Assembly: GCF_012035195.1 (NCBI RefSeq)
Contig: NZ_JAAVJH010000002.1
Coordinates: 310,001-374,000, forward strand
Length of the DNA stretch: 64,000 bases
Direction: 5' to 3'
Origin: Sphingomonas corticis
Lineage (GTDB): Bacteria; Pseudomonadota; Alphaproteobacteria; Sphingomonadales; Sphingomonadaceae
The notes under the pieces are model-generated. The model was not told the DNA's origin. It did not search any database and saw only the letters and a list, made by a program, of their open reading frames with translations. Below, piece after piece: positions 1-64,000 of this stretch. The position numbers and the translations under genes were made by a program. Each line of letters begins with the position of its first letter. Positions within the stretch are counted from its first letter, which is position 1.

Positions 1-181
1 GCGCCATCACGCGCGCGGCGGTGTCGACGTAGGAGAGGCCGGCGAGGCCCGCGATCTGCTCGTGCGTGAAGCGCGGCCACGCCTCCGGCACGTAGAGGCC
101 GCCGTCCGAAGCGAGGCCGGCGAGCGTCACGTCGCGGAAGTCGAGCGCAGGGGCGGTGCCGCGGGTGCTGATGTAGCGCAT
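1..181 (-). CDS. thrC: Threonine synthase, N-terminal part (cut by window edge)
   Basis: Only the first 60 codons are inside the window; the gene runs off the left edge. The N-terminus MRYISTRGTAPALDF followed by LAGLASDGGLYVPE is the characteristic opening of the PLP enzyme threonine synthase, which converts O-phosphohomoserine to threonine in the cytoplasm. The ATG is at 181-179. It lies 74 bp downstream of the SURF1-like gene on the same strand, so it may be the last gene transcribed from the cox assembly operon, an arrangement familiar in alphaproteobacteria. The PLP lysine and the rest of the fold lie outside the window. Confidence 0.85.
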   Translation of the reverse strand, partial: MRYISTRGTAPALDFRDVTLAGLASDGGLYVPEAWPRFTHEQIAGLAGLSYVDTAARVMA

Positions 182-255
182 CGCCCCGCGCTATCGCCGC
201 GGCGGCGCGACGGCAATGCCGCTTGGCCTTGCGCGTGCCCTGCCGGAGCTTTCGC

Positions 256-831
256 CTAACGTCGTCGCCGCGCCGCCAGCACGTAGATGATCGCCGCGAT
301 GCCGGCGAACAGGAACCATTGCACCGCGTAGGCGAGGTGGTTGTTGGGCACGAGCCCGATATCCGGCCGCGTGTTCGGCGCCAGCCCGGCGACCGGCCGG
401 TCGGCGACCAGCAGCATCGCCTGGGGCGCGGGCGCGGCGACGAGGCGCGCGATCAGCGGCGTCGCGTCGGGCGCATGGCTGACCCAGCCGGTGACCCGTC
501 CGCCCTCCCACGCCACCATGCCGAGCGGATCGCGCGTGGTGCCCAGCTGGACGCGGATGCCGTCGGCGCAGGTGGCGATCAGCCGGAACCCCGCCTTGCC
601 CGCCCCGGCGCGAGCCACGGCCACCGGGGGGCGGCAATCGGCGTAGGTGCGGCGGAACAGCAGCCGGTCGTCGGGTGCGCGCGGGAAGGCCACCGCCGGA
701 CGCGCCGGATTGGCGGCAAGCTGCGCGAGATACGCCTCCTTCGCCGGCAGCCGGTCGAGCAGCTGCCACAGCCCGAGCGCGACCATGGCCGCCACCGCGA
801 CGGCCACAATGATCGTCGGAAGCGACCTCAC
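256..831 (-). CDS. SURF1 family cytochrome oxidase biogenesis protein
   Basis: The protein has 191 residues. It has the SURF1 layout: an N-terminal membrane helix (about residues 5-22) ending in GLWQLLDR, a periplasmic domain, and a C-terminal helix preceded by NNHLAYAVQWF, close to the conserved NHLxYAxQWF motif. SURF1 proteins assist haem a insertion into cytochrome c oxidase subunit I. At 191 residues it is short for the family (usually 220-250). The GTG start at 831 overlaps the TGA of the DUF983 gene (GTGA), implying translational coupling; no better in-frame start is seen. It sits in the ctaB-ctaG-ctaE operon, which supports the role. Confidence 0.88.
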   Translation of the reverse strand: MRSLPTIIVAVAVAAMVALGLWQLLDRLPAKEAYLAQLAANPARPAVAFPRAPDDRLLFRRTYADCRPPVAVARAGAGKAGFRLIATCADGIRVQLGTTRDPLGMVAWEGGRVTGWVSHAPDATPLIARLVAAPAPQAMLLVADRPVAGLAPNTRPDIGLVPNNHLAYAVQWFLFAGIAAIIYVLAARRRR

Positions 832-1205
832 GATTCCACCCGCCCCTCGCGCGCGGCGTTGCGATACTCCAGCGCCAGCAGCCACCCCTTCGCGACGCGA
901 AGCGCGGCTATCACGCCGGCCAGCGCCAGCGGCGGCCACAGCAGCGCATGGACCCACCACGCCGGCTCCGCCGACAGTTCCAGCGTGATCGCCAGCACGG
1001 TGACGATCGCGCCGATGCCGAGCGTCAGGAACGCCGCCGGCCCGTCGCCCACGTTGAAGTCGGCGAAGCGCAGGCCGCACGCGGGGCAGCGATCCGCGAA
1101 GGCGATGGCGGAACGGAAAAGGGTGCGCGCCCCGCAGCGGGGACACGCACCCTTCAATCCGCTGTCCACCGGGCGCGGCGCCGGCGCGGGCGCCCGGTCG
1201 GTCAT
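828..1205 (-). CDS. DUF983 family zinc-ribbon membrane protein
   Basis: The protein has 125 residues. Residues 20-45 contain two CxxC pairs (CPRCG and CPACG) forming a zinc-ribbon-like motif, followed by two hydrophobic segments and a charged C-terminus. This is the DUF983 architecture, which in alphaproteobacteria is almost always found between cytochrome oxidase subunit III and SURF1. The biochemical role is not established; a part in oxidase assembly is inferred from context. ATG 1205 was chosen because it lies 13 bp after the ctaE stop; a longer in-frame start at 1259 would overlap ctaE and adds no conserved sequence. Confidence 0.85.
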   Translation of the reverse strand: MTDRAPAPAPRPVDSGLKGACPRCGARTLFRSAIAFADRCPACGLRFADFNVGDGPAAFLTLGIGAIVTVLAITLELSAEPAWWVHALLWPPLALAGVIAALRVAKGWLLALEYRNAAREGRVES

Positions 1206-1218
1206 CGTGCCGGCCGTC

Positions 1219-2130
1219 TCAGCCGCCGTGGACGGGCGCGCCCCAGCCGCCCCACACATAGACGGTGACGAACAGGAACAGCCACACCACGTCGACGAAA
1301 TGCCAGTACCAGGCCGCCGCCTCGAACCCGAAATGCTGCCGCGGCGTGAAGTCGCCCTTGTAGGCGCGGATCAGGCAGACGATCAGGAAGATCGTGCCGA
1401 CCAGCACGTGAAAGCCGTGGAAGCCGGTCGCCATGAAGAAGGCGGCGCCGTAGTTGATGCCCTTGAACGGGAAGGGCGCGTGCATGTACTCATACGCCTG
1501 GATCGACGTGAACAGCACGCCCAGCGCCACCGTCAGCCACAGCCCCTTCAGCACGCCGTCGCGGTCGCCGACGCCCAGAAGGCCCCAGAACCCGCGCTTC
1601 TCGCCGCCGCGCTGGTCGTGGATCAGCGCGTGGTGCGCCCAGGTGACCGTGGTGCCGCTGGTGAGCAGGATCAGCGTGTTGAGCAGCGGCAGTTCGAAGG
1701 CGTTGATGACCTCCAGCCCCTTGGGCGGCCACTGCGCCGCGATCGCCGCGCCGCCTTCCACCGCGCGCTCCACCTGGCCGTCGACGAACGACATGGCGGT
1801 GGGGAACAGCGCGAAGTCGAAGAACGCCCAGAACCAGCCGACGAAGAACATGACCTCGGAGGCGATGAACAGGATCATGCCGTAGCGGAAGTGCAGCTGG
1901 ACCACCGGCGTGTGGTCGCCCGCGTGCGCCTCGCGGATCACCTGGTGCCACCACCCCCACATGGTGAACAGCACCGCGGCCAGGCCGATCAGGAACACCC
2001 AGCCGCCGTGCGCGGCCTCGTGCATGTACATGATGCCGCCGACCGCCATCACCAGCGCCGCCATCGATCCGATCAGCGGCCAGGGGCTGGGTGGCAGGAT
2101 GTGGTAGTCGTGGTTCTTGGCGCCGGCCAT
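1219..2130 (-). CDS. ctaE: Cytochrome c oxidase subunit III
   Basis: This 303-residue integral membrane protein belongs to the aa3-type oxidase. It begins MAGAKNHDYHILPPSPWPL, the classic subunit III start, and has about seven hydrophobic segments with conserved stretches such as WAFFDFALFP, TSGTTVTWAHHALI and GFHGFHVLVGT, ending in the WYWHFVDVVWLFLF helix. Subunit III stabilises the subunit I proton uptake path. The ATG at 2130 is 32 bp downstream of ctaG. Genes for subunits I and II are not in this window. Confidence 0.96.
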   Translation of the reverse strand: MAGAKNHDYHILPPSPWPLIGSMAALVMAVGGIMYMHEAAHGGWVFLIGLAAVLFTMWGWWHQVIREAHAGDHTPVVQLHFRYGMILFIASEVMFFVGWFWAFFDFALFPTAMSFVDGQVERAVEGGAAIAAQWPPKGLEVINAFELPLLNTLILLTSGTTVTWAHHALIHDQRGGEKRGFWGLLGVGDRDGVLKGLWLTVALGVLFTSIQAYEYMHAPFPFKGINYGAAFFMATGFHGFHVLVGTIFLIVCLIRAYKGDFTPRQHFGFEAAAWYWHFVDVVWLFLFVTVYVWGGWGAPVHGG

Positions 2131-2162
2131 GTGGCTTCCCCGTTGGTGCTTTGCGGACCCGC

Positions 2163-2696
2163 TTAGCTTGTCGTTTTCGATGAATCCACCGGGTAAAACG
2201 TGTAGCTGAGGGTGATGGTCTCCACGTCCTTCGTGTCGGGATCCGTCAGGATCTTCGGATCGACGTAGTAGATGACGGGCATGCGCTGCGTCTCGCCCGG
2301 CTTCAGCGTCTGCTGCGTGAAGCAGAAGCACTGGATCTTCGTGAAATACTTGCCGGCGACCGCGGGGGTGACGTTGTACGTCGCCGTACCCGTCACCGGC
2401 GTCGCCCCGCGGTTGGTGGCGGAGAAGAAGGCCATGTCGCGCGCGCCGATGTCGACCGTCTCGCTCTCCGCCTCCGGCACGAAGCGCCACGGCAGCCGGG
2501 GGCTGGTGTTCGCGTCGAAGGCGATGCGGATCGACCGGTGCACGCCGCCCGGCGCCGTCGTGCCGCGGCCGGTGGTGCCGTTGAGGCCGGTGACCTCGCA
2601 GAACATGCGGTACAGCGGCACGCTGGCGAAGGCGAGGCCGGTCATGAAGCAGATGCCGAGCACCGCGAGCAGCGCGGTCCGCGTCGCCCGGTTCAC
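2163..2696 (-). CDS. ctaG: Cytochrome c oxidase assembly protein CtaG/Cox11
   Basis: The protein has 177 residues. It has an N-terminal membrane anchor (about residues 6-26), followed by VPLYRMFCEVTGLNGT and, near residue 120, KIQCFCFTQQTL. The CFCF pair is the Cu(I)-binding motif of Cox11/CtaG, which delivers copper to the CuB site of cytochrome oxidase subunit I from the periplasmic face. The start is GTG at 2696, overlapping the TGA of the preceding 44-codon gene (GTGA). The length matches the family. Confidence 0.96.
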   Translation of the reverse strand: MNRATRTALLAVLGICFMTGLAFASVPLYRMFCEVTGLNGTTGRGTTAPGGVHRSIRIAFDANTSPRLPWRFVPEAESETVDIGARDMAFFSATNRGATPVTGTATYNVTPAVAGKYFTKIQCFCFTQQTLKPGETQRMPVIYYVDPKILTDPDTKDVETITLSYTFYPVDSSKTTS

Positions 2697-2827
2697 GCGC
2701 CCATCCCCTGCCGGATCTTCGCGATGGTGATGAAGAAGATCAGCACCACGAACGCCGCCAGCAGCAGTGCCAGCACGGTGGCGCGCGCGCGCTGGCGCTT
2801 GCGGATCAGGTCGTCGTCGGGATTCAT
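2693..2827 (-). CDS. Small 44-aa single-pass membrane protein of the cox operon
   Basis: This 44-residue protein lies between ctaB and ctaG. It begins [16 protein letters not shown], followed by one strongly hydrophobic helix (about residues 17-37) and a short basic tail. Its ATG overlaps the ctaB stop (ATGA) and its TGA overlaps the ctaG GTG start (GTGA), so coupling on both sides supports a genuine gene. Small proteins at this position are common in alphaproteobacterial cox operons. The function is unknown; a structural or assembly role in the oxidase is inferred only from position. Confidence 0.82.
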
Positions 2828-3717
2828 GCCCACCACCGGTCGGCGACCAGCGCGCCGAAGATCACGAAGAGATAGAGGATGGAATAGGAGAAGAGCTGCT
2901 TTTCCCGCGCCATGGTCGGCGTCGTCCGCCCCGCCGCGACCAGCGCTGCCAGGATGGCGAAGACCGCGGTCGTGGCCAGCGCCGTCACGCCGTAGATCGC
3001 CCCGGTCAGGCCGAGCGGCCAGGGCGCGACCGCGACGATCGCCATCGGCACGGTGTAGAGGCCGATCTGCCGCCGCGTCGCCTTCTCGCCCGCCACCACG
3101 GGCAGCATCGGCACGCCGGCATTGGCGTAATCGGTCTTCACGAACAGCGCGAGCGCCCAGAAATGCGGCGGCGTCCACAGGAAGACCAGGCTGAACAGCA
3201 GCACCGGCAGCAGCGCCACCTCCCCCGTCGCCGCGGCCCATCCGATCAGCGGCGGGAAGGCGCCGGCCGCACCGCCGATGACGATGTTCTGCGGCGTCCG
3301 CCGCTTCAACCACACGGTGTAGACGAGGACGTAGAACAGGATCGAGACGGTGAGGATCGCCGCCGCGGCGAGGTTCACCGCCAGCCCCATCAGGATGACG
3401 GAGAAGGCGGAGAGGCCGACGCCGAAGTGCAGCGCCGATTGCCGGTCCATCCGCCCCGCGGGTAGCGGCCGTCCGGCGGTGCGCTTCATCACCGCGTCGA
3501 TATCCGCCTCGTACCATTGGTTCAGCGCCCCGGCCGCGCCCGCGCCCAGCGCGATGCACAGGATGGCGGTGAAGCCCAGCACGGGCGCGATCTGCACCGG
3601 CGCCGCCAGCATCCCGCACAGCCCGGTGAAGACGACGAGGGTCATCACCCGCGGCTTCGTGAGCGCGAGGAAATCCCGCCAGTCGGCAGGGGGCAGCAGG
3701 GGCGTGGCGGTGGTCAT
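2824..3717 (-). CDS. ctaB: Protoheme IX farnesyltransferase (haem O synthase)
   Basis: The protein has 297 residues. It is a UbiA-family polytopic prenyltransferase that adds farnesyl to haem B, giving haem O, the precursor of haem A. The first Asp-rich motif region is [19 protein letters not shown] and the family signature [11 protein letters not shown] is present; about eight or nine hydrophobic segments follow. The ATG at 3717 heads the run ctaB, 44-aa gene, ctaG, ctaE, DUF983, SURF1, with every junction overlapping or under 80 bp. coxB and coxA, usually directly upstream in alphaproteobacteria, are replaced here by a palindromic repeat and an unrelated hydrolase gene. Confidence 0.95.
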
Positions 3718-3787
3718 CGGCTGCGCGCGCCATACGCGGTTGGGGGGAAGGGGGGAAGGGGCGGTGCGAGCTGCGGACGTCGCCGCC

Positions 3788-3869
3788 GTCACCCCGGGCT
3801 TGTCCCGGGGTCCAGAGCCAGGGCCGTTACCGTTCGTGGCCCTGGATGCCGGGACGAGCCCGGCATGAC
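3788..3869. repeat. REP-like bipartite palindromic element, copy 1
   Basis: Two related 28-base units face each other. Each folds by itself: CCCCGGG-cttgt-CCCGGGG on the left and ATGCCGGG-ctcgt-CCCGGCAT on the right. They flank an inner inverted repeat (CCAGGGCC / GGCCCTGG). The element lies between ctaB and the upstream hydrolase gene. A second copy of the same unit pair, in swapped order, is at 9445-9536. This is the layout of a REP/BIME-type intergenic repeat. Confidence 0.8.
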
Positions 3870-3875
3870 GAGGGT

Positions 3876-4850
3876 CTAACGGGCCGCCCGCACCCGCCCC
3901 AGCCAGTCGAGCAGCAGGCGGTTCACCTCGGCCGGCCGCTCCTGCTGCGTCCAGTGGCCGCAGCCGTCCAGCATGTGCCCTTCCAGCCGCGGCACCATCG
4001 GCGCCATCGCCGCCACCGGATCGGCCACCGCACCGAACAGGGTGGAGGCGGGATCCTTCGTACCGCCGACGAACAGCGCCGGTTGCTCGATGCGGCGGTC
4101 GGCGAAGCGCCGCGCCCATTCGAAGTCGCGCTCGTGATTGCGATAGCGGTTCAGGGGGCCGGCAAGGCCCGACGCCTCGAACTCCGCCACGTAATAGTCG
4201 AGGTCCGCCTCCGTCAGCCACGCCGGGAAGGGATCGGGATCGGCCAGCCCGTCCAGCAGCCGCGAATCGACCGGCTTCTCCGGCCACGACCCCGCGGGCG
4301 CGTCGCCGCTGATCGAATAGATGAAGCGGCGCAGGAAGCCGCGCACGTCGGCCTGCAGTTCGCCCTCCGCCTTGCCGGGCTGCTGGAAATATTCCTGGTA
4401 GAAGAAGCGGCCCTTGGCGGTGAAGGCCTGGCGGAACACTTCGGTGAAGGGCCGCTTGGGCACGCCGAGGAACGGTACGGACAGCGCGGCCACCGCCGCG
4501 AAGCGGTCGGGCCGTGCCAGCGCGCTGTTCCAGACGATCGGCGCGCCCCAGTCATGGCCGAGAAGGATCGCCGGTGCGCCGGGTTGCAGCGCATCCGCCA
4601 CGCCGACCAGGTCGCCGACCAGCGCCTCCATGTCGTAGGCGGCCACGTCCTGCGGCTTGTCCGACCCGCCATAGCCGCGCACGTCGATCGCGCAGGCGGT
4701 GAAGCCGGCGGCGGCCACCGGGCCGATCTGGTGCCGCCAGGAATACCAGCTCTCCGGAAAGCCGTGGACCATCACGACCAGCGGCCCGGCCCCCTCCACC
4801 ACGGCCCGCAGCCGCACCGCGCCGGCATCGATCGTCCGGAATTCGGTCAT
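3876..4850 (-). CDS. Alpha/beta hydrolase, epoxide hydrolase-like
   Basis: The protein has 324 residues with an alpha/beta-hydrolase fold. The oxyanion motif [10 protein letters not shown] is at residues 29-38. The nucleophile elbow GHDWG places Asp at residue 100, which points to the epoxide hydrolase / haloalkane dehalogenase branch rather than Ser esterases. Downstream lie VGGTKDPAS (candidate acid) and [11 protein letters not shown] (catalytic His). The substrate is unknown. ATG 4850 is preceded by a GAGGAGA ribosome site; an in-frame start at 4904 would overlap the next gene. It is probably a single-gene unit. Confidence 0.85.
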
Positions 4851-4896
4851 CGCGCTCTCCTCTCGCCCGCGCATCCTAGGCGCGGCGGCGAAAGGA

Positions 4897-5415
4897 TCAA
4901 TCATAGGCGGCGGGCAGCCAGTTTCGGGTCACGATCACCTCGTCCCCCTTGCGCACGTTGGCGTAGAGGATGCGCGCGAAGGCGGTGGGCACGCCGATGC
5001 AGCCGTGCGTCACCCAATCCTCCTCCACCGGGCTGCCGTGGATGGCGACTCCGCCCCAGGTCAGCCGCAGCATGTAGGGCATCGGCGCATTGTCGTAGGT
5101 GCTGGAATAATGGTCGGCGTGCTTCTGCAGGATGGGGAAGCGGCCGATCGGCGTCGGCTGTTCGGGCGGACCGACGACGACGTAGCTGCGGCCAATCTCC
5201 ACCCCCGCACGATAGACGTACAGGCGGCGCTTCGTCACGTCGACGACCACCCGCGCGGCGCCCGCGGGCACGTCGTCGTCCTCCCAGACATAGTCGCCGG
5301 GGCCGAGGGGGCGACCGACGTCGAGGATGGTGTGCACCGCGGGCACCCCGCCCGCCCGGGCATGGGCAGTCGCCGGCAGGAGCAGCAGGAGAAGGGCGAG
5401 CGCGAGTCGGGCCAT
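4897..5415 (-). CDS. L,D-transpeptidase (YkuD family), exported
   Basis: The protein has 172 residues. An N-terminal signal peptide ([19 protein letters not shown]) is followed by a YkuD domain with [15 protein letters not shown] and the catalytic THGCIGVP motif, whose Cys is the nucleophile. Such enzymes form 3-3 cross-links in peptidoglycan or attach proteins to it, in the periplasm. Family members usually have SHGCIR/HGCIRM; here the residue after HGCIG is Val, a mild deviation. ATG 5415 was preferred to the upstream in-frame ATG at 5553 because the signal peptide begins there. Confidence 0.88.
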
Positions 5416-5503
5416 GCCCGCGATGTTGCGCGGCGGCGGGTCTCGCGCCAGTCCCGTGTCGGGACGTGCCGGTGCGGGACGCCCCGCCCGCCGCGCCCGC
5501 CCC

Positions 5504-5538
5504 GCAACGCGACGCAACGCGACGCAACGCAACGTTGC
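5504..5538. repeat. Three 10-bp tandem repeats ending in a palindrome
   Basis: The unit GCAACGCGAC occurs at 5504-5513 and 5514-5523 and as GCAACGCAAC at 5524-5533. The last unit runs into the perfect palindrome GCAACGTTGC at 5529-5538. It lies in the 217-bp gap between the divergent L,D-transpeptidase and paoA genes, about 95 bp before the paoA start, where a regulator could bind. The role is not known. Confidence 0.7.
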
Positions 5539-5632
5539 ACCAAGGTTCGGCACCTGCTCGACTATCGTGCGTTAGGAGGATTACGCTTTCCCGCCGGTGA
5601 CATGCCGGTAGGGCGCTGGGAGCATGATCGAC

Positions 5633-6268
5633 ATGGAAGACGACGCCGGCCTCGCGATCTCGCGCCGGGGCATGATGGCGGGGAGCGCGGCGTCGATGGC
5701 GCTCGCCGGCACCGCGACCGCGATATCGGCGGAGGCGCAGCCCGCCGCGCCCGCACCGACGATGCCCGTATCGCTGACGGTGAACGGCCGGCGCCGCGAC
5801 CTGTCGCTCGACACGCGCACCACGCTGCTCGACGCCCTGCGCGAGCATCTGAAGCTGACCGGCACGAAGAAGGGCTGCGACCACGGCCAGTGCGGCGCGT
5901 GCACCGTGCTGGTGAACGGGCAGCGGATCAATTCCTGCCTCAGCCTCGCCGTGCAGCACCAGGGCGACGAGGTGACGACGATCGAGGGGCTGGGCACGCC
6001 CGAGAAGCTGCATCCGATGCAGGCCGCCTTCGTCCGCCACGACGGGTATCAGTGCGGTTATTGCACGCCGGGGCAGATCTGCTCCGCCGTCGCCGTGATC
6101 GACGAGATCAAGGCCGGCGTACCCGGCCATGCGACGCAGGACATCACTCGCCGCGCGCCGCTGACGCGCGAGGAGATGCGCGAGCGGATGAGCGGCAACA
6201 TCTGCCGCTGCGGCGCCTATTCGAACATCGCCGACGCGATGGCGGAAGTGGCGGGAGCGAAAGCATGA
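5633..6268 (+). CDS. paoA: Periplasmic aldehyde oxidoreductase, [2Fe-2S] subunit
   Basis: The protein has 211 residues. A twin-arginine signal ([12 protein letters not shown]) is followed by a plant-type ferredoxin domain with cysteines in [15 protein letters not shown] and a helical domain with [11 protein letters not shown] and NICRCGAY. It carries two [2Fe-2S] clusters that take electrons from the molybdenum subunit. The Tat signal implies export of the assembled heterotrimer. ATG 5633 was chosen because the GGGAG ribosome site at 5618-5622 is 10 bases upstream; an ATG at 5624 would be only 1 base away. It overlaps paoB by 4 bases. Confidence 0.93.
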
Positions 6269-7218
6269 AGCCCTTCACCTACGAGCGCGCGAGGACCCCG
6301 GCACAGGCCGCCGCCGCGGTGGCGCGCACGCCCGGCGCGAAGTTCCTCGCCGGTGGCACCAACCTGCTCGACCTGATGAAGCTGGAGATCGAGGCGCCGG
6401 GCCACCTGGTCGACGTGCAGGACCTGAAGCTGGACCGGATCGAGAAGACGCGCGAGGGCGGCATCAGGATCGGTGCGCTGGTGACGAACACGGCGCTGGC
6501 CAGCGACGATCGCGTGCGGCGCGATTATGGCGTGCTGACCCGCGCGATCGTCGCAGGCGCGTCGGGCCAGCTGCGCAACAAAGCGACCACGGCGGGCAAC
6601 CTGCTCCAGCGCACGCGCTGCCCCTATTTCTACGACCCCAACCAGGCGTGCAACAAGCGCAAACCGGGATCGGGCTGCGCCGCGATCGGCGGCTATTCGC
6701 GCCAGCTGGGCGTGATCGGCACCTCGGACGCCTGCATCGCCACCTATCCCGGCGACATGGCGGTGGCGCTGCGTGCGCTGGACGCCACGGTGGAGACGGT
6801 GAACAGCGCGGGGGCGGAGAGGCGCATCCCCATCGCCGACTTCCACCGTCTGTGGGGCGACACGCCGCACATCGAGACCGCCCTGGCGCCGGGCGAGCTC
6901 ATCACCGCCGTCACGCTGCCAAAGCCGCTCGGCGGCACGCACCTCTATCACAAGGTGCGCGACCGCGCGTCCTACGCCTTCGCGCTCGTCTCCGTCGCGG
7001 CGGTCGTGCAGAAGGACGGCAGCGGGCGGCTGGCGATTGGCGGGATCGCGCCGAAGCCCTGGCGCGTCGAGGCGGCGGAGGCGGCGATGCCGCAGGGTGC
7101 GCAGGCGGTCGCCGGCCGGTTGCTCGCCGGCGCGCGGCCGACGCGCGACAATGCGTTCAAGGTGCCGCTGGTCGAACGCACGATCGCGGCGGTGATGGCG
7201 GAGGCCAAGGCGGCATGA
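6265..7218 (+). CDS. paoB: Periplasmic aldehyde oxidoreductase, FAD subunit
   Basis: The protein has 317 residues. The N-terminal FAD-binding motif [16 protein letters not shown] is followed by a Cys-containing insertion ([20 protein letters not shown]). That insertion is the PaoB-type addition that binds an extra [4Fe-4S] cluster and is absent from ordinary xanthine dehydrogenase FAD subunits. It passes electrons from the Fe-S subunit to the acceptor. The start ATG 6265 overlaps the paoA stop (ATGA) and its end overlaps the paoC start in the same way, consistent with stoichiometric translation. Confidence 0.93.
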
Positions 7219-9428
7219 AGTTCGACACGCCCGCGGGCACCAACCCGATCGACCGGCTGACCGTCGTCGGCAAGCCGACCGATCGCATCGACGGCCCGAA
7301 GAAGACGACCGGCACCGCGCCCTACGCCTACGAACGGCACGACGTGGCGGCGAACCCGGCCTATGGCTACGTCCTCGGCGCCGGCATCGCCAAGGGGCGG
7401 ATCGCGTCGATGGACCTGGCCGCCGCCCGTGCCGCGCCCGGCGTCCTCGCCATCGTCACGCACGAGAATGCGGGCAAGCTGGGCAAGGGCGACATGAACA
7501 CCGCCCGGTTGCTCGGCGGCCCGGCGATCGACCATTACCACCAGGCGATCGCGATCGTCGTCGCCGACACGTTCGAACAGGCGCGCCACGCCGCCGGGCT
7601 GATCCGCGTCGATTACGCGCGCGCGAAGGGCCGGTTCGACCTGGACGAGCAACTGAGGGCCGCGCCGCTGAAGGGCGACAGCAGCGGCGAGGGCAGCGCC
7701 GCCCCGCCGATCGAGCGCGTCGGCGACTTCGACCGCGCCTTCGCCGCCGCGCCGGTGACGCTGGACCAGCGCTATACCACGCCCGACCACAGCCATGCGA
7801 TGATGGAGCCGCACGCCACGATCGCGGCGTGGGAGGGCGACAAGCTGACCGTCTGGACATCGAACCAGATGATCGCCTGGGCGGTTGGCGACCTGGCGAA
7901 GACGCTGCTGATCCCCAAGGAGAACATCCGCGTCGATTCGCCCTTTGTCGGCGGCGGCTTCGGCGGGAAGCTGTTCCTGCGCGCCGACGTGGTGATGGCG
8001 GCGCTGGCCGCGCGGGAGGCGAAGCGCGCGGTGAAGGTGGCGCTCCAGCGCCCGCTGATCGCGAACAACACCACCCACCGCCCGGCGACGGCGCAGCGCA
8101 TCCGCCTGGGCTGCGCGAAGGACGGCACGATCACCGCCATCGCGCACGAGAGCGGGTCGGGGGACCTGCCCGGCGGCGGGCCGGAGACGGCGACGTCGCA
8201 GACCAAGCTGCTCTACGCCGGCGCCAACCGGCTGACCGCGATGCGCCTCGCCGTGCTCGACCTGCCGGAAGGCAATGCGATGCGCGCGCCGGGCGAGGCG
8301 CCGGGGATGATGGCGCTGGAGATGGCGATCGACGAGATGGCGGAGAAGCTGGGCATGGACCCGGTCGCCTTCCGCGTGAAGAACGACACGCAGGTCGACC
8401 CCGCCAAGCCCGAGCGCCGCTTCTCGCAGCGCCGGCTGGTCGAGTGCCTGGAACGCGGCGCGCGCGAGTTCGGCTGGGATCGCCGCAGCGCGACGCCGGC
8501 GCGGGTGCGCGACGGCCAGTGGCTGGTCGGCCTGGGCGTGGCCGCCGCGTTCCGCAACAACATCAACATGAAGTCGGCGGCGCGGGTGCGCGTGTCGGGC
8601 GGGCGCGTGACGGTGGAGACCGACATGACGGACATCGGCACCGGCAGCTACACGATCATCGCGCAGACCGCCGCGGAGATGCTGGGCGTGCCGCTGTCCG
8701 CGGTCGATGTGCGGCTGGGCGATTCGACCTTCCCCGTCTCCTCCGGATCGGGCGGGCAATGGGGCGCGAACAGCGCCACCGCTGGCGTCTACGCCGCCTG
8801 TGCGAAGCTGCGCGAGGCGGTGGCGGCGAAGCTGGGCTTCAACTCCGCCGACGTGACCTTCGCCGACGGACAGGTGAGCGCGGGCGGGCGGCAGGTGCCG
8901 CTGGCGCAGGCGGGCGACCTCTCCGCCGAGGATGCGATGGAATATGGCGACCTGGCGAAGAAGGAGCAGCAGTCCACCTTCGGCGCGCATTTCGTCGAGG
9001 CGCGGGTCCATGCGCTGACCGGCGAGATCCGCGTCGAGCGGATGCTGGCGGTGTGCGCCGCGGGACGCATCCTGAACCCCAAGTCCGCGCGCAGCCAGGT
9101 GATCGGCGCGATGACGATGGGCGTCGGTGCGGCGCTGATGGAGGAGCTGGCGGTCGACAAGCGCTTCGGCTTCTTCGTCAACCATGACCTCGCCAGCTAC
9201 GAGGTGCCGGTCCACGCCGACATCCCGTACCAGCAGGTGATCTTCCTCGACGAAGTGGACCCGACCACGTCGCCGATGAAGGCCAAGGGCGTCGGGGAGC
9301 TGGGCATCTGCGGCGTCGGCGCGGCGGTGGCGAACGCGATCTACAACGCGACGGGCGTGCGGGTGCGCGACTATCCGATCACCTTGGAGAAGCATCTGGA
9401 GAAACTGCCGGCGACGGCGATGGCCTGA
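7215..9428 (+). CDS. paoC: Periplasmic aldehyde oxidoreductase, molybdenum cofactor subunit
   Basis: The protein has 737 residues, close to the 732 of E. coli PaoC. It belongs to the xanthine dehydrogenase family molybdopterin-binding subunits. Visible hallmarks are [11 protein letters not shown] (Moco-binding loop), [21 protein letters not shown] and, near the C-terminus, [10 protein letters not shown], which carries the catalytic glutamate. It oxidises aldehydes to carboxylic acids in the periplasm, probably as detoxification. No XdhC/PaoD-type maturation chaperone follows; the next gene is on the other strand, so the chaperone must be elsewhere. Confidence 0.93.
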
Positions 9429-9444
9429 CTGCGCGGCATGGCCG

Positions 9445-9536
9445 TCATGCCGGACTCGTCCCGGCATCCGCCGCGCCTCGCACCTCAAAGGTGTGGTGAG
9501 GCAATACGGTGGACCCCGGGACAAGCCCGGCGTGAC
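9445..9536. repeat. REP-like bipartite palindromic element, copy 2
   Basis: The left unit (starting GTCATGCCGGACTCGTCC) and the right unit (ending GACAAGCCCGGCGTGAC) face each other. They match the two units of the element at 3788-3869 but in swapped order. Between them is a different inner hairpin (CCTCGCACC / GGTGTGGTGAGG). It fills the convergent gap between paoC and the acyl-CoA dehydrogenase gene, the usual place for REP elements, and could act on mRNA ends. Confidence 0.8.
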
Positions 9537-9561
9537 GATGGTGCAGGACGGTCTCTGCCGC

Positions 9562-11181
9562 TCAGAAGTCCTCCGCCGACAGCGCGTAAAGCTGGCTTGC
9601 CGGGGCGGTCGCCGCCGCCTCCAGCCCCAGCGCCTCGGGCACGATCTGGTCGAGGTAGAAGGCCGTCACCGCGCGGCGATTGCCGTCGCCCGCGCGAGCC
9701 AGCCGCTCCAGCAGCCATCCCGACGCGGCGACGGAGAGCATCGTCAGGAAGGGATAGCTCGCCGCCAGCCGGTCGTCGGCGTCCGCGGTCTGCAGCCGCC
9801 GGCCCACGCGCTCGCATGCGTCGACCAGCGCGACCAGCGGCACCGCTTCCGCCTCGCGCCGCATGTCGTCGATCAGCGCGGCGAAGGCGGCCCCGTTCGA
9901 CAACGACAGCTTGCGCCCGACGAGGTCGGCCGCTTGAATGCCGTTCGTCCCCTCGTAGATCGGCGTGATGCGCGCATCGCGGAAGAATTGCGCGGCGCCC
10001 GTCTCCTCGATGAAGCCCATCCCGCCGTGCACCTGAATGCCGAGCGAGGCGACCTCGTTGCCGAGGTCGGTCGCGTGCGCCTTCGCGAGCGGCGTCATGA
10101 TCTCCAGCCGGTCGCGCGCCTCCGCGCGGCCGACCTGCGCGCAGGAATAATAGACCAGTGCGCGCGCCGCGGCGGTCTGCGCGCGCATCCGCATCAGCAT
10201 CCGACGCACGTCGGGATGCGCGACGATGGCACTCGGCCCGCCCTCGCGCGCGCCCTGCACCCGCTCGCGCGCAAAGGCGGCCGCCTTCTGCGTCGCCGCT
10301 TCCGCCACCTGCACCCCCTGCAGTCCGACGTTGAGGCGGGCGTTGTTCATCATCGTGAACATCGCGCGCATGCCGCCGAACTCCGGACCGATCAGCTCGC
10401 CGACACACTCCCCCTCCTCGCCGAACGCCAGCACGCAGGTGGGCGAGGCGTGCAGGCCCATCTTGTGCTCGATCGACACGACGCGCACGTCGTTGGGCGT
10501 CCCGTCCAGCCGCACCTTGGGCACGAGAAACAGGGAGATGCCGCGCGTGCCGACGGGCGCGTCGGGCGTGCGCGCGAGGACGAGGTGGACGATGTTGTCC
10601 GTCAGGTCGTGGTCGCCGAAGCTGATGAAGATCTTCGTGCCGCGGATCGTGTACGTCCCGTCGCCGCGCGGCGTGGCGGTGGCGCGCAACGCGCCGACGT
10701 CGCTGCCCGCCTGCGGCTCGGTCAGGTTCATCGTGCCGGTCCATTCGCCGGTGGCGAGCCTGGGCAGGTAGGTCGCCTGCTGCTCGGGCGATCCGTGGTG
10801 CGACAGCGCCTCGATCGCGCCGACCGTCAGGATCGGCGCGAGCGCGAACCCCATGTTGGCGCTGCCCAGCGTCTCCAGCACCGCCGCCTGCACGACGAAG
10901 GGCAGGCCCTGCCCGCCATGCGCCTCCTCCACGCCGATCGTGCCCCAGCCGCCCTCGACATAGGCGCGGTACGCCTCGCGGTAGCCCGCCGGCATCCGCA
11001 CGCCGTCGTCGGTCAGCCGCGGCCCCTGCGTGTCGCCGATCCGCGCGAGCGGCGCCCACTCGCCCTCGGCCAGCTGCGCCGCGCCTTCCAGCACGGCGTC
11101 CAGCATGTCGGGCTCGATGCCGAGTCCGGCAAGTTGATCGAGGACGAAGCGCTGCTCGGCGACGGGTGCGGCGTAGGTCAT
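9562..11181 (-). CDS. Acyl-CoA dehydrogenase family flavoprotein
   Basis: The protein has 539 residues. The dehydrogenase core shows MNLTEPQAGSDVGALRATA (FAD/substrate-binding region), FISFGDHDLTDNIVHLVLAR, and YEGTNGIQAADLVGRKL near residue 420. The extra C-terminal domain of about 100 residues places it with the long acyl-CoA dehydrogenases of the DmdC / FadE-like type rather than the 380-residue short-chain enzymes. The chain-length specificity cannot be read from sequence alone. ATG 11181 has a good GGGAGAGAG ribosome site. It is divergent from the Sua5-type gene with only 37 bp between starts. Confidence 0.9.
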   Translation of the reverse strand: MTYAAPVAEQRFVLDQLAGLGIEPDMLDAVLEGAAQLAEGEWAPLARIGDTQGPRLTDDGVRMPAGYREAYRAYVEGGWGTIGVEEAHGGQGLPFVVQAAVLETLGSANMGFALAPILTVGAIEALSHHGSPEQQATYLPRLATGEWTGTMNLTEPQAGSDVGALRATATPRGDGTYTIRGTKIFISFGDHDLTDNIVHLVLARTPDAPVGTRGISLFLVPKVRLDGTPNDVRVVSIEHKMGLHASPTCVLAFGEEGECVGELIGPEFGGMRAMFTMMNNARLNVGLQGVQVAEAATQKAAAFARERVQGAREGGPSAIVAHPDVRRMLMRMRAQTAAARALVYYSCAQVGRAEARDRLEIMTPLAKAHATDLGNEVASLGIQVHGGMGFIEETGAAQFFRDARITPIYEGTNGIQAADLVGRKLSLSNGAAFAALIDDMRREAEAVPLVALVDACERVGRRLQTADADDRLAASYPFLTMLSVAASGWLLERLARAGDGNRRAVTAFYLDQIVPEALGLEAAATAPASQLYALSAEDF

Positions 11182-11218
11182 TTCTCTCTCCCGGTTGCGC
11201 CCGCTATAGACCGGCGCG

Positions 11219-12145
11219 ATGGACGCTCAAGCACCCGTGATCCTGCCGTTCGGCGATGCGGCCCTGACGCGCGCGGCGGCGGCGATCCGCGACGGCGGCG
11301 TCGTCGCGGTGCCGACGGAGACGGTGTACGGCCTTGCCGCCGACGCGCGCTGCGCCGACGCGGTGGCGCGGGTCTACGCGGCCAAGGGGAGGCCGTCGTT
11401 CAACCCGCTGATTGTCCACGTTTCCGACCTCAAGGCTGCGGCGCGACTGGCGGTGCTGGACGACGATGCGCGGGCGCTGGCGGCGGCGTTCTGGCCGGGA
11501 CCGCTGACGCTGGTGCTGCCGCTGCGCGACGGAGCGGGGCTGGCGGGGGCGGTGACGGCGGGCCTGCCGACGGTGGCGATCCGTGTGCCCGCGCACCGGG
11601 CGATGCGCGCGCTGATCGCCGCCAGCGCGGCGCCGATCGCGGCGCCGTCCGCCAACGCCAGCAACGCGATCAGCCCCACCCGCGCCGCCCATGTCGCGGC
11701 GAGCCTGGGCGCGGCGGTGCCGCTGATCCTCGATGACGGGGCGTGCCCGGCCGGGGTGGAATCGACCATCGTCGCCGGCCGCACGATCCTGCGGCCCGGG
11801 CCGGTCACGCGGGAGATGCTGGCTGCGGTGCTGCCGGTGGCGCCGGGGCGGACCGCGCACGTCAGCGCCCCGGGGCAGCTGGCGCACCATTACGCGCCCC
11901 GAAAGCCGCTGCGGCTCGACGCGGTCGCGCGGCAGGGCGACGAGTGGCTGATCGGTTACGGTGCGGTTGCGGGCGACGACACGCTGTCCGCCGCAGGCGA
12001 CCCGGTGGAGGCGGCGGCGCGGCTGTTCGACGCGCTACACCGCGCCGACGCGAGCGGGCGCGCGGGTATCGCCGTGGCGCCGATACCGGAGGCGGGCATG
12101 GGCGCGGCGATCAACGACCGGCTGCGGCGCGCGGCGAGGCGGTAG
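11219..12145 (+). CDS. tsaC: L-threonylcarbamoyladenylate synthase (Sua5 type)
   Basis: The protein has 308 residues. The YrdC domain (about residues 10-195) shows VAVPTETVYGLAADA, AKGRPSFNPLIVHV, WPGPLTLVL and PIAAPSANASN. A shorter C-terminal Sua5 domain of about 100 residues contains APGQLAHHYAP. It makes threonylcarbamoyl-AMP from threonine, bicarbonate and ATP for the t6A37 modification of ANN-decoding tRNAs. The length marks it as Sua5-type rather than the short E. coli TsaC type. Confidence 0.93.
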   Translation: MDAQAPVILPFGDAALTRAAAAIRDGGVVAVPTETVYGLAADARCADAVARVYAAKGRPSFNPLIVHVSDLKAAARLAVLDDDARALAAAFWPGPLTLVLPLRDGAGLAGAVTAGLPTVAIRVPAHRAMRALIAASAAPIAAPSANASNAISPTRAAHVAASLGAAVPLILDDGACPAGVESTIVAGRTILRPGPVTREMLAAVLPVAPGRTAHVSAPGQLAHHYAPRKPLRLDAVARQGDEWLIGYGAVAGDDTLSAAGDPVEAAARLFDALHRADASGRAGIAVAPIPEAGMGAAINDRLRRAARR

Positions 12146-12182
12146 CCGCGCTGGCTCGGCACGAACGGGCGTAACCGTGCAG

Positions 12183-14297
12183 TCACACCCGCTCCGCCGC
12201 GTTCACGACGCCGGTGGCGCGCAGCGCGGCGAGGAGGCGCATCAGCTGGTGCGCGTCGTGCACCTCCACGTCGATGATGTTGGTGTGGAATTGCGTGTCG
12301 CGCGTGTCCAGGCGCAGGTTGATGATGTTCGCCTTGTGCTGGCCGATGATCGTGGCCAGCGCGCCGAGCGCGCCGGGCTCGTTCTTCACCTCCACGGAGA
12401 TGCGCGCCGTGGCGCCCTCGGTCTTGTCGCCCCACTGGACGTCGATCCAGTCGGTCTCCTCGTCCGATCGCTCGGCCAGGTCCGTCAGCGTGGCGCAGTC
12501 GATCGCATGGACTTCGATCGAGGCGTCGGGCCGGCGCAGCCCGACGATGCGGTCGCCGGGCACGGGGTGGCAGCAGGTACCAAGTTCGTAGGCGACGCCG
12601 GCGGTCAGCCCCTTGATCGAGATGGCGGAGCTCTGCGGCGGATGCGCGACGTCGGCGCCCGCGGAGCCGGGCATGAGTGCCTCCATCACCTGTCCGTCGG
12701 TCAGCGTGCGGCGAGCGATCGCCTGCATCAGCGCGGCTTCGTCGGGCAGCTTCAGCCGCTTCAACGCCGCGTCCAGTGCGCCCGGCGCCAGCACCGCGGG
12801 CAGGCGCGCCACGATGTCGTCGTACAGCTTGCGCCCCAGCGTCACCTGCTCGTCGCGCTCGACGTGGCGCAGGTGGCGACGGATCGCGGCCAGCGCCTTT
12901 CCGGTGATCGCGAAGTTCAGCCAATTGGCCTGCGGCACCTGCGCGTTCGATCGCAGCACCTGCACCTGGTCGCCGTTCTCCAGCACGGTGCGCAGCGGCA
13001 CGACGCGGCCGTTCACCTTGGCGCCCACCGCCTGGTCGCCCAGGTCGGTGTGCACGGCGTAGGCGAAGTCGATCGGCGTCGCGCCCTTGGGCAGCTGGAT
13101 CAGCTCGCCCTTGGGCGTGAAGGCGAAGATGCGGTCCTGGTACATCGCCATGCGCGTGTGCTCGAGCAGCTCCTCGGGCGTGGCGGCGGTCTCCAGGATC
13201 TCGACCAGATCGGCGATCCAGCTCGGCTTGTTGTCGGGCGCGACCGGCGGCTTGTGGTCGCCCGCCTGCTTGTAGGCCCAGTGCGCGGCGAGGCCGTATT
13301 CGGCCTGGGCGTGCATTTCGGGCGTGCGGATCTGTATCTCGATCCGGCGATTCTCGGCGTGGATCACGCTGGTGTGCAGCGAGCGATAGCCGTTGCGCTT
13401 GGGCGTGGAGATGTAATCCTTGAACCGTCCCGGCACCATCGGCCAGCGCCGGTGGATCAGACCCAGCGCGCGGTAGCAATCCTCCTCCGTCGGCACGATC
13501 GCGCGGAACGCCATGATGTCGGACAGCTGCTCGAAACTGATGTGGCGCTCCTGCATCTTGCGCCAGATCGAGAAGGGATGCTTCTCGCGCCCCGACACCT
13601 CGGCCTCGATGCCCTGGCGACCGAGCAGCAGCTTCAGGCCCGACGCGATCTTCGCGATCCGGTCTCCGCCGCCCTCCTGCAATTGCGCCAGACGGCGGGT
13701 GATCGATTCGTACGCCTCGGGTTCGAGCTGCTGGAAGGCGAGCGTCTGCATCTCCTTCATGAACTCGTACATGCCGATCCGCTCCGCCAGCGGAGCGTAG
13801 ATGTCCATCGTCTCCTTCGCGATTCGCCGCCGCTTTTCCGGCTTCGGAATGTGGTGGAGCGTGCGCATGTTGTGGAGGCGATCGGCCAGCTTGACGAGCA
13901 GGACGCGGATGTCGCCGGACATGGCGAGCAGGAACTTGCGCAGGTTCTCCGCCGCGCGCTCGTTCTCCGTCTGCGCCTCGATCTTGCTGAGCTTGGTCAC
14001 GCCGTCGACCAGCCGGGCGACGTTGCCGCCGAAGATGCGCTCGATCTCGTCGGAGGTGGCGACCGTGTCCTCCACCGTGTCGTGCAGGATCGCGGTGGCG
14101 ATGGTCTCGTCGTCCAGCCGCAGTTCGGTCAGGATGCCGGCGACCTCGATCGGGTGGCTGAAATAGGGGTCGCCACTGGCGCGCTTCTGCGTGCCGTGCG
14201 CGTTGACGGAGAAGACGTAGGCGCGGTTCAGCATCGCCTCGTCCGCGTCGGGATCGTAGGCGAGGACGCGGTCGACCAACTGATATTGTCTCAGCAC
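12183..14297 (-). CDS. rsh: Bifunctional (p)ppGpp synthetase/hydrolase
   Basis: The protein has 704 residues. The order of domains is HD hydrolase (YFSHPIEVAGIL, AILHDTVEDT, residues about 20-170), synthetase (YRSLHTSVIH, EYGLAAHWAYK, about 230-350), TGS (FAFTPKGELIQLPKGATP) and a C-terminal ACT domain (VEVKNEPGALGALATI). The intact HDxxED motif and synthetase motifs indicate both activities, as expected for the single Rsh of alphaproteobacteria. The likely start is GTG 14297 (VLRQYQLVDRVLAYDP); an in-frame ATG at 14333 adds 12 poorly conserved residues, and the nearby ATG at 14308 is out of frame. Confidence 0.95.
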   Translation of the reverse strand: MLRQYQLVDRVLAYDPDADEAMLNRAYVFSVNAHGTQKRASGDPYFSHPIEVAGILTELRLDDETIATAILHDTVEDTVATSDEIERIFGGNVARLVDGVTKLSKIEAQTENERAAENLRKFLLAMSGDIRVLLVKLADRLHNMRTLHHIPKPEKRRRIAKETMDIYAPLAERIGMYEFMKEMQTLAFQQLEPEAYESITRRLAQLQEGGGDRIAKIASGLKLLLGRQGIEAEVSGREKHPFSIWRKMQERHISFEQLSDIMAFRAIVPTEEDCYRALGLIHRRWPMVPGRFKDYISTPKRNGYRSLHTSVIHAENRRIEIQIRTPEMHAQAEYGLAAHWAYKQAGDHKPPVAPDNKPSWIADLVEILETAATPEELLEHTRMAMYQDRIFAFTPKGELIQLPKGATPIDFAYAVHTDLGDQAVGAKVNGRVVPLRTVLENGDQVQVLRSNAQVPQANWLNFAITGKALAAIRRHLRHVERDEQVTLGRKLYDDIVARLPAVLAPGALDAALKRLKLPDEAALMQAIARRTLTDGQVMEALMPGSAGADVAHPPQSSAISIKGLTAGVAYELGTCCHPVPGDRIVGLRRPDASIEVHAIDCATLTDLAERSDEETDWIDVQWGDKTEGATARISVEVKNEPGALGALATIIGQHKANIINLRLDTRDTQFHTNIIDVEVHDAHQLMRLLAALRATGVVNAAERV

Positions 14298-14371
14298 GGG
14301 ATCAGCATGGCGTGTCGCAGCGCCGCATTGCAACGAAAATGGGCCGAGATCGGGAGTCGCGCACGCAAAAG

Positions 14372-14400
14372 TCCCCCGCCGCGGGAGTTGCGGCGGGGGA
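14372..14400 (-). terminator. Intrinsic terminator after the 111-aa secreted protein gene
   Basis: A perfect 11-bp stem (TCCCCCGCCGC / GCGGCGGGGGA) with a 7-base loop is followed on the minus strand by CTTTTGC. It lies 38 bp past the stop of the gene at 14439-14774 and before rsh, so it should end that transcript. The T run is short, so efficiency may be moderate. Confidence 0.75.
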
Positions 14401-14438
14401 CCGGAGCACGCGCGGCGTCGCCGCCACGCGAGAAGGGA

Positions 14439-14774
14439 TCAGTTCTTCGCGACCGCAGTGGCGACGATGCCGGCCTTGCCGTTGCACTTGTCGAGCGCGG
14501 CGGCGTCATAGGGCTTGCCGCCGACGCTGAAGGCGGAGAGTCCGCCGACATCGCGGGCGACGAGCTGGCACAGCAGCTGGTCGCGCTCCGGCGCGCGGGC
14601 GGCGACGAACGAACCGTTGGCGAGGCGCCACGGCGTCGCGCGGGTCATCAGCCGCTCCTTGGCCGGGGCGGCGGCGGGGGTGGCGACGTAATAGGCACCG
14701 GTCTGCGCCTGCACGCCGGCAGCGGCGAGCAGCGCGGCGGAGGTGACGACGGCGGAGAAGACGGCACGAAGCAT
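14439..14774 (-). CDS. Small exported protein of unknown function
   Basis: The protein has 111 residues with a clear signal peptide: positively charged start, hydrophobic core (VFSAVVTSAALLAAA) and a cleavage-like GVQAQ near residue 24. The mature part has two cysteines (LLCQLVARD and LDKCNGK) that could form a disulfide. The ATG at 14774 follows a GGGAGG ribosome site. I do not recognise the family. It is divergent from the HxlR regulator across a palindromic promoter region and is followed by a strong terminator, so it is probably a monocistronic target of that regulator. Confidence 0.75.
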   Translation of the reverse strand: MLRAVFSAVVTSAALLAAAGVQAQTGAYYVATPAAAPAKERLMTRATPWRLANGSFVAARAPERDQLLCQLVARDVGGLSAFSVGGKPYDAAALDKCNGKAGIVATAVAKN

Positions 14775-14827
14775 CACAAGAACCTCCCGGGAAAAGAGTT
14801 GCTGATCGCTACCTAGATGCTGCGCAT

Positions 14828-14860
14828 GCGAGTTGCAAGCGGAAACTCGCACTTGCGAGT
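14828..14860. promoter_or_regulatory. Candidate HxlR operator in a divergent promoter region
   Basis: The perfect inverted repeat ACTCGCA-CT-TGCGAGT occupies 14845-14860, and another copy of the half-site (GCGAGTTGCAAG) begins at 14828. It lies between the starts of the small exported protein (14774) and the HxlR-family gene (14938). A winged-helix regulator placed divergently from its target with a palindrome between is the classic autoregulatory layout. Confidence 0.55.
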
Positions 14861-14937
14861 ATCTTTTTGCAACCTATTATCGCGCTTGTGCCGCCACCCC
14901 GGGGCGGTAGGCTGCCGGTCTGCGATAGGAGACGCCC

Positions 14938-15432
14938 TTGGGCGAGGTGCGCGAGAACCTGAAGGAGTGCAGCCTGCCCGCGGCGCTGGAGTCGATGGGT
15001 GAGCGCTGGGCGTTCCTGATCCTGCGCGCCGCGTTCAACGGCTTCCATCACTTCGAGGAGTTCCAGCAGGAGCTGGGCATCGCGCGCAATATCCTGGCCA
15101 ATCGCCTGGCGCGCTTCGTCGAGCACGGCATCATGGAGCGGGCGTCCGTGCCGGAGGATCGGCGCAAGATCGTCTACAATCTGACGGAAAAGGGCTTCGC
15201 GCTGCTGCCGACGATGGTCGCGCTGCGGCAATGGGGCGAGCGGTGGGAGACGGGCCAGCCCGCCTTCCCGATCCTGGTCGACGAGCGCGACCGTCGCCCG
15301 ATCCGCCAGGTCGCGGTCGTCAGCCACGACGGCCGTACGCTGGGCAAGGGCGACCTCCACTGGGCGCTGCCAGGCGACGTCGATGCCGACGACAAGGCGC
15401 CCGCCGCGGGGCTGGCGCAGGCCGCCGAGTAG
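14938..15432 (+). CDS. HxlR family winged-helix transcriptional regulator
   Basis: The protein has 164 residues. The HxlR winged helix spans about residues 10-100: CSLPAALESMGERWAFLILR (with the HxlR N-terminal cysteine), FHHFEEFQQELGIARNILANRL and DRRKIVYNLTEKG. The C-terminal 60 residues are variable. HxlR proteins often sense electrophiles or aldehydes through the N-terminal Cys. The start is TTG 14938, preceded by a good TAGGAGA site; no ATG fits. It probably controls the divergent gene at 14439-14774 and itself through the palindrome at 14845-14860. Confidence 0.88.
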   Translation: MGEVRENLKECSLPAALESMGERWAFLILRAAFNGFHHFEEFQQELGIARNILANRLARFVEHGIMERASVPEDRRKIVYNLTEKGFALLPTMVALRQWGERWETGQPAFPILVDERDRRPIRQVAVVSHDGRTLGKGDLHWALPGDVDADDKAPAAGLAQAAE

Positions 15433-15489
15433 CAGCCGCCGCTTGTCGCGCGGGCGGGAACCCGCCGGGCCGCGTCCTGTTGCAGCGCG

Positions 15490-16554
15490 ATGTCCTCGTC
15501 CGTTCCCGGTCTCTCCGTGCCGTTCTCCACCGCCGCGCATCACCTGATGGTCTTCGCCGCGGCGATCGTCGTCGCGCTGGTGCTCCACGTCGCGCTGGTC
15601 CGCGTCGGCCGCCATGCCGCGCGGCGCAGCGCCAGTCCCGCCGACGACGCGGTCGTCTCGCGCATGGCGCCGCCGCTGCGCTGGGTGCTGGTGGCGGTGG
15701 CGATCGCCTGGGCCGGGCGGTTCGTGGCGGTGGAGGCGGAACCGCCGGGCTGGTTCCGCCAGATCGCGGGCCTCGTCATCCCCGCGCTGATCGGATGGAT
15801 GGCGCTGGCCGGATGGCGCGCGCTGGTCGATGTGGTGACGATCCGCGCCGACATCAGCGTGGAGGACAACCTGCGCGCCCGCCGCCGGCGCACCCGCGCG
15901 GGCATCCTCGGCCGGATCGGCAGCCTCTTCATCGTCTTCGTCACCGCCTGCCTGATGCTGCTGAGCGTGCCGGGCATCCGCGCGCTGGGCGTCACGCTGA
16001 TGGCGTCGGCCGGCATCGTCGGCCTGGTCGTCGGCGCCGCGGCGCAGCCCGCGCTGAAGAACCTGATCGCCGGGATCCAGATGGCCTTCACCGAGCCGAT
16101 CCGGCTGGACGACGTCGTCATCGTCGAGGGCGAGTGGGGGCGCATCGAGGAGATCCGGCTGACCTTCGTGGTGATCCGGCTGTGGGACGAGCGGCGGCTG
16201 GTCGTGCCGGTATCCAGGTTCCTCGAGCAGAGCTTCCAGAACTGGACGCGCGAGACCAGCCGGCTGATGGGCAGCGTGTTCTGGCACCTCGACCCCGCCA
16301 CCGATATCGAGCGGATGCGCGAGACGCTGGAGCTGCTCGTCCGCGCCAACCCGCGCTGGGACGGCCGCTTCTTCAACCTGCAGGTCACCGACATGAAGGC
16401 GGACGCGATCGAGGTGCGGGCGCTGATGACCGCCAAGGACGCCAGCCTCGCCTTCGACCTGCGCGCCGACGTGCGCGAGCAGATGCTGGCGTGGCTGCGC
16501 GTGGAGATGCCCGAGGCGCTGCCGAAGCGGCGACTGGTGGTGGAAGCTGAATGA
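15490..16554 (+). CDS. MscS family mechanosensitive channel
   Basis: The protein has 354 residues. Several hydrophobic segments occupy the N-terminal half, followed by the pore-lining helix and beta domain typical of MscS: GLVVGAAAQPALKNLIAGIQ, then FTEPIRLDDVVIVEGEWGRI and PVSRFLEQSFQNWTR. These channels open under membrane tension and release solutes after osmotic downshock. The ATG is 57 bp after the HxlR gene. It is convergent with otsA; a pairing of osmotic release channel and trehalose synthesis genes makes physiological sense but is only positional. Confidence 0.92.
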   Translation: MSSSVPGLSVPFSTAAHHLMVFAAAIVVALVLHVALVRVGRHAARRSASPADDAVVSRMAPPLRWVLVAVAIAWAGRFVAVEAEPPGWFRQIAGLVIPALIGWMALAGWRALVDVVTIRADISVEDNLRARRRRTRAGILGRIGSLFIVFVTACLMLLSVPGIRALGVTLMASAGIVGLVVGAAAQPALKNLIAGIQMAFTEPIRLDDVVIVEGEWGRIEEIRLTFVVIRLWDERRLVVPVSRFLEQSFQNWTRETSRLMGSVFWHLDPATDIERMRETLELLVRANPRWDGRFFNLQVTDMKADAIEVRALMTAKDASLAFDLRADVREQMLAWLRVEMPEALPKRRLVVEAE

Positions 16555-16653
16555 TGCCGCCGCCCCTGTGCGGGCGGGGGCCGGTCACTGTCGCCCGTCG
16601 CCGAGCGATCGTCACCGCGCGCGGCCTATCGGCGTCGGACGTCTTCCCGCGGG

Positions 16654-18045
16654 TCACGCCACCGCAGCGACGTCCGCGTCCTCCAGCGCGTCGAGGAAGA
16701 GGTCGCACCACCAGTGCACGTCCTCCCGCCGGACGCAGTCGATCAGCGATTCCCAGCGGCGGATGCGTTCCTCACGCGGCATCGTCAGCGCGCGCAGGAT
16801 CGCCTCCGACATCTCGTCGGCGCTGTACGGGTTCACCAGCACCGCGTCGGTCATCTGCGCCGCCGCGCCGGCGAAGCGGGAGAGGATGAGGACGCCGGGA
16901 TCGCGCGGGTCCTGCGCGGCGACGAACTCCTTGGCGACCAGGTTCATGCCGTCGCGCAGCGGCGTCACCAGCCCCACGCGCGCCGCGCGGTAGACGCCGG
17001 CCAGCTCGGGCCGCGGATATCCCTTGTTGACGTAGCGCAGCGGCGTCCAGTCGATGTCGGCATATTCGCCGTTGATCCGGCCGGACAGCCCATCCAGCGC
17101 GGCGCGGATCTCCTGATAGGTGTCCACCTTCTCGCGGCTCGGCGGCGCGATCTGCAGCATGTAGACGAGACCGCGGCGGTCGGGATGCTGCGCCAGGAAG
17201 CGCTCGTAACCGGCGAACCGCTCCGGCAGGCCCTTCGAATAGTCCAGCCGGTCCACGCCGACGATCAGGCTGCGCCCGGTGGCCGACATGTACATGCGGT
17301 CGCGCGCGAAGGCGGCCGCCTGCGTCTGCGCCGCGGCCTCGAACTCCGCGGTCTCGATGCCGATCGGCGCGGGAATGGCGCGGATGGTGCGGTCGCCCAC
17401 CGTCACCAGCCCGTCCTCGCCCACCGTGCCGTCCAGCTGCGTCGTCACGTAGTGGCGGAAGTTCTCCAGCCAGTCCGCGGTCTGGAACCCGACCACGTCG
17501 TAGGCGAACAGCGCCTCCACCAGCCGCCGGTGGCTGGGCAGCGAGACCAGCAGGTCGGTAGGCGGCCACGGGATGTGCAGGAAGAAGCCCAGGCGGTTCG
17601 CGACCCCGCGCCGTCGCAGCTCCCCACCGAGCGGAACGAGGTGGTAGTCGTGCACCCAGACGAGGTCCTCCTCCTCGATCAGGGGGGCGACCGTGTCGGC
17701 GAAGCGGTGGTTGACGCGCGCGTAGCCGCCCTCGAAGTCGCGCTCGAACTCGGTCAGATCGACGCGATAGTGGAACAGCGGCCACAGGGTGCGATTGGCA
17801 AAGCCGTTGTAATATTCGTCGATGTCCTGCGGCTCGAGGTCGATCACCGCGGTCGTGGTCGGCCCCTCGTGCTCGTAGGCGATCTCGCCGGTGAATTCGG
17901 GCACGGTGCTGCCGCTCCAGCCGAACCACACCCCGCCGCGCTCCTTCAGCGCGGCGAGCAGCGCGACGGCGAGGCCGCCCTGGTTGCCGCCGGGACCCTG
18001 GTTCAGCTGCTGCACCCGGTTGGAGATGACGACGAGCCGCTTCAT
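16654..18045 (-). CDS. otsA: Alpha,alpha-trehalose-phosphate synthase
   Basis: The protein has 463 residues, a normal length for GT20 OtsA. Visible motifs are the N-terminal VISNRV, the sugar-nucleotide loop GNQGGLAVAL, WVHDYHLVPLG, HIPWPPTDL, VGVDRLDYSKGL and the C-terminal TPLRDGMNLVAKEFVA. It makes trehalose-6-phosphate from UDP-glucose and glucose-6-phosphate in the cytoplasm. Its ATG overlaps the stop of the glycoside hydrolase gene (ATGA), and it is the last gene of the otsB-GH15-otsA operon. Confidence 0.96.
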   Translation of the reverse strand: MKRLVVISNRVQQLNQGPGGNQGGLAVALLAALKERGGVWFGWSGSTVPEFTGEIAYEHEGPTTTAVIDLEPQDIDEYYNGFANRTLWPLFHYRVDLTEFERDFEGGYARVNHRFADTVAPLIEEEDLVWVHDYHLVPLGGELRRRGVANRLGFFLHIPWPPTDLLVSLPSHRRLVEALFAYDVVGFQTADWLENFRHYVTTQLDGTVGEDGLVTVGDRTIRAIPAPIGIETAEFEAAAQTQAAAFARDRMYMSATGRSLIVGVDRLDYSKGLPERFAGYERFLAQHPDRRGLVYMLQIAPPSREKVDTYQEIRAALDGLSGRINGEYADIDWTPLRYVNKGYPRPELAGVYRAARVGLVTPLRDGMNLVAKEFVAAQDPRDPGVLILSRFAGAAAQMTDAVLVNPYSADEMSEAILRALTMPREERIRRWESLIDCVRREDVHWWCDLFLDALEDADVAAVA

Positions 18046-19820
18046 CGCACCGCCGTCCACGGGCGGCTGAGCATGACCGCGCAGTTGATGAGGCCGACCA
18101 GCGAATAGGTCTGCGGGTAATTGCCCCACAGCTCGCCGGTCGCCGGGTCGATATCCTCGGACAGCAGCCCCGCGGGCGTGCGCCGCGCCACCATCTCCTC
18201 GAACAGCACGCGCGCGTCCTCCGCCCGACCGGTGGCGTGCAGCGCCTCGATCAACCAGAAGGTGCAGACGTTGAAGGCGGTGTGCGGCAGGCCGAAATCG
18301 TCTTCGGTCGCGTAGCGCAGCATGTGGCTGCCGCGCCGCAGCCCCTCCTCCACCGCGTAGAGCGTGGAGCGGAAGCGGCGGTCTTCCGGCGCGAGGAAGC
18401 GCAGGTCGAGCAACTGGATGATGCTCGCGTCCAGATCGTCGCCGCCGAACGTCGCGGACATCCGCTGCGTTTCCGGCCGCCACGCCGCGCCCTCGATCGC
18501 GCGGCGCATGGTGGCGGCGCGATCGTTCCAGAACGCCTCGCGCTCGGCGAGGCCCAGCGCCCTGGCGGCATTGCCCAGCCGGTCGCACGCCGCCCAGCAC
18601 ATGGCGGCGGAATAGGTGTGGACGTGCGCCTTCGTGCGCAGTTCCCACAGCCCGGCGTCGGGCTTGTCGTAGGACGCCCAGGCGCGCTCGCCGACCCGCT
18701 CCAGCGCGTGAAAATCCTCCACGGTTGCCATGCGCAGCAGGCGGTGGTCGAAGAAGGCCTGCACGTTGGAGAGGACGATCTGGCCGTAGGCATCATGCTG
18801 GACCTGTTCATAGGCCTGGTTGCCGACGCGCACCGGGCCCATGCCGCGATAGCCGGGCAGATCGGTCGCGGCGCGCTCCACCAGCGTGGCCTCGCGGCCG
18901 ACACCGTAAAGCGGCTGGATATGGCCGCCCTTCGCCGCGTCGACGATGTTGCGCAGATAGCCGAGGTAGCCCTCCAGTACGTCCAGCGCGCCGAGCCGGT
19001 TGAGCGCCTGCACCGTATAATAGGCGTCCCTGATCCAGCAGTAGCGATAGTCCCAGTTGCGACCTGAATCCGCGTGTTCGGGCAGCGACGTGGTCAGTGC
19101 CGCGACGATGGCACCGGTCGGTTCGTGCTGGCACAATTTCAGCGTGATCGCGGCGCGGATCACGACGTCCTGCCATTCCAGCGGGATGTTGAGCCCGCGC
19201 ACCCACAGCCGCCACTCCTCCGCCGTCCGCTCCAGCATCTGCGACACGGTATCCTGCAGCCGTCCGGCGAAGCTCTCGTCGGGACCTAGGAAGAAGTGGA
19301 GCGGGCGCTCGATGCGGAAATGGTCCTCCAGCCGCAGATGGTCGATCGGCGCGTCGGTGGTGAGCCGCAGCGTCTGCTCGCTCATCAGGAAGCGGATGTG
19401 GTTCGATCCCTGCGTGATGCTGGTGGGACGGCCCCAGTCGGTCGCGATCCGCGTGACGACGCGGATGCGCGGGCTGCCCGCGACGGGGCGGACGATTCGG
19501 ACGAAGGCGGTGGGGCGGTAGGCGCGGCCGTCGCGCATGAAGCGCGGGCAGAAATCGGTGATCTCCACCGCATTGCCGTCCGCGTCCTGGTGGCGCGTCA
19601 CCAGGATCGGCGTGTTGCGAAGATAGTGCTGCGTCGTGGACACCGCGCCGTCGAGCTCGATCGACCAGAAGCCGGTCTCGGCCTCCTCGCGGTCGAGCAA
19701 TGCGCTGAACGCGGGATCGCCGTCGACGCGCGGCACGCATCCCCACACGAACCGCCCGGTCGCGTCGACCAGCGCGGAGACCTGGCAATTGCCGATCGGC
19801 CACAGGTCCATGCCGCTCAT
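18042..19820 (-). CDS. Glycoside hydrolase family 15 protein
   Basis: The protein has 592 residues. It has the N-terminal beta domain of bacterial GH15 proteins (MDLWPIGNCQVSALVDATG) and an (alpha/alpha)6 barrel with DSGRNWDYRYCWIRDAYYTV, GIEPLYGVG-like HIQPLYGVGRE and GLLSEDIDPATGELWGNYPQ, which contain the acid and base carboxylates. Bacterial members act as trehalases or glucoamylases. No signal peptide is seen, so it is probably cytoplasmic. Being translationally coupled to otsB upstream and otsA downstream, a role in trehalose or maltosaccharide turnover is likely, but substrate is not provable here. Confidence 0.9.
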   Translation of the reverse strand: MSGMDLWPIGNCQVSALVDATGRFVWGCVPRVDGDPAFSALLDREEAETGFWSIELDGAVSTTQHYLRNTPILVTRHQDADGNAVEITDFCPRFMRDGRAYRPTAFVRIVRPVAGSPRIRVVTRIATDWGRPTSITQGSNHIRFLMSEQTLRLTTDAPIDHLRLEDHFRIERPLHFFLGPDESFAGRLQDTVSQMLERTAEEWRLWVRGLNIPLEWQDVVIRAAITLKLCQHEPTGAIVAALTTSLPEHADSGRNWDYRYCWIRDAYYTVQALNRLGALDVLEGYLGYLRNIVDAAKGGHIQPLYGVGREATLVERAATDLPGYRGMGPVRVGNQAYEQVQHDAYGQIVLSNVQAFFDHRLLRMATVEDFHALERVGERAWASYDKPDAGLWELRTKAHVHTYSAAMCWAACDRLGNAARALGLAEREAFWNDRAATMRRAIEGAAWRPETQRMSATFGGDDLDASIIQLLDLRFLAPEDRRFRSTLYAVEEGLRRGSHMLRYATEDDFGLPHTAFNVCTFWLIEALHATGRAEDARVLFEEMVARRTPAGLLSEDIDPATGELWGNYPQTYSLVGLINCAVMLSRPWTAVR

Positions 19821-20611
19821 GCCGCACCGACCGTCGCGGCGTCGATCCAGCGGCGCACCGCGGCGGGATCGTCGAGGCGATAGCGCGCCGCGCTCGCGCG
19901 CGCGGGGCCGACCAGCACCCCCGCGCCGCCCGCGCGGGTGGCGGCGACGAAGCCGTCCTCGTCGGTCACGTCGTCGCCGAAGAACAGCGGACGCGTGCCC
20001 ACCATCGCCTCTTCGCGCAGCAGTGCGCAGAGGGCGTCGCCCTTGTCGCCCGGCGCGCGCAGTTCCACCATCATCTTGCCGCGCTGGAGCACCAGGCCGT
20101 GGCGGTCGGCCAGGACCGCGGCGGCGGACGCGGCGATCGCCTCGCGCCCGGGCGCGTGGCGATAGTGCAGCGCGGTTCCCATCGATTTCTCTTCCAGCAG
20201 CAGTCCGTGCGCCTCGGCGACGTCACGCAGCGCGCGCGTCGCGGCGGCGAGGGCGGGAGGAGCGCTCCGCTGGCGCGCGTCCTGTCCGGCGAGGCGGATC
20301 TCCGCGCCGTGGCTGCCCGCGACGGCGACGCGACGGGCGAAGCGACCGAGCAGATGGTCGAGCTGGTCCAGCGACCGACCGCTCAGCACCGCCACCCGCC
20401 CCGGCGCGGCGGCGACCAGGCGGTCCAGCGCGGCCAGAAGGTCGGGCGACACGACCACCCCGTCGGGTGTGGCGGCGATGTCGATCAGCGTGCCGTCCAG
20501 GTCGAAGAAGACGCTGGTGCCGTCCAGCAGCGTGGGGGGCGCCCCCGCGGGGACGGCGTCGGCGTCGGGCAGCCGGTGCGAAGCGAGCATGACAGGGTTA
20601 ACCGCCGCCAC
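19817..20611 (-). CDS. otsB: Trehalose-phosphatase
   Basis: The protein has 264 residues of the HAD superfamily. Motif I is FFDLDGTLIDIAATPD, motif II VLSGRSLDQL and motif IV GDDVTDEDGF. It dephosphorylates trehalose-6-phosphate to trehalose and is the first gene of the ots operon. The first in-frame start is GTG 20611, about 12 bases after an AGGAGG site; ATG 20590 is an alternative but lies 33 bases from that site. It overlaps the GH15 gene by 4 bases. The EPS operon ends 61 bp upstream, so read-through from there is possible. Confidence 0.95.
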   Translation of the reverse strand: MAAVNPVMLASHRLPDADAVPAGAPPTLLDGTSVFFDLDGTLIDIAATPDGVVVSPDLLAALDRLVAAAPGRVAVLSGRSLDQLDHLLGRFARRVAVAGSHGAEIRLAGQDARQRSAPPALAAATRALRDVAEAHGLLLEEKSMGTALHYRHAPGREAIAASAAAVLADRHGLVLQRGKMMVELRAPGDKGDALCALLREEAMVGTRPLFFGDDVTDEDGFVAATRAGGAGVLVGPARASAARYRLDDPAAVRRWIDAATVGAA

Positions 20612-20672
20612 GCGTCCCCGTTCCCTCCTTTTTGTGCACCTGCGAAACGATGTTGCCCCGACGGGCCCGTCG

Positions 20673-21380
20673 TCAGACCCGCGCGAGGGCGTCGGCGCGC
20701 GTGCGGCCGATCAGCGCGGCGCGATCCCTCGCCGCGGTGCTCATGAGCATCTGCGACAGGAATTGCTGGAGGATCGGGAACGACGGCTCGCCGCCCCGCC
20801 GCAGCATGGAGGCGCGGACGAGCACGCCATCGCCGACATAGCCCGCCATCGCCGCGCGCAACCGTACCCAGCGCTGATCGCCGCCCGTCTGCGGCAGGTC
20901 GTCGCCCAGCCGCGTCCAATAGGCGACGTCCTCCATCCGCCCGCCGGCCTGTGCCGACAGCAGGACCGCCGGCACGGTGACGCCGGGCGCCACCGGCAGC
21001 GAGACGAGCCGGCGCTCCTTGATGGTGAAGCCGACCGCCGGGTAGCACACCTCCGGCCGGTGGAGCTGGAGCACGTCGCTCTGCGCCGCGCCATAGGCGG
21101 CCAGCAGCATGACCTCCTCGCTCCCGTCGCCGTCGGCATGGCGATAGGTGCGCGCCACGCGATCGCTGTAGAGGCGCGAGGCGAGGCTGCCCGGCGTCTC
21201 CGGCATGACGATGTCGCCGCCCTCACCGATCGACCAGCCCGCGAACGCCCCGGGAATGACCCGGGCCATCGTCTCGCCGTCACGCAGCAGCTTCAGCGCG
21301 CGGCGCGGGCGCAGATACTCCGCCGCGCCAAGCGCCGCGGCGCAGCCCGCACCCACCAGCAGGTCGCGTCGCGCGATCAT
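20673..21380 (-). CDS. epsI: EpsI family exosortase-associated protein
   Basis: The protein has 235 residues. A short N-terminal hydrophobic segment after MIARRDLLVG is followed by an EpsI domain with YRHADGDGSEEVMLLAAYG and LQLHRPEVCYPAVGFTI, the conserved HxPExCYP core. EpsI partners accompany exosortases in EPS/PEP-CTERM loci; their exact job is unproven. Its ATG overlaps the exosortase stop (ATGA). The last gene of the EPS operon. Confidence 0.88.
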   Translation of the reverse strand: MIARRDLLVGAGCAAALGAAEYLRPRRALKLLRDGETMARVIPGAFAGWSIGEGGDIVMPETPGSLASRLYSDRVARTYRHADGDGSEEVMLLAAYGAAQSDVLQLHRPEVCYPAVGFTIKERRLVSLPVAPGVTVPAVLLSAQAGGRMEDVAYWTRLGDDLPQTGGDQRWVRLRAAMAGYVGDGVLVRASMLRRGGEPSFPILQQFLSQMLMSTAARDRAALIGRTRADALARV

Positions 21381-22303
21381 GCCGCCGCGTGTCCGCGTCC
21401 GCCACGGCGCAGGACCGCCTGGAACGCCATGTCGGTGAGGAACATCAGCGCGATCGCCAGCGTGAAGAGGACCAGCCCCGTGGTGACGTGGAGGAAGCCC
21501 TGCGCCGCGGCATTGCCGAAATAATAGGTGATGAGGATCAGCGCGAGGACGCGAAGGATGTTCACGAACACCGCGATCGGCACGATCAGCGCCACCATCA
21601 GCGCGGCGTAGCGCCAGGATGCGCGATGCATCAGGTAAATGTAGAACAGGCTGATCGCGGTGAGGCCGATCAGCGAGTTCATGCCCGCGCACGCGTCCTC
21701 CACCAGCAGCTGGTATTGCGCCACCGTCAGCGTCACGCCCTCGCGCGAGATCGGATAGCCGAGCGGCGCGAGGATGTGCACCGCGGCGAAGGAGACGAAG
21801 GTCTGCAACGGCGCGGTGATGCGGTCGATCACCCAGCCTGGCGGCGGGACGACGAAGCCGAGGTAGAAGAGCGGGAAGAGGTTGCGCTTCCACTCCGCCC
21901 AGCCGGACAGCAGGTACAGCGCCACGGCGAACACGACGTAGAGGCCGAGCGCCTCCAGGCTGATGAAGTCATAGGCGCGCCCGAAGACGTAGAGCGCGAA
22001 CGCGAACAGCAGCGGCGGGACCCACAGCAGCCGCCCGGCCCCGGGCGACCCGTCGAGGCGCAGCTTGTTGTAGCTGAACAGCCACAGCCCGGTGGCGAGC
22101 ACGATCGGGCCGTGCGCCCCCACCTCGGTCGACCAGGTCTGCTTGCCGATGCTAACGAGGGTCGGCACCGCCAGCAGCAGCAGCCCCGCGAACAGCGGCC
22201 AGTGCCGCAGCAGGAGGCCGCGCGGGCTGCGCGGGTCGGCGGTGCGCCATCCGCGCGACAGCCCGCCGGACGCCCCCTGCGACGGCAGCGTGTCAGATGT
22301 CAT
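21377..22303 (-). CDS. xrtV: Exosortase (XrtV-like), integral membrane cysteine transpeptidase
   Basis: The protein has 308 residues with about eight hydrophobic segments. The exosortase catalytic triad is visible: Cys in VEDACAGMNSL, Arg in NILRVLALILI and His in GFLHVTTGL. Exosortases cut C-terminal sorting signals and transfer proteins to a surface carrier. The sequence and its pairing with EpsI in an EPS operon resemble the sphingomonad exosortase V type; that subtype is from memory. It overlaps the upstream CpsD-like gene by 11 bases. No protein with an obvious PEP-CTERM-like tail is encoded in the window. Confidence 0.88.
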   Translation of the reverse strand: MTSDTLPSQGASGGLSRGWRTADPRSPRGLLLRHWPLFAGLLLLAVPTLVSIGKQTWSTEVGAHGPIVLATGLWLFSYNKLRLDGSPGAGRLLWVPPLLFAFALYVFGRAYDFISLEALGLYVVFAVALYLLSGWAEWKRNLFPLFYLGFVVPPPGWVIDRITAPLQTFVSFAAVHILAPLGYPISREGVTLTVAQYQLLVEDACAGMNSLIGLTAISLFYIYLMHRASWRYAALMVALIVPIAVFVNILRVLALILITYYFGNAAAQGFLHVTTGLVLFTLAIALMFLTDMAFQAVLRRGGRGHAAA

Positions 22304-23003
22304 TGAGATAGGTGCCCACCACGCGGACGCGATCCGACGTCAGTTCGTCGATCAGCGTGCGCACGTCGCGAACATAGCTCTTGTCGCGCCGCGCGACGAC
22401 CATGGCGTAGCGCATGACGGAGGCGATGCGGCGCGCGTCGGCGTAGCTGTTTGCCGGGGGCGTATCGATCAGCGTCAGGTCGTAATCGCGCACGCAGGCG
22501 TCGACCAGCGCCTTGAACCCGGCCGCGCCCAGCAGCTCCTGCGCCTCCGGCGCGGCCTGGCCGGCGAACAGCAGCGACAAGCCGGGCACCACGTCCTCGT
22601 GGATCGCTTCGCGCACCGCCAGGTCGTCGCGCGACAGGCAGTCGTACAGGCCCGGCGCACCCGCGCTCGGGCGAAAGTAATTCTCCAGTCCCGGACCGCG
22701 CATGTTGCCGTCGATCAGCAGCGTCTTGACCCCGGTCTGCGCCAGGCCGACCGCCAGGTTGGCGGCGATGTAGGAACAGCCCGCCCCCACCGCCGGCGCG
22801 CAGACCGCGAGCGAGCGGCGCCCGTCGCGCAGGTGCTGCGCGATCAGGTGGGTGCGCAGCACGCGGACCGATTCGGCGCGCGCGCCGGTCGGTTCCGACA
22901 GCAGGTGGACGTCGGCGGACACCTGGAACGTCGTCGCGCGCTGAACCGGTGCCCCCTCCCTTGCGGCGACGGGCGGCACCGCAGTGGCGGTGGTGGTGGC
23001 CAT
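22293..23003 (-). CDS. CpsD/CapB-like BY-kinase ATPase with degenerate Walker A
   Basis: The protein has 236 residues of the MinD-like / bacterial tyrosine kinase family that partners Wzz proteins in EPS export. Walker A' (VKTLLIDGNMRGPGLENYF) and Walker B (YDLTLIDTPPANS) are present. In the P-loop, however, the sequence is APAVGAGCSYIAANLA: the lysine expected in GxGK(S/T) is Cys (codon TGT, complement of 22776-22778). There is also no C-terminal tyrosine cluster. It may bind but not hydrolyse ATP, acting as a structural regulator of the GNVR protein encoded upstream. Confidence 0.88.
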   Translation of the reverse strand: MATTTATAVPPVAAREGAPVQRATTFQVSADVHLLSEPTGARAESVRVLRTHLIAQHLRDGRRSLAVCAPAVGAGCSYIAANLAVGLAQTGVKTLLIDGNMRGPGLENYFRPSAGAPGLYDCLSRDDLAVREAIHEDVVPGLSLLFAGQAAPEAQELLGAAGFKALVDACVRDYDLTLIDTPPANSYADARRIASVMRYAMVVARRDKSYVRDVRTLIDELTSDRVRVVGTYLNDI

Positions 23004-23006
23004 GGC

Positions 23007-24338
23007 TCAATATCCCCCTTGAACGGCCGGGCGCCGGAACGGCATCAGCCGGTCAAGCAGCGAGCTGCGCCGCACCGGCTTCGCCTTCGTCATCACGCCC
23101 AGCACGGGCACCTCGCGGAAGGTGAGGTCCTCCGCGCTGCGCACGCGGCGCCCGAGCAGCTCGACCACCAGTGAGGCGAGCAGCCCGAGCGCGAAGCCGA
23201 GACCCAGCGAGCCGAAGATCACCAGCGGCCAGTTGGGGAAGATCGGCGAGGTCGGCACGACGGCGCTGCCCAGCATCTCCAGCCCGGTCTCGTTCGATTC
23301 GCCCTGCTGCTGCAGCTCGGCGGCGCGGGCCGCGGTCTTCGCATATTGGTCGCGCAGGACGCGCACGTCGGTGCTCAGCTGCTGCGCCTCGGCCACCTTG
23401 CCGCGCTGCGCCAGCACCTTCTGCTGCTGCGCCGAATAGAGGCTGGCGACCGAGGGCCCAGCGGCCGCGGCGACCGGGGAGACCGCGCGCTGCGCCGCGG
23501 CGACCGTGGACGCGATCGCGTCGCGCTGGCGCTTCATCGCCAGCAGCTCGGGATTGTTCGGGCCCAGCACCTTCTCCGCATTGGCGATCGCGGCATTGGC
23601 CGATTCCAGCTGCGGCGAGGCTACCGCCTGCGCCGCGGCGATCTGTGCCGCGGCCTGCGGGGGGGCGGCCCCGGCCAGGGCGGTCAGCCGCGCCGAATCG
23701 ACGTCGGTGTCGTTGTCCGCCAGCACGATGCCGTTGGCGCGCTCGAACGCGGTCTTGCGCTGCTCCGCCGCGGTCAGCTCGGCACGGATGCGCGTGGCCT
23801 GCTTGCGGAACCAGTCGGCGTTGTTGGCGGCGTCGTCGCGGCGGAAGGTGAGCGCCTGGTCGACATAGGCCTGGCGCACCGTGTCGGCGATGCGCGCCGC
23901 CTGCTCGGGCGAATTGGAGGTGAACTGGATCTCGAGGATGTTGCTGGTGTCGACCAGCTTCGTGTCCGTGTTGTCCATCACCTGCTGCGCCAGCCAGCGG
24001 CGCACGTCGCTCTGGTCGGACGGGTCGCGCCGCTGGTACGCGGCGACCAGCTGCGGGTTCTCCGCCCAGCCCAGCTCGTCCACCACCTTGCCCGCGATGC
24101 GATAGTCGCGGATCAGCTCGCCCTGCGTCTTCACGTAGGCGCGCGCGAAGCCCGACGAGATCGCCTCCCCGGTGACAGGATCGGGCTTGAACATGTTGAG
24201 CATCACGCGCGAGCTGGCCTGGTAGCGCGCCGGAAAGCTGCGCGCGACCAGCATCGCCGCCACGAAGCAGACGAAGGTGGTCGCCAGGATGATCCAGCGG
24301 CGTGCCCACAGGATGCGAAAGAATTGTGCGATGCTCAT
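23007..24338 (-). CDS. Wzz/GNVR-type polysaccharide chain-length determinant
   Basis: The protein has 443 residues. An N-terminal membrane helix (residues about 14-33) and a C-terminal one (FPNWPLVIFGSLGLGFALGLLASL) flank a long periplasmic coiled-coil region, the polysaccharide co-polymerase layout. The helix is followed by a cytoplasmic tail with LTFREVPVLGVM. It sets the polymer length and bridges to the outer-membrane exporter. The next gene, 4 bp downstream, supplies the separate CpsD-like ATPase, as in Gram-positive and EpsF/CpsD-style split systems. Confidence 0.9.
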   Translation of the reverse strand: MSIAQFFRILWARRWIILATTFVCFVAAMLVARSFPARYQASSRVMLNMFKPDPVTGEAISSGFARAYVKTQGELIRDYRIAGKVVDELGWAENPQLVAAYQRRDPSDQSDVRRWLAQQVMDNTDTKLVDTSNILEIQFTSNSPEQAARIADTVRQAYVDQALTFRRDDAANNADWFRKQATRIRAELTAAEQRKTAFERANGIVLADNDTDVDSARLTALAGAAPPQAAAQIAAAQAVASPQLESANAAIANAEKVLGPNNPELLAMKRQRDAIASTVAAAQRAVSPVAAAAGPSVASLYSAQQQKVLAQRGKVAEAQQLSTDVRVLRDQYAKTAARAAELQQQGESNETGLEMLGSAVVPTSPIFPNWPLVIFGSLGLGFALGLLASLVVELLGRRVRSAEDLTFREVPVLGVMTKAKPVRRSSLLDRLMPFRRPAVQGGY

Positions 24339-24383
24339 GAGATCATCCCGTCCGTCTGCCCGTCCGCCCGATACCGTCGCGGC

Positions 24384-25262
24384 TTAGAAGAAGCGCTCGC
24401 CCACCTTGATCGAATCGCCGCCCTTGATCGGCTCGTCCAGGCCGATCTTCACTTCCCTGCCGTCGCGGAAGACCTTCACCTTCTTGTCCGAACCGCGATC
24501 GGTCAGCCCGCCCGCGCGCGCGAGCGCCTTGCGCACGGTGAGGCCGCGGTCGACCTTGTACGCGCCCTGGCCGGTCACCGCGCCGCTGATGTAGAAGATC
24601 GGCGCCTCGGGCAGGAACAGCTTGTCGCCGGGCGTGACATAGGGGTCCTGGTCGGGCCCGCCGCTGGCGATCGCCGCGATCGGCAGCGAGATCGACTGAC
24701 CGTCGGCGCGGCGCAGCTCGATCGCGTCCGCCGCGGTCGGCTGCGCCCCGCCGACGCGGGCCAGGATCTCCGATATGCGATAGGCGCGGTCGACCGGCAC
24801 CAGCCCGGGCTGTCCCACCTGGCCCAGCACCGTGACGTAGCGGCTGGTGTAGGTCGCTACCGTCACGGCCACGACCGGATCGGTGTAATAGCCCCCCGCC
24901 TGGAGCCGGCGACGGATATCGTCGCGCAGCTGCAGCACGGTTTTGTCCGCCGCCGGCACCGATTTCAGGTACGGCAGCTGGATCGTGCCGTCGACCTGCA
25001 CCTGCACGCGCGCCGCGAACTCCGCGCGGCCGAGCACCGATACCTCCACGACATCGCCGTTGCCCAGCACGTAGCCGTCGGACAGCGAGGTCGTGGGCGC
25101 GGGCGTGCCCGTGGCGGGCGCCGTGGCCGGGGCAGGGGAGGGCGTGGTCTGGGCCAGCGGCTGCTGTGCGGCGGCGGCGGTGGCGAGGAGCATCGCGGCG
25201 AGGCCGGCGGTGCAGGGGATGGCGCGAAGGCCGACGCGAACCATGGTGTCGATGGTCTCCAT
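24384..25262 (-). CDS. Wza-like polysaccharide export protein (SLBB domains)
   Basis: The protein has 292 residues. A signal peptide (hydrophobic core TAGLAAMLLATAAAAQQ) is followed by a Pro/Thr-rich linker, then a Poly_export domain (YVLGNGDVVEVSVLGRAEF, VQVDGTIQLPYL) and SLBB-type repeats (VTVLGQVGQPGLVPVD, FYISGAVTGQGAYKVD). It forms the outer-membrane/periplasmic export channel. No lipobox Cys is evident, unlike E. coli Wza. ATG 25262 shares its A with the TGA of the upstream barrel gene. One TTG codon further upstream is possible but unnecessary. Confidence 0.92.
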   Translation of the reverse strand: METIDTMVRVGLRAIPCTAGLAAMLLATAAAAQQPLAQTTPSPAPATAPATGTPAPTTSLSDGYVLGNGDVVEVSVLGRAEFAARVQVQVDGTIQLPYLKSVPAADKTVLQLRDDIRRRLQAGGYYTDPVVAVTVATYTSRYVTVLGQVGQPGLVPVDRAYRISEILARVGGAQPTAADAIELRRADGQSISLPIAAIASGGPDQDPYVTPGDKLFLPEAPIFYISGAVTGQGAYKVDRGLTVRKALARAGGLTDRGSDKKVKVFRDGREVKIGLDEPIKGGDSIKVGERFF

Positions 25263-26491
25263 CAAATCCGATAGGTGGTGCGAATACCGACGTAGACGCT
25301 GCTATAGTCGAAGAACGTGCCGTTGCCGTCGCGGTCCTGGTAGCCGACGTCGATCGCGGCGCCGAGCGGACGACCTTGGTTGAATGACCAGCTGGCGCTG
25401 ACAAAGCGCTGAACGGAATCGGTTAATGGCAGGCCGAAGAAGCGGCCCGCACCGACGAAACGGCGGTCGTTGATCGAGCCGCGGATCGTCAGCGCCTGCT
25501 CGCGCACGAATTGGTAGGTGGCGTCGAGCGAGTAGGTGTTGCCCACCTGGTACAGCGCGTCGGTGCCCAGCGAGGGCGACACGTCGCGCGCGAAGGCGCC
25601 GGTGATCTGCAGGTCGGGCCTGGGCACCGCGGTGAGCGCCACGTTCCAGCCCACCGTGCTCAGCGAGGGATCGCTTCCCGCGATATCGGGCTTCAGGCTG
25701 ATCCAGGAGATGCCGGCGGACCCGGTCAGCACGGATCCCAGCTCGCGCCGGGCGGTCAGCTCGATCCGGTCGCTGCTGAAACCGGTCTGCGAGAAGGTCG
25801 CGGGGCGATCGGGATACTCGCTGTCGGTGCGCAGATATTGCGCGGTGAACGAGCCGAGCGCCGGCCCGTCGTAGGACACGCCGCCGCCGTAGCGGGTGGA
25901 GCGATAGTTCGAGATCCGGCGCAGCTCGTTGGAATTGTTGCCCTGCGAGTAGCCGAAGCTGGCCATCGGCTTCAGCCCGTAGGGGGAGCTGCCGAGCCGC
26001 ACCGATCCGCTGTAATCCTGGACCGTGGACCTGTTGCGCAGGCTGTTCGCGCCCGGGATCAGCAGCGGGGCGAGGTCGCCGGGGTCGCTCTGCGAGCGCG
26101 ACAGCGTGGCGGCGAGATCCACCGTCAGCGGGCCGGCGAGCACGTTCGCGGCGCTGCCCAGCGACAGCCGCTCGCGGTTGAAGCGCTTGTTGCGGCGGTA
26201 GAAGTCGTAGCCGGCCGACGCGTTGAGCGACAGCATGTTGCGCCCCAGCGGACGCGAGACGACGACGTTGATGGCGGGCGTGGCGCGCTGGTCGGCACGC
26301 GACAGGTTGCGCGCCGACGCGCTCGCCGCGTTCGATCGTGCGACGTTGCTGTCGTGCCGCACGTCCAGCGACAGCGAGATCGCCGTTTCCGGTTCGCGGC
26401 GCGCCTGCGCGGCCGCGGTCGTGCCCGTGCCCAACATCGCCAGTCCTGCCAGCGATGCGGCCGCCCGCGTGGACGCCGTGATCCCCATCAT
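25262..26491 (-). CDS. Outer-membrane beta-barrel protein of the EPS locus
   Basis: The protein has 409 residues. A signal peptide (LAGLAMLGTGTTAAAQA) precedes a region of alternating hydrophobic/polar strands ending in SSVYVGIRTTYRI, a terminal barrel strand. Such barrels accompany Wza and exosortase genes in EPS loci, possibly helping polymer or protein passage across the outer membrane; the exact role is unknown. ATG 26491 follows GGGGAAGA. Directly coupled to the Wza-like gene. Confidence 0.82.
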   Translation of the reverse strand: MMGITASTRAAASLAGLAMLGTGTTAAAQARREPETAISLSLDVRHDSNVARSNAASASARNLSRADQRATPAINVVVSRPLGRNMLSLNASAGYDFYRRNKRFNRERLSLGSAANVLAGPLTVDLAATLSRSQSDPGDLAPLLIPGANSLRNRSTVQDYSGSVRLGSSPYGLKPMASFGYSQGNNSNELRRISNYRSTRYGGGVSYDGPALGSFTAQYLRTDSEYPDRPATFSQTGFSSDRIELTARRELGSVLTGSAGISWISLKPDIAGSDPSLSTVGWNVALTAVPRPDLQITGAFARDVSPSLGTDALYQVGNTYSLDATYQFVREQALTIRGSINDRRFVGAGRFFGLPLTDSVQRFVSASWSFNQGRPLGAAIDVGYQDRDGNGTFFDYSSVYVGIRTTYRI

Positions 26492-26564
26492 TCTTCCCCG
26501 GTCCCGAAAAGATGCCCATATCCCATCGGGGTGGACGAAGGAAGCGCCGCGCGCACCACGGCGG

Positions 26565-27866
26565 TCAGCGGCGCCCCAGGATGATACGCCGGGCGGTACC
26601 GACGAGGTTGCGCAACGCCGTGCCGAGCGTGCCCCGCCGCATCGCCGCACCGGTGGCCAGTCCGCGCACGTCCGGCCGTGGCTGGAACAGCAGCGCGCAG
26701 GCGGCCAGCCGCGGGATCACCAGCCGCTTCCGATTCGCCTGCGATCCCTGCATCCTGACGATCTCGCCGACCGGCAGCGGCGCGGTGACGATCGCGCCCG
26801 CCGCCCGCGCCGCCGCCAGCGCGGCGACGCCCGCCGGCGTGCGCGCCATCACCAGGCTGCGCCCGTCCTGCTCGGCGAAGGAGGGATAGCCGCTCGCGTC
26901 CTCGTACCAGGCGTCGGCGACCGCCACGTCGGCGACCCCGCCCACCGCGTCGGGACAGATCTTGCAGCGGAACTGCACTTCCTTCGACAGGTGGCCGCCC
27001 CAGCTGTCGGCGTAGCTCATCTCGCCGTGCGTCCCGTCGGCGAGATCCGCGCGCGCGGTGCCGGGCCAGCCGTGCCCGCGATAACGGAAGCGCGCGAGCT
27101 GTGCCGGGTCCAGCCCCATGGCGCGCACGATCCGGTCCGCGCCGGCATGGCTGGGCAACCCGCCGCAGAAGAAAGCGATCTTCAGCGGCACCTGCGCGTC
27201 GACGCGCGGGTCGGTGAGCGCGAGCTGGCGCAAGGCGGACACGTCGCACGGCTTGCCCACGAAGGCGAAGCGGCGGCCGGAGGCGAGCGCGGCGTCGATC
27301 TCCGCCAGCGGCGAGGAAGCGGCGTAGCGCGATCCCGCACCCGCCAGCACCTCCTCGCGCGTCGTCGACCAGTGGAGCACGTTGCGGGTCGGGCGCGCGG
27401 GGTCGGCGGCGACGTGGAGGGCGGCATCGACCGCGCCCGATTCGATCGCGCCGATCAGCAGCGCGCTGGCGACGCCGCCCGACGAGCCGACGAAGCGCAC
27501 CTCCTCGTCCGTCGCATGGCCCGTCTCGCAGGAGTGGAACGGCCCCCAATAGGGATCCACCTGCGGCGCGTCGCTCCACGCGCGGCCGCGGGCGCGCGGG
27601 CCGACCCAGGGCGCGACCGTAGCGCCGGGGCACGCCCGGGCGATCGTCCGCTCGGTCGCGGCGTCGAGGGCCGCGGACTGGCGCGGCCGGGTGTAGCCGG
27701 GCGCTACCGTCTCCAGCGCGATGCGACCGTGGGAAATCCCCGCGCACAGCCCGCAGCCGCTGCACAGCTCGCCCGCGAGCACGCGGGCCAGCGTGGGCGA
27801 GGACGGGCGCGACGCGGACGCGGCGGTCGCGGGCCGATCCGCGACCGCGGGGAGGGGATCAGCCAT
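26565..27866 (-). CDS. FrhB/coenzyme F420 hydrogenase beta-subunit family protein
   Basis: The protein has 433 residues. Near residue 35 it has ELCSGCGLCAG and, 40 residues on, ACPG, a [4Fe-4S]-binding pattern. FVGSSGGVASALL, FVGKPCDVSALRQ, FFCGGLPSH and FRCKICPDAVGGVADVAVAD are conserved in the FrhB_FdhB C-terminal family. In bacteria without F420, such proteins often occur in polysaccharide clusters, perhaps as flavin-dependent reductases acting on sugars or on a pyruvyl-type decoration; no substrate is proven. It lies between epsD and the barrel gene in the EPS operon (48- and 73-bp gaps). Confidence 0.85.
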   Translation of the reverse strand: MADPLPAVADRPATAASASRPSSPTLARVLAGELCSGCGLCAGISHGRIALETVAPGYTRPRQSAALDAATERTIARACPGATVAPWVGPRARGRAWSDAPQVDPYWGPFHSCETGHATDEEVRFVGSSGGVASALLIGAIESGAVDAALHVAADPARPTRNVLHWSTTREEVLAGAGSRYAASSPLAEIDAALASGRRFAFVGKPCDVSALRQLALTDPRVDAQVPLKIAFFCGGLPSHAGADRIVRAMGLDPAQLARFRYRGHGWPGTARADLADGTHGEMSYADSWGGHLSKEVQFRCKICPDAVGGVADVAVADAWYEDASGYPSFAEQDGRSLVMARTPAGVAALAAARAAGAIVTAPLPVGEIVRMQGSQANRKRLVIPRLAACALLFQPRPDVRGLATGAAMRRGTLGTALRNLVGTARRIILGRR

Positions 27867-27914
27867 GCCGGGAGACGTGCGGGACGCGGAACGTTGGGTG
27901 GCGGGCGGATCGGC

Positions 27915-28775
27915 TCAGTTCGCCGCAGCCTTCGGCGCGCCGGCCGCCTTGCCCGCATTCTTCGGCTGGAAGGCGGCGTTGATCTTCACGTCCTTCTGCC
28001 CTTCCTTGATGATCGCATCGAACTGCGAGCGGACCTGGCCGACCGTCTGCCGCTGGCTCAGGACCGCCTGCGCGGCGCGCTGCGCCTCCTCGCCGGTCAG
28101 TGGCGCGTCCTTGTAGCCGGTGATGCGCGAGATCTGCACGCCGCCCTGCGCGGGTGTGATGAACACCTTGTTCTCGCCCAGTGCCACGACCTTCTTGTAG
28201 ACCTCGGGCTCCACCTGCAGCGGATCGAGCGCGCCGTTGCCGCGGCGGAACGGCACCTTGTTCGCCTCCAGGAGCGCGACGATGCCGTCCATCGTCTCGA
28301 TCGGCTCCATCTGCTTCACGACCGCGGCCGAGATCTGCGGCGCCTGGATCTGCTCCAGCAGCGCGACGCGGCGCTGCGCGAACAGCTCGGGATGGTCGCG
28401 CACGTAATCGGTGGCCTGCCCCGGCCCGACCTTGGGCGCGGCGCCGACGATGGTGCCCTGCAACATCTGAATCAGCGCCAGCTCGCGCGCCTTCTGCAGC
28501 ATCATCGCGCCCTGCGGGGTCTTGTCGAGCCCCTTCTCCTCCGCCGCCTCGGCCAGCAGCTTGCGGTTGATGACCGCGCGCAGCGCCGCCGGCTGCTGCG
28601 CCGCCGCGTCCTGCGGATCGGTGCCCGCCTCGCCCAGCTCCATCCGCACCTCGGACGCGGTGATCTCCTTGCCATCGACCGTCGCGGCGACCTGCCCCTC
28701 GGGCGCACCGCCCCCGTCCTTGTTGCAGGCGACCAGGGCAGTGCAGGCGAGCAGGAGGACGGTGCAACGGTTCAT
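27915..28775 (-). CDS. EpsD-type SurA-N peptidyl-prolyl isomerase family lipoprotein
   Basis: The protein has 286 residues. The lipoprotein signal ends in LVACN (Cys at residue 17). The mature part, with VAATVDGKEITASEVRMEL and ALRAVINRKLLAEAAEEKGL, is the SurA N-terminal chaperone region as in the EpsD family of exosortase EPS clusters. A clear parvulin catalytic domain is not seen, so it is probably a chaperone for an exported EPS protein rather than an active isomerase. It is the first gene of the minus-strand EPS operon. Confidence 0.82.
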   Translation of the reverse strand: MNRCTVLLLACTALVACNKDGGGAPEGQVAATVDGKEITASEVRMELGEAGTDPQDAAAQQPAALRAVINRKLLAEAAEEKGLDKTPQGAMMLQKARELALIQMLQGTIVGAAPKVGPGQATDYVRDHPELFAQRRVALLEQIQAPQISAAVVKQMEPIETMDGIVALLEANKVPFRRGNGALDPLQVEPEVYKKVVALGENKVFITPAQGGVQISRITGYKDAPLTGEEAQRAAQAVLSQRQTVGQVRSQFDAIIKEGQKDVKINAAFQPKNAGKAAGAPKAAAN

Positions 28776-28917
28776 CGCGATTATCCTGAAAGAGAAGGCA
28801 GGTCGGCGGCAGTCGCCACTACAGAAGTTTCACGTCTTGCGCGATAGGCACGCATTCTTGAGACAAGATGAACCCCCCGGTGCGGCCCTGCGATGCCGCC
28901 ACGCGATTGGAGACCCG
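28776..28917. promoter_or_regulatory. Divergent promoter region of the EPS operon
   Basis: This 142-bp gap separates the first gene of the minus-strand EPS operon (epsD-like) from the plus-strand glycosyltransferase gene. It is relatively AT-richer than its surroundings and must hold promoters for both. I see no convincing sigma-70-like box pair or known operator. Confidence 0.4.
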
Positions 28918-29931
28918 ATGTCGTCGGCGCGCAAGCCCCTAATCTGCCTTGCCGCGTCCGGCGGCGGGCATGTCCGGCAGATCCTCGACCTGAAGCCGGT
29001 GTGGCAGGACTATCCGCACTACATCGTGACGGAGGATACCGCGCTCGGCCGCTCCATCGCCGCGGAGGAGGAGGTGCATTTCGTGCCCCACTTCGCGCTG
29101 GGCCAGGCGCGGCTGGGCAATCGCGCGGGGATGCTGGCTGCCGCGTGGCGCAGCATCGCGGCATCGTGGCGCATCGTGCGACGGCGCCGGCCGGACCTGT
29201 TCATCACCACCGGCGCGGGATCGCAGCTGTTCGTCATGCTGTTCGCGCGGCTGGCGGGAGCGACGGTGGTGCTGATCGATTCCTTCGCGCGCTTCCGCGC
29301 CCCGTCCGCGTTCGCGCGGCTCGCCGGGCGGCTGGCGCACGTGCGGATCGCGCAATCGCGGGAGAGCGCGGCGGCGTGGGGCGGGGCGCTCTCCTTCGAT
29401 CCGTTCCGCGTCAACGACGGGGATCCGCCGGTTAAGGACCCGCTGCTGTTCGCCACCGTCGGCGCGACGCTGCCGTTCGACCGGCTGGTCCAGCTGGTCG
29501 AGCACGCCCGCGACGCCGGGCTGATCGCGGAGCAGATCGTCGTCCAGCACGGGGAGGGCGGCCGCCCGGTGCCCGGCGTGCGGTCGGTCGAGGGGCTGCC
29601 CTTCGCCGAGGTGCAGGGCCTGCTGCGCCGGGCGAGCATCGTCGTGTGCCACGGCGGGACGGGCTCTCTCATCACCGCGCTGCGCGAATGGTGCCAGGTG
29701 ATCGCCGTCCCGCGCAGCTTCGCGCGCGGCGAGCATTACGACGACCACCAGGAGGAGATCGTCGACGCCTTCGAGGAGCGCGGGCTGATCCAGCGCGCGG
29801 ACGACGACGCGCAGTTCGCCGCCGCGCTGGCCGAGGCGCGGCGCCGGCCGCGGCGGTCGGCGACCACCGATCCGGCGGAGCTGATCGCCTATCTGCGCGA
29901 TCTGGCGGAGGCGACGCCCGCGCGGGGCTGA
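28918..29931 (+). CDS. Fused PssD-PssE (GelK-like) beta-glycosyltransferase
   Basis: The protein has 337 residues. The N-terminal half looks like PssD/Alg14 (ICLAASGGGHVRQILDLKP, LFITTGAGSQLF) and the C-terminal half like PssE/Alg13 (LFATVGATLPFDRLVQLVE, VVCHGGTGSLITALREW). The two halves, separate genes in Rhizobium, are fused here as in sphingan GelK/SpsK, which adds glucuronic acid to the lipid-linked glucose. The donor (probably UDP-GlcA) is inferred from that resemblance. ATG 28918 was chosen over upstream in-frame codons because the homology begins there. It is convergent with the priming transferase. Confidence 0.85.
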   Translation: MSSARKPLICLAASGGGHVRQILDLKPVWQDYPHYIVTEDTALGRSIAAEEEVHFVPHFALGQARLGNRAGMLAAAWRSIAASWRIVRRRRPDLFITTGAGSQLFVMLFARLAGATVVLIDSFARFRAPSAFARLAGRLAHVRIAQSRESAAAWGGALSFDPFRVNDGDPPVKDPLLFATVGATLPFDRLVQLVEHARDAGLIAEQIVVQHGEGGRPVPGVRSVEGLPFAEVQGLLRRASIVVCHGGTGSLITALREWCQVIAVPRSFARGEHYDDHQEEIVDAFEERGLIQRADDDAQFAAALAEARRRPRRSATTDPAELIAYLRDLAEATPARG

Positions 29932-29934
29932 TCG

Positions 29935-31332
29935 TCAGAAGGCGCGGGGGTGGACGATCACCTTCAGCGTGTTGAAGATGATCGCCACGTCGCGCCACAG
30001 CCGCCAGCCGTCGATATATTCGAGATCGGCCTGGAGCCGGTTCTCGAGATCCGACTGCTGGTGCGTCGCCCCGCGGAAGCCGCGAATCTGCGCCAGCCCC
30101 GTGATCCCCGGCTTCAGCGTGTGGCGAAGCCAGTATTTCTGCGACACCTGCCAGAACAGTTTGTCCCCGGCCAGGCTGCCGAGCGCGTGGGGACGCGGGC
30201 CGACGATGCTCATGTCGCCCTTCAGTACGTTGAACAGCTGGGGCAGCTCGTCGATGCTGGTCATGCGGATCAGGCGCCCGACGCGGGTCACCCGGTCGTC
30301 GTCGCGCGACGCGGAGCGGTTGCCGTCGTGGTCGGTCCGCGCCACGTGCATCGAGCGGAACTTGAGGATGCGGAACCGCTTGTTGCCGCGGCCCAACCGC
30401 ACCTGCGCGAACAGCACGGGACCCGGGCTGTCCAGCTTGATCGCGATCGCCACGATCAACAGCAGCGGGCCGGCAAGCAGCACCGCGGTGCCGGCGATGA
30501 CCAGGTCCATGATTCGCTTCTTCAGCCGGTTGCCCAGCGACATCGGCCCGCGCGCGACCACCACGGTGTCGGCGCCGTGGAAGCGCGAGATGCCGATCGC
30601 GCCCAGCGGATCGCCGCTGTCGAGCTGCACCTCGCTGGTCACGTGATACGCCTTCATCAGCACCGCCCAGTCGTGGCGGCGCTCCTCCGTCGCGGCCACC
30701 ACCACGCGGTCGTAGGGTTCGATCAGCACGGCCAGGCGCGACAGCATGTCGGGATCGTTGATGTCGGGCGACACGCCCGCCGCGCGGGCGTCGAACACGT
30801 GGCGGGCCCCGGGCGCGGGCGGCACGCCGTCGACGATCTGCAACTCGCCCATCAGCCCGCCGCGCACCGGCTGGACGAACAGGACGGAGAAGGTGGTCCG
30901 CAGCAACGCGATGAAGAACAATGTGCTGACGATCGCGATGCCGAATGCGACGCGCGACACCAGCGGCCCGGCATATTGGAAAAAGATCAGCAGCGCGATC
31001 GCACTGGTGGCGATCATGAACGCGCTCATGGCACGCCGCAGCGATTCCGATCGCCGGAACAGCGCATGGTGCGCGTAGGCGCCGCTGCGCAGTCCCACCA
31101 GCACGTGGATCGGCAGGATCAGCCAGCCCAGTTCGATGCCGTTGGGCGCCAGCCATTGCCAGCGACGAAACGAGCCACCCACGGCGAAGCCAGCGCGGAT
31201 CGCCGCCACGTCGCACAGCATGAGGCCGAAGTAGAGGAGCAGGCGGATGCGCTGCTTGTCCCACGCCACCCGGCGCCCCTCGCGCACCTCGCGCGTGGCG
31301 TCGCGGCTCGACGGGGGCAGCGTAGTCGCCAT
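29935..31332 (-). CDS. Undecaprenyl-phosphate sugar-1-phosphate transferase (GelB/PssY-like)
   Basis: The protein has 465 residues. The N-terminal half holds about four or five membrane helices and the C-terminal half is the bacterial sugar transferase domain: KKRIMDLVIAG, SPGPVLFAQVRLGRG, ILKFRSMHV, TSIDELPQLFNVLKGDMSI, GPRPHA and LKPGITGLAQIRG. It loads the first sugar phosphate, probably glucose, onto the lipid carrier. ATG 31332 is preferred; an in-frame ATG at 31365 would add 11 residues; neither has a strong ribosome site. Stop is 4 bp from the convergent GelK-like gene end. Confidence 0.9.
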   Translation of the reverse strand: MATTLPPSSRDATREVREGRRVAWDKQRIRLLLYFGLMLCDVAAIRAGFAVGGSFRRWQWLAPNGIELGWLILPIHVLVGLRSGAYAHHALFRRSESLRRAMSAFMIATSAIALLIFFQYAGPLVSRVAFGIAIVSTLFFIALLRTTFSVLFVQPVRGGLMGELQIVDGVPPAPGARHVFDARAAGVSPDINDPDMLSRLAVLIEPYDRVVVAATEERRHDWAVLMKAYHVTSEVQLDSGDPLGAIGISRFHGADTVVVARGPMSLGNRLKKRIMDLVIAGTAVLLAGPLLLIVAIAIKLDSPGPVLFAQVRLGRGNKRFRILKFRSMHVARTDHDGNRSASRDDDRVTRVGRLIRMTSIDELPQLFNVLKGDMSIVGPRPHALGSLAGDKLFWQVSQKYWLRHTLKPGITGLAQIRGFRGATHQQSDLENRLQADLEYIDGWRLWRDVAIIFNTLKVIVHPRAF

Positions 31333-31590
31333 CGTGTCGTCCGGTTCAGCGGGAACCCGACGCATCAGCGGCTCGCTGAGGCGGGACTTGCTGGTGTGGG
31401 GTTTGCTGATGAGGGACCGGGGACATGGCGTAGCGTTCTCCGTCGGGACGGCGGCCCGCCAGGGGGACGGGCAGCCGCGATAAGGCGGCGACCTCTCCCT
31501 ATCGTTCGAGTCTTTCCAAACCCCTTTTGCACCTCGTCGACGGCAAAGGCCAGCGCCGCGAGCGCCGAAAAAGCGCCCGCGGCGAGATCG

Positions 31591-33702
31591 TTACACGTAG
31601 GCGCCGGCACTGTCCGGCCCGTCGGGCGTCCGCGGCGCGCCGGCGAGGTCGTGGCTGAGCACCGCCACGTCCACCAGCCCTCGGGCGGCGGCGCCGGGTT
31701 GCAGGCGATAGTCGCCGCCGCCCGCGCCCGCCCCCGCCGCGGTGACGCCGCGATAGTCGACGAAGCCGGGTTCCCGACGCGCCGTGGTGCTGGTGCCGAT
31801 CAGGCTGCGCACGCCGGGCCACGCCTGAAGCTCGACGTGGGCGGTGGCCGTGGCGACGCGGAACTGCGTCAGGTTGCCGCGGCAGCCGACCCCGTGCTGA
31901 TACGCCAGGTGGCCGAGCGCCGCCGCCTCGCCGATGTCGACGTCGCCCTTCACGTTCAGCTGCACGCCGACGTCGCCCTGGTGCCACATCCGCCGATGCG
32001 TCCGCCGCACGCCGCCGGTGTCGTTGTCGTAGAAGACGTTGTAGCGCCCGGCCGATCCCTGCCCGGTGATGGTGTTGCGGCCCAGCCCGCAATGGTCGGT
32101 GTTGCCGAAGGCGGGGGCGTCGGACGAGATGCGGACCATCGGCCCCGCGCCGGTGCGTGTCAGCTCGATCAGGTTCTGCACCGCCCAGAACCCCGTCACC
32201 GTATCGCCCGCGCCGGACGCGCTGATCGCGAGCGGAGAGCCCGCGGGATTGGGGTTGAGGAAGCGGTTCTGGAACGCGATCGCGCCCTTGGTCGCATCGC
32301 GGATCGCGCCGGTACCCGGCCGCGTCAGCGTGCAGGCCAGCGTCACCCAATTCTCGTACATCGCATCGGCCAGGTCGGCCGCGACGCCGCGCATGATGCG
32401 CTGTTCGCCGTTGGCGCCGGCGGCCAGCGTCGTGCCGGCGAGACCGGTGAAGGCCACGCCGAAGAAGTAATTGTCCGATCGCGTCAGCCAGTTGCCCGAC
32501 ACGCCGTTGTTGTCGAAGGCCACGTCCTCCCACTGCAATTCCAGCCGGGCCGCGCCATCGCCGCTGAGGAAGGCCGCGCCGGTGCGGCGGACGGTCAGGT
32601 CGCGGAAGCGCAGGCAGCCGGTGGCGACCGGGCCGGTGAAGCCGGTGGAGAGCCGCGGCGCGAAGCCGGCCGCGCCCCACGTGACGATCGCGCTGGCGCG
32701 CGGCACCGCGGGATCGCGCTCGATCGTCAGCGCCGCCACGCGCTGCGTCCGCGCGGCGGCGGCGCTGGCCAGTGGAAACGTGCCCGCGCCGATGCGCACG
32801 ATCGCGCCGTCGAGGCCGGTGGTGGCGGACAGCGCCGCCTGGAGCGCATCGATCGCCCCCTTCACCGTGGCGAACGGCGCCGCCGACGCGGTGGCGGGCA
32901 CGGTGGAGATCGTGCCGCTCGCGTCGTTGCCCGCGGCTGCGACATAGGCCAGCGGCGGCGCGGCGTGGAGCGCGGGGTGCCTCAGGAAGTATCGGGCGGA
33001 GAACTCGCGCGGGGCGGCGAGCTCGGCGCTGCGCAGGACGGCGGCGGCGTCGCCGATCCAGGGATACACTTCGGCGTGGACGGTGACGAGACCCTGCGCC
33101 AGCGTCGAGACGTCGAGCGCGCAGGCGAAGACGGGCAGCGGCTGCCGGTCGCCCGGGCGCGTCGATAGCGTCGTCGCGGCGACGACCTGCGACACGACGG
33201 TCGCGCCGTCGGACGCGAGGAAGCGGACCGCGGCGACCATGCGCCCGCCTCTCGCGTCGCGGTGGAAGGCGACCACTTCCAGCGGGATCGTGTCGCCCAC
33301 CACGCGGCGGTGCGGCATCGCCCAGGCGGCGACGGGGCGCGGACTGGTTTCCGTCGACAGGTTCGCCACCCCCGCGATGGTGTCGGTGGCGTAGACATAG
33401 TCGTCCAGCGCCACCACCGCGGGCGTGTCGCTCGTCTGGTCGGGCCAGGGAAGGCGGCGGCGGCGCGTGAACAGGCGGGTGGCGGCGTGGACGGTGGGTC
33501 GCGCCTCGGCGTCGAAGCCCATCCGCGCGACCGCGATCGTTTGTGGCGCGGCGTCCGGTGCGAAGGTCGGCGGGGTGCCGGTGGCCCATCGCGCGGACCA
33601 GCCGTCCGCCTCGATCGCGGAGATGGCGGCGGCGGCCACGGGTCCGGCGATCCCGCCGCGCCGCCGCGCGCGCAGCGACAGGCCGAGCGAGAGCCCCGGC
33701 AT
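31591..33702 (-). CDS. Putative spike/fibre protein with beta-helix-like repeats
   Basis: The protein has 703 residues. N-terminus MPGLSLGLSLRARRRGG resembles the short anchors of sphingomonad phage/GTA fibres. Residues 60-230 look beta-rich, and from about residue 240 (AYVAAAGNDASGTIS) on the sequence resembles right-handed parallel beta-helix proteins, as in polysaccharide-binding tailspikes. It has no signal peptide. Its ATG shares a base with the stop of the spike-base gene, so they are translated together. I infer it is the spike fibre carried by that base (GhsB-like), recognising capsule polysaccharide. Alternatively it could be a domesticated surface lectin. Confidence 0.65.
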   Translation of the reverse strand: MPGLSLGLSLRARRRGGIAGPVAAAAISAIEADGWSARWATGTPPTFAPDAAPQTIAVARMGFDAEARPTVHAATRLFTRRRRLPWPDQTSDTPAVVALDDYVYATDTIAGVANLSTETSPRPVAAWAMPHRRVVGDTIPLEVVAFHRDARGGRMVAAVRFLASDGATVVSQVVAATTLSTRPGDRQPLPVFACALDVSTLAQGLVTVHAEVYPWIGDAAAVLRSAELAAPREFSARYFLRHPALHAAPPLAYVAAAGNDASGTISTVPATASAAPFATVKGAIDALQAALSATTGLDGAIVRIGAGTFPLASAAAARTQRVAALTIERDPAVPRASAIVTWGAAGFAPRLSTGFTGPVATGCLRFRDLTVRRTGAAFLSGDGAARLELQWEDVAFDNNGVSGNWLTRSDNYFFGVAFTGLAGTTLAAGANGEQRIMRGVAADLADAMYENWVTLACTLTRPGTGAIRDATKGAIAFQNRFLNPNPAGSPLAISASGAGDTVTGFWAVQNLIELTRTGAGPMVRISSDAPAFGNTDHCGLGRNTITGQGSAGRYNVFYDNDTGGVRRTHRRMWHQGDVGVQLNVKGDVDIGEAAALGHLAYQHGVGCRGNLTQFRVATATAHVELQAWPGVRSLIGTSTTARREPGFVDYRGVTAAGAGAGGGDYRLQPGAAARGLVDVAVLSHDLAGAPRTPDGPDSAGAYV

Positions 33703-33971
33703 CAGGCGAGCGCCACGATGTCGGCGGCGGTGGTGCCCGTCGCGCGAACGTGGCTGACGCGCAGGTCGAGGATCTGGCCGCCGGCGACGTTCTTCAGCGT
33801 GACGTCGGCGGCCGAGTCGACGCATCGCACCACCAGCGTGCCGCCGGTGCCGACGAACAGTGCGCGCGGCAGCACCGCGAGCGGCGTCGTGTCGTGCGGC
33901 GCGATCGCCACGGCGTCGCGGGCGGGATCGTTGAGCGCGCCGGCGAAGGCGGCGAAGGGATCGGTCGGCAT
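33702..33971 (-). CDS. Spike base protein, RCAP_rcc01079 (GhsA) family
   Basis: The protein has 89 residues. It begins MPTDPFAAFAGALNDPARDA and contains PRALFVGTGGTLVVRCVD, VTLKNVAGGQILDLRV and ATGTTAADIVAL, matching my memory of the small spike base protein family named for Rhodobacter capsulatus rcc01079 (GhsA). In that organism GhsA and GhsB form head spikes of the gene transfer agent and bind recipient capsule. It is coupled to the downstream fibre-like gene. The rest of the GTA-like cluster is about 16 kb away at 49475-55363. Confidence 0.8.
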   Translation of the reverse strand: MPTDPFAAFAGALNDPARDAVAIAPHDTTPLAVLPRALFVGTGGTLVVRCVDSAADVTLKNVAGGQILDLRVSHVRATGTTAADIVALA

Positions 33972-34056
33972 CGGCGGTCCTTTTCTCGCGAGAGGAAGGA
34001 CGCAGCACCTATGCCGGAAGGGACGATGTAGGACAGAACAATCGAAGAACGTGAAC

Positions 34057-34320
34057 TCAGGCGAGCGCCGCCCACGCGCCACCGATCGCCAGCCACGGCA
34101 CCAGCACCGCGGTACCGATGATGAGCAGGCGGACGCGCGCCGGGTAGCGCTCGTCCCCCGACGGCGCGGTATCGCCGAAGGATTGCAGCAGCTGCTCGTG
34201 CAGCGCGCGCGCGGGGGACGCGGACCATTCGACGGCCACCTCGCCGACCGCGACGACCTGCGCCGCGCTGGGCAGCGTGACGGAATGGACGGGTTCGATC
34301 GAGCGTGCGGGCTGGGCCAT
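34057..34320 (-). CDS. Small membrane-anchored protein of unknown function
   Basis: The protein has 87 residues. A soluble, mildly acidic N-terminal 60 residues with SPARALHEQLLQSFG is followed by a single hydrophobic helix (VRLLIIGTAVLVPWLAIGGAW) at the C-terminus. The ATG at 34320 follows a perfect GGAGG site, so expression is likely strong. I do not recognise a family. It sits between the TolC-type gene and the spike genes on the same strand, 62 bp past the TolC stop. Confidence 0.6.
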   Translation of the reverse strand: MAQPARSIEPVHSVTLPSAAQVVAVGEVAVEWSASPARALHEQLLQSFGDTAPSGDERYPARVRLLIIGTAVLVPWLAIGGAWAALA

Positions 34321-34381
34321 GAATACCTCCGAGAGCGCGACCATCGCCTCGTCGTCGTGAAGGGAGCGTGAAAGGCGAGGG

Positions 34382-36037
34382 TTAACGCGGCGTTTGCAAT
34401 GGTACGGGCGCCGCCACCGCCTCCAGCGCGGCAGGATCGCGCAGCGGGCGGTCGCGCATCGTGTCGCCGTTCGCCACGCCGTCGATGCGCGAGAGCAGCG
34501 GCGTCAGCAGCGGAACGTCGCCCTTTCCGCGCACGCGCCGGAAATGCGCGTCGGCGTCGTAGCCGGCCAGACCGGGCACCAGCAGCGGCGCCTCCAGCTG
34601 GCCCATCGCCGCCAGCAGCGCGGCACGCGCGACATATTCGTCGGCCACCGCGGCATTGTAGCTGAGCCGGATGTTGAGGAGGTCGCGCGCCAGGTCGAGC
34701 ACGTCCAGCGTGGTGCGGTCGCCCGCGCGCTGCTGCAATTGCGCGCCGTCGTAGGCGCGCTGCGCCGCGTCGACGGCCACGCGATAATGGTCGAGCGAGG
34801 CCCGCGCCGCGGTCAGCACGTTCCACGCCTCCGTCACCGATTGGTGCGTCGCGCGGACGGCGTCGTCGATCAGCCGCCAGTCGGCCTGGTTCGCCTGCGC
34901 CGCCTCGTTGCGCCGCGCGTTGCGCAGGCCCGAATCGATCAGCGGCTGCGTCAGCACCGCGCGGCCGACCAGCTGGGTGGTGCGCGCGCGGTCGGAATAG
35001 GGGGTCAGCGTGCCGTAGTCGGCGGTGCCCTGCAGGTCGAGGCGGGGTCGCGACTCGGCTTTGGTCGCTTCCCAGGCGGCGCGCGACACCTTCTCGCGTG
35101 CCTGCGCGGCGCGGACCAGCGGCGCGTTGACCTCCGCCACCGCCAGCGCCTGCACGAGCGAGGCGACCTTCACGTCGATCACGTCGGGCGCGGCGAGCGT
35201 GCCGGGCCGCGCGCCGACGTCGCGCAGGAACGCGCCCTGCGCGGTGCCCAGCTGGCCCAGCGCGTTCGTCACCTGCGCGCGGCCGAACGCCACGCGGGTC
35301 TCGATCTGCTGAAGGTCGCTCGACGTAATGTCGCGCACGCGGAAGCGCTCGGCATTGTCGCGATACTGCCGGTCGAGCAGCTCCAGGTTCTGCTTCGCGA
35401 TCGTCACCGCGTTGGCCTCGCGTTGCAGGCGCACGTAGCTGCCGACGATCGCCAGCATCACGTCCGCCTCCGTCACGCGCAGCGAGTCGCGCGCGAACTG
35501 CGACTCGGCGAGCGCGCCCGCTGCGGCGGCGCTGTTGCGGCCGAAGGTGAGCAGCGGCTGGTTCAGCACCGCGCCCGCGGTGGAGGTGAAGCCCTGCGCG
35601 CCGAGCCACTGGCCGGGCAGCACTTCGGACCGGTTGCGCGTGAAATTGTAGGCGCCGCTGACCGACAGGCTGGGGCCGAACTGCGACCGCGCGGCGGGGT
35701 AGCGATAGTCGGCCGAGCGGGCGTCGGCGCGCGCCGCCTGCAACCGCGGGTTGCCCCGGTAGGCGAGCGCCACCGCCTGCGCGAGCGTCGTCACCGGCAT
35801 CTGCGCTGCGGAATGCGTGACGCCGAAATCGTCCTCGGCGGGAACGTAGGCGAGCAGCGGGCGCCCAACGCGGGCCATGGTCGCGGGGCGTTCCACCGTC
35901 AGCGGCGCGGCGGCGGTGTCCTGCGGTGCGACCGCAGCGGCGGCGGCGCCGCTGCTGGTGTCGGGCCGGGTCTGCGCCATCGCGGCCGAAGCCACGGTTG
36001 CGAGCAGGACGGCGGCGAAGGGCGCGATACGGGTCAC
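34382..36037 (-). CDS. TolC family outer-membrane channel
   Basis: The protein has 551 residues. A signal peptide (FAAVLLATVASAAMAQ) is followed by an about 70-residue Ala-rich linker and the TolC/OEP duplicated domain, with TTLAQAVALAYRGNPRLQAARAD at the start and AAQRAYDGAQLQQRAGDRTTLD in the second repeat. It is the outer-membrane exit of the type I secretion system coded with the next two genes. The start is GTG 36037 with a GAGGAG ribosome site 11 bp after the HlyD stop. Long C-terminal tail of about 50 residues after the last helix. Confidence 0.93.
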   Translation of the reverse strand: MTRIAPFAAVLLATVASAAMAQTRPDTSSGAAAAAVAPQDTAAAPLTVERPATMARVGRPLLAYVPAEDDFGVTHSAAQMPVTTLAQAVALAYRGNPRLQAARADARSADYRYPAARSQFGPSLSVSGAYNFTRNRSEVLPGQWLGAQGFTSTAGAVLNQPLLTFGRNSAAAAGALAESQFARDSLRVTEADVMLAIVGSYVRLQREANAVTIAKQNLELLDRQYRDNAERFRVRDITSSDLQQIETRVAFGRAQVTNALGQLGTAQGAFLRDVGARPGTLAAPDVIDVKVASLVQALAVAEVNAPLVRAAQAREKVSRAAWEATKAESRPRLDLQGTADYGTLTPYSDRARTTQLVGRAVLTQPLIDSGLRNARRNEAAQANQADWRLIDDAVRATHQSVTEAWNVLTAARASLDHYRVAVDAAQRAYDGAQLQQRAGDRTTLDVLDLARDLLNIRLSYNAAVADEYVARAALLAAMGQLEAPLLVPGLAGYDADAHFRRVRGKGDVPLLTPLLSRIDGVANGDTMRDRPLRDPAALEAVAAPVPLQTPR

Positions 36038-36048
36038 GCGGAAACTCC

Positions 36049-37395
36049 TCAATTGTCGCGGAAGGCGCGGGCGAACTGGTCGCGCAGCGGCTTGGTGATG
36101 TAACCCAGCATCGACCGGCTGCCGGTCGCGACGAAGACCTCCGCCGGCATGCCGGGGCGCAGCTTCATGTCCGGATTGCGCGCCAGGTCGCGCTGGTCGA
36201 TGGCGATGCGGACCGCGTAGAAGCTCTGCCGCGTCGCCTCGTCCGTGGTCCGCTCGGGCGCGACGACGAGGACGCGGCCGTGGATCTCGGGCGTGGAGGG
36301 CGAGCTGAAGGCGGAGAAGCGGATCCGCGCCTCCTGCCCATCGCGCACCTGGTCGATGTCGGCGGGGCTGACCATCGCCTCCACGATCATGCGGTCGCGA
36401 TCGGGCACGATCTCCATGATCGTCTCGGCGGGGCGCACCACCTCGCCGATCGCGGCGAAGGCCAGCTTGTCGACCGTGCCCGAATAGGGCGCGCGGATGA
36501 CGTTGCGCTCGTGCGCGTCCATCGCGGTGGCGCTCCTCACCTGCTCGGTGTTGAGCGTGCCGTTGACGGTGGCGAGCTGCGCGCCCGCATCGGCGCGGCG
36601 GGTGTCGCTCATCTGCAGCGCCTGTTCCTGCGCCTCGGTGATGCGCGCCTGCGTCTGCGCGATCTGCGCGCGCAGGCTGGCGATCGACCCTTGCAGGTCG
36701 GCGCCCGTGCGTTCCAGCTGGTTGAGGCGCCCGATCGTGACCAGCCCCTTGTCCCACAATTCGCGCACGCCCTTCTGCTCGGGCTCGATCAGCGCGGCCT
36801 GGCGGTTCAGCGAGGCGATCTGCGCCTCGTACCCCTGGATCTGCTTGCGATACTGCGCGACGCGGGCGGTGATCTGCCCGCGCATCCCGCCGCTCTCCGC
36901 GCGGCGGATGCGGAACAGCTTCTCCTCGTCCGCCATCGCCTTCAGCGCGCCCGCGTCGCGGCGGCGCGCCAGTTCGGCCGGGAAGGCGATCGACGGAATG
37001 CCCAGCCGCTCCGCTTCCAGCCGCGCGCGCTGCGCGAGCAGCTGGTCGACCGACAGCGAGGACAGTTCGGACTGCACCGACGACACGCCGTCGTCGAGGC
37101 GCATCAGGATGTCGCCCTTCTTCACGCGGTCGCCGGTCTTCACGTAGATCTCCGCGATCGTGCCGCCGATCGGGTGGGCGATCCGCTTCACGCGCGACTC
37201 GGCCGCCACCTGTCCCCCGGCGATCACCGCGCCGCCGATCGGCACGACGATCATCAGGAGGCCGATGCCGAAGACCAGCACCGCGACCAGGGCGAGCGAC
37301 AGCCGCAGGCGGTGGCGCATCTGCACGGCGGGATCGAAGGAGAGCAGCTGGCGCTCCCCCGACGCGGGCACGGCGGGTACGGTGGCGGCGGTCAC
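36049..37395 (-). CDS. HlyD family type I secretion membrane fusion protein
   Basis: The protein has 448 residues. A short cytoplasmic N-terminus precedes one membrane helix (LSLALVAVLVFGIGLLMIVV), then the lipoyl/barrel-sandwich region (RIAHPIGGTIAEIYVKTGDRV), a long coiled coil and NVIRAPYSGTVDKLAFAAIGEVV, ending in GYITKPLRDQFARAFRDN. This is the PrtE/HlyD-type adaptor linking the ABC exporter to TolC. The GTG start overlaps the TGA of the ABC gene (GTGA). Confidence 0.94.
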   Translation of the reverse strand: MTAATVPAVPASGERQLLSFDPAVQMRHRLRLSLALVAVLVFGIGLLMIVVPIGGAVIAGGQVAAESRVKRIAHPIGGTIAEIYVKTGDRVKKGDILMRLDDGVSSVQSELSSLSVDQLLAQRARLEAERLGIPSIAFPAELARRRDAGALKAMADEEKLFRIRRAESGGMRGQITARVAQYRKQIQGYEAQIASLNRQAALIEPEQKGVRELWDKGLVTIGRLNQLERTGADLQGSIASLRAQIAQTQARITEAQEQALQMSDTRRADAGAQLATVNGTLNTEQVRSATAMDAHERNVIRAPYSGTVDKLAFAAIGEVVRPAETIMEIVPDRDRMIVEAMVSPADIDQVRDGQEARIRFSAFSSPSTPEIHGRVLVVAPERTTDEATRQSFYAVRIAIDQRDLARNPDMKLRPGMPAEVFVATGSRSMLGYITKPLRDQFARAFRDN

Positions 37396-39155
37396 GCGGC
37401 ATTCTCCACACCCGCGACCGGGCCGGCGCGGCGGTTGGGCACGTCGAGGGGGACGGCGGGTTTCATGATGCGGCTCATCACCTGGTCGCGCGGGCCGAAC
37501 GCCTCCATCCGACCATCGCGCATGAAGAGGACGTGGCTGACCTGCGCCAGCGCGGAGGGGCGGTGCGCGATGACGATGGCGATGCCGCCGCGCGCGCGCA
37601 CCCCGGCGATGGCCGCGGCCAGCGCGTCCTCGCCGGCGGCGTCCAGGTTCGAATTGGGTTCGTCGAGCAGGACCAGGAACGGGTCGCGGAACAGCGCGCG
37701 GGCGAGGCCGACGCGCTGGCGCTGCCCGGCGGACAGCTGCGCGCCATCGCTGCCGACGGGCGTGTCGTAGCCGCTCGGCAGCTTCACGATCATCTCGTGC
37801 ACCCCGGCCGCGGTGGCGGCGGCGATCACCTCGTCCGATGTGGCGGCGGGATCGAAGCGGGCGATATTCTGCGCGACGCTGCCGTCCAGCAGTTCCACCG
37901 CCTGCGGCAGGTAGCCGACGAAGGCGCCGAACGTGTCCGCGTCCCACTGGTCGGGCGTGGCGCCGTCGAGGCGGATGGTGCCGCGCAGCGCCGGCCAGCT
38001 GCCGATCAGCGCACGCGCCAGCGAGGTCTTGCCCGCCGCACTCGGCCCGATCACGCCGACGCCGTCGCCCGCCTCCAGCCGGAAGGTGATGCCCTGCGCC
38101 GCGACGCGCTCCACTCCCGGCGGTGCGACGGCGAGCTGCTCCACCGCCAGCTCCTTCGCCGGCGCGGGCAGCAGGACGTGCGCGTCGGCGGCGGCGGGCA
38201 GGTGCTGGAACATCGCGTTCAGCCGCTTCCAGCCGCTGCGCGCGGCGGAGAAGCCGCGCCAGTTGGCGATGGCGGTGTCGATCGGCGCCAGCGCGCGGCC
38301 CGACAGGATCGAGCTGGCGAAGATCACCCCGCCCGATGCCTTGCCGTCGATGACGAGCAGCGCGCCGACCGTCAGGATCAGCGATTGCAGGAACAGGCGG
38401 AATACCTTGGCCGACCCGCCGATCGCGCCGACCGAGCGGGCCAGCCGGTCCTGCGCGGCCAGGTGGTGCTGGTTCACCTCCACCCAGCGATCGCGCATCC
38501 GCCGCTGCATGCCCAGCGCGGTCAGCACCTCGGCGTGGCGCAGGTTGTTCTCCGCCATGCCCAATCGCCACGCGGTGATCTGCGCGACGAGGCGCGAGGG
38601 CTTCTTCGTCGCCCGCTCGGTCAGGACGGTCAGGCCGATCATGACCAGCGCGCCCGCCAGCGCGGTGACGCCCAGCCACACGTGGAGCATGGCGAGGATC
38701 AGCAGGAAGAAGCCGATCCACGGCAGGTCCAGCAGTGCGGCGGGTCCGCCGGACGCGAGGAAGGAGCGGATCTGGTCGAGGTCGCGCATCGGCGTCATGC
38801 CGTCGCCCCCGCCCTTGTGCCCCTTCAGCGCGGCGGCGGACATCATCCGCTGCACCTCGGGCGCGAGTTCCTGGTCGAGCGCGCTGCCCACGTCGGTCAG
38901 GATGCGCGTGCGCATCGCGTCGAACACCCCCTGGAAGGCGTAGACGACGACCAGCATGCCGAGCAGGCTGAACAGCGTCGGCAGGCTGTGGCTGGGCAGC
39001 ACCGAGTCGTAGACCAGCATCATGTAGATCGAGCCGGCGAGCACCAGCACGTTCAGCACGGCGCTGAGCACCGCTACCGTCACGATGGCCGTGCGATAGC
39101 GCGCCAATGCGGCTCCGATCCGAGTTGTGCCGTCGGCCAACCCCTTCACGCTCAT
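37392..39155 (-). CDS. Type I secretion ABC transporter (PrtD-like)
   Basis: The protein has 587 residues. About five or six N-terminal membrane helices are followed by an ATPase domain with Walker A GPSAAGKTS, signature LSAGQRQR, Walker B FLVLLDEP and switch H in VIAHRP. It has no N-terminal C39-like domain, so the substrate should carry a C-terminal RTX-like signal; none is coded next to it. Similar ABC/HlyD pairs (AtrD/AtrB) lie in sphingan gene clusters. First gene of the exporter operon; ATG 39155 (a GTG codon directly upstream is less likely). Confidence 0.93.
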   Translation of the reverse strand: MSVKGLADGTTRIGAALARYRTAIVTVAVLSAVLNVLVLAGSIYMMLVYDSVLPSHSLPTLFSLLGMLVVVYAFQGVFDAMRTRILTDVGSALDQELAPEVQRMMSAAALKGHKGGGDGMTPMRDLDQIRSFLASGGPAALLDLPWIGFFLLILAMLHVWLGVTALAGALVMIGLTVLTERATKKPSRLVAQITAWRLGMAENNLRHAEVLTALGMQRRMRDRWVEVNQHHLAAQDRLARSVGAIGGSAKVFRLFLQSLILTVGALLVIDGKASGGVIFASSILSGRALAPIDTAIANWRGFSAARSGWKRLNAMFQHLPAAADAHVLLPAPAKELAVEQLAVAPPGVERVAAQGITFRLEAGDGVGVIGPSAAGKTSLARALIGSWPALRGTIRLDGATPDQWDADTFGAFVGYLPQAVELLDGSVAQNIARFDPAATSDEVIAAATAAGVHEMIVKLPSGYDTPVGSDGAQLSAGQRQRVGLARALFRDPFLVLLDEPNSNLDAAGEDALAAAIAGVRARGGIAIVIAHRPSALAQVSHVLFMRDGRMEAFGPRDQVMSRIMKPAVPLDVPNRRAGPVAGVENAA

Positions 39156-39272
39156 CACGTTTCGCTTCCCACCCGCTGGGCACCGGCCCCTTTTTCCGGT
39201 GCGATTCTGGATGGTTCGGACCTAGCGGATCGTGGTGCAGGAACGGTTAACGATACCCGTCGGCGAGCGGGT

Positions 39273-41900
39273 CTACGCCGCCTGGCGCTGGCCCGCGGCG
39301 TTCAGCCGCGCCATGTCGAACGGCCGGTCGAAGGCGACGCCCGCGCGCCCCTCCTCCGCCCAGCGGATCGTGCCCGGCGTGGGATCGCCGTCGACGATCT
39401 CGACCGTCACCGGATAGCCGATCGCCTCCGCCGGGAAATCCACGCCGTCGATCAGCACGCCGGTGACGGAGATGTCGCGCACGCGCACCTCCCCCGCCTC
39501 GTCGCCGATCGTCAGCCACGCCGCGCGCAGCATCCGGTGGCGGGGCGAGCGGCTGGTCTTGAAGCCGATCGGCTCGGCCCAGCCTCCGGCGCGGTCCAGC
39601 TGCTCGAACACCACCGCGCACCGTTCCGGCCGGCCGTAGACGAACCCCTGGATGTGGCTGCATCCCAGCTCTCGGATCAGCGCGATCTCGTCCTGCTGCT
39701 CCACGCCCTCGGCCGTGGTCTCCATGTCCAGCGTGTCGGCCAGGCTGACGATCGCCTTGATGATCGCGGCGTTGCGGCTGCCCGGCTCGATCGCGCCGCG
39801 CACGAAGGACTGGTCGATCTTGATCTTGTCGAACGGCGCCTTCTTCAGATAGCCGAGCGAGGAATAGCCGGTGCCGAAATCGTCCAGCGCCAGCCGCACG
39901 CCGATGCCCTTCAGCGCGCGGAACATCTGATCGGACGAGGCATCCTCGTTCAGGAACACGCCCTCGGTGATCTCCAGCTCCAGCCGGTCCGCGGGCAGGC
40001 CCGCCGCGGCGATGGCGCTGGTGACGATGCCAGGGAGCGCGGGGTTGGCGAACTGGATCGGCGACACGTTCACCGCCACGCGCACGTGCTGCGGCCAGGT
40101 CGCGGCCTCCGCGACCGCGGTGCGCAGCACCCACTCGCCGATCGCCTCGATCAGCCCGCACTCCTCCGCCACCGGCACGAACTCCGCCGGGCTGATCGAT
40201 CCGCGCTCCGGATGCTCCCAGCGCAGCAGCGCCTCGTAGCCGACGATCCGCTCGTCCGCGGTGGAGACGACGGGCTGGTAGGTGAGGTAGAACTGGCCCG
40301 ATTTCAGCGCGTGGCGCAGGTCGTCCTCCAGCCGCTTCCGGTTCTGCGCGCCTTCCAGCAGCGCGTCGCGGTAGAAGCGGTGGACACCGCGCCCCTCCGC
40401 CTTGGCGTCGTAGAGGGCGAGGTCGGCGTTGCGGACCAGCACCTCGGGCGTGTCGCCGTGGGCGGGCGCGACGGCGATGCCGACCGAGCAGCCGATGGAG
40501 AGCGTCGCGCGGTCGATGTAATAGGGTTCGGACAGCGCGGCGATGATCGCGTCGGCCAGCGCGGAGAGCGCCGCCGGACTGCCCTCGCGCGGGACGACCA
40601 CCTGGAACTCGTCGCCGCCCAGCCGCCCCACCAGTCCCGCCTCGCCCACGGTGCGTTGCAGCCGGAGCGCCACCTGCTTCAGCAATTCGTCGCCGACCTG
40701 GTGGCCCTGCGTATCGTTCACCGCCTTGAACCGGTCGAGGTCGAGCAGCAGCAGTCCGGTCGCGCCCTGCGCCGACTGCGACGACAGCATCTGGTCCAGC
40801 GCGTGGCGCATCCGCTGGCGGTTGGCGAGGCCGGTGAGGCTGTCGAACAGCGCCAGGCGCGCGATCTCCGCGTCGGCGCGCCGCTTCTGCGTCAGGTCCG
40901 AGCCCGATCCGACGAAGCCGCGGAAGCGGCCCTCCTCGTCCAGCATCGGCCGCCCGCTGATCGACCACCAGCGTTCCGGCGCGTTGTCCGCGGCGGGCCG
41001 GACGGGATAGTCGGCGAAGGACGTGCGCGAGGACAGGTGGAAGGCGAGCGTGCGCGCGGTGCCCGCCGCGGCGGCGTCGAGGCAGAACAGGTCGATCAGG
41101 GCCGCGCCCGCGGTGGCGCAGCCGAACTGCGCGAACTCGCGCGACACCTTGTCGGACAGGTAGACGATGCGGCCGGCACGGTCGGTCTGCCAGAACCAGC
41201 CGGGCCCGTGCGATTCATATTCGGCCACCAGCCACCCCGCGCGCTGTTCCGCCTCGCGCGCGGCGCGGTCGTGCAGCAGCGTGGCGAAGCTGCGCCGCGC
41301 GGCGCGGACCGTGCCGATTGCGAACAGGAGCGCGATGATCGCGGCGCACTGGCTGGCGAGCCCCGCGCCCGTCGTCGCCAGCAACGCCGCGACCAGGCCC
41401 GCGGCATAGGCCAGCACCGCGGCGCGCAGCGGTGCCAGGGCGGCGGCGACGATGGCGATCGCACCCACCGCGGCGGTGCCGCCGGCGATGCGCCACGATG
41501 CGGGACCCAGCAGCGCGGCATCCTGGGCCAGCAGCGACAGCGTGACCGCGATGCCGCCCGCGCCCGCCGTAACCACGGTCGTGCGGAAGTGCGGCGACCA
41601 GGCGCGCGGCTGCCGCAGCCGGAGAATGCACCAGACGACCGCGCCGAACCCGGCGGCGAACGTTCCCGCCAGCGCGACGGCGGCAGCGAGCAGCCACTGC
41701 TGCTGCCGGATCGCCGCGGCGGCCAGCGCCACCGGCAGCGCCAGCAGCACCAGCGCGGCGGCCGACCACGTCGATGCCGCGGTGTCCAGCGCGGCCTCGC
41801 GCGCCCGCGCGATCAGGTCGTCGTCGGTCGCCGCCAGACCCAGGGCCATGCGCACGCCCGGTCGGGCAGCGGGCAGGGCGGGTGGGGCGGAGACGGACAT
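39273..41900 (-). CDS. Membrane PAS-GGDEF-EAL-PilZ c-di-GMP protein
   Basis: The protein has 875 residues. Five or six N-terminal membrane helices (to about residue 200) precede a PAS domain (about 220-335), a diguanylate cyclase domain with intact GGDEF at 428-432, a phosphodiesterase domain with YEALLRW (EAL 556-558), DDFGTGYSS and KIDQSFVRG, and a C-terminal PilZ-like domain (RVRDISVTGVLIDG). The inhibitory RxxD site is missing (GEAG instead). So it can both make and degrade c-di-GMP in principle. It is next to the exporter and EPS genes, where c-di-GMP control is usual. Confidence 0.9.
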   Translation of the reverse strand: MSVSAPPALPAARPGVRMALGLAATDDDLIARAREAALDTAASTWSAAALVLLALPVALAAAAIRQQQWLLAAAVALAGTFAAGFGAVVWCILRLRQPRAWSPHFRTTVVTAGAGGIAVTLSLLAQDAALLGPASWRIAGGTAAVGAIAIVAAALAPLRAAVLAYAAGLVAALLATTGAGLASQCAAIIALLFAIGTVRAARRSFATLLHDRAAREAEQRAGWLVAEYESHGPGWFWQTDRAGRIVYLSDKVSREFAQFGCATAGAALIDLFCLDAAAAGTARTLAFHLSSRTSFADYPVRPAADNAPERWWSISGRPMLDEEGRFRGFVGSGSDLTQKRRADAEIARLALFDSLTGLANRQRMRHALDQMLSSQSAQGATGLLLLDLDRFKAVNDTQGHQVGDELLKQVALRLQRTVGEAGLVGRLGGDEFQVVVPREGSPAALSALADAIIAALSEPYYIDRATLSIGCSVGIAVAPAHGDTPEVLVRNADLALYDAKAEGRGVHRFYRDALLEGAQNRKRLEDDLRHALKSGQFYLTYQPVVSTADERIVGYEALLRWEHPERGSISPAEFVPVAEECGLIEAIGEWVLRTAVAEAATWPQHVRVAVNVSPIQFANPALPGIVTSAIAAAGLPADRLELEITEGVFLNEDASSDQMFRALKGIGVRLALDDFGTGYSSLGYLKKAPFDKIKIDQSFVRGAIEPGSRNAAIIKAIVSLADTLDMETTAEGVEQQDEIALIRELGCSHIQGFVYGRPERCAVVFEQLDRAGGWAEPIGFKTSRSPRHRMLRAAWLTIGDEAGEVRVRDISVTGVLIDGVDFPAEAIGYPVTVEIVDGDPTPGTIRWAEEGRAGVAFDRPFDMARLNAAGQRQAA

Positions 41901-42000
41901 GCGACGTAACTAACGGAACGAAGGTTGCGATTTTGCTTCCGTCGCCGTGCGCCGCGCTTGCCGTTGCCGAGGCGCGCCGCCGGTCCTAAACGACCTCGCC

Positions 42001-43521
42001 ATGACCATTGTGATCCGCGAAGCCGACCTGATCGAGAGCGTGGCCGACGCGCTCCAATACATCTCCTACTTCCACCCGATGGACTATATCCGTGCGCTGG
42101 GCGACGCATATCGCGCGGAGCAGAGCCCGGCGGCGAAGGACGCGATCGCGCAGATCCTGACGAACAGCCGCATGTGTGCCGAGGGACACCGGCCGATCTG
42201 CCAGGATACCGGCATCGTCACCGTCTTCGTCAAATGGGGGCAGGACTGCCGGCTGGAGAGCGACCGTTCGCTCCAGGAGGTGATCGACGAGGGGGTGCGC
42301 CGCGCGTACCTCCATCCGGAAAACAAGCTGCGCGCCTCGATCCTGGCCGACCCCGCCTTCACCCGCCGCAACACGCGCGACAACACGCCCAGCGTGCTCC
42401 ACGTCGAGATGGTGCCGGGGGCCACGGTATCGGTCGACGTCGCGGCGAAAGGTGGCGGATCTGAGAACAAGTCCAAATTCAAGATGATGAACCCGAGCGA
42501 TTCGATCGTCGACTGGGTGCTGGAGATGCTGCCGCAGATGGGGGCCGGCTGGTGCCCGCCGGGGATGCTGGGGATCGGCATCGGCGGCACCGCGGAGAAG
42601 GCGATGCTGCTCGCCAAGGAATCGCTCATGGGCGCGATCGACATGGCGCAGCTGAAGGCGCGCGGGCCGCGCAACGACGTGGAGGCGCTGCGCATCGAAA
42701 TCTTCGACAAGGTCAACGCGCTCGGCATCGGCGCGCAGGGGCTGGGGGGGCTGTCGACCATCCTGGACGTGAAGATCGCCGACTGGCCCACCCACGCGGC
42801 GTCCAAGCCGGTGGCGATGATCCCCAATTGCGCCGCCACGCGCCACGCCCACTTCACGCTGGACGGCAGCGGGCCGGTGTATCTGGAAGCGCCGAAGCTG
42901 GACGAGTGGCCGGAGGTGAACTGGACGCCGGACAAGGCCGCGATCCGCGTCGACCTCGACACGCTGACGCCCGAGGTGGTGGCGACGTGGAAGCACGGCG
43001 ACCGCCTGCTGCTGAACGGCAAAATGCTGACCGGGCGCGACGCCGCGCACAAGCGGATCGCCGACATGCTTGCGAAGGGCGAGCCGCTGCCGGTCGAGTT
43101 CGCCGGCCGCGTGATCTACTACGTCGGCCCCGTCGATCCGGTGGGCGAGGAAGTGGTCGGCCCGGCCGGCCCGACCACGGCGACGCGCATGGACAAGTTC
43201 ACCCGCATGATGCTGGAACAGGGCTTGCTGGCGATGGTCGGCAAGGCCGAGCGCGGCCCCGCCGCCACGGAGGCGATCCGCGACCATCGCAGCGCCTATC
43301 TGATGGCGGTCGGCGGGGCGGCCTATCTGGTCGCGCGCGCGATCAAGGGCAGCAGGGTGGTCGGGTTCGAGGATCTGGGCATGGAGGCGATCTACGAGTT
43401 CGAGGTCGCCGACTTCCCCGTCACCGTGGCCGTCGATGCGCAAGGCGCGAACGTCCATCAGCTCGCCCCGCTGGTGTGGAAGGAGAAGATCGCGCGGGAG
43501 GGCCTGCTGACCCCGGCATAG
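42001..43521 (+). CDS. fumA: Class I fumarate hydratase (iron-sulfur)
   Basis: The protein has 506 residues. It is a single-chain class I fumarase: the N-terminal alpha part contains ICQDTGIVTVFVKWG, NKSKFKMMNPSDS and NCAATRHAHF; the C-terminal beta part contains GKMLTGRDAAHKRI, YYVGPVDP and GPTTATRMDKF. These include the three cysteines for the [4Fe-4S] cluster. It interconverts fumarate and malate in the TCA cycle. ATG 42001 was taken; an in-frame start at 41947 adds no conserved sequence. Divergent from the GGDEF-EAL gene. Confidence 0.95.
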   Translation: MTIVIREADLIESVADALQYISYFHPMDYIRALGDAYRAEQSPAAKDAIAQILTNSRMCAEGHRPICQDTGIVTVFVKWGQDCRLESDRSLQEVIDEGVRRAYLHPENKLRASILADPAFTRRNTRDNTPSVLHVEMVPGATVSVDVAAKGGGSENKSKFKMMNPSDSIVDWVLEMLPQMGAGWCPPGMLGIGIGGTAEKAMLLAKESLMGAIDMAQLKARGPRNDVEALRIEIFDKVNALGIGAQGLGGLSTILDVKIADWPTHAASKPVAMIPNCAATRHAHFTLDGSGPVYLEAPKLDEWPEVNWTPDKAAIRVDLDTLTPEVVATWKHGDRLLLNGKMLTGRDAAHKRIADMLAKGEPLPVEFAGRVIYYVGPVDPVGEEVVGPAGPTTATRMDKFTRMMLEQGLLAMVGKAERGPAATEAIRDHRSAYLMAVGGAAYLVARAIKGSRVVGFEDLGMEAIYEFEVADFPVTVAVDAQGANVHQLAPLVWKEKIAREGLLTPA

Positions 43522-43528
43522 CCGAACA

Positions 43529-43550
43529 ATTTGCGATTGATTTGCAATAG
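43529..43550 (+). promoter_or_regulatory. Candidate iron-regulator site upstream of the siderophore receptor
   Basis: Two adjacent 11-base repeats, ATTTGCGATTG and ATTTGCAATAG (9 of 11 identical), lie about 60 bp before the receptor start. The centre also reads as an imperfect palindrome TTGC...GCAA (43531-43547). Position and AT-richness suggest a Fur- or RirA-type operator; no experimental basis here. Confidence 0.4.
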
Positions 43551-43609
43551 CCGCGTCGCTAGAGGCCGCGCGTGCCCGCCGATCGCGGGCGACGTTCGGA
43601 GACGATGGA

Positions 43610-45778
43610 ATGACGCGCAGCCTGCTGATCGGATTGCTGGCCACCGCCGCCTTTCCGGCGACCGCGATGGCCGAGGCGCCGGTAGCGGACACGGGCCTGG
43701 AGACGGCGGGCGACACCACCGCCGATCCGCAGAACGACCTGATCGTCACCGGCGCGCGCGCGAGCGCCGCCGATGACAAGCAGAGCGCATCGCCCACCGG
43801 CCTGTCGCTGTCGCTGCGCGAGACGCCGCAGTCGCTGACGATCGTCGATCGCGAACGGATCGACAGCTTCGCGCTGACCAACGTCAACGACCTGCTGACG
43901 CAGACCGTCGGCATCAACGTCGAGCGGACGGAGACCGACCGCACCGAGTTCAACTCGCGCGGCTTCGACATCACCAACTTCCAGTTCGACGGCATCGGCC
44001 TGCCGATGTTCTTCAATATCCAGACCGGCGATCTCGACACCGTGCTGTTCGAGCGGGTGGAAGCGGTGCGCGGCGCCAATGCGATCATGACCGGGGTCGG
44101 CAATCCCTCCGCCACGATCAACTACCTGCGCAAGCGCCCCACGCGGGAGTTCCGCGCCAACGCCTCCGCGTTCGGCGGCTCGTTCGACCTGTGGCGCTTG
44201 GAGGGCGACGTGTCGGGGCCGCTGACCGCGGACGGCAGCCTGCGCATCCGCGCGATCGGCGCGCACGAGGAGCGCGCAAGCTACCTCGACTACAATCACG
44301 TCAACCGTGACGTCTTCGCGGGGCTGATCGCGTGGGACGCGACGCCGGACCTGACGGTGACGGCGGGCTACTCGCTGCAGGACAACCGGTCGGACGGCGT
44401 GCTGTGGGGGGCGTTGCCGCTGGTCTACAGCGACGGCTCGCGCATCGACTATCCGCGTTCGGCATCCACCTCGGCCGACTGGACCTACTGGAACGTCCGC
44501 GACCAGACCGCCTTCGCCGAGGTGGCCTACAAGCTGGGCGGCGACTGGTCGCTGCGCGGCGTCGCGACCTATCGCCACTGGCGCGAGCGTGCGCGCATCC
44601 TCTACGCCTATTACGCCAACGGTGTTGGCGCGGACCCCGCGACGGGGCAGGGCATCGTCGGTCTGACCGGCACCTATCCGTCGAAGTACGAGCAGCTGCT
44701 GTTCGACGGCTATGCGTCGGGCAGCGTGAACGTCTTCGGCCGCGACCATCAGCTCGCCTTCGGCGTGGCGACGGGGCGGTCGGACGGCGAGCAATTCTCC
44801 GCCTCCTCGCTCGGCGGGGCGATCGACTATGGCGACATCCGCCAGCTCGCGTCGTTCCGCGCGCCGCTGCCCGCCTATGCGCCGCTGGTGCAGCAGGCGG
44901 ATACCTATGATCGGCTGACCCGCGCTTACGGCGCCGCGCACCTGAACCTCACCGACCGGGTGAAGGGCGTGGTCGGCGCCACTGCCATCTGGTTGCGCAG
45001 CGGCGGCCTATCCTACGGTGCCGACCAGACGCGCCGCAACGACAAGGTCAGCCCCTATCTCGGCGTGCTCTACGACCTGACGTCGAGCCTGACCCTCTAC
45101 GCCAGCTACACCGACATCTTCAATCCGCAGCGGGAGGTGGACCGCACCAACGTCCGCCTCGATCCCGCCAAGGGCACCAGCATCGAGGGCGGGATCAAGG
45201 GCGAGTGGCTCGACGGCCGTCTCTACGGCAGCGCGGCCGTCTTCCGTGCGAAGCAGAGCGGACTCGCCGTGGTCGCCGGCCAGTTCGTCGAGGGTGAACC
45301 CGGCCAAATCGGTACGTCCTACTACACCGGCCAGGACACGACGTCGAAGGGCTTCGAAATCGAAGTCGCGGGCCGCGTCGCCAACCGCTGGCTGCTGTCG
45401 GGCGGCTTCACCCATTTGTCGATCGAGGACGAGCAGGGGAGTGACGCGCGTACCTTCATCCCGCGCGACACGCTGAAGCTCGCCGCGACGTACACCGTGC
45501 CGGAATGGCGCGACTTCAAGCTGGGCGCGCAGTTCCGCTACCAGAGCGAGATCTCGACACCGAGCAGCGTGGTCGTCGGCGGCACTGCGGTGCCGATCGT
45601 GCAGGACGCCTTCGCCACGCTGGACCTGCTCGCCGGCATCCGCCTCGCCGAGCACGTCACTGCCACGGTGAACGTGCGCAACGTCAACGACGCCAAATAT
45701 CTCGGCACGCTCAAGTACGGCCAGGCCTTCTACGCCGCGCCGCGCAGCGTGATCGCGACGCTGCGGTTCGACTATTGA
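43610..45778 (+). CDS. TonB-dependent siderophore receptor
   Basis: The protein has 722 residues. A signal peptide (LLIGLLATAAFPATAMAEA) is followed by a TonB-box-like DLIVTGARA, a plug domain (RETPQSLTIVDRERI, GINVERTETDRTEFNSRGFD, FERVEAVRGANAIMTGVG) and a 22-strand barrel ending in ATLRFDY. The features fit the FpvA/FhuE ferric-siderophore group rather than cobalamin receptors. It energises import through TonB. The stop TGA shares its A with the next start ATG, linking it to two membrane proteins typical of siderophore uptake operons. Confidence 0.93.
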   Translation: MTRSLLIGLLATAAFPATAMAEAPVADTGLETAGDTTADPQNDLIVTGARASAADDKQSASPTGLSLSLRETPQSLTIVDRERIDSFALTNVNDLLTQTVGINVERTETDRTEFNSRGFDITNFQFDGIGLPMFFNIQTGDLDTVLFERVEAVRGANAIMTGVGNPSATINYLRKRPTREFRANASAFGGSFDLWRLEGDVSGPLTADGSLRIRAIGAHEERASYLDYNHVNRDVFAGLIAWDATPDLTVTAGYSLQDNRSDGVLWGALPLVYSDGSRIDYPRSASTSADWTYWNVRDQTAFAEVAYKLGGDWSLRGVATYRHWRERARILYAYYANGVGADPATGQGIVGLTGTYPSKYEQLLFDGYASGSVNVFGRDHQLAFGVATGRSDGEQFSASSLGGAIDYGDIRQLASFRAPLPAYAPLVQQADTYDRLTRAYGAAHLNLTDRVKGVVGATAIWLRSGGLSYGADQTRRNDKVSPYLGVLYDLTSSLTLYASYTDIFNPQREVDRTNVRLDPAKGTSIEGGIKGEWLDGRLYGSAAVFRAKQSGLAVVAGQFVEGEPGQIGTSYYTGQDTTSKGFEIEVAGRVANRWLLSGGFTHLSIEDEQGSDARTFIPRDTLKLAATYTVPEWRDFKLGAQFRYQSEISTPSSVVVGGTAVPIVQDAFATLDLLAGIRLAEHVTATVNVRNVNDAKYLGTLKYGQAFYAAPRSVIATLRFDY

Positions 45779-46320
45779 TGACCGCCGCCGCGCTCCTCGT
45801 CGTTCTGGCCGGCATCGCCGCGGTGCGCGCGGGCTGGGGAGGGCGTCGTCGCGTGGCGGCGGCTGGCTGGGCGGCGATCGTCGCGGGTGCGGGGATGCTG
45901 ACCACCGCGGACGGCGCATGGGGCCTCGCCGTCGCGACCGTCGTGGTAATGATGGGAGCGCTGACGATGGTGCTTCACGCCGGGTGGCGCTCGCCGCCGA
46001 AGGTGCAGCGTCCGCTCCGCGAGGCGCCCGCCGTGGCGCTGCCGCGCCGCGCGTCCGGCCTGTTGCGGCGTGGCGCGGTCTTCCTGCTCGTGATACCGGT
46101 CGGCTTCGCCGCGGCGCAGTGGCTCGCCTTCGGGCTTCAGGCGTTCGCGCGCACTTGCGGGATGGGAGAGACGGACGCGACCGTGCTGACCTTGTTCCTG
46201 CAACCGCTGCTGTGGCTCGCGATCCTGACGGTGCAGATGACCCGCGCGCGCACCATGCAGATGGTGGCCGCGCCTGCGATGGCGGCGCTGGCGGGCACGT
46301 TGCTGTGGAGCGCGGCATGA
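45778..46320 (+). CDS. Small polytopic membrane protein of the siderophore operon
   Basis: The protein has 180 residues. Five or six hydrophobic segments are visible (for example LLVVLAGIAAVRAG, LAVATVVVMMGALTMVL, FLLVIPVGFAAAQWLAFGL). Proteins of the DUF3649/DUF3325 type are found between ferric-siderophore receptors and PepSY proteins in other proteobacteria, so it is possibly a fusion or analogue of those two; the exact family cannot be confirmed. Start overlaps the receptor stop by 1 base and its end overlaps the PepSY gene by 4 bases. Confidence 0.75.
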   Translation: MTAAALLVVLAGIAAVRAGWGGRRRVAAAGWAAIVAGAGMLTTADGAWGLAVATVVVMMGALTMVLHAGWRSPPKVQRPLREAPAVALPRRASGLLRRGAVFLLVIPVGFAAAQWLAFGLQAFARTCGMGETDATVLTLFLQPLLWLAILTVQMTRARTMQMVAAPAMAALAGTLLWSAA

Positions 46321-47771
46321 CCGCGCCGATGCGCCCCCCGGCAACGCTGGTGCAGCGCTCGCTGGGTGGGCACGCCGCCATCGGCCTGCTCGCCAGCGCG
46401 CTGCTCTACCTCATCTCGCTCAGCGGCACGCTGATCGTGATCCACGATCGCTGGCAACGCTGGGAGCAGCCGACCGTCGTCGACAGCGGGCCGCTGTCCC
46501 CGGCCGCGGTGCAGGCCGCCGCCGTCGCCGCGATCGCGCGCGACGCGGCCGACGGCAAGCCGCGCACCACCCATCTCTACGTCCGCCTGCCGACCGACGA
46601 CCTGCCCCGCGCGGTCGTCACCACCGATCATGCCGCCTGGTACGTCGACGCCCGCGGTCGCCTCGTCGCGCGGGAGGCGCACGCCTGGACCGAGTTCGTC
46701 ATCGCGCTGCACGAATATCTCCACCTGCCGCTGACGTGGGGGATGATCGTGGTGGGCGCGCTGGGCGTAGTGCTGGCTGGCCTCGTCACTACCGGCGTGC
46801 TCGCGCACCCGCGCATCGTGCGCGACGCCTTTCGCCTGCGCACTCGCCACGACAGCCAGCTCGCGCGGGCGGACTGGCACAACCGGCTGGGCGTGTGGAC
46901 GCTGCCGTTCGCGCTGGCGGTGGCACTGACCGGCGCGTTCATCGGGCTGGGAAGCGTGGGCTTCACCGTGCTGGCGAAGGCCTATACCGGCGGCGACCTG
47001 GAGAAGGCGTACCAGCCCGTGTTCGGCAGCGAGCCGGCGCCCGACCCGCGCGTCGCGCCGCTGCCCGACATCGCCGCGGCACTGACGACGCTGGCGGCGC
47101 GCGTTCCCGCGGCGGCACCGATCTACGCCATCGTCCACGATCCCGGCACCCGCGGGCAGCACGTGCAGATCCTGGCGGAGCACCCGCGGCGCCTGATCTA
47201 CGGCGAGAGCTACGGGTTCGATGCGCGCGGGCGCTGGCACGGCGCGGTCGGGCTGGCCGACGGCGCACTTGGCAAGCAGGCGGCGGCGTCCGCCTACAAC
47301 CTGCACTTCGGCAATTACGCCGGGTTGCCGGTCGAGGTCGCCTATATGCTCCTGGGTCTCGCGCTGTGCGTCGTGACGGCAACGGGCACGACCTTGTGGC
47401 TGGAGAAGCGGCGGCGGCGCGGGCGCGGCGGTGACCGGCTGCGTGGCGCATGGGTCGCGACGGTGTGGGGAACGCCACTGCTGCTGATCGCGACCCTCTG
47501 GCTACGGGCCGTGGCGGGACCGGATGCGCCGCTGGTCGCCACATTCTGGTCGGCACTCGCCGCGCTGGTGGCCGCAGGTCTGGCCCAGCCACGCCGGCTG
47601 AGCGCGGCAGCCTTGCGCCGTGTCCTCGCGGCGGCGCTGTTCGTGACGGGGGCCGGCCACGCCTTGCTGCTGCGCCCCACCGATGCCGGGTCGATCGCGA
47701 TCGACGCCGTCGCCGCGCTCGCTGCGCTGATGTTGCTGGTGCCGGACCGCCGGATGCTTCGTCGCGCCTGA
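46317..47771 (+). CDS. PepSY-associated transmembrane protein
   Basis: The protein has 484 residues. It is a PepSY_TM family protein: an N-terminal helix (GLLASALLYLISLSGTLIVI), a periplasmic region, HEYLHLPLTWGMIVVGALGVV, an WHNRLGVWTLPFALAVALTG helix and further C-terminal helices. Conserved histidines suggest haem or metal binding; such proteins may reduce ferric siderophores in the periplasm. It is the last gene of the receptor operon. Confidence 0.85.
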   Translation: MTAPMRPPATLVQRSLGGHAAIGLLASALLYLISLSGTLIVIHDRWQRWEQPTVVDSGPLSPAAVQAAAVAAIARDAADGKPRTTHLYVRLPTDDLPRAVVTTDHAAWYVDARGRLVAREAHAWTEFVIALHEYLHLPLTWGMIVVGALGVVLAGLVTTGVLAHPRIVRDAFRLRTRHDSQLARADWHNRLGVWTLPFALAVALTGAFIGLGSVGFTVLAKAYTGGDLEKAYQPVFGSEPAPDPRVAPLPDIAAALTTLAARVPAAAPIYAIVHDPGTRGQHVQILAEHPRRLIYGESYGFDARGRWHGAVGLADGALGKQAAASAYNLHFGNYAGLPVEVAYMLLGLALCVVTATGTTLWLEKRRRRGRGGDRLRGAWVATVWGTPLLLIATLWLRAVAGPDAPLVATFWSALAALVAAGLAQPRRLSAAALRRVLAAALFVTGAGHALLLRPTDAGSIAIDAVAALAALMLLVPDRRMLRRA

Positions 47772-48185
47772 GCAAGCGGTTGGTGAGCCGCGAAGGTGTC
47801 GACCCGCACGTCGGTCGTCCCCATCCGTGCGCGCGTCCGCTACCGCACGGTGCCTCTGAGGCCCGCTCCTTTGGCGCAATCGAGATGATCCTATCCGATG
47901 AACCGGCCTGTCAGCCGGCGTCACGGCCTGTCGCGGCATGGGCCCGTGACCCAAGAACCTGAGCCACGCGCCGCTCGGCCGATGCGTCGGAATGGCACCG
48001 ATCAATCCAGCGTCGCGCCGCTGAACGCGATCAGCTGGCATCCGAGCTGCCTGAAGCCCGATGGCAGCGCCTGGCGAAAGCGTCGCCCCTCAAGCATCGG
48101 CGCGTGCGAGCGCATGCCTGCCGCTCGTGACCACGCGAGCTTTTCCCGCGACGGCCAACCTCCCGGGGCACGTACACAAAGAAAA
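47772..48185. other. Non-coding gap with a possible degraded transposase fragment
   Basis: No convincing gene is seen in these 414 bases. From about 47998 a plus-strand stretch reads ERDQLASELPEARWQRL, which loosely resembles the ELP..W.RL region of IS701-type transposases, and a shift of frame afterwards gives ARASACLPLV. This would be a strongly decayed remnant; no terminal repeats are visible. The open frame at 47898-48245 has unlikely composition and is not supported. Confidence 0.35.
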
Positions 48186-48209
48186 GGAGGCCGGCTCGCG
48201 CCGACCTCC
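48186..48209 (-). terminator. Intrinsic terminator after the OmpA-like gene
   Basis: GGAGGCCGGC and GCCGACCTCC form a 10-bp stem with one mismatch and a 4-base loop, followed on the minus strand by CTTTTCTTT. It lies 29 bp past the stop of the OmpA-like gene. Confidence 0.8.
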
Positions 48210-48238
48210 CTTCTTGTTCCACCTCTCGGCGGGATCGC

Positions 48239-49363
48239 TTACTGACCGGCGCCCGGTCCGTAGGTGATCTCCACGCGACGGTTCTGCACTTCGCGCACGC
48301 CATCGGCAGTGTCGACACGCGGGCGGCTCTCGCCGAACGCCTCGGTCGAGATCGTGCCTTCCGGGATCGCCTTCGACACCAGATAGCCCTTCACCGCGTC
48401 GGCACGGCGCTGCGACAGGCCGACGTTGTACGAGGCTGCACCCGAACGGTCGGCGTGACCGGCCAGCATGACCTGCGCGTTGTTGCAGGTCTGGTACTGG
48501 GTAACGGCGTTGTCGAGGATCGACGCGGCCTCCGGCGTGATGTCCGACTTGTCCCACTCGAAGAACACGATGAACGGACCCGGCGAGCAGACCACCTCGG
48601 GCGGAGGGGGCGGCGGCGGCGGGGGCGGCGGGGGCGGCGGCGGGGGCGGAGGAGCCGCAGCCGGCTCTTCCGGCGCACCGAAGTTGTACGTCACGCCGCC
48701 CAGGATGCTGTGCGAGCGGAAGCGGCCATCGTACGCGCTGTTGCGCGCGTCGACGAGCTTCACGTTGTCGGCGTTGAAGAAGCGATACTTCAGCGAGACG
48801 TCGACGTTGTCGCTCAGCGGAGCGCGGACGCCCGCCAGGGCCTGCCACGCGAAGACCGTGTCGGAATCGTCGATCAGCTGGTAGGAACGACGCAGCGACG
48901 CGCGCTCCTTCACCCGGGCGACACCCGCACCGCCGCCGACGAAGCCCTGCAGGCCGTCGTCCGGACCGAAGTCGAGCAGGCCGTTGACCATGAAGCTGAG
49001 CGCCGAGGTGCGGCCGCCGGCGCCGCCGTACGAACCGGGGGCCACGGTGGCCGTGCCAGAGACCGGGATCGAGCCGGTCGAGCTGTAGCCGTCGACGGTC
49101 GCGGTGCGATAGCCGACTTCCGCCTCCAGGCGGAACGCGCCGAAGTCGTAACCGACGACGCCGTCCAGATCGTAGCCGTAGTTGCTGTCGACCGTGCCGG
49201 TGCCCGACAGGCCCGCGGTGGCGCTGCTGATCGAATAGTCGATGTCCTCGACAATCATCGCGCCGCCGTTCACGCCGACATACCACGCCTGATCGCGCGC
49301 GAGCGCGGGCGAGGCGATGGCGGTGGAAGCAAGCGCCATGACCATGGCAAGCTTACGCATCAT
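48239..49363 (-). CDS. OmpA family protein with 18-residue proline hinge
   Basis: The protein has 374 residues. A signal peptide (MVMALASTAIASPALA) is followed by an N-terminal eight-stranded barrel (about residues 25-230, opening WYVGVNGGAM and closing HSILGGVTYNFG), a hinge with 18 consecutive prolines (48599-48652), and an OmpA C-terminal peptidoglycan-binding domain (VFFEWDKSDITPEAASIL, MLAGHADRSGAASYN, SQRRADAVKGYLV). It anchors the outer membrane to the wall. The long proline tract is coded by GC-rich repeats prone to slippage. Single gene with its own terminator. Confidence 0.94.
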   Translation of the reverse strand: MMRKLAMVMALASTAIASPALARDQAWYVGVNGGAMIVEDIDYSISSATAGLSGTGTVDSNYGYDLDGVVGYDFGAFRLEAEVGYRTATVDGYSSTGSIPVSGTATVAPGSYGGAGGRTSALSFMVNGLLDFGPDDGLQGFVGGGAGVARVKERASLRRSYQLIDDSDTVFAWQALAGVRAPLSDNVDVSLKYRFFNADNVKLVDARNSAYDGRFRSHSILGGVTYNFGAPEEPAAAPPPPPPPPPPPPPPPPPPEVVCSPGPFIVFFEWDKSDITPEAASILDNAVTQYQTCNNAQVMLAGHADRSGAASYNVGLSQRRADAVKGYLVSKAIPEGTISTEAFGESRPRVDTADGVREVQNRRVEITYGPGAGQ

Positions 49364-49448
49364 ATTCCCCTTTCCTTGGTGTCACTACGGACAGCGCAAA
49401 CTCACTATAGAAGCGATGGTTTCCACACAAGCCGACAAAACCCGGGGA

Positions 49449-49468
49449 CTGTTGCTCCGGCGCAACAG
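49449..49468 (-). terminator. Hairpin terminator at the end of the GTA-like operon
   Basis: CTGTTGC and GCAACAG form a perfect 7-bp stem with a 6-base loop; on the minus strand it is followed by GTTTTG a few bases later. It starts 7 bp after the DUF2793 gene stop and would end the GTA-like transcript. Confidence 0.6.
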
Positions 49469-49474
49469 CCAGGG

Positions 49475-49972
49475 TCAGGCGCCGAGCAGGCCGTGGGCGG
49501 TCAGCGCGGCGAGGATCTGCTGGATCGCCGCCCGCGCCTCGACGTCGATCACCGTTCCTCCGCTCGGTGCGGGCACCGCCACCCGGCGCGCGCCCACGAC
49601 CTGCTGCCCGTCGATCATCAGGGCGCGGCCGCGCAGCACGCCGTCCTCCCACGTTCCGTCAACCCGCGCCGCCGGTCGTCCCGTCGCCCGGTTCCACACC
49701 GCCATCCCGTCGCGCGCGGGAAGGAAGCGCCAGCCGCCGGCGGTCCACCCGGCCACGCTGCCCGCCCGTCCCGCCCACTCCTCGGTCGGCGCGCTGCCGA
49801 CGATCCAGCATTGCCCGGCCAGCGGCGAAGCCGGCGGCGTGTTGGTGGCGACGGCCTCCACCACGGTGTGCAGGCCGATGTCGATCAGCGCCAGCGCCTC
49901 GTTGTGCGTCAATTCCTTCTGCGCCTGGCCGCTCTCCAGCAGCGGCAGGGCGAAGCGTGCGGTGTCGCTCAT
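49475..49972 (-). CDS. DUF2793 domain protein of the GTA-like cluster
   Basis: The protein has 165 residues. It begins MSDTARFALPLLESGQAQKE, then LTHNEALALIDIGLHTVVEA, the signature start of DUF2793, found at the end of alphaproteobacterial GTA and phage tail clusters. The C-terminal part (IDVEARAAIQQILAALTAHGLL) is helical. Probably a tail-tip or fibre-related structural protein. 14 bp after the tail protein gene; last gene of the cluster. Confidence 0.85.
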   Translation of the reverse strand: MSDTARFALPLLESGQAQKELTHNEALALIDIGLHTVVEAVATNTPPASPLAGQCWIVGSAPTEEWAGRAGSVAGWTAGGWRFLPARDGMAVWNRATGRPAARVDGTWEDGVLRGRALMIDGQQVVGARRVAVPAPSGGTVIDVEARAAIQQILAALTAHGLLGA

Positions 49973-49986
49973 GCGGTGCTCCTTCC

Positions 49987-52101
49987 TCAGATGGTGATGG
50001 TGGCGGCGGGCGATGGCGCCAGCGTGCCGATCTGCCGGACGCTCACCGTCGCCGGCCCGGCGCCAATGCCGCCCGCGGCGAGGGCGAAGGCGGGCGTGTC
50101 GACGATCCATTCGCGGATCGTGCCCGCCTGGTCGACGACGACGCGATAGGTCTCGCGCTCCTCCACCAGCGGAACGTCCACGCCGTCCTCCCACCGCCAG
50201 CCGCGGCGGCTGCGGCGGATCCAGCTCGCGCGCAGTCCACCCGCGGTGTCGCGATGGGCGCGCAGGTGGACGGGCGCGGGCGGCGCCACCGACAGGCGCG
50301 TCGGCGCGACCGTCCGGGTGGCGGCGTTCACGCCGTCGCCGATCCCGCTCGCGCTGACGGACACCGGCCGGGATGCGTCGGCGAGCGGCAGCGCGACCAG
50401 CGTCGCGCGCTCGATCAGGACGAAGCGTGCACCGGCATCATGCGCCGCGACGGCGGTGCCGCGTCTCCCGCGCCACAGGCCGGACAGGCGCCAGCGCCGC
50501 GGCGAAAGCCGGGCGGCGTCGGCGAATTGGATCAGCTCGTCGCCCAATAGCGCCAGGTTCGCGCCACCCGCCAGGGCGGCGGCACCGGCGGGTTCCAGCC
50601 CGACGTCGTCGTGCGCGAAAACGACGGTGAGCGTCTCGGCATGGTCGGTCAGCGCCGCGGTGGTCGCTCGCACCGGCAGGTCGAGCATACCGATGATCGC
50701 GGGCGGCGCAGTCGCTCCGGCATCCTCCCACGCGATGCCGTCGCGGCTGATCGACAGGGCCGCGCCGCGCCAGCCCGCCTCCGTGCCCGCCGCCGCGATC
50801 AGCAGCTGCGGCACGTCGGGCAGCGCATCGTCGAGCGGGGGCAGTTCGAACACCTCCAGCACGGTCCGGCCGGCCGGATGGTCGGCCTCCAGGATCGGCC
50901 GGCCGGCATCCGCGGGGCGCGCCGTCACACCGGCCGCGACCGGCACCAGGTCCAGCGTCACCTGCATCCCCTCCACCGATGCCTGCGTGACGCGCCAGTC
51001 GCCCGTCTCGCCGGCCACGCGTACCGGGTCGCCCGGTGCCACGCCGATGCTGCCGATGTCCGCCGTCACCCGCCGTCGCACCCGCGCCGTCTCGCGCGCC
51101 AGCAGCGCGGCATCGGCGATCCGCCGCGCCTGGGCCGCGGAAAGCGCGGCGGGCAGCTCGATCGCGAGATGGCCGTGCCCCGCGCCCGGGCGCCGCGCCA
51201 GCTGCCTGCCGATCTGATAGTCTCGCGCCGCGTCATAGTGCGACAGCGACAGCGAGAGCGGCACCGCGTCGATCGTGCCGCGCACCATCTCCTGCGCCAC
51301 GTCGGCGTCCAGCACCGTCGCCGGCCCCGCCGCGGCGTCGCGCATGGCCAGCCCGCCGCCCTGCGGCACGAACCAGGCGCCCGCCGCCTGCGCCAGCGTC
51401 TCCAGCGCGCCGGCCACGCCGCTGCCGGCGGCGGCGAAGCCGTCGACCGTCGCCGTCGGCCCCTCCCCGACGATCGCGCCCGCGCCCAGCTCGCGCGCGA
51501 TCGCGCCGACCGGCACCGCGCGCTCGTCCGCGGTCACTTCGAAGGTCAGCGACGGGATGCGGTTGCCGAAGTCGGCGAGCTGCAGTTCCTCGAACACGGC
51601 ATAGGCGATCCCGCGGTGCGCCGGTGTCGGGTTGGACAGGCTGGCGATCAGCGGGTCGGCCGCCTGGTCCTCGTCGCCGCGATGCAGCCGGAACCCGGTC
51701 GCGCTCTTCCAGTCGCCCGCCGCGCCGCGCAGCAGCTTGCCGTCCGCCCATATCCGCCCGACGCGCAGCACCGGCCGCGCCGACAGCGCTACGGCGAAGG
51801 ACGCGGCGTAGCTGTAGCTCGCGGTCGCCGGCTGTCCCTTGCCTCCGCGCCGCCGGGCGCGCGTCTCGATCAGGTCGGTCGACCAGATCACCGTGCCCGC
51901 CACGCGCATCGTGCCAAACACGCGCGGGATCTGCGTGCCGTAGGTCGACGTCTGCAGCGCCAGTTCGGTCAGCCGCGGGCCCTGGCGCGCGGGCGGGGCG
52001 AGCAGCCGCCGGTCGATCGCCTGCCCGGCCAGGGCGCCCAGCGCCGCGCCGATCGGCCCACCGATCGCCCCGCCCACCGTGGTCAATACCAGTGTCGCCA
52101 T
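49987..52101 (-). CDS. GTA-type tail hub/tip protein (gp15-like)
   Basis: The protein has 704 residues. N-terminus MATLVLTTVGGAIGGPIGAA followed by GQAIDRRLL and IPRVFGTMRVAGTVIWSTDL matches the opening of the GTA gp15 / phage tail protein family. About half as long as the 1,300-residue Rhodobacter gp15; the TIM-barrel domain is not evident, so only the tail_3-type part seems present, which may be the normal sphingomonad form. Later FDLPV-like beta regions continue to the end without an internal stop. ATG 52101 is next to the NlpC/P60 stop. Confidence 0.82.
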   Translation of the reverse strand: MATLVLTTVGGAIGGPIGAALGALAGQAIDRRLLAPPARQGPRLTELALQTSTYGTQIPRVFGTMRVAGTVIWSTDLIETRARRRGGKGQPATASYSYAASFAVALSARPVLRVGRIWADGKLLRGAAGDWKSATGFRLHRGDEDQAADPLIASLSNPTPAHRGIAYAVFEELQLADFGNRIPSLTFEVTADERAVPVGAIARELGAGAIVGEGPTATVDGFAAAGSGVAGALETLAQAAGAWFVPQGGGLAMRDAAAGPATVLDADVAQEMVRGTIDAVPLSLSLSHYDAARDYQIGRQLARRPGAGHGHLAIELPAALSAAQARRIADAALLARETARVRRRVTADIGSIGVAPGDPVRVAGETGDWRVTQASVEGMQVTLDLVPVAAGVTARPADAGRPILEADHPAGRTVLEVFELPPLDDALPDVPQLLIAAAGTEAGWRGAALSISRDGIAWEDAGATAPPAIIGMLDLPVRATTAALTDHAETLTVVFAHDDVGLEPAGAAALAGGANLALLGDELIQFADAARLSPRRWRLSGLWRGRRGTAVAAHDAGARFVLIERATLVALPLADASRPVSVSASGIGDGVNAATRTVAPTRLSVAPPAPVHLRAHRDTAGGLRASWIRRSRRGWRWEDGVDVPLVEERETYRVVVDQAGTIREWIVDTPAFALAAGGIGAGPATVSVRQIGTLAPSPAATITI

Positions 52102-52102
52102 G

Positions 52103-52495
52103 TCACTCCTCCTCCCGTGCGACGCGCCACGCCGTCACGATCGGCCACGGCACCGCGCCGGGCCGCTCGACCACCCGACGCGCCGCCGCGTCGGCGTGCA
52201 CCGTGCCGCCCGGCACGCGCACCAGCAGGTGCAGCTGCGTCGCCGCGACGCGGCACAGCAGGACGTCGCCAGTCGCCGCGCCGTCGCACTCGGCGAGGCC
52301 GGCAGGCACCGCCAGCGGCGCGCCGGTGCGCAGCGCGTAGCCCTCCGGCACCTGCCCGCGCCAACCCGCGGCGCGAAGCGCGCAGGCGGCCACGCCGACG
52401 CAGTCCAATCCGCCGGCGCGATCGCGGCCGCGCGCCCGGAACCGCGCGCCGACGCACGCCCGTGCCGCCGCCGCGGCGCGCTCCCCCGCCGTCAT
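52103..52495 (-). CDS. NlpC/P60 family peptidase of the GTA-like cluster (gp14-like)
   Basis: The protein has 130 residues. GLDCVGVAACALRAAGW carries the catalytic Cys, and TQLHLLVRVPGG the His, of the NlpC/P60 fold, in the place taken by gp14 in GTA clusters. It would cut peptidoglycan during DNA delivery. Shorter than usual (about 145-150), but both key residues remain. The ATG overlaps the original stop of the DUF2163 gene (see 52534-53301), showing ancestral coupling. Confidence 0.85.
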   Translation of the reverse strand: MTAGERAAAAARACVGARFRARGRDRAGGLDCVGVAACALRAAGWRGQVPEGYALRTGAPLAVPAGLAECDGAATGDVLLCRVAATQLHLLVRVPGGTVHADAAARRVVERPGAVPWPIVTAWRVAREEE

Positions 52496-52533
52496 GCGCC
52501 GGGGTAGCGCGTCAGCAGGTCCATTCCCGGCAG

Positions 52534-53301
52534 CTAAGGCTCGCCGCGGAAGTTCGCGACGTTACCGAACCGGCTCGCGCAGGTCGCGATCGTCCCGTCG
52601 CACCCCTCGATCAACTCGACCAGCGCTCCCGCCGCGACCGAGAAGGCCGGCGGCGTGCGCAGCGTGACGCCCGCGCCGTGCGAGCGCGCGACCGCCGTCT
52701 CCAGCCCGGCGTTGGCGCCGCCCAGCCAGCGCACGCGCCCGTCGCCATAGGCATCGTCCACCGGCTCCGCCGCGTCCAGCGTCAGCGCGGTGCCCGCCGA
52801 CGCGACGACCCGGGCGAACCGCCGTCGTCCCGCCATCGCCACCCGGCATCGCGCGTCGCCCAGCACGGCCCGACACCCCGGCGAGGTCGCCTCCGTCACC
52901 GGCCGCTCCAGCCGCGCGGCGGCGCCTTGCAACTCGGCGGCGAAGCCACCGTCGGCGACCGTCACCTCGCCCATTCGTCCCTCGGCGAGCGGCACGGGCA
53001 GGGTGCCGGCGTCGCTCCAGTCGATCGCGAAGGCGACCACCCGCGCCCCATCCCACCGCCCCGCCGCCAGGTCACGCGCGGTGATCGCCGCGGCGTGCAG
53101 CGCGCCTCTCGCCTCCATCGTCGCCGCGTCCAGCCCCTCGCTGCGCACGATGGCGGACGGGGTCATGCCCGGCGCGGCGCGATACAGGTCGTCGCCGATC
53201 GACAGGTCGCGATCGTGGTCGGTCAGCGCGATCGTCACGCCGTCGCGCCGCTCGATCCGCCAGCACAGCGCGATGCTCGATATCCGGTCCGCGCCGCTCA
53301 T
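52534..53301 (-). CDS. DUF2163 (gp13-like) tail protein cut by a premature amber codon
   Basis: The protein has 255 residues before a TAG at 52536-52534. It has the DUF2163 core: SSIALCWRIERRDGVTIALT, FTDHDRDL-type start, MTPSAIVRSEGLD, PGCRAVLGDARCRV and CASRFGNVANFRGEP. In frame after the TAG the sequence reads LPGMDLLTRYPGA and then a TGA overlapping the next gene's ATG. The family normally continues through a conserved P-G-D...RYP tail, so the TAG removes a genuine tail of 13 residues plus the lost codon. Start ATG 53301 overlaps the fusion ORF stop. May be non-functional. Confidence 0.85.
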   Translation of the reverse strand: MSGADRISSIALCWRIERRDGVTIALTDHDRDLSIGDDLYRAAPGMTPSAIVRSEGLDAATMEARGALHAAAITARDLAAGRWDGARVVAFAIDWSDAGTLPVPLAEGRMGEVTVADGGFAAELQGAAARLERPVTEATSPGCRAVLGDARCRVAMAGRRRFARVVASAGTALTLDAAEPVDDAYGDGRVRWLGGANAGLETAVARSHGAGVTLRTPPAFSVAAGALVELIEGCDGTIATCASRFGNVANFRGEP

Positions 53302-53732
53302 GCCTCGCGCACCTCGATCAGCGGCACGCTGGGCGCCGCGCCCGCCTGGAACGTCGCGCGCTGCACGCTCAGCCGGTCCTCGGCGACCCGCTCGGGCCGC
53401 AGCGGGAACAGCGCGCTCGCCGCGCCGTCCTCGTTGCGCAGGATCTGCACGAAGGCATTGCCGTGCAGCAGCAGCTGCACCGCCACCGCCTCCATCAGCC
53501 CGCGCGCGCCGATCAGCGTCGCCAGCGCGGGGTCGCCCGCATCCAGCGGCGCACCGCCGACCCCTTCGGCCACCAGCCGTACCGCGCGCTGCGCCACCGC
53601 GTTGGACAGATATCCCGCGCGCACCTGCGCGTCGTAGCCCTGCGGCACCGCCTCCGTCCGCCACGCGCTCCCGGCACGCGACAGCGCCGGGCGCGCGCCT
53701 GCGCGCCCGGGCTTCCACCCGAACCATGCCAT
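53298..53732 (-). pseudogene. Portal (gp3) N-terminus fused in frame to DUF2460 (gp12) C-terminus
   Basis: The ORF has 144 codons. Residues 1-115 (MAWFGWKPGR, PQGYDAQVRAGYLSNAVAQR, LLLHGNAFVQILRNEDG, LFPLRPERV) are the N-terminal third of a GTA/HK97 portal protein, which is normally about 390-400 residues. Residues 117-144 (AEDRLSVQRATFQAGAAPSV, then PLIEVREA) are the conserved C-terminal end of DUF2460 (gp12). The junction is around 53375-53395. A deletion has removed the rest of gp3, gp4-gp11 and most of gp12. No portal function can remain. Its stop overlaps the DUF2163 start as the gp12 stop would. Confidence 0.85.
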
Positions 53733-53759
53733 TCGTCTGTCTCCCTCGATCCGCTGCGG

Positions 53760-55094
53760 TCAGACGACCGCCACGCGCCCCTTCGGCACCGGCTTCAGCA
53801 TCAGATGCGTCAGCGCGTAGACGCAGGCGTCGGCCCGGTCGGGCGACCGGCCCGGCCCCTCGTAGCCGCCGCCCGCCGACAATCCCGCCAGCTCGTCCTC
53901 CAGCGCGGGGAAGGCGCCCGCGTGGAACACTCGCCCGCTCTCGTACAGCGCCGCCACCGGCTCCGCCCGCGCCACCTTGCCGCGGCTGGCGTGGACCAGC
54001 GTCAGCGGCAGCGTCGCCTCCGCCGCGCGCAGGACGCTCGCCACCATCGCGCCGCCCTGGTTCGCCTCCGCGATCACGCGGTCCGCGCCCACCCGCGCCG
54101 CGCACGCCGCCACCGCCCGCGCCCACCCTTCGGGCGAGGCGTTCGCCACGCTCGCATCCTCGATCACGTAGCCGCGACCGTCCTCCGCCTGGCCCGCCGC
54201 GACGATGCCGCAGGCGTCGCCAGCGGTCCCGGCGGGCGGATCGACGCCGACGACTACGCGCACCAGCGCCGGCGCATCGCGCACGCGCTGCCGCTCGATG
54301 AGCGCGCGCGGCCACAGCGCACCGACCACGTCGTCCAGCAGCTCGCCGTCCAGCTCCTGCCGGCCCAGCCGCGTCCCGCCATATTCCGCCGCCATCGCCG
54401 CGACGAAGGCGGCGGGCAGGTGCGCGTTGTCGCCGGTCCGCCCGCGCGTCTCGACCACGCCGGGCATCGCCATCACCTGCCGCATCAGCCGCGTCGGCCG
54501 CGGCGTGGTGGTGACGATCGCGCGCGGCAGGTCGCCCAGCCGCAATCCCATCATCAGGTTCGTCCAGGCGTCCGGCCGGGTCCACTTGGCCAGCTCGTCG
54601 GCCCAGGCGACGTGGTGCTCCGGACCGCGCAGGCTCTCCGGCGCGGCGGCGGAATAGATCCGCGCCACCGCGCCGCTGGCGAAGCGCACCTCGCCCCGCG
54701 TCGGCCGCCACTCGACCCGCTCGTGCGGCGCCGCCACGGCGACGACGCCGCTCGGCCCCTCCACCATCACGCCGCGCGCCTCGTCGATCGTCGCGCCGAC
54801 CAGCGCGATGCGCGCGTTGCCGCACAGCCGCGCCTGCTCGTAGACCCACTCGGCGCCGGCGCGGGTCTTGCCGAAGCCGCGCCCTGCGCGGATCAGCCAC
54901 ACCCGCCACGCGCCCGCCGGCCCGACCTGCCCGGCGTGCGCCGACAGCGTCCAGCGCGCCGCCAGTTCGCGCCGCTGCGCGTCCGGCAGGTCGGCCAGCA
55001 CCCGCCTTCGGACGTCCGCGTCCGCCCCCGCCAGCCGCCAGATGTCCTCGCCGACGATGTCCCGGCGCGTTCCCGCCGGCCGTCGCGCCGTCAC
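53760..55094 (-). CDS. Large terminase of the GTA-like cluster (gp2-like)
   Basis: The protein has 444 residues. The ATPase domain has Walker A IRAGRGFGKTRAGAEWV (about residues 68-84), Walker B VAWADELAKW and the coupling TTTPRPTRLM; the nuclease domain has VVVGVDPPAGTAGDACGI and, later, SPDRADACVYALTHL, whose acidic residues bind metal. It looks intact. It would package DNA headfuls, but no portal or capsid partner remains in the cluster. The GTG start overlaps the gp1-like stop. Confidence 0.92.
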   Translation of the reverse strand: MTARRPAGTRRDIVGEDIWRLAGADADVRRRVLADLPDAQRRELAARWTLSAHAGQVGPAGAWRVWLIRAGRGFGKTRAGAEWVYEQARLCGNARIALVGATIDEARGVMVEGPSGVVAVAAPHERVEWRPTRGEVRFASGAVARIYSAAAPESLRGPEHHVAWADELAKWTRPDAWTNLMMGLRLGDLPRAIVTTTPRPTRLMRQVMAMPGVVETRGRTGDNAHLPAAFVAAMAAEYGGTRLGRQELDGELLDDVVGALWPRALIERQRVRDAPALVRVVVGVDPPAGTAGDACGIVAAGQAEDGRGYVIEDASVANASPEGWARAVAACAARVGADRVIAEANQGGAMVASVLRAAEATLPLTLVHASRGKVARAEPVAALYESGRVFHAGAFPALEDELAGLSAGGGYEGPGRSPDRADACVYALTHLMLKPVPKGRVAVV

Positions 55095-55363
55095 GCCTCC
55101 GCCGCCAGCGCGTCCAGCTTGCGCCGGATCGTCGCGTCCGTGTCCGCCGCGCTGGCGAAGCGCGTCGCCGGCCCGACTGTCGCTTCCCGCGTCCGCGCCA
55201 GCAGCGCCAGCCCCAGCTGGATGTCGGCGGCGGTCACCGCCTTGCTCGCGCCCTCGGCTTCCATCCGCCCGATCAGATAGGCCAGCATCGCCCGCTCCAG
55301 CCGCGCGTACCGCGCCGCCAGCGCGCGCCCGCCCGCGACCGGACCCCCGCTCCCCTGCGCCAT
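55091..55363 (-). CDS. Small gene in the gp1 (small terminase-like) position
   Basis: The protein has 90 residues, mostly helical (RYARLERAMLAYLIGRMEAE, IRRKLDALAAEA), in the place of the GTA gp1/TerS gene directly before the large terminase. Function as small terminase is inferred from position. ATG 55363, preceded by a purine-rich GAAGGGGG, was chosen over a GTG at 55417. First gene of the cluster. Confidence 0.6.
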   Translation of the reverse strand: MAQGSGGPVAGGRALAARYARLERAMLAYLIGRMEAEGASKAVTAADIQLGLALLARTREATVGPATRFASAADTDATIRRKLDALAAEA

Positions 55364-55584
55364 GCCGCCCCCTTCGCCCGAAAACGCCGCGGGCCGGTGC
55401 GCCGGGGTGTCCACCACCCCGCCGCCCGGCCCGACTCACACCATCTCGATGTTCCCGTTATGTACACAAACAGCGTCGCGCTGTCAAGGGCTCTGGCGGC
55501 GCCCGGCCCGCTTAGTCGGATCGACTATCGACCCCCCGCACCATCGAAGCCGACAATAACACCGATCGATCAGGAGTTTCGGCC

Positions 55585-57081
55585 ATGAACGTTGCGGCAA
55601 TCGGCGGCGCCTTCGCGACCAGCACGCCCACCTACGTCCCACCCGCGCCGCCGCCCGATCCGAAGGTCACCGATGCGGTGGTCACGACGATCCAGGCCGG
55701 CACCTTTCCCGGTCCCGAGCCGGTCGGCGCGATCGCCTATCAGATCCAGCAGCAGCTTGCGGACCCCTCGCTCTCGCAGGAACAGAAGGACGAATATGTC
55801 GCGCAGCTGGTGGACCTCACCCACTCGCCCGGCTGGTCGACGCTCGACAACGGCAAGACCGTGCCCGAACTGGTGCAGGCCGCGCTGGAGCAGGTCGGCG
55901 CCGGCGACGGCAGCGACGAGGGAGCGGCGCTCGGCGCACAGGTCGCCGACGCGATCGGTCGTGGCGCGGACAGTGGCCGGCTCGACGTCGACGACCTGTT
56001 CGGCCTCGTCGATCCGTCGACCAACGCCTTCTCCGACGGCGCGCGCCAGCTGCTGTCGCAGGTCACCGATGGCCGCATGCTGAACCAGGTCGCCGGCCGC
56101 CTGCTCGATGCGGCCCGGGCCGAGGGTTACGACATCAACGCCTATGAGAACGGCCCCGCGATGCTGGTCGCGGCGGGTGACGTCGCCAACATGGCGGCGG
56201 CGCACGGGGTACCCGCGGCCGCCAACGCCGTGGTGCGCGAGATCGGGCGGATCGAGGCCGCAGGCCCCGTGGCGGGCGACATGGGGCTGATGGACGCCAT
56301 GATGGCCACCACCAGCACCGGCGCCTATTCCTCGTTGGTCGCGCCGGACCGCAATGGCTTCGACGTGCTGGCCGGCCTGGTCAACGCCGCCAATCCGAGT
56401 GCGCCGGGCGTGCAGACGACCACCGACTCGATATTCGCCACGCTGGTCCGCTCGGGTCACACCGGGTCGGAGAACGGCGCGGGACTGGGCGAGCTCGGCC
56501 AGTATTTCAACACGAACCTCAGTCGCCTGAACGAGAGCGGCTGGCGCTTCAACAGCGCGGAGGACGCGCGCGAGAACCTCGTGCAGGATTTCGTCGGCAA
56601 GATCCTGCTCGACGCCGACTATCCGCTGAAGGACGAGAGCATCGCCGCGATCGGCAACGAAATGGACCGCCTCTCCGCGCAGCTGCAGGACCACGCGCTG
56701 AGCGCGGACCAGCGCCTCGCCGGCGCCACCGGGCTGGGTGAACTGGTCGGCTCGGTGACGGGCGGCGCCAACGACTTCTTCGACAGCAGCAAGGAGAGCA
56801 AGGACGCGAAGATCGACGCGATCCGCTTCTTCTCCGACAAGCTCACCGGCTTCGTCTCGGGCAAGGCCGGGCCCGCGGGCGCGCTGATCGACGCGGGCGT
56901 CGACGCCGCCTGGACCGCAGGCTCGGAGCGGCTCGACGCCGGCATCCGTGAAGAGGTGCGCGACGCGCTCGGCGCGTTCTACGAACAGTCGAATCAGCTG
57001 CGCACCGCACTTGGCGAGATGGAGACCGCCCTCATCAACGGCTTCGACCAGCGCTACGTGGAGCACGTTCCGGACGCGTGA
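55585..57081 (+). CDS. Orphan 498-aa helical protein of unknown function
   Basis: The protein has 498 residues, preceded by a good AGGAG site. It has a Pro/Ala-rich start (TYVPPAPPPDPKVTDAV), then long amphipathic helices rich in Ala, Gly, Asp and Leu, and no signal peptide. A weakly hydrophobic stretch near the C-terminus (SGKAGPAGALIDAGVDAAW) could insert in a membrane. I do not recognise the family. The composition recalls toxin- or effector-like proteins, but that is a guess. It starts 221 bp from the first GTA-like gene and ends just before tRNA-Phe, which could mark an insertion. Confidence 0.75.
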   Translation: MNVAAIGGAFATSTPTYVPPAPPPDPKVTDAVVTTIQAGTFPGPEPVGAIAYQIQQQLADPSLSQEQKDEYVAQLVDLTHSPGWSTLDNGKTVPELVQAALEQVGAGDGSDEGAALGAQVADAIGRGADSGRLDVDDLFGLVDPSTNAFSDGARQLLSQVTDGRMLNQVAGRLLDAARAEGYDINAYENGPAMLVAAGDVANMAAAHGVPAAANAVVREIGRIEAAGPVAGDMGLMDAMMATTSTGAYSSLVAPDRNGFDVLAGLVNAANPSAPGVQTTTDSIFATLVRSGHTGSENGAGLGELGQYFNTNLSRLNESGWRFNSAEDARENLVQDFVGKILLDADYPLKDESIAAIGNEMDRLSAQLQDHALSADQRLAGATGLGELVGSVTGGANDFFDSSKESKDAKIDAIRFFSDKLTGFVSGKAGPAGALIDAGVDAAWTAGSERLDAGIREEVRDALGAFYEQSNQLRTALGEMETALINGFDQRYVEHVPDA

Positions 57082-57117
57082 GGCCCGGACGAGGGGAAAG
57101 CAGGAGGAGGAGGGAAG

Positions 57118-57192
57118 TGGTGCCCAGGGGCGGAGTCGAACCACCGACACGACGATTTTCAGTCGTCTGCTCTACCACTGAGCTACCCGGGC
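57118..57192 (-). tRNA. tRNA-Phe (GAA)
   Basis: 75 bases including an encoded CCA. The acceptor GCCCGGG pairs with CCTGGGC (one G-U), the D arm is AGCTCAGTGGTAGAGCA, the anticodon arm GACGA-CTGAAAA-TCGTC with anticodon GAA, and the T arm GGTGG-TTCGACT-CCGCC. It lies immediately downstream of yacG on the same strand. Confidence 0.97.
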
Positions 57193-57222
57193 ACACCGCG
57201 GAACCGCGATGGAGCGGCGTCC

Positions 57223-57393
57223 TTAGTCGCGGTTTTCCACGGTGTCCAGCGCTTCCGTCACCCCCTCGCGCCCTGGCAGGCGATATCCCTCGCCCAGCCA
57301 GTTGAGGAGGTCGCGGTCGCGGCACCGCGGGCTGCAGAAGGGCGCGTTTGCCGGAGAAGCCGGCGCGGCGCACAGCGGGCATAGCTGGGTCAT
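57223..57393 (-). CDS. yacG: DNA gyrase inhibitor / zinc protein YacG
   Basis: The protein has 56 residues, derived directly from the sequence because it is so short. It begins MTQLCPLCAAPASPANAPFC, followed by SPRCRDRDLLNWLGEGYRLP, giving the four-cysteine zinc site CxxC...C...C and the conserved RCxDxDLxxWLxExYRLP motif of YacG. YacG binds GyrB and inhibits gyrase. Its ATG overlaps the stop of the RNase E/G-like gene (ATGA). Confidence 0.92.
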   Translation of the reverse strand: MTQLCPLCAAPASPANAPFCSPRCRDRDLLNWLGEGYRLPGREGVTEALDTVENRD

Positions 57394-58319
57394 AGGTCGA
57401 AGATGGGGACGCGCCCCGTGCGTGTCACCAGCGCGTCGATCCAGCCGGGCGTCGCCTCGATCCGCGCACGCACCGCGTCGGGCAGGCGGTGCCGGTTCGG
57501 TGCGCCGGCCGGCACCCGCTCCAGCAGCCGCAGCGCCGCGCGCGCCGCCGCGCCGACGGGATCGGCGCGCAGCCGCTCGGGCAGCGACACGCGCGGGCGC
57601 GGACGCACGATCTGCAGGAAGCCGAAGCCGTTCACCGCGGTCCGCTCGAACGGCGGCGGCAGCGCGGCGTCCAGCGCCGCCGCCACCGCCTGCCGGTCCG
57701 CCTTGCCGGTGATCGTCGGGAAGTCGATGCCGATCGATCCGCCGATATCGTGCCGCCGGATCGCCGCGCCCACCGCCGCCGCGGCACGGATGGAGAGGGC
57801 CGCCAGGTCGCCCGGCTCGCCGTCCACGTCGAACAGCGTCATCGCCGGCGTCGGCGTCATGCGCAGCGCGCCCCCGGCGAAGGCGATGTCGCCGGTCAGC
57901 GCCTCCTCCAGCACGTCGGACCAGCCCGCCTCCTCCAGCGCGTCGCGCTCATGCACGGCGGATCGCCGCACGGGCAGCCCGGTCGCGGCGATCCGCTCGT
58001 ACAGGTCCGGGCCGGAGCGGGGGAGGGCGTCGCTCACGCGCGCCTTCGCCGGCTTTGACCTGCCGGGCTCGGGTATCGCCTCGCGCACGATCTCCACGAC
58101 GATCCGCGCGCCCAACGTTACTCCGGCGGGCGCGCGGTCCAGCGCCACGTCGCCGCCCTCGTCCAGCCGCGCGAGCATGCGCTCCACCAGCCGCGCCGGC
58201 GCCACCGTTCCGACGCGCAAGCGGCCGGGCAGCTCGGTTCGCGCCTCGACGATGCGCCCGCCATCGATCAGCGCCGCACGCGCTTCGCCGATCCCGTCCT
58301 CGTACAGCCACTCAGCCAA
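57390..58319 (-). CDS. Ribonuclease E/G-like protein, short form
   Basis: The protein has 309 residues, much shorter than E. coli RNase G (489). It starts MAEWLYEDGIGEARAALIDG and contains MTLFDVDGEP, GGSIGIDFPTITGKADRQAV and NGFGFLQIVRPRPRVSL, matching the conserved DD-containing part of RNase E/G. The N-terminal S1 domain is reduced and the zinc-link Cys pair is not seen. Such short members are common in sphingomonads between maf and yacG. Whether it cuts RNA is uncertain; the acidic catalytic residues appear present. Overlaps maf by 8 bases. Confidence 0.83.
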   Translation of the reverse strand: MAEWLYEDGIGEARAALIDGGRIVEARTELPGRLRVGTVAPARLVERMLARLDEGGDVALDRAPAGVTLGARIVVEIVREAIPEPGRSKPAKARVSDALPRSGPDLYERIAATGLPVRRSAVHERDALEEAGWSDVLEEALTGDIAFAGGALRMTPTPAMTLFDVDGEPGDLAALSIRAAAAVGAAIRRHDIGGSIGIDFPTITGKADRQAVAAALDAALPPPFERTAVNGFGFLQIVRPRPRVSLPERLRADPVGAAARAALRLLERVPAGAPNRHRLPDAVRARIEATPGWIDALVTRTGRVPIFDL

Positions 58320-58908
58320 GGAGGACGCCCGCGCCCGCCAGCAGCGCGCGCGTCTCGAACAGCGGCAGGCCGATCACGCCCGAGTGGCTGCCGGACAGGA
58401 AGCGCACCCACGCCTCCGCCCGGCCCTGTATCGCATAGCCGCCGGCCTTGCCCAGCCCCTCGCCGCACGCGACATAGTCGTCGACGTCGCGCGGGCTCAG
58501 CGCGCGAAAGGCGACGATCGTGTCGGCCAGCCGGGTCCGCGCCGTGCCGTCGGGCGCGATCACGCAGACGGCGGACAACGCGTGGTGGCGCCGGCCGGAC
58601 AGCATCGCCAGCAGCCGCCGCTGCACCGTTTCGTCGTCCGCGGGTGGCAGGATGCGGCGGCCCAGCGCGATCGTCGTGTCGCCCGCGATCACCGCCTCGC
58701 CCGCGGCACGATCCACCGCTCGCGCCTTCTCCTCCGCGAGTCGCAGCGCGTAGCGGCGCGGCAGCTCGCCGGGCAGCGGCGTCTCGTCGATGGCGGGATT
58801 GGCGATCCGCGCCGGGGTCACGCCGATCCGCGCGAGCAGATCGCGACGCCGCGGCGAGGAGGAGGCGAGGACCAGCGGCGCCCCGGCGGGCGGCGCGTCC
58901 ACCGCCAT
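58312..58908 (-). CDS. maf: Maf family nucleoside triphosphate pyrophosphatase
   Basis: The protein has 198 residues. The Maf signature LVLASSSPRRRDLLARIG starts at residue 12; VIAGDTTIALGRRILPPAD contains the catalytic Asp, and GGYAIQGRAEAWVRFLSGSH the nucleotide-binding loop. Maf enzymes hydrolyse dTTP/UTP or modified nucleotides and limit septation. The Thr-Thr-Ile-Ala variation around the catalytic Asp does not by itself assign substrate. It starts 2 bp after the infA stop. Confidence 0.93.
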   Translation of the reverse strand: MAVDAPPAGAPLVLASSSPRRRDLLARIGVTPARIANPAIDETPLPGELPRRYALRLAEEKARAVDRAAGEAVIAGDTTIALGRRILPPADDETVQRRLLAMLSGRRHHALSAVCVIAPDGTARTRLADTIVAFRALSPRDVDDYVACGEGLGKAGGYAIQGRAEAWVRFLSGSHSGVIGLPLFETRALLAGAGVLLG

Positions 58909-58909
58909 G

Positions 58910-59155
58910 CTACGACGGCCCGGGGCCGCCGCGACCGGGCATGAAGCGGTAGGTGATCCGGCCCTTGGTCAGGTCGTAGGGGGTCAGCTCGACCAGCACC
59001 TCGTCACCTACGAGCACGCGGATGCGGTTCTTGCGCATCTTGCCCGCGGTGTGGCCCAGGATCTCGTGATCGTTCTCGAGCCGGACGCGGAACATGGCGT
59101 TGGGCAGCAGCTCCACCACCTGACCGCGCATTTCGAGGAGTTCTTCTTTCGCCAA
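58910..59155 (-). CDS. infA: Translation initiation factor IF-1
   Basis: The protein has 81 residues. The S1-like OB fold [40 protein letters not shown] and [15 protein letters not shown] is clear. It is nine or ten residues longer than the standard 72-residue protein, with a glycine/proline-rich tail ([10 protein letters not shown]). It sits in the ribosomal A site region with IF-2 and IF-3 at initiation. First gene of infA-maf-RNase-yacG. Confidence 0.97.
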
Positions 59156-59233
59156 ACGGATTCTCTTTTCGGAAGGGATCGCGCGCGCCCTTAGCCGAAG
59201 GGCGCCGCAAAGTGAAGGTGGGGACGAAAAGCG

Positions 59234-60517
59234 CTAGTTTCGAGGGGGCCGCCGCCCCGCGACCATCGTGGCGATGGCGAGATCGCCCGAGACGTTCAGC
59301 GTCGTGCGGCACATGTCGAGGAAGCGGTCGACGCCCAGCACGATGCCGATCGCCGCCGGCGGCACGCCTACCATGCCCAGGATCAATGCGATCACGGGCA
59401 GCGATCCCGCCGGCACCCCGGCGGTGCCGACGCCGCCCAGGATGCACACGCCCATCACCATCGCCTGCTGCCCGAGCGACAGGTCCACGCCGAAGAACTG
59501 CGCCAGGAAGATCACGGTGACGCCCTCGAACATCGCCGTCCCGTTCTGGTTGGCGGTCGCGCCGATCGTCAGCACGAAGCGCGCCACCTGCCGCGGCAGC
59601 TTCAACGGCCCTTCCGCCACCTCCAGCGAGGTCGGCAGCGTGGCGTTGGACGAGGCGGTGGAGAAGGCCATCACCATCGCCGGCTGGATCGCGCGATAGA
59701 AATGGAGCGGGTTGCGACCCGCCGCCAGGACGATCGCCGCGGAATAGACGACGATCAACTGGAACAGCAGCGCCGCCAGCACCGTCCCGACGAACGCGCC
59801 CAGCCGGACGAGCAGGTCGACGCCGAACAGCGCGGTCAGGTTGAACATGAAGCACGCGACCGCGATCGGCGCCAGCCGGATGACCAGGCCGATCAGCCGC
59901 AGCACGATCTCCAGCAGACCTTCGATGGCGCGCTCGAACGCCTCGGTCTTCTCGCTGCGCACCAGCACCAGCCCGATGCCGATGGCCAGCGCGAAGACCA
60001 TCAGCGCCAGGATGTCGCCGTCCGCCGCGGCGCGCACCGGGTTCTCCGGAATGATCGCCAGCACGCCGTCCATCGCGCCCGGCTGCTTCCCCCCTTCGCG
60101 CAGGATCGCGCCCGCGCCGGTGCCGCCCTCCGCCAGCATCTGCCGCGCTGTCGCCGGGTCGATGCCCTCGCCGGGGCGCAGCAGGTTCACCAGCGCCAGC
60201 GCGACGATCACCGACAGCGTCGACAGCACGACGGTGAACGCCAGCGTGCGCAGGCCGATGCGGCGCAGCTGCGCCAGATCCTTCATCTCCGCCACGCCCG
60301 TCACCAGCGCCGCGAACAGCAGCGGAATGACCAGCATGAACAGCAGCCGCAGGAACAGCTGGCCGAACGGCCCGGTGACGTGGGTCGTCACCGCCTTCAC
60401 CCAGGCGGCATCGCCGGCGGCGAGATTGACGATCAGCCCCGCGACCAGCCCGACGGCGAACCCCGCCAGCATCCGCCAGGCCAGCGGGAAGCGGGAAGGG
60501 GCATCGGCATCGCTCAC
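59234..60517 (-). CDS. Dicarboxylate/amino acid:cation symporter (DAACS family)
   Basis: The protein has 427 residues from a GTG at 60517. It has about eight membrane helices with re-entrant loops, and the family motifs FSTASSNATLPTSLE, GATANQNGTAMFEGV and VLGVDRFLDMCRTTLNVSGD. It imports C4-dicarboxylates or glutamate/aspartate with Na+ or H+. The open frame continues to an ATG at 60682 but that extension overlaps the methyltransferase gene and is low-complexity, so GTG 60517 is preferred; no strong ribosome site helps the choice. Confidence 0.92.
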   Translation of the reverse strand: MSDADAPSRFPLAWRMLAGFAVGLVAGLIVNLAAGDAAWVKAVTTHVTGPFGQLFLRLLFMLVIPLLFAALVTGVAEMKDLAQLRRIGLRTLAFTVVLSTLSVIVALALVNLLRPGEGIDPATARQMLAEGGTGAGAILREGGKQPGAMDGVLAIIPENPVRAAADGDILALMVFALAIGIGLVLVRSEKTEAFERAIEGLLEIVLRLIGLVIRLAPIAVACFMFNLTALFGVDLLVRLGAFVGTVLAALLFQLIVVYSAAIVLAAGRNPLHFYRAIQPAMVMAFSTASSNATLPTSLEVAEGPLKLPRQVARFVLTIGATANQNGTAMFEGVTVIFLAQFFGVDLSLGQQAMVMGVCILGGVGTAGVPAGSLPVIALILGMVGVPPAAIGIVLGVDRFLDMCRTTLNVSGDLAIATMVAGRRPPRN

Positions 60518-60611
60518 CCGCGACAAGCGCGGGCGGCTGGCGGTTTGTTCCGGTTGCGACACGGAAGACGGCAGCGTGAGCTCAAAGAAGACCCCGTCAC
60601 CCCGGGTTTCG

Positions 60612-62060
60612 CTACAGCAGCGATCCCTGCTGCCCGGTCTCCTCCCGCGCCGCCCGGCGGAACGCGGCGGTGGGATCGACATAGGGGATGTCGGGCCGCT
60701 TGCCCCGCATCAGTTCCGCCAGCGTGATGATCTGCAAGCGCGGATAGCTCCTGCCGCTCGCCTCGGCGTGGAACCGGCCCACCGCCGCCGCCTCCTTCTC
60801 CATCGCCGCGGTTGGCAGGGCCTTGGTCACGAAGATGCCGACCGGCGCCTTCTCGCGTTCCATCGTCGAGTGCAGGTCGCGGATCATCTGCACGCCGACG
60901 TTGTCGCCGCCCTTCACGGAGACCAGCGCCCGCTCGGTCCGCTTGCCGTCGGGCTTGAAGTAGACGATGCCGTCGATCCCGCCGTCCGCGCCCTTCCTCT
61001 TGCCGCCATGGGGCATGGCGTCGATCATCGAGACGACCCACCATTGGAACTGGTACTTGTCCCGCCGCGCCAGGTCCTCGGCGGAGGCGAGGTCGCGCGG
61101 CGTGCCCTCCACGGTGAAGGCGGCGTCGGGAAAGGCGGCCTGCATCCTCTTCTCGATCAGGCTGATGGCGAGGTGCGTCACGTCGATCCCGATCCACTGC
61201 CGCCCCAGCTTCTGCGCGGCGTGGACGGCGGTGCCGCAGCCGCAGAACGGGTCCAGCACCACGTCACCCGCGTTGGACGACGCGGACACGATCCGCTCCA
61301 GCAGCGCAACCGGCTTCTGCGTCGGATATCCCAGCTTCTCGCTGGAAAAGGACTTGATGTTGGGCGAGTAGAGCGCCGGATCGTCCCAGACGTCGTCGAT
61401 CGCCTTGCCCAGCGGGTTCTCGCCGCCGCCGCGCCGGACGTAATCGGCCTCGTGCGCGACATATTGCTTGTTGAACGTCCACGTCCCCGCCGGATCGCGC
61501 ACGTAGTAGAAGATCGTGTCGTGGTTGCGGATCCAGTTGGCGGTGCGCGTCTTGAATCCGCTGACCCAGCCCGACCGCCACACGATCTCGCGCCGGAACG
61601 CGCGCGCGCCGAACACGCCGTCCAGCAGCAGCTTCAGGTAATGGCCCGCGGTGGGATCGCAGTGGAGGTACAGGCTCCCGGTCGGCTTCAGCACGCGGTG
61701 CAGCTCGATCATCCGCACCGCCATCATCGCGAGATACGCCATCATGTCGTTCTCGCCCAGGAACGCGCGCATCGCGTTCAACAGGTCGAACGCGCGCGTG
61801 TTGCCGCTCCTCGCCACCTGGTCGAAGGCGTCCTCCGCGGCGTCGTTCCAATGCCACGTATCCTCGAACGCCTCGATCTGCGCGTCGGCGCTGTCGCCGG
61901 TCGGGGATCGGAAGAGGATGTTGTAGTTGGCGTTCGAGTTGAACGGAGGGTCGAGGTAGATCAGGTCGACGCTGGCATCGCCGATCTCGCGCCGCAGCAC
62001 TTCGAGATTGTCGCCGTAGTAGAGATGGTTTGCAGGACGGTTGCGGGCGGCGGCAGTCAT
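60612..62060 (-). CDS. DNA methyltransferase (beta class) with C-terminal Mrr-like nuclease domain
   Basis: The protein has 482 residues. Motif IV is LDPPFNSNANY (DPPF 37-40) and motif I is VLDPFCGCGTAV (270-277), in the beta-class order of CcrM-like N6-adenine or N4-cytosine methyltransferases. The 180-residue C-terminal part has GADGGIDGIVYF and LVSVKGGDNVGVQMIRDL with VGIFVTK, resembling the Mrr/PD-(D/E)XK restriction domain (Asp363 and Lys383 as likely catalytic residues; the usual Glu/Gln two before Lys is Ser). No separate endonuclease gene is nearby. Specificity not readable. Confidence 0.88.
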   Translation of the reverse strand: MTAAARNRPANHLYYGDNLEVLRREIGDASVDLIYLDPPFNSNANYNILFRSPTGDSADAQIEAFEDTWHWNDAAEDAFDQVARSGNTRAFDLLNAMRAFLGENDMMAYLAMMAVRMIELHRVLKPTGSLYLHCDPTAGHYLKLLLDGVFGARAFRREIVWRSGWVSGFKTRTANWIRNHDTIFYYVRDPAGTWTFNKQYVAHEADYVRRGGGENPLGKAIDDVWDDPALYSPNIKSFSSEKLGYPTQKPVALLERIVSASSNAGDVVLDPFCGCGTAVHAAQKLGRQWIGIDVTHLAISLIEKRMQAAFPDAAFTVEGTPRDLASAEDLARRDKYQFQWWVVSMIDAMPHGGKRKGADGGIDGIVYFKPDGKRTERALVSVKGGDNVGVQMIRDLHSTMEREKAPVGIFVTKALPTAAMEKEAAAVGRFHAEASGRSYPRLQIITLAELMRGKRPDIPYVDPTAAFRRAAREETGQQGSLL

Positions 62061-62183
62061 GCCCCCGCATGAAGGACGGTTGCGGCCCGGCGTCCAACGG
62101 TGTTGCCTCCATTATGGCGGTATTCCGCGGCACGCGGGAGGACGCCGGGGCCGGGCGGGGCCTCGCCCCGCCCGGTGTCCGCG

Positions 62184-64000
62184 TCAGCCGCCCCCGCCCG
62201 CCAGCGCGGCGAGCAGCAGCAGCGCGACGATATTGGTGATCTTGATCATCGGGTTCACGGCGGGCCCCGCGGTATCCTTGTACGGGTCGCCCACGGTATC
62301 GCCGGTCACCGCGGCCTTGTGCGCCTCGCTGCCCTTGCCGCCGTGGTTGCCGTCTTCGATATACTTCTTCGCATTGTCCCACGCGCCGCCGCCACTGGTC
62401 ATCGACAGCGCGACGAACAGGCCGGAGACGATCACGCCCAGCAGCATCGCCCCCAGCGCGGCGAAGCCCGATGCCTGCCCGTCCACCGCGGTGACGACGA
62501 AGTAGAGCACGATCGGCGACAGCACGGGCAGCAGCGAGGGGACGATCATCTCCTTGATCGCCGCGCGCGTGACCAGGTCGACGGTGCGGCCGTAATTGGG
62601 CCTGCTGGTGCCCTGCATGATGCCGGGATTGTCGCGGAACTGCCCGCGCACCTCCTCGACCACGGCGCCCGCCGCCCGGCCGACCGCGGTCATGCCGAAC
62701 GCGCCGAACAGGTACGGCAGCAGCGCGCCCAGCAGCAGTCCGACGATCACGTACGGGTTGGACAGGCTGAAATCCACGGTCAGGTCGGGGAAGTACGTCT
62801 GCAGGTCGGTGGTATAGGCGCCGAACAGCACCAGCGCGGCGAGGCCCGCGGAGCCGATCGCATAGCCCTTGGTCACCGCCTTGGTCGTGTTGCCGACCGC
62901 GTCGAGCGCGTCGGTCTTGTGCCGCACCTCGTCCTCCAGCCCGGCCATCTCGGCGATGCCGCCGGCATTGTCGGTCACCGGACCATAAGCGTCGAGTGCC
63001 ACCACCATGCCCGCCAGCGCCAGCATCGACGTTGCGGCGAAGGCGATGCCGATGATCCCGGCCAGCTTGTACGCCGCGATCACCGCGACGACGATCACCA
63101 GCGTCGGCAGCGCCGTCGCCTCCAGCGAGATGGCCAGGCCCTGGATCACGTTGGTGCCGTGCCCGGTCTCGCTCGCCTTGGCGATCGACTTGACCGGGCG
63201 ATAGTTGGTGCCGGTGTAATATTCGGTGATCCACACGATCAGGCCGGTGACGGCCAGGCCGATCAGCATGCACCAGAACAGGTCCATGCCGGTGAACGCG
63301 CTCGCCGCGGGTACGCCCGCCACGGCGGCGTCGGCCGGCGTGGTCGCGTCGGCGGTGGGCGCGGCGCCCAGCCCCGCGTCAAGGAAGCCCGCGCCGCCGA
63401 TCACCGCGTTCATGTCGCCCAGCGTATATTGCGTGGCCAGGTAGATCGCCGGGATGGACAGGATCGCCGACGTCCAGAATCCCTTGTACAGCGCACCCAT
63501 GATCGATCCGTTGCGGCCCAGCCGCACCATGTACGTGCCGATGATGCTGGTCACGATGCACACGCCGCCGACCGCCAGCGGCAGGCTCATCAGCCGGAGC
63601 AGTTCGGCCGCGTCCGCCTGGATCAGCAGCGCGATGGAGATCATCGTCACGCCCAGCGTCACGACATAGGTCTCGAACAGGTCGGCGGCCATGCCGGCGC
63701 AGTCGCCGACGTTGTCGCCGACGTTGTCGGCGATGACGGCGGGGTTGCGGGGGTCGTCCTCCGGTATGCCCGCCTCCACCTTGCCGACCAGGTCGGCCCC
63801 CACGTCCGCCGCCTTGGTGAAGATGCCGCCGCCCAGCCGCGCGAAGATCGAGATCAGCGACGCGCCGAAGGCGAGTGCGGTCAGCGCCTCCACGATCTCG
63901 CGATCGTTGGGCGCGCGTCCCTCGACCGACACGAGGAACCAGAAGAACCCGGCGATGGCGAGCAGGCCGAGCCCCGCCACCAGCATCCCCGTCACCGCGC
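62184..64000 (-). CDS. hppA: K+-independent H+-translocating pyrophosphatase (cut by window edge)
   Basis: 605 codons of the C-terminal part are inside the window; the gene continues past the right edge. The membrane pyrophosphatase signatures are [20 protein letters not shown] (loop binding Mg-PPi) and [20 protein letters not shown]. In [21 protein letters not shown] the Lys after GNTT marks the K+-independent subtype. It pumps protons across the membrane at the cost of pyrophosphate. Confidence 0.96.

Follow-up and report, generated by a model that had tools for sequence, protein, structure and literature searches.

A portal-gp12 fusion ORF in a GTA remnant of Sphingomonas corticis, probable scar of a recurring in-frame deletion

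The window analysed here, a stretch of 64,000 nucleotides from the Sphingomonas corticis genome (contig NZ_JAAVJH010000002.1, positions 310,001 to 374,000), exhibits on its minus strand a 144-aa ORF (position 53298 to 53732, ATG start) in which codons 1 to 116 of a portal gene run on, in frame, into the final 28 codons of gp12, a DUF2460 gene. We consider it fairly probable that this ORF is the in-frame scar of a GTA-disabling deletion of about 7.5 kb, one that several relatives have probably undergone independently, with the same join. For the cluster genes we use the GTA name and the gp numbers of RcGTA, which we take to apply here.

The portal part (53385 to 53732, minus strand) ends with the codons CTG CGG CCC GAG CGG GT|C, and the gp12 part (last 28 codons plus stop, 53298 to 53384) encodes AEDRLSVQRATFQAGAAPSVPLIEVREA. 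The former exhibits 77-78% identity to the portal N-terminus of the relative G005, and the latter corresponds to residues 726 to 757 of the 757-aa gp12 of the same genome. A DNA alignment with G005 (locus L033) tracks the portal gene up to CCC GAG CGG GT, and then the end of gp12 down to its stop codon. In Pfam searches, Phage_portal (PF04860) matches residues 75-121 (E-value = 1.4e-8; 34.7 bits against a curated cut-off of 39.1; profile positions 42-97 of 321 only), and DUF2460 (PF09343) matches residues 115-142 (E-value = 0.0017; 18.2 bits against a cut-off of 30.4; profile positions 178-205 of 205 only). A family-length match above the curated cut-off is lacking in both cases, and the chimera is a member of neither Phage_portal nor DUF2460; such scores are expected because the two halves are fragments. 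An earlier sequence-only reading of this DNA had described the ORF as a portal start switching around residue 116 to a DUF2460 end, placed between a large terminase and a DUF2163 gene with the downstream overlap intact. This description is borne out: residues 117-144 match the end of DUF2460, weakly, and the portal half matches PF04860; the terminase lies upstream and DUF2163 downstream, and the stop/start overlap GCATGA (53298 to 53301) is preserved, as in G005.

The surrounding genes are all on the minus strand, in the order large terminase, chimera, DUF2163, gp14, gp15, DUF2793, OmpA-like. The large terminase gene (53760 to 55097, start approximate) has an open frame, and tblastn matches positions 53763-55040 to residues 12-435 of the G005 terminase (TerL). 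Next to it is a putative small-terminase-like gene (55091 to 55417, minus strand), for which the match is partial only; a tRNA gene is found at 57121-57192 on the minus strand (Rfam RF00005). The DUF2163 gene (gp13, 52534 to 53301) stops at a TAG (52534-52536, minus strand) 13 codons early (...FRGEP*LPGMDLLTRYPGA), at a cost of 13 residues; the full end is present in G005 and in all 10 further genomes compared. The gp14-like gene (52103 to 52495) is nearly full length relative to G005. It is followed by a gp15-like tail protein gene (49987 to 52101; PF13550, Rcc01698_C), by the DUF2793 gene at the downstream edge of the cluster (49484 to 49963), and by the adjoining OmpA-like gene (48239 to 49363), which is also present in those surveyed loci that reach that far. 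From TerL to OmpA the locus is collinear with G005 and has the same bordering neighbours, as a remnant of an RcGTA-like head-tail cluster. Relatives carry the terminase, portal, protease, capsid, tail, DUF2460, DUF2163, gp14 and gp15 genes in this order; in contrast, the window lacks everything from portal codon 116 to the last 28 gp12 codons. The portal body, protease, capsid, gp6 to gp11 and most of gp12 being absent at the locus, the cluster is not a functional RcGTA-like one. From the general biology of tailed-phage assembly, particle production is not expected here, the portal, protease, capsid and tail tube being gone.

The two ends joined in the chimera are 7.3 kb apart in G005, where the interval contains (gene labels assigned by position) the rest of the portal gene, a small gene, the protease, the capsid, gp6, gp8, gp9, gp10, a second small gene, gp11 and most of gp12. 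They are 7.9 kb apart in G183, which lies closest to the chimera in our trees, and 7.2-9.6 kb apart across 23 relatives keeping the block, with protease, capsid and tail-tube genes between them, some of these genomes carrying single frame breaks (e.g. in the portal gene of G241 and of G259, and in gp15 of G209). The portal-to-gp14 block is retained in G183, G028, G258 and G234 as far as the stretch examined extends, and the contig of G235 terminates within the small gene after a complete portal. Searches of the S. corticis genome itself, in which an empty result by itself proves nothing, gave neither a second GTA-type portal nor a DUF2460 match at an E-value of 0.001, and the G005 capsid found no counterpart. 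The sole other portal is that of an HK97-type prophage on contig 10 (L001), which is a separate element and also carries a terminase-like ORF. Because the block is intact in relatives with the same gene order, the portal half is nearest to a relative with a complete portal and the overlap is kept, one internal in-frame deletion fits the data and would account for the window locus. The sequence-only reading had already proposed one deletion fusing the two ends, and the comparison with intact sphingomonad clusters that it suggested agrees, in gene order and in the mapped deletion ends; the event is, however, not a single curiosity, as the same join exists in distant relatives.

Used as the sole query against 295 genomes of the genus, the window protein aligned over almost its full length in G194, G263 and G223, so that the portal-gp12 fusion is present in at least four of the 295. 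A profile of 18 fused proteins gave these four genomes 221-249 bits and the next best genome 195, a gap that is partly by construction, the profile containing proteins of all four. Divergent fusions may be missed among the genomes, the counts resting on the matches listed. The four share one reduced gene order, and the fused ORF is uninterrupted in each of them. None shows another GTA portal, and the separate complete portal beside the same short gene, which had been named beforehand as an observation that would speak against the fusion, was found in none of the four. In the 18-protein alignment the window protein runs as portal N-terminus to RPERV and continues in register with gp12 AEDRL, which places it in the same class as the others. 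A family-level draw of 397 genomes gave no further match spanning the whole profile among the matches listed. In a protein collection, 27 of 166 listed proteins are portal-gp12 fusions in one register (26 classified together and P0047 added by reading its alignment; three of the 27 are the genome cases), and 7 of the 166 are portal-DUF2793 fusions from the same portal codon. Among the matches listed for the 149 genomes of the genus of G533, no short portal-DUF2793 fusion was found; the match in G725 extends to query residue 192, and a separate DUF2793 match lies 8.3 kb off in the same genome. The same join in distant relatives most likely arose many times.

Some other proteins of the collection depart from this pattern. 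At the codon used by the fusions, the portal N-terminus of P0026 gives way to the C-terminal part of an ATP-dependent DNA ligase (PF04679, E-value = 0.0024), on a contig of 888 bases. P0052, P0112 and P0130 seem to have the portal frame shifted at or near RPERV, through possible real indels or assembly errors. P0058 is 96% identical to 39% of the window protein and then has an unrelated membrane-protein-like tail; it may come from a chimeric contig of a close relative.

A tree of 109 portal N-halves, 20 of them from fused sequences, requires 14 label changes, at least 8 of them forced by supported branches, and a single origin was found in 0% of 200 bootstraps. A tree of both halves (50 sequences) rejects a single fused clade (AU test, p = 4e-92) with 9 changes, 6 of them forced; in either tree a label change may be a gain or a loss. 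Fused and unfused sequences are still intermixed in a two-half tree with other genera added, from which G220 was dropped as a very long branch. The two-half groupings join the window with G183, G263 with G028 and P0004 with G258, and place G223 within a clade of G234, G165, G184, G097 and G258; G194 has no particular neighbour there, and the N-half tree pairs G194 with G235 and G223 with G234. It has to be asked whether one old fusion allele has travelled from species to species through homologous recombination, perhaps with GTAs as its carriers. The identical register of the join throughout would suit such an allele, as would the absence of a particular relative beside G194 in the two-half trees and the clade of P0002, P0008, P0009 and G263, which mixes fused and unfused members and in which one fusion followed by a regain of the block through recombination is possible. 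However, in none of 20 comparisons over the flanking genes (TerL, DUF2163, gp14, gp15, OmpA) is the genome nearest to a fused one another fused one, the portal part of P0004 shares 97% identity with that of G258 as far as the join and is followed by the same gp12 end as in G258, and the crossover point varies among the fusions. We thus regard a travelling allele as improbable. A misassembly or chimeric contig would be easier to imagine in an assembly of 54 contigs; yet the same join is found in separate genomes, including a protein from an isolate (P0014, Sphingomonas sp. JC676), and the S. corticis genome has no leftover GTA portal or DUF2460 match, which makes an artefact very hard to believe. 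Separate deletions are the simplest account for the fusion set as a whole. In four of the five flanking genes G194 is closest, among the genomes surveyed, to G238, which bears a different deletion; loss is therefore ongoing.

The codons around the join suggest how it may have been made. In an example of the register, the portal reads CCC GAG CGG GTG ACC GTG GAG and gp12 reads CCG GTG CGC TTC GCC GAG GAC; the window reads CCC GAG CGG GTC GCC GAG GAC. The junction valine codon is GTC or GTT in all four fusions, against 26 of 91 other portals. The partner codon in gp12 is a phenylalanine codon, and phenylalanine codons always end in C or T. Because the fused valine codons end in C or T, as this partner codon always does, the join most likely falls within the valine codon, between its second and third bases (GTC, 53385 to 53387 in the window). 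The crossover shifts among the fusions while the register is constant: most read V|A, P0121 reads P|VRF, P0004 and P0060 read R|F, and P0040 reads VS|AD. This pattern would suit a deletion guided by a short imperfect match. Short homology at the join had also been suggested by the sequence-only reading, and a match does exist; it is, however, a weak one, the parental DNAs being 43-67% identical over 21 nt in 23 genomes. In 17 of the 23 it is among the top-ranking 3% of positions (ranks from 0.06% to 20%, with the middle near 1.5%). Long direct repeats were rejected, since the 21-nt identity is modestly above background and sinks towards it in longer windows. The similarity at the join fails to account for the DUF2793 fusions at this portal codon (codons read by eye). 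DNA folding energies, averaged over 27 portals, did not single out the site as a hairpin: the best energy near codons 109-118 ranks 28, 13 and 35 of 359 codons for three window sizes, and that near codon 90 ranks 128, 113 and 174.

The same portal codon appears, from the compared sequences, to be a repeated deletion endpoint. In the surveyed genomes codon 116-117 is fused to gp12, to gp9 (G142) and to gp15 (G030, in which the frame breaks soon past the join), and in seven proteins to DUF2793. Of 22 events that truncate the portal, six lie within a span of three codons, a clustering matched in 2 of 100,000 random draws, or in 14 of 100,000 when the gp12 fusions are taken as one event. The reading frame is preserved in all six genome events at codon 116, and elsewhere in 5 of the 13 that could be classed (Fisher p = 0.017; p = 0.10 when each partner counts once). 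The events, their codon numbers and frame classes, and the branch pairs used below were compiled by hand, and the 80 loci surveyed for deletions were partly picked for looking truncated and are no random sample. G004, G034 and G253 are unclassed for frame, G103 is excluded for overlapping matches, loci missing the portal start (e.g. G025, G128) are left off the list, and the deletions of G016, G210, G115, G229 and G230 count as one event. With 5 of 13 in frame, the classed events at other positions lend no support to a general in-frame bias of GTA deletions. Other deletions in the genus (G142, G131, G188, G195, G238, G030 and others) likewise fuse a truncated portal to a downstream gene; they differ in partner or breakpoint, and away from codon 116 five of the 13 classed are in frame.

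A second portal endpoint is seen at codon 92 (LLLHG|), with several partners and mostly out of frame; folding energy singles out neither site. Out-of-frame joins at this codon (loci L035, L161-L164, L160 and L165) lead to DUF2793 in G016, G210, G115, G229 and G230, whereas the partner is gp15 in G195 and gp14 in G238. Further GTA deletions of the genus, some of them in frame, join TerL to portal, gp9 to gp12, gp11 to gp15 and DUF2163 to gp15 (L038, L077, L080 and L177, in G025, G083, G268 and G128). In G150 (L170, near 3990-4090) the portal continues into the protease through a repeat-like stretch, PHPNPSPEGEG.

The in-frame excess at codon 116 also fits selection on the product. The chimera could be a selected protein, a portal N-terminal module sealed by an in-frame tail that, for example, interferes with GTA or phage portal assembly; the recurrence would therefore reflect convergent selection. 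One portal codon is indeed joined in frame to gp12, gp9 and gp15 (6 of 6 genome events) and to DUF2793 (seven proteins), the open ORF of the four fused genomes suits a protein in use, and the portal half of these genomes exhibits no clear excess of protein change by dN/dS. On the other hand, the AlphaFold2 fold is not confident (mean pLDDT 52.4, 18 sequences), and the model was too poor for a further search for function through the fold. The fused branch is 5.7-8 times the length of its sister, as under relaxed constraint, in three of seven hand-picked pairs, and shorter than it in two (the pairs are those with a clear sister in the two-half tree including other genera; G194/G235 and G223/G234 are excluded). 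In G030 the frame was lost soon after the join, and in the window the DUF2163 gene is cut short. Branch lengths and the poor fold lean against a constrained protein without deciding the matter, and we regard a selected chimera as unlikely, though as the main competitor of the scar reading. The stronger version, in which GTA clusters repeatedly yield a new protein from about 116 portal residues, ended at the same codon and sealed in frame, that blocks GTA or phage portal assembly, seems to us somewhat less likely still.

We take the ORF instead to be a scar that happens to preserve the frame and the translational coupling. For such a scar, the portal site around codon 116 would be prone to deletion, and gp12 would be favoured as a partner by the short imperfect match in the same register. 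The short protein would have no portal function, and the main effect of the chimera would be to sustain translation into the DUF2163 gene. The flanking genes compared exhibit no clear acceleration by dN/dS in the fused lineages (for G194 a close partner is available only for TerL and the portal half), nor was a clear signal of relaxed selection seen in the genes compared; hence, with the exception of the early stop of DUF2163, these genes give no clear sign of decay after the deletion. Loss alleles would persist because GTA producers lyse and non-producers do not, and for this reason disabling deletions are probably tolerated or favoured.

In the portions of PMC10883770 available to us, pseudogenised GTA clusters are discussed as possible cheater lineages, because producers lyse. 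The present case is similar in that production is lost in a lineage with producing relatives, and differs from that account, as far as those portions go, in that different lineages share one exact in-frame join. The main text of PMC10883770 does not use the word "fusion", and the portions seen of PMC10883770, PMC6821227 and PMC7360931 make no mention of the present fusion; likewise, the parts of the literature covered by our search contain no description of a codon-exact join repeated in distant lineages. The loss of GTA clusters is already known, and the recurrence of the portal-gp12 fusion is the new point. The join marks one class of GTA loss at the sequence level. It poses a sharp question, why one portal codon repeatedly ends deletions, and the mark lets work on populations and on transfer ask whether non-producers are favoured, a question raised in the portions of PMC10883770 available to us.
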